This document shows positions 1-32,263 of a stretch of DNA of 32,263 bases, piece after piece. The notes under the pieces were generated by a model that did not search any database, was not told the origin of the DNA, and was given only the letters and a program-made list of their open reading frames with translations. The position numbers and the translations under genes were made by a program. Numbering within the stretch: the stretch's first letter is position 1; every line of letters starts with the position of its first letter. This stretch comes from an uncultured Lachnospiraceae bacterium (GTDB lineage: Bacteria > Bacillota > Clostridia > Lachnospirales > Lachnospiraceae): assembly GCA_946617225.1 (NCBI GenBank), contig CAMOJW010000005.1, positions 1 through 32,263 of the forward strand, in the 5' to 3' direction.

Positions 1-23
1 GGAGAACGTCATCACCCGCGTGA

Positions 24-403
24 AAAGTCACTCCAAGAGGTGAGATTCAGCAGCTGTAATGACGCCTGAGCCTCTACAAGTCTTATGAAGTCACTCCAAG
101 AGCTGAGATTCTGTAGCTGTAATGACGCCTGAGCCTCTACAAGTCTTATGAAGTCACTCCAAGAGCTGAGATTCTGTAGCTGTAATGACGCCTGAGCCTC
201 TACAAGTCTCATGAAGTCACTCCATGAGCTGAGATTCTGTAGCTGTAATGACGCCTGAGCCTCTACAAGTCTCATGAAGTCACTCCATGAGCTGAGTTTC
301 TATAGCTGTAATGACAACCCAGCCTCTTCATGTCGCTGACAGTCATTCCAGGAGGTGAGATTCTATTGTTGTAATGACATATCAGCTACTTCATGTCACA
401 GAT
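24..403. repeat. 63-bp tandem hairpin-repeat array (5 near-identical units at 24-86, 87-149, 150-212, 213-275, 276-338, plus a diverged 6th from ~339); likely continues beyond the left edge
   Basis: Unit gaagtcactccaagagctgagattctgtagctgtaatgacgcctgagcctctacaagtcttat recurs with an exact 63-bp period. Each unit can fold as GTCAcTcC-aag-AGCT-(10 nt)-AGCT-GtAaTGAC. Confidence 0.93.
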
Positions 404-404
404 C

Positions 405-441
405 GTCATTACAGCTGATGAATTCCTGTTATTGGAGTGAT
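405..441. repeat. Inverted, diverged copy of the 63-bp family hairpin
   Basis: gtcattacagctgatgaattcctgttattggagtga aligns with the reverse complement of the unit hairpin (gtcattacagctacagaatctcagctcttggagtgac). Confidence 0.75.
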
Positions 442-554
442 TTCCCGGCCTGTGCAGGCTTCTGGCCGTCACTACACCTGACTCATTTTTGTAATCATGA
501 TGATTTCTGGCCTCCTTTGAGGCAGGAGGTGCGGCAGCACCTCTTGTCTGCCAG

Positions 555-635
555 TTACTGTTTTCCAGGGCAGCTGTCAAGGACGCCTCCGGCGAGGTAT
601 ACCGGTTCCTTGACAGCTGCCCTGGAAAACAGTAA
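555..635. repeat. Perfect 29-bp inverted repeat with 23-nt loop
   Basis: TTACTGTTTTCCAGGGCAGCTGTCAAGGA (555-583) is the exact reverse complement of TCCTTGACAGCTGCCCTGGAAAACAGTAA (607-635). Confidence 0.95.
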
Positions 636-733
636 GCAAGTCGATACATGGCAGGACTAATGTTTTAGCACGATTTTTGGGAAGTAACCATCTTCTTTTC
701 GTGTTAGTAGGCCCCGAGACGGGAAATGACTTA

Positions 734-848
734 CCAGGCCTATGGCCTTTTGACGTTGATAGGCCTGGAGCAGGTGACAGAAAAGGTGAGGCCTACATCG
801 CCGGATGGGATGTAGGCCTGAAGTCGTTCTATTCCTGCTTCAGGCCTA
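734..848. repeat. Cluster of three AGGCCT-cored inverted repeats, two sharing an arm
   Basis: CCAGGCCTAT (734-743)/ATAGGCCTGG (759-768); AGGCCTACAT (789-798)/ATGTAGGCCT (810-819); TAGGCCTGAAG (813-823)/CTTCAGGCCTA (838-848). All are perfect. Confidence 0.9.
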
Positions 849-903
849 TCTGGACCCGAACAAGTCGGAAGCAGGCTTGACCTCCCTTCTGTGAGGTCAT
901 ATG

Positions 904-2571
904 TTATTGTACCGGATCCGCGTTCTCGTGCTTCAGCAGCCCCATCTCCTCCAGAATGTAGGCGGGGGTGCAGCTCCAGGCGTGGCAGTAGCTGTTGATG
1001 ACTCTGCCGCCGTAGGGAGAGGCGGAGGGGTCTGCCGGATCCCAGGCTTCCCAGAAGGTGTCGGCGCCGGCATCGATCATGCTGCCCCAGTAATCGCGGA
1101 TATGCTGCAGCGCCTGCTCCCGCAGGCCGGTCCGCAGCAGGGCCATGACATAGTAGTGGTGCATGTACGGTGTCATCATGGAGTGGGCGCTGCCCAGTTC
1201 CAGGGCGTGTTCCATGAGGGTCCGGGCCTCTTCGGGGGCCAGGACGTCAGCCAGCGTCATCCAGACCTGGGAGGCGACGGAGATCTGACCGCCGCGCAGA
1301 GAGCCGTCTTCTGCGCGTTCCAGAGACCCATCCTCTGCACGTTCCAGAGAACCTTCCCCTGCATGTTTCCCGGAGACGAAACATTTCCGGTCGGGATCCC
1401 AGTAAGCCGCGAGAGCGGCTTTTTTCAGCAGTTCTTCCTGCTCCATGAGCCAGCCGCCCTGGGACCAGTCGTTCTTGCGGCGGGCGATGCGGCGCGCGCT
1501 GCGGATGGCGCAGATCAGGACAGCCAGGGAGCAGGCGTGCTTGTCCAGGCCTTCCGTCCAGTCGATGAAGGCGCTGTCGCAGAATGTCTCGTCCGGCAGG
1601 TGGTCGGGGCCGAAATGGGAAAGGGCGATCTCGATCTGCTGCATGGCCACATCGTAGAGGTCGCGGAGGGTCTCCTCGTCGTCGGTTTCACGCAGGTAAT
1701 CGTCCAGGGCGATGGTGAACAGCAGGGAGTAGTCCGACAGCCAGGTGTCGTCCGCCTCCGCGGAAGGGCGGGTGAAAAGGCAGGCGCTGACGCGGCCGTC
1801 GGGGAAACGGCTCCCGGCGAACAGGTACAGGCATCTCCTGACCAGGTCGTTGTTCCGGAAGGACACATAGTTGGTCAGAGCCTGCAGGCGCAGATCCCCC
1901 ATCCAGAGGCGGCGGTCGCGTTTGGGCCCGTCCTCAAAGACCTCCTGCATGCAGTTGGCGAGGGTGCGCAGGCTGACTTCCCGGATCCTGTCCAGCTGCG
2001 GATCCCCGGAAGAGGCGGAGGGCACTTTGGACCAGTCGGCGCTGGACTCGGTGCGGCATTCCGCGTGACGGACGATCAGCTTGTATTTGGGCGAGGTGTC
2101 CATCATGGTGATCTTCAGATAACGGAAGGCGTAGCGCCGGGGCAGTGTGATCTGGGCCGGCAGCACATCCACGTGGATGTATTCCTCCTGGATCCAGCTG
2201 GAGGAGACCCAGCCCCTGTAGTCCTCCGAATTCTCGCTCAGTTCGCCGATGGTCTCGGCGAATTTCAGCTTGAGGTAGGCAGGCGCGTCCGGGTGGCTGC
2301 CGGAGTAGGTGAGATCCAGCGTCAGGTAGCCGACGATATGGGTCCCGAAATCGAGGCACAGATTCTGTCCCTTGCCCATCGCGAGATGGTGGGCCTTGTG
2401 CAGCACGATATCCTCCCGCTCGGGGCTGTAGCGCTCCTTCAGGACAAAACCGCCCACAGGCGCCACGATACTGTGCCGCAGCGTCGGCGCGAGATCCGCC
2501 GCTCTGTCCAGCAGTTTGGCATAGTTATGGGGATGAAAATCCTTGATGATACTGATGAGTGCCATGATCAC
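904..2571 (-). CDS. GH78-like (alpha-L-rhamnosidase-type) six-hairpin glycosidase
   Basis: 555-aa ORF; motif EVFEDGPKRDRRLWMGDLRLQAL and overall layout resemble GH78-type (alpha/alpha)6 catalytic domains. Confidence 0.78.
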   Translation of the reverse strand: MIMALISIIKDFHPHNYAKLLDRAADLAPTLRHSIVAPVGGFVLKERYSPEREDIVLHKAHHLAMGKGQNLCLDFGTHIVGYLTLDLTYSGSHPDAPAYLKLKFAETIGELSENSEDYRGWVSSSWIQEEYIHVDVLPAQITLPRRYAFRYLKITMMDTSPKYKLIVRHAECRTESSADWSKVPSASSGDPQLDRIREVSLRTLANCMQEVFEDGPKRDRRLWMGDLRLQALTNYVSFRNNDLVRRCLYLFAGSRFPDGRVSACLFTRPSAEADDTWLSDYSLLFTIALDDYLRETDDEETLRDLYDVAMQQIEIALSHFGPDHLPDETFCDSAFIDWTEGLDKHACSLAVLICAIRSARRIARRKNDWSQGGWLMEQEELLKKAALAAYWDPDRKCFVSGKHAGEGSLERAEDGSLERAEDGSLRGGQISVASQVWMTLADVLAPEEARTLMEHALELGSAHSMMTPYMHHYYVMALLRTGLREQALQHIRDYWGSMIDAGADTFWEAWDPADPSASPYGGRVINSYCHAWSCTPAYILEEMGLLKHENADPVQ

Positions 2572-2711
2572 CTCCGCTCGCGGACGGGCTGCAGATGCCC
2601 TGCCTTCATGTCTGCATCATTCTAACATGGGAGCAGGGAAAAGAGAAGCCGGAATGAAGACTGGACTATTCAATTCCGCTCCCGTAAAATAAAGGGAACC
2701 GGACTCCGTAC

Positions 2712-2773
2712 TCCCGGAGCCAATACCCCCGGACCCGGTACCCTCCGGAGCCGGTACCCCCGGATCCCATACG
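2712..2773. repeat. Short degenerate ~15-16-bp tandem repeat (CCGGANCCNRTACCC) x4
   Basis: ccggagccaataccc / ccggacccggtaccct / ccggagccggtaccc / ccggatcccatacgg, directly upstream of the PL22-like gene. Confidence 0.7.
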
Positions 2774-2818
2774 GCCCGGGACCAAGGAGCGGACAGACAG
2801 CACAGAAAGGAGCGTTCC

Positions 2819-4087
2819 ATGGAGCATAAGGTGAGAGACAGGATCCTCGTCAGCGGCTGTGAAGGCGAGGAGAACGGCTATAATACACAGCTTCTCTATT
2901 TCACCTGTTCATCCCTCACGGCGGACGACCGTTACCTGTTCCTGATCTCCGACCGCGGGGGCTCTCCCAATATCGTGGTCAGGGACCTGGCCTCGGGCGA
3001 GGAGCGGGTGTTGACCGACAACCGGGCGGGGATCATGAAATCCTATGTCTATTTTGACTGCGAGCCCGGGAAGGGCCTGAGCAAGGCCAGTGTCTGTCTG
3101 GATCCGGAGCGCGGGACCGCCTACTATATCCAGGACAACGTGATCTGCAGCGTGACGGCGGACGGCACCATCCGGAGACTGGCGGAGGTCCCGGGAGACC
3201 GGATGACGGCTTTCACCCACGTGTCGGCCGACGGGAAGCTCCTGTGCGTGCCCATGACGGACGGGCGGTGCCTGGACTACGACCCGGAGACGGAGGGGAG
3301 CGGTCTGGACAGGCGGCCGGTCTATGACATCGACGGGCGTGTGCAGGAGGAAGGGCTCAACAGCTATCTCTGCGTCTACGACACGGCCACCGGCGCACTG
3401 GTCTATGAGAAAGTGATCCCGAAATGCTGGATCACCCACGTGCAGTTCGATCCCGTGGACCCGGAGATCATCATGTACAATCACGAGTGGCCCTCGTTCG
3501 ACTGCGGAATCCGCAGGATCTGGATCTATGACCACAGGCGGGACGAGTACCGCAGGGTCCGCACGGAAGGCACGGACACGCTGGGCAATACAGCCGGCTA
3601 TGCGAGACGGCGCGGCGACTGGGTCTGCCACGAGATGTGGAGCGACGACGGAACGATCGTGATCTATCACGGCGGCTATGAGAACGGCCCCGCCATGGTG
3701 GGCAGGTATGAACTGTCCTCGGGCAGGTACTGGGAGATCGCGCTGCCGGAGGAGTACAATGCCTACGGCCATTTCACCATGGACCACGCCATGAACCTGG
3801 TGTGCGACGGCTACTTCAAGTTCCCCGGAGAGGTGAAGGTCGTCCGGGAGAACAGCACCGACAACGGGCCGGACCCCCACAAGAAGGACGGGGCATACAT
3901 CAGCCGCGTGCTGCCCGACTGGGACGGGGGGATCCTCACCTGGATCCCGCAGTGCAGACATGAGAGCGACTGGCTGGGGCAGGACGCGCATCCGCATCCC
4001 ATCTACTCCCACGCGGGGGACAGGATCTATTTCAACAGCCGCAGCGGCAAGTATGTGAAAGTCTACTGTATCGACTGTCAGGACTGA
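2819..4087 (+). CDS. Oligogalacturonate lyase-like beta-propeller (PL22 type)
   Basis: 422 aa; MYNHEW, RIWIYD, HEMWSDDGTIVIYHGG motifs characteristic of oligogalacturonide lyases. Confidence 0.78.
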   Translation: MEHKVRDRILVSGCEGEENGYNTQLLYFTCSSLTADDRYLFLISDRGGSPNIVVRDLASGEERVLTDNRAGIMKSYVYFDCEPGKGLSKASVCLDPERGTAYYIQDNVICSVTADGTIRRLAEVPGDRMTAFTHVSADGKLLCVPMTDGRCLDYDPETEGSGLDRRPVYDIDGRVQEEGLNSYLCVYDTATGALVYEKVIPKCWITHVQFDPVDPEIIMYNHEWPSFDCGIRRIWIYDHRRDEYRRVRTEGTDTLGNTAGYARRRGDWVCHEMWSDDGTIVIYHGGYENGPAMVGRYELSSGRYWEIALPEEYNAYGHFTMDHAMNLVCDGYFKFPGEVKVVRENSTDNGPDPHKKDGAYISRVLPDWDGGILTWIPQCRHESDWLGQDAHPHPIYSHAGDRIYFNSRSGKYVKVYCIDCQD

Positions 4088-4091
4088 CGAG

Positions 4092-4562
4092 ATGAAATAC
4101 GAATACACCTACAGAAATACGACTTCGGATTTTTTCAAATTCTATATCGGCAACGTCTACAGCCAGTGGACGGGGATCATCGGTATCGTCTTCACGGGGG
4201 CGATCATCGCGCTGATGATCAGCAAATGGGGGACCAGCGGCCCCATCTTCCGCGCGGTCATGGTGATCGCACTGCTGCTGTTTCCCGTGGTGCAGCCCCT
4301 GGGCCTGTATCTGCGCAGCATGAAGATGTCGGAGAACATCAAGCCGGAGACCACCCTCATTTTTGACGAACGGGGCATGGGCATCCTGGTGGAGCTCCAC
4401 AGCCAGCGGATCCCTTGGAAAAAAGAGGCCTCCGTGGCAAAACGGCCGGGCCTCATCGTGGTGAGCCCCGACGGCGTGCACCTGTACCTCCTGCCGGACC
4501 GCGTGACCGGGGAGCAGAAGGAGGAACTGTACGCATTCCTGCAGAAGAAGTGCGGGGACTGA
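4092..4562 (+). CDS. YcxB-like membrane protein
   Basis: 156 aa; two hydrophobic helices (IIGIVFTGAIIALMI, VMVIALLLFPVV) followed by a C-terminal domain typical of YcxB-like proteins. Confidence 0.6.
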   Translation: MKYEYTYRNTTSDFFKFYIGNVYSQWTGIIGIVFTGAIIALMISKWGTSGPIFRAVMVIALLLFPVVQPLGLYLRSMKMSENIKPETTLIFDERGMGILVELHSQRIPWKKEASVAKRPGLIVVSPDGVHLYLLPDRVTGEQKEELYAFLQKKCGD

Positions 4563-4635
4563 CAGGATCCGGGAGAGGACTTTTCAGCAGGCGGGGACCG
4601 TCAGCGGGTCATTCCGTCACAGGAAGGAGAGAAGC

Positions 4636-4974
4636 ATGAAAGGGGACAGATGGGTCTATTATAAGGACATCGCGCCGCAGGATATGGGCGACGGCGTGGT
4701 GAGGCGCGTCCTCGCCTATTCCGATGATGTCATGGTGGTGGAGAACACTTTTGAGGAGGGGGCCGTCGGAGCGGAGCACAGTCATCCCCACACCCAGATC
4801 ACGTATGTGAAGAGCGGTGTGTTTGCTTTTACCATCGACGGGGAGGAGCACGTCGTCAGAGAGGGGGACACCCTTCTGAAGACCGACGGCGTCGTACACG
4901 GCTGCATCTGCCTGGAGACGGGCGTGCTGCTGGATATATTCAGTCCCTACAGAGAGGATTTCGTGCAGGACTGA
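4636..4974 (+). CDS. Cupin-domain protein
   Basis: 112 aa; EHSHPHTQITYVKSGVFAFTIDGEEHVVREGDTLL, a cupin motif 1/2 pattern; GGAAGGAG upstream. Confidence 0.85.
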   Translation: MKGDRWVYYKDIAPQDMGDGVVRRVLAYSDDVMVVENTFEEGAVGAEHSHPHTQITYVKSGVFAFTIDGEEHVVREGDTLLKTDGVVHGCICLETGVLLDIFSPYREDFVQD

Positions 4975-5047
4975 AGCGCTGTAAGCTGCGGCCGGGCCGT
5001 CACGCGGGAGCGCAGGCGCGGGCTGTCTGAGGATCAAGGAGTTATTT

Positions 5048-5908
5048 ATGAAGATCGCGGATATTCTGAACAGAGAGGAAGTCACCCTGTCTTTTGAGGT
5101 GTTTCCCCCCAAGAAGGCGGACGGGTATGTGGCGGTGGAATCGGCGGCCAGGGAGATCGCAGCGCTGAGGCCCACTTTCATGAGCATCACCTACGGAGCG
5201 GGAGGCGGGACCAGTCAGTATACGCTGGATCTGGCCACGGACCTGCACGACAAGTACGGCGTGGAAGTGCTGCCGCATCTGACCTGCGTCTCCTCCACCC
5301 GGGACCATGTGCACAAAATGATCGCCGCCTATAAGGAGCGCGGGATCGAGAACATCATGGCGCTGCGGGGCGACATCCCCAAGGAGGGGCGTATCGCTTT
5401 CGACTACACGTATGCTTGTGAGCTGATCCGGGACATCCGGGAGCAGGGGGATTTCTGCATCGGCGGCGCCTGCTATCCGGAGGGGCACATCGAATGTGAG
5501 CACAAGAAGGACGATATCCGGCACCTGAAGGAGAAGGTGGATGCCGGCTGCGACTTCCTGACCACGCAGATGTTTTTCGACAACAATATCCTGTACAATT
5601 TCCTCTACAGGGCCCGCGAGGCGGGCATCACGGTGCCTGTGCTGGCCGGGATCATGCCTATCACCAAACCGCAGCAGCTGAAGCGGAGCGTGCAGATGTC
5701 CGGGACCAACGTGCCGGAGCGTTTCCGCGCCATCGTGGATCATTTCGGGGACAACCCGGCGGGCATCAAACAGGCCGGGATCATCTACGCCAGCGAGCAG
5801 ATCGTGGATCTGATCGCCAACGGCGTGAATCACATCCACGTCTATACCATGAACTATCCGGACGTGGCGGCCAGGATCCGGGCCAATGTCTCCGCCATGC
5901 TGTTCTGA
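5048..5908 (+). CDS. metF: Methylenetetrahydrofolate reductase
   Basis: 286 aa; LSFEVFPPKKADG, GGGTSQYTLDLA, DFLTTQMFFDN are MetF signatures. Confidence 0.95.
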   Translation: MKIADILNREEVTLSFEVFPPKKADGYVAVESAAREIAALRPTFMSITYGAGGGTSQYTLDLATDLHDKYGVEVLPHLTCVSSTRDHVHKMIAAYKERGIENIMALRGDIPKEGRIAFDYTYACELIRDIREQGDFCIGGACYPEGHIECEHKKDDIRHLKEKVDAGCDFLTTQMFFDNNILYNFLYRAREAGITVPVLAGIMPITKPQQLKRSVQMSGTNVPERFRAIVDHFGDNPAGIKQAGIIYASEQIVDLIANGVNHIHVYTMNYPDVAARIRANVSAMLF

Positions 5909-5993
5909 GACCCGTCCGGGCGGATGCCCCGTCACGGAGGACCCTGCAGGACAGCCTGCCTGCGGCAGACGGCAGGCACACAGTGGAGGAGTT

Positions 5994-6638
5994 ATGGAAA
6001 TACCTGTCAGAGAAGTGATCCGCTACCTGGGATACAGGAAGGTCATGCCGGAGGAGGAGATCCTTCAGAAGATCCGGGATGCCTCGGCACTGTTGAATGA
6101 ACGGATCCGCCCCCGGACGACGTCAGTGCGCCTGTCGGTCATCGAGTGGGACGAGAGCCATGTCCAGATCGGCGGGATGGAGGTGGAGAGCCGGGGCCTG
6201 ACCCGCAATCTCCACGGCTGCAGGGAGGCCTTCCTGATCGCAGCCACCCTCGGCACCGAGGCGGACACCCTGGTGCGCAGGGCGATGGTCCAGAGCCCCG
6301 CCGACGGAGCTGTGATGCAGGCGGCCGAGGCTGCCATGATCGAAGCGGTCTGCGACGGGTTCCAGGAAGAGCTGCGGCAGCAGGTCGAGAAGGAAGACCT
6401 GTGCCTGAGAGCGCGGTTTTCTCCGGGGTACGGAGATTTTTCGCTGGAGCACCAGAGGGATTTCATGAGGCTGCTGCATATGTCCTCCAGCATAGGGGTG
6501 ACGCTGACGGACAGCCTCCTGATGGTGCCGACCAAATCGGTCACAGCGGTGATCGGGCTGTCTCCCATGCATGAAGAGACCGTCCACGACTGCTCCGCCT
6601 GCATGGCCAGGGAATGCGCCTTCCGGCGGGAGAGCTGA
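5994..6638 (+). CDS. Vitamin B12-dependent methionine synthase activation-domain protein (stand-alone)
   Basis: In-frame ATG at 5994 inside ORF 5886-6638; GYGDFSLEHQ and ATLGTEADTL resemble the MetH activation domain; lies between metF and metH. Confidence 0.87.
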   Translation: MEIPVREVIRYLGYRKVMPEEEILQKIRDASALLNERIRPRTTSVRLSVIEWDESHVQIGGMEVESRGLTRNLHGCREAFLIAATLGTEADTLVRRAMVQSPADGAVMQAAEAAMIEAVCDGFQEELRQQVEKEDLCLRARFSPGYGDFSLEHQRDFMRLLHMSSSIGVTLTDSLLMVPTKSVTAVIGLSPMHEETVHDCSACMARECAFRRES

Positions 6639-6678
6639 CGAAACACGCGCAGAGAAAAGAGACACACAGAGGTGTTTT

Positions 6679-9162
6679 ATGAAAGACTTCAGAGAGCGGC
6701 TGGGCCGGGAGTGGCTGTTCTGGGACGGCGGCATGGGGACCCTGCTGCAGGCCCGGGGCCTGGCGGGAGGAGAGCTCCCCGAGACGTGGAACCTGCGGTA
6801 TCCGGAACGGATCAGGGAGATCCACGAAGCCTACATGCGGGCCGGCTGCAACATCATCAACACCAATACTTTCGGCGCGAACAGGCTGAAATACCCGGAG
6901 GAACTGGCGGAGATCGTATCGGCGGGCGTCCGGATCGCCCGAGAGGCCCGGGACAACGTGTACCAGGACCGCACGGCGGAGCAGGACATCTATATCGCCC
7001 TGGATATCGGCCCCACGGGCAAGCTCCTGTCTCCTCTGGGCGACCTGCCCTTTGAGGAGGCTGTCTCTATCTTTGCGGAAGTGGTGCGTGCCGGTGCGGA
7101 GGCCGGCGCCGACCTGGTGCTGATCGAGACCATGAACGACAGCTATGAGGCCAAGGCGGCGGTACTGGCTGCCCGGGAGAACTGCAGCCTGCCTGTCGTG
7201 GTGACCACCGTTTACGATGAAAAGGGCAAGCTCCTGACCGGCGGCACGCCGGAGAGCGTGACGGCGACCCTGGAGGGACTCAGGGTGGATGCCCTGGGCG
7301 TCAACTGCAGCCTGGGACCGCGGCAGATGCTGCCCATCGTGCAGCGCCTCGCCGCTGCGACTTCCATCCCCGTGGTGGTCAATCCCAACGCAGGCCTGCC
7401 CCGCGAGGAGGGCGGCCGCACTGTTTATGACATGGACGCCCGGGAGTGGGCGGAGACGATGACGGAGATCGCCGCCTGCGGCGTGCAGGTGCTGGGCGGC
7501 TGCTGCGGGACGACGCCGGAGTACCTGTCGGAGCTGATCGGCAGGGTCAGGGCCGCAGAGGGAGGGATCCCCTTCCGTCCCCAGACCCGTAAGGACCGCA
7601 CGGTAGTCTCGAGTTTCTCGCAGGCCGTGGAGATCGGCGGCCGGCCGGTGATCATCGGCGAGCGGATCAATCCCACCGGCAAAAAGCGCTTCAAACAGGC
7701 CCTGCGCGAGCGGGACATCGACTATATCCTGGCCGAGGGCCTGCGTCAGGAGGATGCGGGCGCCCACGTACTGGATGTGAACGTCGGCCTGCCGGAGATC
7801 GATGAGCCGGCCATGATGGAGCAGGTGGTGCGGGAGCTGCAGAGCGTTACAGCCATGCCCCTGCAGATCGACACCTCGGATCCGGCGGCCATGGAGCGGG
7901 GGCTCCGGTACTGCAGCGGCAAGCCGCTCCTCAATTCCGTGAACGGCAAGCAGGAGGTCCTGGAGACGGTCCTTCCCATTGCGGCGCGGTACGGCGCGGT
8001 GGTGGTCGGCCTGTGCCTGGACGAGGGCGGCATCCCGGACACGGCGGACGGCCGCGTGGCCATCGCGCGCAGGATCTACGAGACGGCGGAGCGGTACGGG
8101 ATCGAGCGCAGGGATGTGGTGATCGACGGGCTGGCCATGACCATCTCCAGCGATACCCGGTCGGCGCAGGTCACGCTGGAGACCCTGCGCAGGGTCCGGG
8201 ACGAACTGGGAGGCCACACCATTCTGGGCGTCTCCAATATTTCCTTCGGGCTGCCCCAGAGGGAGCTCATCAATGCGGCTTTTCTCACCATGGCGATGCA
8301 GAACGGGCTGTCCTGCGCCATCATGAACCCCTGCAGCGAGGAGATGATGCGTGCCTACAGGTCCTACTGCGCGCTGGCGGACCTGGATCCCCAGTGTCGG
8401 GAGTACATCGCCGCTTACGCGAATGCCCCCAAAGCGGTCTACGGACAGGCGCCCGCCGGCAGTTCCGCGGGAGCGGCGGGGACTGCCGGAACGCAGTCCG
8501 GAGGAGCGGCATCCGGCGCCCAGTCTCAGGGGGCGGCATCCGGCGCCCGCAGCCTGGGAGAGTGCATCGAGCGAGGGCTCATCGGGCCCGCCCGGGAAGC
8601 GGCGGCGGCAGGCCTGCGCACCATGCCGGGCCTGGAGCTGATCGAAAAGGAGCTCATTCCCGCGCTGGACAGGGTCGGCAGAGGGTTTGAGGAGGGAACG
8701 CTTTTCCTCCCCCAGCTGCTGATGAGCGCGGATGCGGCAAGGGCCGCTTTTGACGCAGTCAGGGAGAGCATGGCCGACCAGCCCAGAGAGAGCCGGGGAA
8801 CGGTCATCCTTGCCACGGTCAAGGGGGACATCCATGACATAGGCAAGAACATCGTGAAGGTCATGCTTGAGAACTACGGATATGAGGTGATCGACCTGGG
8901 CAAGGACGTGGCCCCGGAAGTGATCGTGGAGACGGCGCTGGAGAAGGACGTGCGCCTGGTGGGGCTCAGCGCGCTGATGACCACCACCGTGGTGAGCATG
9001 GAGGAGACCATCCGCCAGCTCAGGGAGCGCAAGCCCGACACGAAAGTCGTGGTGGGCGGCGCCGTGCTCACGCAGGAATATGCGGACGCGATCGGCGCGG
9101 ACTGCTATGCCAGGGACGCGATGGCCACCGTGCGGTATGCCGACAGCGTATTCGGATACTGA
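6679..9162 (+). CDS. metH: Methionine synthase, B12-dependent (homocysteine-, pterin- and B12-binding modules)
   Basis: ATG at 6679 inside ORF 6571-9162; WDGGMGTLLQARG, GGCCGTTPEY, GERINPTGKKRFKQAL, and B12-binding GDIHDIGKNIVKVML. No C-terminal activation domain. Confidence 0.95.
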   Translation: MKDFRERLGREWLFWDGGMGTLLQARGLAGGELPETWNLRYPERIREIHEAYMRAGCNIINTNTFGANRLKYPEELAEIVSAGVRIAREARDNVYQDRTAEQDIYIALDIGPTGKLLSPLGDLPFEEAVSIFAEVVRAGAEAGADLVLIETMNDSYEAKAAVLAARENCSLPVVVTTVYDEKGKLLTGGTPESVTATLEGLRVDALGVNCSLGPRQMLPIVQRLAAATSIPVVVNPNAGLPREEGGRTVYDMDAREWAETMTEIAACGVQVLGGCCGTTPEYLSELIGRVRAAEGGIPFRPQTRKDRTVVSSFSQAVEIGGRPVIIGERINPTGKKRFKQALRERDIDYILAEGLRQEDAGAHVLDVNVGLPEIDEPAMMEQVVRELQSVTAMPLQIDTSDPAAMERGLRYCSGKPLLNSVNGKQEVLETVLPIAARYGAVVVGLCLDEGGIPDTADGRVAIARRIYETAERYGIERRDVVIDGLAMTISSDTRSAQVTLETLRRVRDELGGHTILGVSNISFGLPQRELINAAFLTMAMQNGLSCAIMNPCSEEMMRAYRSYCALADLDPQCREYIAAYANAPKAVYGQAPAGSSAGAAGTAGTQSGGAASGAQSQGAASGARSLGECIERGLIGPAREAAAAGLRTMPGLELIEKELIPALDRVGRGFEEGTLFLPQLLMSADAARAAFDAVRESMADQPRESRGTVILATVKGDIHDIGKNIVKVMLENYGYEVIDLGKDVAPEVIVETALEKDVRLVGLSALMTTTVVSMEETIRQLRERKPDTKVVVGGAVLTQEYADAIGADCYARDAMATVRYADSVFGY
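8506..8559. repeat. 27-bp in-frame tandem duplication in metH linker
   Basis: gcggcatccggcgccc recurs at 8506 and 8533, encoding GAASGAQSQ/GAASGARSL. Confidence 0.85.
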
Positions 9163-9193
9163 GACAGGAGCCCGTCATCGGGAAGAGGACAGC

Positions 9194-9844
9194 ATGAAGA
9201 TCTACATCATCAGACACGGGGAGACGGAACTGAACAAAGAGGGCAGACTGCAGGGATGGATCGACGAGCCGCTGAACGCCCTGGGCGTGCGGCTGGCCGA
9301 GGAGACCGGCAGGGCCTTGGGCAGAGAAGGGGTGCATTTTGACGCCTGTATCTCCAGTCCGCTGCAGAGAGCTGTCAGGACGGCCGAGATCCTGCTCCGG
9401 GAGAGCGGGAACACCGAGACGCCCATCACCACGGACGACCGCCTCAGGGAGCTGGGCATGGGCGTGCTGGACGGCAAGAGCATCGATCCCGCCGCCGGCG
9501 AGGTGGATCCCGGGCATCTGCACTTCCTGTTCCACGATCCCTGGAATATGACCGCCCCGGAAGGAGGGGAGGATACGCAGCAGGTGGTGGAGCGGACGCA
9601 GGCTTTTCTCAGGGAACTCGCTGCCCTGGACGATGACCGGACCTACCTGGTCAGCATGCACGGGTTCGCGCTCCGCGCGATGCTCAACTGCCTCTATGAG
9701 GACCCGCAGGACTTCTATCACGGCCATGTGCCGTACAACTGCGTGATCAACATCGTCGAGTCGCGGAACGGCCAGATGAAGCTGGTCGCGGATGACAGGC
9801 TCTATTACGACCCTTCGGAGGCCATCGACAGATATGCCGTCTGA
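9194..9844 (+). CDS. Histidine phosphatase family (phosphoglycerate-mutase-like) protein
   Basis: IYIIRHGETELNKEGRLQG (RHG motif) and SMHGFALRAML. Confidence 0.9.
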   Translation: MKIYIIRHGETELNKEGRLQGWIDEPLNALGVRLAEETGRALGREGVHFDACISSPLQRAVRTAEILLRESGNTETPITTDDRLRELGMGVLDGKSIDPAAGEVDPGHLHFLFHDPWNMTAPEGGEDTQQVVERTQAFLRELAALDDDRTYLVSMHGFALRAMLNCLYEDPQDFYHGHVPYNCVINIVESRNGQMKLVADDRLYYDPSEAIDRYAV

Positions 9845-9863
9845 TGAGAACAGGAGAGAGGCT

Positions 9864-10967
9864 ATGATCTTATATGACAGTGCCCTGTGGAGACAGGACC
9901 TGGACACCATCGTCGACCGCTTCCCGGAGCTGAGGGAACTGGAGGGCAGGCGGGTCCTGATCACCGGCGCCGGCGGACTGATCTGCAGTGCCGCCGCAGA
10001 TATCCTGCTCAGGTACAATGACCGGATCGCGGACCCCTCCCGCCGGATCACCGTGCTGGCAGCCGGCCGCAGCCGCGACAGGATGGCGGCGCGCTACGGC
10101 AGCCGTCTCAGGGATCCCGGGCAGGAGGGCGACCTGTTTTATGTCGCCTATGATGCTGCCTCGGGGGACAACCGCCTCAGGGAGACGCTGCCGGAAGGCT
10201 GCGCGTACATCCTGCACGGGGCCTCCAATGCCTACCCCGGCAGGATCGTCAGAGAGCCCGTGGAGACCATGCTCTCCAATTTCACAGGCCTGTATGAGCT
10301 GCTGACCTTCCTGCGGGAGACCGGCGGCGGCCGCCTCCTGTTCGTCTCCAGCAGTGAAGTCTACGGAAAAAAAGAAGGCATACAGCCCTACCGTGAAGAT
10401 GAGTACGGCTATATCGACCTTCTGAATCCGCGCAATTCCTATTCGGTGGGCAAAAGAGCCGCCGAGACCCTCTGCGCCAGCTATGCCTCCCAGTACGCGG
10501 AGGCGGGCGTTGAGACGGTGATCGCCCGTCCGGGCCACATCTACGGGCCCACGGCTTCCCGGAGCGACAACCGCGTTTCCAGCGCCTGGGCGTATGCGGC
10601 TGCCCGCGGCGAGGATATCGTCATGAAGAGCGACGGCGCACAGATCCGCAGCTACTGCTACTGCCTCGACTGTGCGTCCGCGATGCTGGAGATCCTGCTC
10701 AGGGGGGAGAACGGGCATGCCTACAATATCTCCAATCCCAACTCTATCATCTCCATCCGCGGGATGGCGGAGGTCCTGACCCGCGCGGCCGGTGTCCGCC
10801 TGATCAGGGAGGAAGCCACCGCCGAGGAGCGAAAGGGCTTCAACCCCATGAGCAACTCCTCCCTCGACGCCCGGAGCCTGTCAGCGCTCGGGTGGGAGGG
10901 CTGTTTTGACGCTGACACCGGTTTCTCCCATACCGTGACCATCCTGCAGGAGCTGGCGGAGCACTGA
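9864..10967 (+). CDS. NAD-dependent epimerase/dehydratase
   Basis: RVLITGAGGLICSAA (Rossmann), SSSEVYG, YSVGKRAAE (YxxxK). ATG at 9864 follows gaggct. Confidence 0.9.
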   Translation: MILYDSALWRQDLDTIVDRFPELRELEGRRVLITGAGGLICSAAADILLRYNDRIADPSRRITVLAAGRSRDRMAARYGSRLRDPGQEGDLFYVAYDAASGDNRLRETLPEGCAYILHGASNAYPGRIVREPVETMLSNFTGLYELLTFLRETGGGRLLFVSSSEVYGKKEGIQPYREDEYGYIDLLNPRNSYSVGKRAAETLCASYASQYAEAGVETVIARPGHIYGPTASRSDNRVSSAWAYAAARGEDIVMKSDGAQIRSYCYCLDCASAMLEILLRGENGHAYNISNPNSIISIRGMAEVLTRAAGVRLIREEATAEERKGFNPMSNSSLDARSLSALGWEGCFDADTGFSHTVTILQELAEH

Positions 10968-10985
10968 GTACGGAGCCGCAGGCCG

Positions 10986-11684
10986 TCACTCCACCTTGAG
11001 CATGCGGTAGCCCACGCCCACATGGGTCTGTATGTACTGCGGCGCGTCCGGGCCGGATTCCAGCTTGCGTCTCAGGGTCGCCATGAAGACCCGCAGGGAG
11101 GCGATATCGTTGTCCCAGCTGCTGCCCCAGATACTGCGGGTGATGAAAGTGTGGGTGAGGACTTTGCCGGTGTTTCTGGCCATGAGGCACAGAAGTTTGT
11201 ATTCGATGGGGGTCAGGTGCAGTTCCTGCCCGTCCAGAGTGACGCAGCCGGCCGCGTAGTCGATCCGGAGCTGCCCGTTGACATAGAAGGATTCTCCCGG
11301 GGAAGAGGCTTCCAGCAGAGCCAGTCTCCTCTGGGTGACCCGGAGGCGGGCCAGCAGTTCGTCCACGGAGAAAGGTTTGGTCAGATAGTCATCCGCGCCC
11401 GCGTCCAGGGCGCGGATCTTGTCTGTGTCCTCGCTTCTGGCGCTGATCACGATGATGGGCATATTGGACCAGCTGCGGATCCGTTCGATGACCTCCACGC
11501 CGTCGATATCCGGGAGCCCCAGGTCCAGCAGGACTATGTCGGGGTTGTGGGAGGCCGCCTCCAGCACGGCGCTCTCGCCGGTCGAGGCCGTGATATATAC
11601 GTATTCGTGGGCTTTCAGAGTCAGGGTGATCAGATTGCGGACGGGGGCGTCGTCCTCCACCACCAGAATCCTGGCTTTATTCAT
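10986..11684 (-). CDS. kdpE: KdpE-like response regulator (OmpR family)
   Basis: ARILVVEDDAPVRNLI receiver domain and C-terminal winged-helix domain; overlaps the kinase gene. Confidence 0.88.
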   Translation of the reverse strand: MNKARILVVEDDAPVRNLITLTLKAHEYVYITASTGESAVLEAASHNPDIVLLDLGLPDIDGVEVIERIRSWSNMPIIVISARSEDTDKIRALDAGADDYLTKPFSVDELLARLRVTQRRLALLEASSPGESFYVNGQLRIDYAAGCVTLDGQELHLTPIEYKLLCLMARNTGKVLTHTFITRSIWGSSWDNDIASLRVFMATLRRKLESGPDAPQYIQTHVGVGYRMLKVE

Positions 11685-13710
11685 GCAGCATCACCTCCTC
11701 GGCGGGCAGCGTAAATTCAAAGATACACCCGTGGGGATCATTATCCCGCAGCGTGAGCTCGCCGCCGTGCGCCCGGACGATCGAGCGGCACAGGGAGAGC
11801 CCCAGGCCCAGGCTCCGGCGGCTGTCGGCCACCGAATTCCTGCCGGTATAGAACATGTCAAAAACGTACGGTTTGTCCTCGTCCGGGATACCGGGACCGG
11901 TGTCGGTCACATGGATCAGGATCTCCGGACCGCGCCTGCAGGCACCTATCAGGATCTCGGTGCCGGCGGGCGTATATTTTACGGCATTGTCCGCCAGGTT
12001 GATGATCACCTGGATCACCAGTTTGGCATCCATGCGGGCCATGAGCAGTTTCTCACCGCCGTCGGACAGATCCGTCCGGTCGATCCGCAGGGCATGACCT
12101 CTGCCGCGGACATGCAGGAGCGCCTCTTCCAGCACTTCCGCCACGGGCTGCGGCGAGAGCCGGAGTTCCATCTTGCCCTCCCGGATCCGGGAGATGGCCA
12201 GGAGATTCTCCACCAGACTGATGAGCCACTGCGCATCCTCATAAATATCCCGGTAGACCTGTGTGCGGGTCTCCGCGTCCATTTCGTTGCCGCTGCGCAG
12301 CAGATTGTCGGCATTGCCCGAGATGGAGGTCAGGGGCGTGCGCAGGTCGTGGGAGATCGCTCTCAGCAGGTCCGCCCGGAGCTGCTCATTGCGGGCCCGC
12401 ACGGCCGCCTCTTCCTTCTCCTTGTGGTTGCGGTAACTCTCGATGGCCAGGGCACACTCGCCCACGATGGAGAGGAGGACACTGTCGAAAGGCACGTCCA
12501 GAGAGATCCCGCGGCAGTCGACGGCAATGACGCCGTAAGCGTGGCTGCGGATCACGACGGGCAGAAACAGGAAAGACGCGTCCGGAAAGACTTCCGTGGA
12601 GGCGCCCGCCTTGTTCCGGCTGTGCAGCGCCCAGTCTGCCACCTTGCGCTCCTCCTCCCCGGGGTCCGGTCTGGACGGTTCGTCCGGGAGAGAATAGAAG
12701 ACGCAGTCGCCCAGTCTGCCGTCGCGCTCCGGGTAGACGGCGACACCGCATCCCAGGAGCTTCCGGAGCTGCTCCGCTGTCACCTGCAGGATCTCCTCTT
12801 CTCCGTGGGCTTTGCTCAGCAGCTGGTCTGTATCGAACAGGATCTTGGACCGATAGGCGGCCTGGGCCGACAGCTTGATCTGGTCTTTCAGGCGGTTGGC
12901 CAGCGTTCCGGTGATGATGGCGGTGGCCAGCATGATGGCAAAAGTGACCGGGTAGCCGCTTCCGTAGGCGTGAAAAGTGAACCGGGGCTCTGTGAGAAAG
13001 AAATTGAAGAGCACCACGCTGAGCACGGCACCGATGACGCTGCAGGCGTAGCCCCGTGTGAACACGGAGATCAGCAGGACGCCCAGGATATACACGGGCG
13101 TTATGTTATATTCCGCGAAGTGCAGCCGCAGAAAGAGAGAGCCGAGCACCGTCACCAGCGTCAGGATCACACCCATGATCAGCACGTCGGAGACGCCGGA
13201 CAGGATCTGCCCCGGCAGATAGACGCGGCGCTCCCGGTAATCGCTGTCCGAGGCGGGATCCGGGATGATGTGGACGTCGATGTCAGGCGTCTGTTCGCGG
13301 ATCCGTTCGCTCAGCGGAGGCGGGCTCCAGATATGGCGGCGGCTGGTGCTGCTGCGGCCCAGGACCAGGATCGTGATGCCCGAGACGCGGACGAATTCCG
13401 CGATCTGTTCCACCACGTCCTCGCCCTCCACGACGGCGATGTCCGCGCCGAGGTTCTCGGCGAGCCGCATATTGGCATGGAGACGCTCCCGGTCCGACGC
13501 AGACATACTGCGGGAACCGGGTGTCTGGACATAGAGGGCTGTGAAGCTTCCCCGGAATGCAGCTGCCATCTTGGAGGCGGTGTGCATGATGCGGGCATTG
13601 GAAGGGGAAGATGACAGACAGGCCAGGATATGTTCACCGCCTGCGCGGTCAGCTGCGGTCTCTTTTGGCATCATGTTTTTGGTCTTTCTGCGCGGTATGC
13701 TTCCCGGCAC
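11677..13710 (-). CDS. kdpD: KdpD-like sensor histidine kinase (Usp-like, DUF4118-like, GAF-like, HisKA, HATPase); true start may be 13674
   Basis: AISHDLRTPLTSISGNADNLL H-box, DTGPGIPDED G-box, four TM segments. The large N-terminal KdpD domain (Walker A) is absent. Confidence 0.87.
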   Translation of the reverse strand: MPGSIPRRKTKNMMPKETAADRAGGEHILACLSSSPSNARIMHTASKMAAAFRGSFTALYVQTPGSRSMSASDRERLHANMRLAENLGADIAVVEGEDVVEQIAEFVRVSGITILVLGRSSTSRRHIWSPPPLSERIREQTPDIDVHIIPDPASDSDYRERRVYLPGQILSGVSDVLIMGVILTLVTVLGSLFLRLHFAEYNITPVYILGVLLISVFTRGYACSVIGAVLSVVLFNFFLTEPRFTFHAYGSGYPVTFAIMLATAIITGTLANRLKDQIKLSAQAAYRSKILFDTDQLLSKAHGEEEILQVTAEQLRKLLGCGVAVYPERDGRLGDCVFYSLPDEPSRPDPGEEERKVADWALHSRNKAGASTEVFPDASFLFLPVVIRSHAYGVIAVDCRGISLDVPFDSVLLSIVGECALAIESYRNHKEKEEAAVRARNEQLRADLLRAISHDLRTPLTSISGNADNLLRSGNEMDAETRTQVYRDIYEDAQWLISLVENLLAISRIREGKMELRLSPQPVAEVLEEALLHVRGRGHALRIDRTDLSDGGEKLLMARMDAKLVIQVIINLADNAVKYTPAGTEILIGACRRGPEILIHVTDTGPGIPDEDKPYVFDMFYTGRNSVADSRRSLGLGLSLCRSIVRAHGGELTLRDNDPHGCIFEFTLPAEEVMLHE

Positions 13711-13849
13711 GTCTTCTGCGGCGAGGGGAGTAATGGCGCTTGCCCTGGCTCTTCCGGAGGATGATCAGCACGTCCAGATATCTGATGACAGCGATCCCCA
13801 GTCCAAGCAGGATCAGAAAGCTGATAACAGCCAGAATTATCTCCCTCAT
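13649..13849 (-). CDS. Small single-TM protein with highly basic tail, between trkA and kdpD
   Basis: 66 aa; hydrophobic MREIILAVISFLILLGLGIAVI then RRRRR-rich tail; ATG preceded by agaggtgataaa (good SD); overlaps the kdpD start. Confidence 0.6.
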   Translation of the reverse strand: MREIILAVISFLILLGLGIAVIRYLDVLIILRKSQGKRHYSPRRRRRAGKHTAQKDQKHDAKRDRS

Positions 13850-13915
13850 TTTATCACCTCTGTTCTTTCAGATACAGCTTTTTACGAACAACAGCGGAAG
13901 GGACGGGTCCGGGGG

Positions 13916-14563
13916 TCAGATGCGGAAGCATTTACGCAGGTCCCGGTATTCGCCCAGGACCAGAAGCGTCATATCGCTGTCGAGCAGGGTGTCGGGTTTG
14001 ACTACCACGTTCATGCGGCCGTCTTTCTTGACGGCGATGATCTGGATCTCGTAGCGCTTGCGGATATCCAGTTCCTTCACCGTATGGCCGGCCCACTTCG
14101 GCGGCAGGGCGACCTCACAGATGGAGTGGCGGTCATCCAGTTCGATATAATCGAGGAGATGGTCCGAGCTGTAGCGGATGGCCGTCCACACAGCCACCTG
14201 TTTTTCCGGGTAGACGACCTCGTCAGCACCGACGAGCAGCAGGAACTTGGTCTGGACGTCCTGCTCTCCGCGGGCGACCACCTGGTGGGCGCCCAGTTCC
14301 TTCAGGAGGGAAGTGGTCTCCAGAGAACTCTGGAAATCGCCGCCGATGGCCACGATACACACGTCAAAATCCGGGATCCCCAGCGAGCGGAGAAAATCCG
14401 CCCTCGTGCTGTCGCCGATCTGTGCGTTGGTGACGTAGGGCAGCACTTCGTTGACGCGGTCTTCGTCCTTGTCCACTGCCATCACTTCGTGACCCAGCTG
14501 TCTGAGCTGGGCGGCGGCATGCCGCCCGAAACGTCCGAGTCCGATCAAAAGGATCGATTTCAT
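13916..14563 (-). CDS. trkA: TrkA/KtrA-type potassium channel regulatory (RCK) subunit
   Basis: KSILLIGLGRFGRHAAAQL Rossmann motif and C-terminal TrkA_C-like region; ATG at 14563 inside ORF 13916-14590. Confidence 0.9.
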   Translation of the reverse strand: MKSILLIGLGRFGRHAAAQLRQLGHEVMAVDKDEDRVNEVLPYVTNAQIGDSTRADFLRSLGIPDFDVCIVAIGGDFQSSLETTSLLKELGAHQVVARGEQDVQTKFLLLVGADEVVYPEKQVAVWTAIRYSSDHLLDYIELDDRHSICEVALPPKWAGHTVKELDIRKRYEIQIIAVKKDGRMNVVVKPDTLLDSDMTLLVLGEYRDLRKCFRI

Positions 14564-14622
14564 AGTTGCCTCCTTAACGGCTGACGGCACCTCTGCGGGC
14601 TTCTTTTCCCGGGGGTATGCGT

Positions 14623-16005
14623 TCAGCCGACAGTTACGTTTTCCTTCGGCAGTCTGGCGCTGACCCGGTCCAAAGGAGAGAGTGCCGCATAGAACAGAGT
14701 CAGGCCGCCGACTCTGCCGAAGAACATCAGAAACATGAGCACCGCCCTGGACAGGCCGCCCAGCCCCGGTGTGATCCCCAGGCTCAGCCCCACCGTTCCG
14801 ATGGCGGAGGCCGTCTCAAAGAGGCACTCGACCACAGGGAGCTGTTCGGCAGTGCTGATCACCATAGCTCCGGTGAGGAAAAGGATCATATACATCCACA
14901 TGATGGCGGAAGCCTTACGCACAGCGCTCCTGTCTAAGCGGCGGCCGAACAGCCTGGCGTCTTCCCTGTGGGTGAAGACGGCCGCCATATTGGCTGCCAG
15001 CACCACGAAGGTGGTGGTCTTCATGCCGCCCGCCGTGGAGCCCGGAGATCCGCCGATCAGCATCAGAAAGATGAGGACGGCCCGGCTGCTCCCCTGCAGA
15101 TGCTGCAGGTCGGCGGTGTTAAAACCCGCGGTCCTGGCTGTTACAGACTGGAACAGTGCGGACAGGACCCTCTCTCCGGAGGAGAGATCCCTCATGTCCG
15201 TGAGATAGAAGAAGGCGGCCGGAAGGAGGATCAGCAGGGCGGTGGAGGCCAGGATGACTTTGGTCTGCAGGTGCCAGCGCTGCACGTCGGTACCGTTCCT
15301 GCGCAGGTCCTCCCAGGTGAGGAAACCGATACCTCCCGTCACGATCAGCGCCATGACGGCCAGGTTGATGACCGGATCTGCGGCGTATCCGGTGAGAGAG
15401 ACATAAGGCTTGCTCTGTGTCCCCAGGATATCAAAACCCGCGTTGCAGAACGCGGAGACAGAGTGGAAACCGGCCAGCCAGATCCCTTTCAGGCCGTGCC
15501 TGCTGACAAATACGGGAAGCATGGCAGCCATTCCCAGGCCCTCTGCCAGCAGTGTGCCCCCCAGGATCAGTCTCGTAAGAGGGACGATCCCGCCCAGATG
15601 CGGCGCTGAGACCGCTTCCTGCATGGTACATTTGCGCTGCAGGGAGATCTTTCTTCCCGTGATGTGTGCGGCGGCTATGGCGTAGGTCACGATGCCCAGG
15701 CCCCCGATCTGGATCAGGGTCAGGATCACAGCCTGGCCGAAAGGGGACCAGTAGGAAGCCGTGTCCCTTACCACGAGGCCGGTGACGCAGACCGCGGAGA
15801 CGGAGGTAAACAGGGCATCCGAAAAGGATGCCGGGACATCTCCCCGTACGGCGGCGGGCAGTGTCAGCAGAAGGGCCCCGGTCAGGATCACGGACGAAAA
15901 GCCCAATATTATGAGGCGGAAGGTGGTCAGCCTGAAGAGCGGGAGACGCCGGTACTCTTCCGCGCTCTGTAAAGTCTGTGTGTTGATATATCTCTGCATG
16001 ATCAT
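14623..16005 (-). CDS. trkH: TrkH/KtrB-type potassium transporter subunit
   Basis: 460 aa, multiple TM; FTSVSAVCVTGLVVRDTASYW, FHSVSAFCNAGFD, GGSPGSTAGGMKTTTF pore motifs. Confidence 0.93.
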   Translation of the reverse strand: MIMQRYINTQTLQSAEEYRRLPLFRLTTFRLIILGFSSVILTGALLLTLPAAVRGDVPASFSDALFTSVSAVCVTGLVVRDTASYWSPFGQAVILTLIQIGGLGIVTYAIAAAHITGRKISLQRKCTMQEAVSAPHLGGIVPLTRLILGGTLLAEGLGMAAMLPVFVSRHGLKGIWLAGFHSVSAFCNAGFDILGTQSKPYVSLTGYAADPVINLAVMALIVTGGIGFLTWEDLRRNGTDVQRWHLQTKVILASTALLILLPAAFFYLTDMRDLSSGERVLSALFQSVTARTAGFNTADLQHLQGSSRAVLIFLMLIGGSPGSTAGGMKTTTFVVLAANMAAVFTHREDARLFGRRLDRSAVRKASAIMWMYMILFLTGAMVISTAEQLPVVECLFETASAIGTVGLSLGITPGLGGLSRAVLMFLMFFGRVGGLTLFYAALSPLDRVSARLPKENVTVG

Positions 16006-16242
16006 TCTCCTGTGCCGGCTGTCAGCTGTCTTTTGTTTCCTTCATTCTAGACGCCGTCCGGCTTAAAATGGTGTTAGAGCCTCCCTGCAGGACATTAAGA
16101 TTGTGTGAAGACGGGAAATTGTACAGACACAAGAGCAATACTGTTCAAAGCGGCGGCTGATGGTGTAAAATAATTCTGTATAGTCTTAAGGAAGACAACT
16201 GAATGGGTGTCGTGTATATTGGAAGTATCCCAAAAGAAGGAT

Positions 16243-16314
16243 CCTGAAGGAGCATAACATCCTGAGGGGGAATAACAGCCAGAGGGAGCATAACAGCCTG
16301 AAGGAGAAGGACAG
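16243..16314. repeat. 18-bp tandem repeat x4 carrying Shine-Dalgarno-like cores, immediately upstream of araD
   Basis: CCTGAAGGAGCATAACAT / CCTGAGGGGGAATAACAG / CCAGAGGGAGCATAACAG / CCTGAAGGAGAAGGACAG; the ATG follows at 16318. Confidence 0.9.
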
Positions 16315-16317
16315 GAC

Positions 16318-17019
16318 ATGCTGGAAGAACTGAAACAGGCGGTCTATGAGGCCAATATGCTGCTGCCGCAGTACGGCCTGGTGACTTTCACGTGGGGCAA
16401 TGCGAGCGGCGTGGACAGAGAGCGGGGGCTTTTTGTCATCAAGCCCAGCGGCGTTCCCTACGAGAAACTGCGCTGGGAAGACATGGTCGTGGTCGATTAT
16501 GACGGCCATAAGGTGGAGGGGAAGTTGAACCCTTCCTCCGACACCGCCACGCACGCGTGGCTCTACAAGAAGTGGGATATGATCGGCGGCATCGTGCACA
16601 CCCACTCCTCCTATGCCACCAGCTGGGCCCAGGCCGGGCGCAGCATCCCCTGCTACGGGACCACACACGCCGACTACTACTACGGGGAGGTGCCCTGCCT
16701 GCGCTGCCTCACCGGGGAGGAGATCGACGAGGCCTATGAGCTCAACACCGGCAGGCTGATCGTGGAGGAGTTCGCCGCCATGAACAAGGATCCCAAGGCG
16801 GTCTCGGCCGTCCTCTGCAGGAACCACGGACCGTTCACATGGGGCAAGGATGCTGTGGATGCCGTCCACAGTGCCGTGGTGCTCGAGGAGGTCGCCAAAA
16901 TGGCCTACAGGTGCGAGCTGATCAACCCGAAGGTGCAGCCGGCCCCGCAGGTGCTGCAGGACAAGCATTATTACAGAAAACACGGCGCAGGCGCCTATTA
17001 CGGACAGAACGGGAACTGA
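16318..17019 (+). CDS. araD: L-ribulose-5-phosphate 4-epimerase
   Basis: 233 aa; FTWGNASG, KPSGVPYEKL, VHTHSSYATSWAQAGR, RNHGPFTWG are AraD/class II aldolase motifs. Confidence 0.93.
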   Translation: MLEELKQAVYEANMLLPQYGLVTFTWGNASGVDRERGLFVIKPSGVPYEKLRWEDMVVVDYDGHKVEGKLNPSSDTATHAWLYKKWDMIGGIVHTHSSYATSWAQAGRSIPCYGTTHADYYYGEVPCLRCLTGEEIDEAYELNTGRLIVEEFAAMNKDPKAVSAVLCRNHGPFTWGKDAVDAVHSAVVLEEVAKMAYRCELINPKVQPAPQVLQDKHYYRKHGAGAYYGQNGN

Positions 17020-17052
17020 GCGTACAGCAGACAAGAAGGAGAGAACTTCACA

Positions 17053-17880
17053 ATGAACATGCAGGAACTGCAGAAGATCGCCAATCAGGTGCGAAAGGAC
17101 ATCATTATAGAAGTGTTCCATGCCAAGGCGGGGCATCCGGGCGGATCCCTGTCGGCAGCGGAGATTTTTACCTGGCTGTATTTTGAAGAAATGAACATAG
17201 ATCCGTCTCGTCTCGACGATCCTGACCGGGACCGTTTCGTCCTCTCCAAAGGGCACGCATGTCCGGGTCTCTACGGAGCCATGTGCGAGCGCGGATATTT
17301 CGACAGGGAGGAGCTGAAGACGTTCCGCCACATCGGCACGCGTCTCCAGGGACATCCCTCCATGCGCAACCTTCCCGGCGTCGATATGAGCACCGGCTCC
17401 CTGGGCCAGGGCATTTCCGCCGCGGTCGGGATGGCACTAGCCGCAAGGGTGAACGGCAGGAAGTACCGCACCTATACCCTTCTGGGGGACGGAGAGCTGC
17501 AGGAAGGCCAGGTCTGGGAAGCCGCCATGTTTGCAGGTGCCAAAAAACTGGACAACCTCTGCGTGATCGTGGACAACAACAACCTGCAGATCGACGGGGC
17601 CATCGACAAGGTCAACAGCCCCTATCCCATCGATCAGAAATTCGAAGCCTTCAATTTCCATGTGCTCCATGCGGACGGACACGATTTTGAATCCCTGGCC
17701 GGTGCCTTTTCCAGGGCCAGAGAGATCAAGGGTCAGCCTACGGTGATCATCTGCAGGACCATCAAGGGCAAGGGCGTCTCCTTCATGGAGAACGTCGCAG
17801 GCTGGCACGGCAAGGCTCCGAACGCGGAGGAATACAAGATCGCCATGGAAGATCTGGAAAGGATCGGTGAGACATTATGA
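17053..17880 (+). CDS. Transketolase, N-terminal (TPP-binding) subunit
   Basis: HAKAGHPGGSLSAAEI, SKGHACPGLYG, GDGELQEGQVWEA, VDNNNLQIDG. Confidence 0.95.
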   Translation: MNMQELQKIANQVRKDIIIEVFHAKAGHPGGSLSAAEIFTWLYFEEMNIDPSRLDDPDRDRFVLSKGHACPGLYGAMCERGYFDREELKTFRHIGTRLQGHPSMRNLPGVDMSTGSLGQGISAAVGMALAARVNGRKYRTYTLLGDGELQEGQVWEAAMFAGAKKLDNLCVIVDNNNLQIDGAIDKVNSPYPIDQKFEAFNFHVLHADGHDFESLAGAFSRAREIKGQPTVIICRTIKGKGVSFMENVAGWHGKAPNAEEYKIAMEDLERIGETL

Positions 17881-18818
17881 GCGAAGTGAAGAAGATCGCC
17901 ACACGCGAGAGCTATGGCAAGACGCTGGCGGAGCTCGGCGCCGAGGACCCGAGGATCGTCGTCCTGGATGCGGACCTGTCCGGTTCCACCAAGACCGCTG
18001 TTTTCGGCAAGGCATTTCCCGACCGGTTCTTCAACTGCGGCATCGCGGAAGCCAACATGATATCCATCGCGGCAGGCCTGGCAGCGGCGGGGATGATCCC
18101 TTTTGCCAGTTCTTTTGCCATGTTTGCGGCGGGGCGCGCCTATGAGCAGATCCGCAACAGCATCGGCTATCCGCACCTGAATGTCAAGATCGGCGCCTCC
18201 CACGGCGGTATCACCGTGGGCGAGGACGGCGCCTCCCACCAGTGCCTCGAGGATATCGCCATCATGCGCAGCATCCCGGGCATGGTCATCATGTGCCCCG
18301 CGGATGACGTGGAGGCCAGGGCCTGCGTGCGCGCGGCCGCCAAATATGACGGTCCCGTCTACATGCGCTTCGGGCGCGCTGCAGTGCCGGTGGTATTCCC
18401 TGAGGATTACAAGTTCGAGATCGGCAAAGGCGCCATCCTCCGCGAGGGCACCGATGTCTCCATCATCGCCAACGGCCTCTGCATCAACTCCGCCTTCGAG
18501 GCGGCCGAACTGCTGGCGGCCGACGGCATCAGCGCCGAGATCGTCAACATCTGCACCGTCAAGCCTCTGGACGAGGAGCTCGTCATCAAGACAGCTACCA
18601 AGACCGGCCGCGTTGTGACAGCGGAGGAGCACAGCATCATCGGCGGCCTCGGCAGTGCGGTCGCGGAGTGCCTCGCCGAGAAGTGCCCCACCAAAATGTA
18701 CCGCATCGGCGTCCGCGACCGCTTCGGCGAGTCCGGCCCCGCCATGGATCTGATGCACCTCTTCGAACTCGACGGCGAGGGCGTCTACAAGCAGGTCAAG
18801 GCGTTCCTGGAGGCGTAA
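17877..18818 (+). CDS. Transketolase, C-terminal subunit
   Basis: ATGA overlap with the preceding gene; VVLDADLSGSTKT, FNCGIAEANMISIAAGLA. Confidence 0.95.
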   Translation: MSEVKKIATRESYGKTLAELGAEDPRIVVLDADLSGSTKTAVFGKAFPDRFFNCGIAEANMISIAAGLAAAGMIPFASSFAMFAAGRAYEQIRNSIGYPHLNVKIGASHGGITVGEDGASHQCLEDIAIMRSIPGMVIMCPADDVEARACVRAAAKYDGPVYMRFGRAAVPVVFPEDYKFEIGKGAILREGTDVSIIANGLCINSAFEAAELLAADGISAEIVNICTVKPLDEELVIKTATKTGRVVTAEEHSIIGGLGSAVAECLAEKCPTKMYRIGVRDRFGESGPAMDLMHLFELDGEGVYKQVKAFLEA

Positions 18819-18838
18819 AGGTATCATTGGACCAGGAT

Positions 18839-18874
18839 CTCCCCGGGGCTGTCCGAAGGGACAGTCCCGGGGAG
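18839..18874 (+). terminator. Strong hairpin between transketolase and rpe (terminator or processing site)
   Basis: CTCCCCGGGGCTGTCC-GAAG-GGACAGTCCCGGGGAG, 16-bp stem with a GAAG loop, followed by tgctgtcttccctgttc. Confidence 0.6.
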
Positions 18875-18937
18875 TGCTGTCTTCCCTGTTCAATAGTTTT
18901 CCTGTCGGATAGAAATGAGCATACTGAGGGATATATT

Positions 18938-19684
18938 ATGAAAAACACGAACGAACTCGCACCTTCCATTCTCTCTGCAGATTTTGTCCGGCTCGGCGAG
19001 CAGATCCTCGAGACGCGTCAGGGAGGCGCCGGATGGGTCCATGTCGACGTGATGGACGGACATTTCGTCCCTGAGATCTCTTACGGGGAGCCAATCGTCC
19101 GCTGCATCCGCCCCCTCACCGACCAGTTCCTGGATGTGCACCTGATGGTGACGAATCCGGGACAGCACGTGGAGAGCTTCGCGCAGGCAGGCGCGGACAG
19201 CTTCACATTCCACTTTGAGGCCATGCCGGGCGGAAATGGTGCCTACGGCGGGGAAGGCACTTACGGGCAGCCGGTCCGTTCCGATGTCGGCGACGATGAC
19301 CTGCAGACCGCGCTCGCAGCCTCCCGGGAGCTGATCGCCCGGATCCATGAGAGCAGCATGAAAGCCGGCATCTCCATCAAGCCCCTCACCCCTGTGGAAG
19401 CGATCTTCTCTCTGCTGCCGGAGCTCGACATGGTGCTGATCATGACCGTGGAGCCCGGTTTCGGCGGCCAGAAATACATCCCCGCTTCCACAGAGCGCAT
19501 CCGCACCCTCCGCGCGGAGGCGGAGCGTGTCAATCCCGCCCTCCGCATCGAGGTGGACGGCGGCATCAAGACCGACAACGTCCGCACCGTCCTGGCGGCC
19601 GGCGCAGACACCATCGTCGCAGGCAGCGCCGTCTACGGCGACGACGTCTACGGGCAGACGGAGGCGTTTATGAAGCTGCTGTGA
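18938..19684 (+). CDS. rpe: Ribulose-phosphate 3-epimerase (with a Gly-rich insertion)
   Basis: ATG at 18938; LAPSILSADFVRLGEQI, HVDVMDGHFVPEIS, VEPGFGGQKYIP, EVDGGIKTDNV. Confidence 0.93.
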   Translation: MKNTNELAPSILSADFVRLGEQILETRQGGAGWVHVDVMDGHFVPEISYGEPIVRCIRPLTDQFLDVHLMVTNPGQHVESFAQAGADSFTFHFEAMPGGNGAYGGEGTYGQPVRSDVGDDDLQTALAASRELIARIHESSMKAGISIKPLTPVEAIFSLLPELDMVLIMTVEPGFGGQKYIPASTERIRTLRAEAERVNPALRIEVDGGIKTDNVRTVLAAGADTIVAGSAVYGDDVYGQTEAFMKLL

Positions 19685-19732
19685 GGATACTGTAAATACA
19701 TTATATCCGCTGCGATGGCGGCCCGGCCCGGG

Positions 19733-20030
19733 GCGTTACCGCAGCGGTGAAATAACGAAAAAACCACCGCGGAAACAACGACTCAGCCTCATATCGTTGT
19801 CGCCGCGGTGAAATAATGAAAAAACCACCGCGGAAACAACGACTCGGCCTCATATCGTTGTCGCCGCGGTGAAATAATGAAAAAATCACCGCGGAAACAA
19901 CGACTCAGCCGTATATCGTTGTCGCCGCGGTGAAATAATGGAATAATCACCGCGGAAACAACGACTTGGCCTCATATCGTTGTCGCCGCGGTGAAATAAC
20001 GAAAAAACCACCGCGACGACAACGCCTCCG
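19733..20030. repeat. 61-bp hairpin-repeat array 1 (5 units, edge units diverged)
   Basis: Units start at 19733, 19794, 19855, 19916, 19977: tcgttgtcgccgcggtgaaataatgaaaaaaccaccgcggaaacaacgactcggcctcata. Stem CGTTGT..CCGCGGTG / CACCGCGG..ACAACG with a conserved cg/aa internal loop. Confidence 0.95.
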
Positions 20031-20062
20031 CGAGCTGCCACCAGCAGGCGTCTGTCCCCTGG

Positions 20063-21061
20063 CTACATCATCAGCGGCACATCCGACGCCCCGCCGAAAG
20101 GCACAGCAGACTTATACTTGCTGCAGAGCATCTGGAGAATCCATTCGCAATCCCGCAGATCTAATGGGCTGTCACCGTCCTCACATGTGATCAGAAGATC
20201 TCTGCCGGGATAGATCCCGGCATCGAGGTAGCGGGCGAGTCTTCTCTGTGTGTCCTGCAGGTAGCCGGTCTTGCTGAGCGCGCCGAAGTGCTCCCAGTAT
20301 AGAAGCTTCCCGTCCGGCAGCAGGATCGTGAAATCCGGGCAGAAGACCTGATCTCCCACCCTCAGGATCTGTTCATAGTGAAACGGGATCCGGTGCTCGA
20401 AGAGCCAGTCAGCGATAAAAGCCTCCGATTTGGACCGCACGATGAGGCCGCATTTCGCCCGCACCCGCAGTTCGTTCAGGTGCCGGTCGCTGCATTCATA
20501 GGGTTCCCGGCACCAGTCAGTCATCCATTTTACTGATTCCAGAAGGGCTGGGGCGAGGAGGTCCTTCTCGGCGTGTTGACGGCTGTTCAGCGGGTATTTT
20601 TCTTTATACTGATAATTAGCATCTCGCATGAAGCTGTCCGGGACGGCATTTCCTGATTTTAAGACACGTCTGTTGGCATAATCGATACCGGCAGATATGG
20701 CAGCGACCGCTTCAGACGCCAGGTCAGAAGTCAGAAACAGTAATCCGGCATCCGCCGATGCAGCAGATGTTTCCAACAGCATCTGATCAATAAGACAGAT
20801 CTGGGTTTCCAGCGTTTCCGCCATTTTCAGGTGATAGTCTTTTACAGACAGGTCGGTCGCAAGAGATCTGTTTTTACGGTTTATAACAGTTCCTCCGCTG
20901 CGTGCCCCCTCCTCTCTGTACATCCATTTCACGTAATCGCCGTTCTTCAGAAAAACGATCTTCCCATGTGGGCAGAAATTCAGCTGGTTCCTGTGATAAG
21001 CGGCCTGCTCCGCCATCTCTCTTCTTATCTCGCAAACTCGTTGATCCAGACGCACGTCCAC
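20063..21061 (-). CDS. Hypothetical PD-(D/E)XK-like nuclease; start is GTG (21061 or more likely 21055)
   Basis: 332 aa; SKSEAFIADWLFEHRIPFHYEQIL...FCPDFTILLPDGKLLYWEHFG...ITCEDGDSPLD reads as E...PD...WEH of a PD-(D/E)XK-type fold. taaggaggag upstream. Confidence 0.65.
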   Translation of the reverse strand: MDVRLDQRVCEIRREMAEQAAYHRNQLNFCPHGKIVFLKNGDYVKWMYREEGARSGGTVINRKNRSLATDLSVKDYHLKMAETLETQICLIDQMLLETSAASADAGLLFLTSDLASEAVAAISAGIDYANRRVLKSGNAVPDSFMRDANYQYKEKYPLNSRQHAEKDLLAPALLESVKWMTDWCREPYECSDRHLNELRVRAKCGLIVRSKSEAFIADWLFEHRIPFHYEQILRVGDQVFCPDFTILLPDGKLLYWEHFGALSKTGYLQDTQRRLARYLDAGIYPGRDLLITCEDGDSPLDLRDCEWILQMLCSKYKSAVPFGGASDVPLMM

Positions 21062-21221
21062 TCCTCCTTATGGCGCAATCGCGAACTCAATATACGTTTA
21101 TATGAATTCAAACACAGTATACACGCTTCAGAGGATCAAGCAAAGAGGTCTTCTGTGAAATTAGTATAAACATTTAATTGTTCTATCCCCAGGGCTTGCG
21201 AAAAAGCGCCCCGGTCTCATA

Positions 21222-21456
21222 TCGTTGTCGCCGCGGTGAAAAAATGAAAAAATCACCGCGGAAACAACGACTCGGCCGTATATCGTTGTCGCCGCGGTGA
21301 AATAACGAAATAATCACCGCAGAAACAACGACTTGGCCTCATATCGTTGTCGCCGCGGTGAAATAATGAAAAAATCACCGCGGAAACAACGATTCAGCCG
21401 CATATCGTTGCCGCTGCGGTGATATAAAGGGAAAATCACGAGAGATATAACGACAG
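21222..21456. repeat. 61-bp hairpin-repeat array 2 (3 full units plus 1 degenerate), same family and orientation as array 1
   Basis: Units start at 21222, 21283, 21344, 21405; same stem and actcggcc(t/g)cata spacer as array 1. Confidence 0.95.
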
Positions 21457-21606
21457 CAGACATCTTGGCGACATCCCGTTATACTCAGCAGTCAGGCCTG
21501 TAGTCAGGCAGCGCCAGAGAATGATTAAAAATGCAATAATGCTTGAAAACAATGCATAATCCACGTATAATCATCCTCATAGCGCCTGTATCATTGTATA
21601 CAACGG

Positions 21607-21657
21607 GTGGAGGGAAGCCTCTGGTGGAGGGAAGCCTCTGGCGGAGGGAAGCCTCTG
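21607..21657. repeat. 17-bp tandem repeat x3 upstream of the NhaC gene
   Basis: GTGGAGGGAAGCCTCTG / GTGGAGGGAAGCCTCTG / GCGGAGGGAAGCCTCTG. Confidence 0.92.
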
Positions 21658-21760
21658 CCGACCGCAGCTGTAATCGATACAGCCGCGCAGGGCATCCGCC
21701 CGCCGCGGCCGCCCGAAGGCGGCGCATAGTTTCGATCAGTTTCACATGAGGAGGGAGAGT

Positions 21761-23269
21761 ATGGGTCTGTTTTACATGACACCGTGGGCACTGCTGCCGC
21801 CGGTCATCGCGATCGCGCTGGCACTGATCACCAAGGAAGTTTATTCATCGCTGTTCGTGGGCATCATCGTGGGTGGCCTGCTGTATTCGGGGTTCAGTTT
21901 TGAGGGGACGCTGACCCACGCTTTCAATGACGGCATCGTCGCGTCGCTGGCGGATCCGTACAATGTCGGTATCCTGGTGTTCCTGGTGATCCTGGGCATC
22001 CTGGTCGCGCTGATGAACAAGGCGGGGGGCTCGGCGGCTTTCGGCCGCTGGGCTTCGGATAAGATCAAGTCCAGAGCCGGTGCGCAGCTGGCGACCATCG
22101 CACTGGGCGTGCTGATCTTCATCGACGACTATTTCAACTGTCTGACGGTCGGCAGCGTCATGCGGCCGGTCACCGACAAGAGCCAGATCTCCAGGGCCAA
22201 GCTGGCTTACCTGATCGATGCCACGGCGGCGCCGGTGTGCATCATCGCGCCGGTCTCATCCTGGGCGGCGGCAGTTTCCTCCTATGTGCAGGACGGCAAC
22301 GGCCTGTACCTGTTCATCCGGGCCATCCCCTACAATTTCTACGCCATCCTCACGATCGTGATGATGATCTTCCTGGCGCTCACGGGCATGGAATACGGTC
22401 CGATGGCCATCCATGAGACGAACGCGAAGGAAAGAGGAGACCTCTTCTCCGGAAAGCAGCTCGCCGGAGAGACAGGGGAGGCCGTCGAGAATCCCAAGGG
22501 CCGCGTCATCGACCTGGTCCTGCCCATCGCGGTGCTGATCGTCGCCTGCGTCATCGGCATGATCTACTCGGGCGGTTTCTTCGAGGGGACCGGTTTTGTC
22601 GAGGCGTTCTCCAATTCCGATGCTTCCGTCGGCCTGATGCTGGGCAGCGCGGTGGCGCTCGTCGTGACGGTGATCCTGTACCTGGTGCGCCGCGTCCTGA
22701 CCTTCAAACAGATCACGGACAGCATTCCCGAGGGTTTCAAGGCCATGGTGCCGGCTATCCTGATCCTGACTTTTGCCTGGAGCCTCAAGGCTATGACCGA
22801 TTCCCTGGGCGCCAAGGAGTTCGTCGAGGAGCTCGTGAAGAGTTCTGCGGGAAGTTTTGCCATCTTCCTGCCGGCGATCATCTTCCTGATCGCGTGCTTC
22901 CTGTCGTTCGCGACCGGCACGAGCTGGGGCACCTTCGGCATCCTGATCCCGATCACCCTGGGCGTGTTCCCGCTGAAGGATCCCCTGGGCGTCATCTGCG
23001 TCTCCGCCTGCATGGCCGGCGCGGTCTGCGGCGACCACTGCTCGCCCATCTCCGACACCACCATCATGGCCAGTGCCGGCGCGCAGTGTGACCACGTGAC
23101 CCACGTGTCGACGCAGCTGCCCTATGCCATCACGGTCGCGGCGGTCAGTTTCGTGGCTTACATCATCGCGGGGATCATGCCCAATGCCTTCATCGCGCTG
23201 CCGGTGGCGATCCTCCTGATGATCGGGACCCTGGTCGTGATGAGAAAAGTGTTCCGGGCCGGACAGTAA
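21761..23269 (+). CDS. NhaC-family Na+/H+ antiporter
   Basis: 502 aa polytopic; DDYFNCLTVGSVMRPVTD, FATGTSWGTFGILIPI, GDHCSPISDTTIMAS. Start 21761 follows ggagggagagt. Confidence 0.92.
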   Translation: MGLFYMTPWALLPPVIAIALALITKEVYSSLFVGIIVGGLLYSGFSFEGTLTHAFNDGIVASLADPYNVGILVFLVILGILVALMNKAGGSAAFGRWASDKIKSRAGAQLATIALGVLIFIDDYFNCLTVGSVMRPVTDKSQISRAKLAYLIDATAAPVCIIAPVSSWAAAVSSYVQDGNGLYLFIRAIPYNFYAILTIVMMIFLALTGMEYGPMAIHETNAKERGDLFSGKQLAGETGEAVENPKGRVIDLVLPIAVLIVACVIGMIYSGGFFEGTGFVEAFSNSDASVGLMLGSAVALVVTVILYLVRRVLTFKQITDSIPEGFKAMVPAILILTFAWSLKAMTDSLGAKEFVEELVKSSAGSFAIFLPAIIFLIACFLSFATGTSWGTFGILIPITLGVFPLKDPLGVICVSACMAGAVCGDHCSPISDTTIMASAGAQCDHVTHVSTQLPYAITVAAVSFVAYIIAGIMPNAFIALPVAILLMIGTLVVMRKVFRAGQ

Positions 23270-23378
23270 AACTCCGGCGCGGGTCAATAGCAAGATCAGC
23301 AGCATCACAGCGCAGAACAATGCCGGTCAGCGGCATCACAGCGAAGAACAGTACAGAATAGTACAGAACAGGGCAGGA

Positions 23379-23419
23379 CAGGCCGGGGACGCGGAGCAGA
23401 GGTCCGCGTTCCCGGCCTG
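23379..23419 (+). terminator. Long hairpin downstream of nhaC-like gene
   Basis: CAGGCCGGGGACGCGGA-gcagagg-TCCGCGTTCCCGGCCTG, 17-bp stem (one G-T). Confidence 0.65.
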
Positions 23420-23546
23420 TCAGTATTCAGTATGTGACAAATGGACCCTGCTGTGCTAAAGTATTCAGAGAGATCAAATAAGGACATCGGAGCGCCGCAG
23501 TTTTCATGATGCGGCAGCCCCATGCGGATACATACAGGAGGGAACG

Positions 23547-25052
23547 ATGAACAGGAAATTACTTGCGATCGCGGCTGCGCTGGTCATGGCGGCGGGTCTG
23601 CTCACGGGCTGCGGAGATTCCGTCCGCTCCATCGACGAGAGAGAGAAGGAGTATGACCTGTACATCTTCAACACCGGCGGCGAGAGCGAGCAGGGCCTGA
23701 AGGTGGCCGTGAATGCCTGGTCCGATGAAGTGGGCATGAAGATCAAACTCTGGTCCCCCGAGACGGGCGACGATGCGGAGGCTTTTCTCAAGAGCGAGAT
23801 GGGGACCGACGGACAGCCTGGCCTGTACTGGGTCAGAGATGACGCGGCGGTGCAGCAGTGGGTCGATGCCGGCAAGGCACTGGATCTGAACGCGGCCGGA
23901 GGATCCATCGCGCAGCTGGCAGGATCGATCCCGGAGCAGTACCGCCTGACTGTGGCAGCGTCCGGTGACGCCGCATCTGAAGAAGGCGAGGCGCAGGAAC
24001 CTGCCACCGTGGGCATTCCGGCGGGTCTCGAAGGATTCGGACTGATCGTGGACAAGGAAGTGCTGGCAGCGCTGTTCGGCGAGGAGAACGTCGGCGCGTG
24101 GCTGGATGCCTACCGCACTGCCACCTATGAAGAGTGGGAAGGCATGGTCGTAGCGCTCAATAAATATGTCAAGAAGGGCGAGAAGGGCACCGTGACACTG
24201 AGCGGGAAGGAGTTCCCGCTGGCAGACAAGAAACAGGGCGCTGCCGCAGGGCTGAACGCCGTGTTCGCCCTTGCGGGCACTGAGACCTGGGTCTATGCGG
24301 AGTACCTGCTGGATCCCGCCATGGCGGCGATCTTCCCGGATGCGGCAGCGGCCCGAGGCGCTTCCGCGGACAAGCTCGAATCCGGCCGCGGCAATATCGA
24401 AGCGTATGCAGAGACGCTCTGGAGAGTCTGCGCCAACTCCATCCCCGGCAGGGGCGACAATCTCGTGAACCCGGAGAAAGCCAGCTACGGCGAGCAGATC
24501 AAGAATTTTGCCGAGGGCAAGGCGGTGTTTCTGGTACAGAGCAGTCGGGCATACGCGCGTCTGCGCGCCGCCAGCACGGAGCTGAGCGAACGGCTCGCGA
24601 TCCTTCCCGTGAAGATGCGTTTTAATGAAGAAGCGGTCCTTACGGGCATGTCGGCAGATCAGCTCAACAACTCCATCCCGATCTATGTTCCCGGGTATTT
24701 TGTGATCAATGCCCAGGCGTCCGAGCGGGAGAGAAGACTCGCCGCCGAATTCCTGGTATGGCTCAACACCTCGGACACAGGCAGGAAATTCCTTGCGGAG
24801 GAGATCGCGCTGGTCTCCGCCACGGCGCAGAGCGCCTCCGACTGTGACACGAGTCTGGGCAGTTCGGTCTGCAGCTACATCGAGTCGGGCATGACGCTTC
24901 CCTATGTCATGAACGGATGCCCGGACCTCTGGGCGGAGAATGATCTGGGGACATACCTGATGAAGAATTATCTGAGTCAGAAGAAATGGAGAGATGACAC
25001 GTACGAGGATATCGCGAACTTCTGCGTGAGCAGCTGGGCGGAGCATCAGTGA
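23547..25052 (+). CDS. Extracellular solute-binding lipoprotein (ABC-type)
   Basis: Signal peptide with lipobox LLTGCGD; SBP-like C-terminus (PGYFVINAQASERERRLAAEFLVWLNTSDTGRKFL). Confidence 0.82.
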   Translation: MNRKLLAIAAALVMAAGLLTGCGDSVRSIDEREKEYDLYIFNTGGESEQGLKVAVNAWSDEVGMKIKLWSPETGDDAEAFLKSEMGTDGQPGLYWVRDDAAVQQWVDAGKALDLNAAGGSIAQLAGSIPEQYRLTVAASGDAASEEGEAQEPATVGIPAGLEGFGLIVDKEVLAALFGEENVGAWLDAYRTATYEEWEGMVVALNKYVKKGEKGTVTLSGKEFPLADKKQGAAAGLNAVFALAGTETWVYAEYLLDPAMAAIFPDAAAARGASADKLESGRGNIEAYAETLWRVCANSIPGRGDNLVNPEKASYGEQIKNFAEGKAVFLVQSSRAYARLRAASTELSERLAILPVKMRFNEEAVLTGMSADQLNNSIPIYVPGYFVINAQASERERRLAAEFLVWLNTSDTGRKFLAEEIALVSATAQSASDCDTSLGSSVCSYIESGMTLPYVMNGCPDLWAENDLGTYLMKNYLSQKKWRDDTYEDIANFCVSSWAEHQ

Positions 25053-25109
25053 GGCCGGGCGGATCCCCGGTAAAGCAGCCGGGCGGAACATCGGTGAAAC
25101 GGAGCGAGC

Positions 25110-25133
25110 CCCGGCGCCTGCGTGATCGCCGGG
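25110..25133. terminator. Hairpin between convergent genes
   Basis: CCCGGCG-cctgcgtgat-CGCCGGG. Confidence 0.45.
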
Positions 25134-25134
25134 A

Positions 25135-25758
25135 TCAGAGACTGAGACTCAGTCTGCGGATCTTCTCCTTCTCGATCCACTCATCCAGCGTCAGCGGCGT
25201 GTAGTCCGCATCCATACAGAAACAGTTGATCATCTGACAGGGCAGCCGGTAAGGCTGCCCTTTTCTGTCGTATCGGACAGTGTTTTCGGAGAGCCTGACA
25301 AAACTGTCTACAAGCTGCCTGTCCTGCGTGTTGTGGACATGGCCGTAGAGCATCCAGGTCCGCGGCGTTCCGTCGGGGAGCGTGCGGAACTGGCCGTTAT
25401 AACAGAAGACCGGATAATGGCACAGCACCACCTTCCGGCCGTTGTCCCTGAGTTCCGTGTAGTCCCGGATCCATTTGAAGCGGGCGTCGGACCAGCCTTT
25501 TTTCAGCCCGTAGCAGTCGTGGTTGCCGCGGATCAGGCAGAGCTGCCCGTTGAGCTTGTCCAGGAGCTCCATGGTCTCTTCAGGCTTGCCCAAAGAGAGA
25601 TCTCCCAGGACCACCACCTCGTCGTTGTACCGGACGCGGGCGTTCCACTTCTCCAGCATATAGGCGTTCATCTCTTCCCCGGAGGCAAAACCCCTGAAAT
25701 CCATCTGCCGGTTCAGGCTCTCGTGGAAGAAATGGCAGTCGGCGATATAGTAGCGCAT
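25135..25758 (-). CDS. Metallophosphoesterase (calcineurin-like)
   Basis: RYYIADCHFFHESL, VVLGDLSLGK, LIRGNHDCYG, LCHYPVF, LYGHVHN. ATG at 25758 inside ORF 25135-25911. Confidence 0.9.
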   Translation of the reverse strand: MRYYIADCHFFHESLNRQMDFRGFASGEEMNAYMLEKWNARVRYNDEVVVLGDLSLGKPEETMELLDKLNGQLCLIRGNHDCYGLKKGWSDARFKWIRDYTELRDNGRKVVLCHYPVFCYNGQFRTLPDGTPRTWMLYGHVHNTQDRQLVDSFVRLSENTVRYDRKGQPYRLPCQMINCFCMDADYTPLTLDEWIEKEKIRRLSLSL

Positions 25759-25861
25759 GAGGACGGTTCCTTTCAGGATCTGGCGATGTATTTTTACCAG
25801 TCTACAATATGGCCCTGTTCCTGTAAAGCAAGGCCGGGGAGAGAAAATGCGCCGCAGGGTA

Positions 25862-25890
25862 TTGTCAAACATACCCTGCGGGGGTATAAT
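25862..25890 (+). promoter_or_regulatory. Sigma70-type promoter of csoR
   Basis: TTGTCA (25862-25867), 17-nt spacer, TATAAT (25885-25890). Confidence 0.8.
25871..25887. promoter_or_regulatory. CsoR-type operator 1 (overlaps -35/-10 spacer)
   Basis: ATACCCT-gcg-GGGGTAT. Confidence 0.75.
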
Positions 25891-25902
25891 AAGCCCCGCA
25901 GG

Positions 25903-25919
25903 ATACCCCAAGGGGGTAT
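25903..25919. promoter_or_regulatory. CsoR-type operator 2
   Basis: Perfect dyad ATACCCC-aag-GGGGTAT. Confidence 0.8.
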
Positions 25920-25946
25920 ATAATATGAAATGGGAGATTTGAACAT

Positions 25947-26276
25947 ATGGATCAGACAGCGACCGAAGAGATGCAGGTACAGGATGCCCTCTGTCCCCAC
26001 TGCCGCACCAAAGAGCGCGATGAGAAGGAGATGCGTGACCTGGTCAACCGGCTGAAGCGCATCGAAGGCCAGATCCGCGGGATCCGCGGCATGGTGGAGA
26101 AGGACGCCTACTGCGTGGATATCCTGAACCAGACGGCTGCCGCCGAGAGCGCGCTGGCCAGTTTCAGCCGCGTCCTTCTGGAGACCCACATCCGCACCTG
26201 CGTGGCCGACGACCTGCGGGAAGGCAGTCAGGACAAGGTCGACGAACTCATGCAGATACTTAAGAAAATGATGTGA
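25947..26276 (+). CDS. csoR: CsoR-family copper-sensing repressor
   Basis: 109 aa; LKRIEGQIRGIRGMVEKDAYCVDIL and ETHIRTCV give the Cys...His-x3-Cys ligand pattern; next to copA. Confidence 0.9.
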   Translation: MDQTATEEMQVQDALCPHCRTKERDEKEMRDLVNRLKRIEGQIRGIRGMVEKDAYCVDILNQTAAAESALASFSRVLLETHIRTCVADDLREGSQDKVDELMQILKKMM

Positions 26277-26280
26277 ATAT

Positions 26281-26465
26281 GTGAATAAACAGCGAGCCGG
26301 GCGACGGAGAATTCGGAGCTTGCTCCGGCATTCTCCGGCATCCGGCGAGCGTCCCTCATGAGGATGGAGCGGAGCGAGGGTATGAAATACCCGAAGCGAC
26401 GCGGGAATCCGAATGAGGGAGCGTCGGGGAAGTCGCGAAGCGACGGCCGACGCGGGTTTATTCAC
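26281..26465. repeat. Palindrome-rich MITE/REP-like element with 10-bp terminal inverted repeats
   Basis: GTGAATAAAC (26281-26290) ... GTTTATTCAC (26456-26465). Internal hairpins CGGAGAATtCGGAGC/GCTCCGgcATTCTCCG, GGGTATgaaATACCC and GTCGCgaaGCGAC nested in GCGTCGG/CCGACGC. Confidence 0.75.
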
Positions 26466-26503
26466 CGGATCACGGTCATGAGGATGGAGCGGAGCGAGGG
26501 TAT
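26356..26503. repeat. 28-bp direct repeat pair, exactly 120 bp apart (26356-26383 and 26476-26503)
   Basis: TCATGAGGATGGAGCGGAGCGAGGGTAT is identical in both copies. Confidence 0.93.
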
Positions 26504-26540
26504 CCTATATTACGATACATAAAAACATAGAAAGGACATC

Positions 26541-29177
26541 ATGGATCAATATACAGTCACGGGGATGAGCTGCGCGGCCTGCCAGGCGCGGGTCGAGAAG
26601 GCCGTCTCCAAAGTGGAGGGCGTCACGAGCTGCAACGTGAGCCTTCTGACCAATACACTGGGCGTGGAGGGATCGGCTGATCCCGCCGCGATCATACAGG
26701 CGGTGGAGAACGCCGGATACGGTGCGGCTCCCCGCAGCAGCGGAGCTCAGGACAGGGCCGGCGCAGGGTCCCCCTCCGGATACGGGGAGGACGGAGCCGG
26801 CGGGAGCGGGGCGGCTTTTTCCGCCCGGCTGGCGGCCGAGGAGGAGGCCCTCAGGGACCGCGAGACCCCGGTCCTGAAAAAAAGACTGATCGCATCGATC
26901 GGCTTCCTGCTGGTGCTGATGTATTTCAGCATGGGACATATGATGTTCGGGTGGCCGCTGCCGGCTTTCTTCGACGGCAACCACGTGGCGATGGGGCTGG
27001 TCCAGCTGCTGCTGGCGGCGGTCATCATGGTCATCAATCAGAAGTTTTTTGTCAGCGGCTTCAGGAGCCTGCTGCACGGCGCACCGAACATGGACACCCT
27101 GATCGCCATGGGCTCGGGAGCGGCTTTCGTGTACTCCACCGCCATGCTGCTGGCCATGACCCGTGCCCAGACAGACGGCAACATGGACGCTGTCATGCAT
27201 TACATGATGGAGTTCTATTTTGAATCCGCGGCGATGATCCTGACCTTGATCACGGTGGGCAAGATGCTGGAGGCCATGTCCAAAGGCCGCACCACTGATG
27301 CGCTGAAATCGCTGATGAAGCTGGCCCCCAGGACCGCGACCGTGGTCCGCAGGGACGCGCAGGGGGAGGAGCAGGAGGTGACCGTCCCCATCGAACAGGT
27401 GCGGCGGGGCGACATCTTCGTGGTGAGACCCGGCGAGAACATCCCCGTGGACGGCGTCGTCCTGGAGGGAGCCTCCGCCGTCAACGAGGCGGCGCTCACC
27501 GGGGAGTCCATTCCCGTGGACAAGGCGCCGGGCGACGGCGTCTCCTCAGCCACACTGAATCAGTCGGGATATCTGCGCTGTGAGGCCACCCGCGTCGGCG
27601 AGGATACGAGCCTCGCCCGGATCATCCGCATGGTGAGCGACGCCGCGGCGACCAAAGCGCCCATAGCGCGGCTGGCGGACACCATTTCCGGCGTCTTTGT
27701 GCCGGCTGTGATCGCGATCGCTGTCCTGGTGACGCTGCTGTGGCTGGTCGTCCTGAAACAGCCGCTTGGGTTTGCCCTCGCGCGGGGCATCTCCGTGCTG
27801 GTGGTGAGCTGTCCCTGCGCCCTGGGGCTCGCGACGCCCGTGGCCATCATGGTGGGCAACGGAGTCGGCGCCAGGAACGGCATCCTGTTCAAGACCGCCG
27901 AGGCGCTCCAGGAGGCCGGCAACGTGCAGATCGTGGCTCTGGACAAAACGGGTACGATCACAAAAGGCGAACCGCAGGTGACGGGCATCGTCCCCGCGTC
28001 CGGCATTTCGGAGAACGACCTGCTCTATATGGCGGGCGGTCTGGAGCAACACAGTGAACATCCCCTGGCCAGGGCCGTCACGGCCGCCTGCAGGGAGCGC
28101 GGGATCCGGGCGGCGGAGGTGAAGGATTTTGCCGCCGTGCCCGGGAACGGCCTCACGGCGGACGTCAGCGGATGGAAGATGCGCGGAGGGAATCTCCGGT
28201 TCATCCGGGAAGGCTGTACCGTACCCGACGAAGCGGTGCGGCAGGCGCACGAACTGGCGGAGGAGGGCCAGACGCCCCTGTTTTTCTCCAGGGAAGGCGC
28301 GTACCTGGGCATCATCGCCGTGGCGGACACCATCAAGGAGGACAGCGCCAGGGCGGTCAGGGAACTGCAGGATATGGGCATCCGGGTAGTCATGCTGACG
28401 GGTGACAACAAGCGGACCGCTGAGGCTATCGGCAGAGAGGCCGGCGTGGACGAAGTCGTGGCCGGCGTGCTTCCCGACGGCAAGGAGGAGATCATCCGCC
28501 GCCTGCGGGAGAAGGGCAGGGTCGCCATGGTGGGCGACGGCATCAACGATGCGCCGGCCCTCACCAGGGCGGACATCGGGATCGCCATCGGAGCCGGTAC
28601 CGACGTAGCCATCGACGCGGCGGATGTCGTGCTCATGAACTCCCGGCTCACGGACGTGAGTGCCGCAGTCAGGCTCAGCCGGAGCACCTACCGGACGATC
28701 CTCTGGGGCCTCTTCTGGGCGCTGATCTACAACAGCATCCTGATCCCCGTGGCAGCAGGTCTTCTGGTCCCGCTGGGCATCACCATGGATCCCATGTTCG
28801 GCGCGCTGGCCATGAGTCTGTCCAGCTTCTGTGTGGTCACCAACGCGCTGCGCCTGAACGGGATCCGGCTCCACGATACACAGACTGAAACAGCAGGTAC
28901 GGCTGCTGATCAGAATACAGAGAACATTACAGACGCCGGATCGCCGGCACAGAAAGGAGAAGACGTTATGACTAAGACTATGAAGATCGAAGGTATGATG
29001 TGCGGACACTGCGAGATGACCGTCAAGAAAGCTCTGGAAGCCCTGGACGGCGTGGAGAGCGCACAGGTGAGCCACGAGGCGGGCACCGCCGTGGTGACGC
29101 TGGCCGGCGATGTGGCGGACGACACGCTCAAGGCGGCTGTGGAAGCGAAGGATTACGAGGTCAAGTCGATCGCGTGA
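26541..29177 (+). CDS. copA: Copper-translocating P1B-type ATPase with C-terminal CopZ-like HMA domain
   Basis: N-terminal MSCAACQARVEKAV HMA, VVSCPCALGLATP (CPC), DKTGTITKGEP, GDGINDAPAL; C-terminal GMMCGHCEMTVKKALEAL HMA. Confidence 0.95.
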   Translation: MDQYTVTGMSCAACQARVEKAVSKVEGVTSCNVSLLTNTLGVEGSADPAAIIQAVENAGYGAAPRSSGAQDRAGAGSPSGYGEDGAGGSGAAFSARLAAEEEALRDRETPVLKKRLIASIGFLLVLMYFSMGHMMFGWPLPAFFDGNHVAMGLVQLLLAAVIMVINQKFFVSGFRSLLHGAPNMDTLIAMGSGAAFVYSTAMLLAMTRAQTDGNMDAVMHYMMEFYFESAAMILTLITVGKMLEAMSKGRTTDALKSLMKLAPRTATVVRRDAQGEEQEVTVPIEQVRRGDIFVVRPGENIPVDGVVLEGASAVNEAALTGESIPVDKAPGDGVSSATLNQSGYLRCEATRVGEDTSLARIIRMVSDAAATKAPIARLADTISGVFVPAVIAIAVLVTLLWLVVLKQPLGFALARGISVLVVSCPCALGLATPVAIMVGNGVGARNGILFKTAEALQEAGNVQIVALDKTGTITKGEPQVTGIVPASGISENDLLYMAGGLEQHSEHPLARAVTAACRERGIRAAEVKDFAAVPGNGLTADVSGWKMRGGNLRFIREGCTVPDEAVRQAHELAEEGQTPLFFSREGAYLGIIAVADTIKEDSARAVRELQDMGIRVVMLTGDNKRTAEAIGREAGVDEVVAGVLPDGKEEIIRRLREKGRVAMVGDGINDAPALTRADIGIAIGAGTDVAIDAADVVLMNSRLTDVSAAVRLSRSTYRTILWGLFWALIYNSILIPVAAGLLVPLGITMDPMFGALAMSLSSFCVVTNALRLNGIRLHDTQTETAGTAADQNTENITDAGSPAQKGEDVMTKTMKIEGMMCGHCEMTVKKALEALDGVESAQVSHEAGTAVVTLAGDVADDTLKAAVEAKDYEVKSIA
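28968..29177 (+). CDS. copZ: Possible internally initiated CopZ-like chaperone (69 aa) in frame within copA
   Basis: AAAGGAG (28953-28959), 8-nt spacer, ATG 28968, then a complete HMA domain MTKTMKIEGMMCGHCEMTVKKAL. Confidence 0.5.
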   Translation: MTKTMKIEGMMCGHCEMTVKKALEALDGVESAQVSHEAGTAVVTLAGDVADDTLKAAVEAKDYEVKSIA

Positions 29178-29190
29178 GGTAAGTAATATG

Positions 29191-29224
29191 AAAGAGGGCC
29201 GTCGCGATGCGACGGCCCTTTAAA
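29191..29224 (+). terminator. Rho-independent terminator of copA
   Basis: AGGGCCGTCGC-gat-GCGACGGCCCT followed by ttt. Confidence 0.88.
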
Positions 29225-29256
29225 ACCAGCCAATAATCAGGGGAACTCCGCTGCCT

Positions 29257-29859
29257 TCACGCCTCGGAGAGTGACTCCCCGATCAGCCCGAGCTTGCGCA
29301 GCGGAGCGCGCAGGGCCATGTAGAGGATGACCACCACGAACACGGAGACGACCGAGTTGATGATCGTGACGACCATGTTGACGGCCAGGGTCACTTCCGC
29401 AGCCGGCTTGCCTATGATCAGGATCTTGTAGGCATAGCGGGCCAGCGGGTCGCAGATCGCGTTGAACAGCAGTGCCGCGGCGGAAGCTATGGCGGCCGCG
29501 CGGAGGATCCGGGGGTGTTCCGTCTGTTCGTCGATGTGCAGGAGCCTATGCGCCACGAGGCCGGCGATCAGGCCCATCAGGAGCTTCAGGACAAAGGTGA
29601 TCGGCGCCTCTATGATATAGACGGGGTCCAGCAGATCAGCCACGACCAGCCCCAGAGCGCCTGCCGCACTGCCGTAGCCCGTGCCCAGCAGCAGTACGCC
29701 GAGGATACAGAAGGCATTGCCCAGGTGGACGGACACCTTCCCGCCGCCCGGCGTGGGGATCGGGATGGACAGGAAAGTGAAGACGATGTAGGTGAGAGCG
29801 GCAAAAACGCCCGCCAGCACCAGATTGCGGATCTTGGGATCAGTCGCTGAATTCTGCAT
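29257..29859 (-). CDS. ECF transporter S component (substrate unknown)
   Basis: 200 aa, polytopic; NLVLAGVFAALTYIVFTFLSIPIP, HLGNAFCILGVLLLG, GALGLVVADLL. Confidence 0.85.
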   Translation of the reverse strand: MQNSATDPKIRNLVLAGVFAALTYIVFTFLSIPIPTPGGGKVSVHLGNAFCILGVLLLGTGYGSAAGALGLVVADLLDPVYIIEAPITFVLKLLMGLIAGLVAHRLLHIDEQTEHPRILRAAAIASAAALLFNAICDPLARYAYKILIIGKPAAEVTLAVNMVVTIINSVVSVFVVVILYMALRAPLRKLGLIGESLSEA

Positions 29860-30141
29860 GATGAAACCTCCTCTTCTGCGATGATTCTGTCCGGTAAACA
29901 GTCGGCACGACGCGTGTTCTCAGTGACGGGAGCCTGACATTTACCGTTTCTGACAGTATACATCGAACTGGACATATGAAAATACCCAATAATTGACAAA
30001 AATATAGGGTCAGATCACAGGAGATCTACATCGCATTTTGGAGCATTTCCATCGTGGCCAGAAAGAGTGTTCCGTGATACTATAGGTGGGAGACTGTGCG
30101 AGAGCGATCCCGCTGAGAGAGTATCCGGAAGGAGAGACTGC

Positions 30142-31623
30142 ATGACTTTCCGTAAATATATGTCCACGTTCCTTGCAGCCATGCTGTTGGTAGTGGCAGC
30201 AGCTTCGGGAGGATGCGGCGCATCAGAGAAGAAAACAGAGACCGGACAGGCGGAGGCCGCCCCGGAGGAGCACGCAGCGGATAAGGACGCGGCGGGAGAC
30301 GCAGCAGCCGGTACCGATGCCACGGTATCTGCCATAGCAGAAGACGCAGCACCGGCAGACGGCGGCGAAAACGCCGACCCCGTACAGGGCAGTGTACCGG
30401 AGGGAGACCTCTCCCTGGAGGCCGCGCCTGACCCGCTCAAGGTCTGGGCCTGGGACACCGGGTACGCCATCGCCGCCATGCGGGAGGCAGAGGTGTTTTA
30501 CCGGAAGGACCATCCCGGTTTCGCGCTGGAGATCGTGGAGAAGAGCCCCGAAGAGATCGAGACGGCGCTCCTGACGGCCGGTGCGGCCAGTGACAGCAGC
30601 CTGCTGCCGGACATCCTCCTGCTGCCGGACGATGATTTCATCCTCTGCGTCAAGCGCTGTCCGTCCCTCTTTACGGACCTGACGCGTTCGGGCATCGATT
30701 ATGACCAGTTTGACCCCCAGAAAGTCGCCTGCTCCAAGAGAAAAGGCGTCAACTACGGCATTCCCTTTGACCTGGGCACCGTGTGTGCCGCCTACAGGAC
30801 CGATATCCTGAAGGCTGCACAGCTGTCCGTCGATGAGATGACGGACCTGACCTGGGAGGAGTGGATGGAAAAGGGGCGCCGGATCCTGGACATCACAGGG
30901 CATCCGCTGATCGCCGTCAGAGAGGGCAGTGCCGATCTGCTGGTGATGATGCTGCAGTCCAAGGGCCTGTCCCTGTATGATAAGGACGGAAAGGTCGATT
31001 TTGCCGGCAACGAGGAGCTGAGGCGATGCATCCTGCTCTACCGGGACGCGCTGCAGCAGGGCATCATCATGCAGGTCAAGGATGACAAGGCCTACCGCGC
31101 AGCCGTCACGGAGGGGACAGCCGCCGGGATCATCGGCGGGAGCGGGACCCTGAGCATCGTGATGTCGAACCAGCAGCAGTCGGGCCTCTGGGCAGTGACC
31201 AATATGCCCTGCATCGAGGAGTCCGAACAGGCCGGTCATTACGCGGACATAGGCGCCTCCAGCTGGGCGGTGACGGTGGAGTGCCATCAGCTGTCCGCGG
31301 CGGAGGATTTCTTCCGGAACACTTTCGGCGGCAGCGTCCGCTTCTATGAGACGCTCCTGCCGGTCACGGGGACCATTTCCGCGTATCTCCCCACACGCGA
31401 GAGCACCGTCTACGGCATGCCCAGGGAGTTTTTCGGAGGACAGTCCGTGTATGCGCTCATGAATGATTTTGCCGCGCGCGTCCCTTCCGTGAAGAAAGTG
31501 CGACGCGAGCGGGAAGTGCGGGAATGCCTCGGCAGCGCCTTGCGCTCCGTGCTCGTGGACGGCGTCGACGTGGGCACCGCACTGGAGACGGCCCAGACGG
31601 CCGCGAGGTTTTTAACTGAGTAA
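30142..31623 (+). CDS. Extracellular solute-binding lipoprotein (ABC-type), second copy
   Basis: ATG at 30142 inside ORF 30067-31623; signal peptide and lipobox-like ASGGCGAS; acidic/Ala-rich linker then SBP-like domain. Confidence 0.8.
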   Translation: MTFRKYMSTFLAAMLLVVAAASGGCGASEKKTETGQAEAAPEEHAADKDAAGDAAAGTDATVSAIAEDAAPADGGENADPVQGSVPEGDLSLEAAPDPLKVWAWDTGYAIAAMREAEVFYRKDHPGFALEIVEKSPEEIETALLTAGAASDSSLLPDILLLPDDDFILCVKRCPSLFTDLTRSGIDYDQFDPQKVACSKRKGVNYGIPFDLGTVCAAYRTDILKAAQLSVDEMTDLTWEEWMEKGRRILDITGHPLIAVREGSADLLVMMLQSKGLSLYDKDGKVDFAGNEELRRCILLYRDALQQGIIMQVKDDKAYRAAVTEGTAAGIIGGSGTLSIVMSNQQQSGLWAVTNMPCIEESEQAGHYADIGASSWAVTVECHQLSAAEDFFRNTFGGSVRFYETLLPVTGTISAYLPTRESTVYGMPREFFGGQSVYALMNDFAARVPSVKKVRREREVRECLGSALRSVLVDGVDVGTALETAQTAARFLTE

Positions 31624-31715
31624 ACGGATGGCACGGAAGAGCCGGCAAGGTACACCTTCCCGGGACCATCCCCGGAGATCCGTCAGCGCGGGCTGACGGC
31701 GGAGAGGAGAGTGAA

Positions 31716-32144
31716 ATGAAGAAGATCCATATCTTTACAGCAGTCGTACTTGCACTTCTGACCGTTCTGGCGGCCGGGTGTTCTTCCGAGTCAGCCTCGA
31801 TGTCCGTGGATCTTTCCGATGAGAAAACGGCCCTCATAGAGATGGAGAACGCCACCGACGACCATCAGCTCGTCTCGGGGACGCTGGCCGTCGAGGAGGG
31901 AGAGGAAGTGGTGATCGAGGCGGAACTCAGCGACGGCAGTGATGTCCTGATCGAGTACTATGCCGGAGAAGAGGAGCAGGATATCGATGAGGTCCCGGAA
32001 CTCAGCGAGTCCGCTTACGAGACGGAGCACAAGGGAAGCGGCACCATGACCATCACGGTCGACCCCGGTTACTACTACCTGAGGGTGACGCCGCAGAGCA
32101 AGTCCACCGGCAAGATCACCATGACCGTGCGGCCCATCGAGTGA
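31716..32144 (+). CDS. Small secreted lipoprotein of unknown function
   Basis: 142 aa; signal peptide with lipobox VLAAGCSS; acidic, beta-rich. Confidence 0.75.
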   Translation: MKKIHIFTAVVLALLTVLAAGCSSESASMSVDLSDEKTALIEMENATDDHQLVSGTLAVEEGEEVVIEAELSDGSDVLIEYYAGEEEQDIDEVPELSESAYETEHKGSGTMTITVDPGYYYLRVTPQSKSTGKITMTVRPIE

Positions 32145-32263
32145 TGTACCGCAATATGGCCGCAGGGCAGGAACGTCCTGTCTGAAGGCTGCACGATCTG
32201 AGGACAGCAAAAGGGGCTGTGAAAAAAGAATAGCCCAAAAAAGAAGGACCGCGGGTTCATAAA

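Follow-up and report, generated by a model that had tools for sequence, protein, structure and literature searches.

REP/RAYT systems are the well-known bacterial example of a domesticated enzyme that maintains dispersed intergenic repeats, although what exactly that enzyme does is not known (PMC8049555). In REPIN/RAYT systems, a single-copy, vertically inherited enzyme is accompanied by a population of inverted-repeat elements that it duplicates (PMC8049555). The locus described here lies in a 32,263-bp stretch of DNA from an uncultured Lachnospiraceae bacterium (hereafter, the window) and resembles this arrangement in three respects: a single resident, vertically inherited enzyme gene is flanked by cognate repeats; inverted-repeat elements are dispersed in intergenic regions where the enzyme occurs; and there is one half-site type per enzyme lineage. 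However, the enzyme is PD-(D/E)XK-like rather than HUH/Y1, and its sequence (P0001) has no Pfam match, PF01797 included. Unlike REPINs, the repeat units form tandem arrays with a fixed period of 52-74 bp, typically in 3-7 copies, and one family uses direct instead of inverted half-sites. Spread driven by the enzyme, which belongs to the description of REP/RAYT, is here something that we infer.

Two other described systems share part of this layout. Type III toxin-antitoxin loci (ToxIN) also place short tandem repeats in an array alongside a gene for a nuclease (PMC8860590); the present locus does not conform to type III, since its arrays lie on either or both sides of the gene and are dispersed genome-wide, its enzyme has a PD-(D/E)XK-like fold rather than being an endoribonuclease of the ToxN kind, and no RNA-level constraint was seen. 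As in CRISPR arrays, tandem units of about 60-70 bp adjoin a nuclease gene, but here the whole unit repeats (81% mean identity among whole 61-bp units within one array), loops and linkers drift and are not exchanged as spacers, and no cas genes were seen, so that the locus does not qualify as CRISPR. The system is apparently undescribed, as the original prediction had supposed: open-access PMC text, a corpus distinct from subscription journals and preprints, yielded no prior description. The pairing occurs at many gut-bacterial loci, including several from isolates, among them array-flanked loci of Butyrivibrio hungatei XBD2006 and Eubacterium sp. MSJ-21 (L211 and L199), and if our reading is true, the arrangement of an enzyme with a dispersed repeat population evolved more than once, this time with an unrelated nuclease, and nature would supply many enzyme/site pairs whose specificity can be read.

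The nuclease gene and its flanking arrays

The gene encoding P0001 (20063..21061, minus strand) starts with GTG and specifies 332 aa. Searches of Pfam, NCBIfam, and PHROGs found no family matching the protein, and the nuclease family to which it belongs, found at no fewer than 574 loci, has no Pfam or NCBIfam model. PADLOC matches P0001 in the nuclease domain only, through PDC-S68 (E = 9e-23), PDC-S69, and HEAT_CxxC_PDDEXK, which are models of candidate defence proteins with a homologous nuclease domain; however, the match covers no more than some 110 of the roughly 1,220 positions in the profile, and P0001 differs from those proteins in being small and solitary, in its N-terminal region, and in its cognate repeat arrays. 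An AlphaFold2 model (68 sequences, pLDDT 86.6) places a helix, a beta-hairpin, and long helices ahead of a PD-(D/E)XK-like core that combines the expected alpha-beta fold with an invariant acidic triad (E213, D243, and E257). The predicted active-site residues, E213, D243, E257, and H258, fall within segments that are invariant in 68 homologues (V208-R-S-K-S-E213, Y229-E230, P242-D243, E257, H258, and G260). The best-ranked PDB matches include ACE1 (Cas4-like), R2 endonuclease, 2vld, TnsA, and VRR_NUC, all with weak E-values. The structure search found no match for the N-terminal region among solved structures and gave no support to its being an AP2/integrase arm-binding domain.

Taken together, PADLOC, the motif, and the structure model identify P0001 as a predicted PD-(D/E)XK-like nuclease, and no recurrent partner gene was found across the nuclease loci, in keeping with the original prediction of such a protein without a partner. 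The expected active site is present in part: E, PD, E, and H are invariant in the 68 sequences, but the catalytic lysine of the (D/E)XK motif is absent from its usual place, where the sequence reads E257-H258-F259, and nuclease activity is thus not assured. It is possible that K274, nearly invariant in the homologue alignment, substitutes for the canonical lysine.

Nine 61-bp units bracket the gene, five on one side and three plus a remnant on the other, all in plus orientation and with a period of exactly 61 bp; the layout given in the original prediction was thereby confirmed at 19734-21452. The left array, on the 3' side of the gene (19734..20024, plus strand), consists of units at 19734, 19795, 19856, 19917, and 19978, and the right array, on the 5' side (21223..21452, plus strand), of units at 21223, 21284, and 21345 and a degenerate fourth at 21406; the 5' arm of the unit at 19734 is mutated. 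Each unit comprises a 17-bp arm (in the left array, the half-site CGTTRT-NN-CCGCGGTGA), a 13-bp loop, the 17-bp inverted arm, and a 14-bp linker. Folded as the plus strand, single units reach z-scores of -4.8 to -6.2 against dinucleotide shuffles, with 0 shuffles equal, and Rfam at gathering thresholds gave no match at the arrays. Units of the left and right arrays share 88% mean identity, close to the 85% and 90% found inside each array; judged by sequence, the two flanking arrays therefore resemble a single array, either interrupted by the nuclease gene or copied around it. By comparison, arrays of the host genome are about 79% identical to one another (47-bp part). At the place orthologous to the right array, a related genome (G065) has kept a 61-bp array.

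Association of nucleases with cognate arrays

Homologues were gathered from the genus and from one more family, and their intergenic flanks (500 bp or less) were scored for tandem repetition with a period of 45-95 bp; all remaining genes of these stretches, together with stretches picked irrespective of the nuclease, served as controls. An array lies in a flank of 25/53 nuclease genes compared to 70/965 other genes (Fisher p = 9e-14), and on both flanks of eight of the 53 compared to none of the 965 (Fisher p = 3e-11). When only flanks of 150 bp or more are considered, the array rate is 41% for nuclease genes and 9% for other genes. In one respect the contrast is conservative, since the controls include genes that share an intergenic gap with the nuclease; array loci of the host genome (G000), included for holding arrays, also raise the control count. 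A second set comprised 76 usable loci, spread over many genera of Lachnospiraceae and largely independent of the first set apart from a few records from genus genomes already counted; here the figures are 31/76 and 39/337 (p = 2e-8). The original prediction had named homologues without flanking hairpins as evidence against it; homologues with no detectable adjacent array do exist, about half of the total and including all of those in G043, alongside the 25/53 with an array. The nuclease-array link is real, though not universal.

Array sequence changes with the enzyme. Among array-bearing loci, arrays are similar in 14/14 nuclease pairs that are at least 70% identical, not all of them independent because some loci come from the same or near-identical genomes, and in 0/685 pairs below 60% identity; at 62-66% identity the arrays no longer match by blastn. 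Two loci (L068 and L059) whose nucleases are 75% identical have the array motif in common and zero neighbour genes in common, which indicates that the motif goes with the enzyme rather than with the locus.

In the window, 61-bp copies are confined to the two flanks of the gene, so the claim that the repeats occur only there is locally correct; genome-wide it fails. The host genome (2.13 Mb in 201 contigs, 79% complete) holds 64 units, in 14 places among the stretches examined, as counted from genome searches and individual sequence stretches. Only two nuclease homologues were found in it, and the simple reading that arrays mark the gene is therefore wrong. Genome-wide scatter regardless of the gene had also been named as a refuting outcome; the scatter is there, but it is found only where the genome carries the cognate nuclease. 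Across 61 genus genomes, the 61-bp pattern occurs in G000 (64 units), G001 (34), and G065 (31), exactly those with P0001 or an orthologue, and is absent from the other 58 but for one chance match (G019). The 62-bp TTGGGCAC arrays are present in 7/7 genomes whose nuclease shares 62% identity or more with the L059 type (20 matches in G024, 13 in G032, 11 in G013, eight in G084, seven each in G025 and G069, and one in G035), in 2/6 genomes that have no more than a 47-57% relative (a single match in each), and in 0/48 of the remainder. The 70-bp family is found in 3/3 genomes with an L055-type enzyme (92-100% identity), with 35 forward matches in G013, 21 in G003, and four in G084; single chance-level places occur in G065, G068, and G077, and G032 (73% complete) is the exception, having 70-bp arrays without a detected cognate nuclease. 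Dispersed copies of the three array families are thus almost wholly confined to genomes with the cognate nuclease. Common descent of the genomes could account for part of this co-occurrence and makes each family less telling when considered singly; however, the three families have different genome sets, which makes shared ancestry a poor full explanation.

The nuclease is a chromosomal, syntenic, vertically inherited resident under purifying selection. P0001 orthologues, 65-71% identical, occur in exactly two other genomes (G001 and G065) and keep rpe and an antiporter-like gene as neighbours (names by inspection); at six other loci (L143, L148, L149, L152, L154, and L199) the nuclease adjoins metG (name by inspection). 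Its dN/dS is 0.03-0.16, with dS saturated in some pairs, and it often diverges faster than neighbouring genes. No full-length homologues were found in phage, plasmid, and viral collections, where the nuclease domain alone was matched. The dispersed 61-bp arrays, by contrast, seldom lie at sites common to G000 and its relatives. A single site gave a clear test of gain or loss: neither relative has the counterpart of one G000 array (L040) in its orthologous gap, which measures 130-135 bp compared to 895 bp in G000. Array sites turn over, in this one clear case, whereas nuclease loci are stable.

Array anatomy and period classes

The 61-bp period holds for all spacings of every multi-unit array in three species except one of 123, while loops and linkers differ. 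The pooled half-site is CGTTRT-NN-YYGCNGTGA, in which CGTT and GTG are nearly invariant. Arms of other families are built likewise from paired sequences, CTGTCACA/TGTGACAG in the 74-bp family, where the sequence between them drifts, and CGTATGAC/GTCATACG in the 52-bp family. The periods of arrays beside nucleases fall at 52-54, 61-64, 70-74, and 84-86 bp, with the gaps between these classes empty, plus three at 45-47 bp. At 10.4 bp the Rayleigh length is 0.64 with a mean phase near zero, compared to 0.47 or less in randomised sets; the best-fitting period step, about 9.5 bp, is slightly short of a DNA turn. The periods themselves suggest that the discrete classes reflect DNA helical phasing.

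Strong hairpins are found in the 61-bp and 70-72-bp families, and the original prediction, which took the hairpin as the key feature, was right that the 61-bp units fold strongly. It was only partly right, because units of the 62-bp family contain no inverted repeat and fold weakly, and the half-sites within its arrays are direct. That family instead forms a palindrome at the scale of the array, in which about 75-76 bp separate direct units from oppositely oriented ones that come next; the spacing is the same at many loci (e.g., L060 17541-17947 and G024:C46:56184-56584). Between arms of the 61-bp family, compared within arrays, G-T and C-A mismatches balance each other, with no preference for G-U over C-A (p = 0.995) and so no RNA-type strand bias, a pattern that fits independent DNA half-sites and not a transcribed hairpin. 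An RNA hairpin as the general principle was rejected on account of the 62-bp family and the lack of this mismatch bias. As read from the sequences, array anatomy points to DNA sites.

Proposed mechanism and alternative explanations

Given that RAYT membership fails on the defining enzyme and that Y1 transposases do not track the arrays, we propose an analogous but unrelated system. Two marks of RAYT/REPIN systems are nonetheless seen here: a single vertically inherited enzyme gene (syntenic orthologues; dN/dS as above) and, as an association, dispersed repeats that depend on the enzyme (three families, 61 genomes, with G032 as exception). This agrees with the original prediction of a REP/RAYT-like layout around a non-HUH enzyme, now joined by a specific nuclease-array association. 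We think it somewhat probable that a vertically inherited, resident nuclease of the PD-(D/E)XK family is paired here, in the manner of REP/RAYT, with cognate DNA sites that are dispersed. That the nuclease-array pairing is functional seems very likely, and the nuclease probably recognises the arrays directly; whether it also drives their spread is an even call.

According to this proposal, the arrays would be cognate sites made of tandem, evenly spaced bipartite half-sites (here CGTTRT-NN-CCGCNGTGA), which in the 61-bp family would alternate in inverted orientation about 30.5 bp apart. A nuclease oligomer would bind these half-sites on one helix face, probably via its variable N-terminal helix/beta-hairpin/coiled-coil region, and might then nick or cut within or near the array. 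Recombinational repair between repeats would expand and homogenise the array, and occasional ectopic repair would seed arrays in other intergenic gaps. The outcome would be a dispersed array population sustained by a single resident enzyme, a dependence like that of REPINs on RAYT. The broader version, a second, independent REP-like system, is plausible but a little short of probable: it would consist of a large un-named Lachnospiraceae nuclease family in which each enzyme recognises its own tandem array with helical phasing, copies arrays to new intergenic sites by cutting and repair, and keeps lineage-specific repeat populations.

Alternatively, this could be a host-beneficial nucleoprotein array, in which the nuclease domain serves mainly for DNA binding or tethering, and in which the role of the arrays is to organise the chromosome, to insulate genes, or to keep the enzyme poised for defence. 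Purifying selection, long-term synteny, the constant period, and the resemblance of the nuclease domain to the domain at the C-terminus of candidate defence proteins (PDC-S68) agree with it; however, the E, D, E, and H residues are invariant, and array positions differ between close species, which a fixed chromosomal landmark would not do, and we regard this explanation as unlikely. We consider it quite unlikely that the arrays act as RNA, with transcribed hairpins that guide, process, or neutralise the nuclease in the style of a type III toxin-antitoxin or guide-RNA array. Such a role would suit the strong hairpins of the 61- and 70-72-bp families and arrays that adjoin the gene, often on its 5' side, but not the weakly folding 62-bp units without an inverted repeat, the unbiased arm mismatches of the 61-bp family, the copies dispersed far from the gene, or the discrete period classes, which point to DNA.

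It is also conceivable that the arrays are a separate repeat family and that the nuclease gene merely hitch-hikes, with a tendency to lie in, or insert into, intergenic regions rich in arrays. Several array families do cluster in composite islands (L040-L045), and the two arrays of the window resemble one split array; yet this account leaves unexplained both the sequence-specific co-divergence of nuclease and array and the confinement of dispersed arrays to genomes with the cognate enzyme, and it is the nuclease loci that are stable and the dispersed arrays that move, making it improbable. Finally, the arrays could be ordinary REP/BIME elements that are mobilised by a RAYT (Y1/HUH) transposase encoded at another place in the genome, and their layout and dispersal do resemble those of REPINs (PMC8049555). 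However, Y1_Tnp (PF01797) occurs in 44/61 genus genomes irrespective of arrays, the host genome, with its 64 units at 79% completeness, shows just a 49-residue Y1_Tnp fragment, and the presence of a RAYT cannot account for the link to a different enzyme. This possibility is very improbable, and a RAYT mobiliser of the 61-bp arrays was rejected, as Y1_Tnp does not track them. Besides the homologues with no detectable adjacent array, the exception of G032, and the missing lysine, the pairing of a resident nuclease with cognate DNA sites has against it that the host genome contains 52-, 63-, and 71-bp array families without an assigned nuclease.

The 71-bp arrays of the host genome have arms of the CCGGCGGA..TCCGCCGG type and were found at L052 15468-15831, L111 11835-12023, and L112 18598-18772; the second nuclease homologue, at L052 7849-8859, is possibly their candidate cognate enzyme. 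Arrays of 52/53 bp with GGCCTAC arms share intergenic gaps with 61-bp arrays in composite repeat islands (L041, L042, L043, and L045). At 25-414, the window itself contains another tandem array (5.6 copies with a period of 63 bp, inverted arms AGTCAYTCC..GTAATGAC), and similar arrays recur in L048, L108, and L112. A large conserved dyad element, GGGGCAGCTGTCAAGGA..TCCTTGACAGCTGCCCC, lies at about 514-640 of the window and about 7128-7262 of L040, and directly adjoins arrays of different families. In addition, a Clostridiales-1 RNA (RF01699, 75.5 bits) is present at 26284-26462 of the window.
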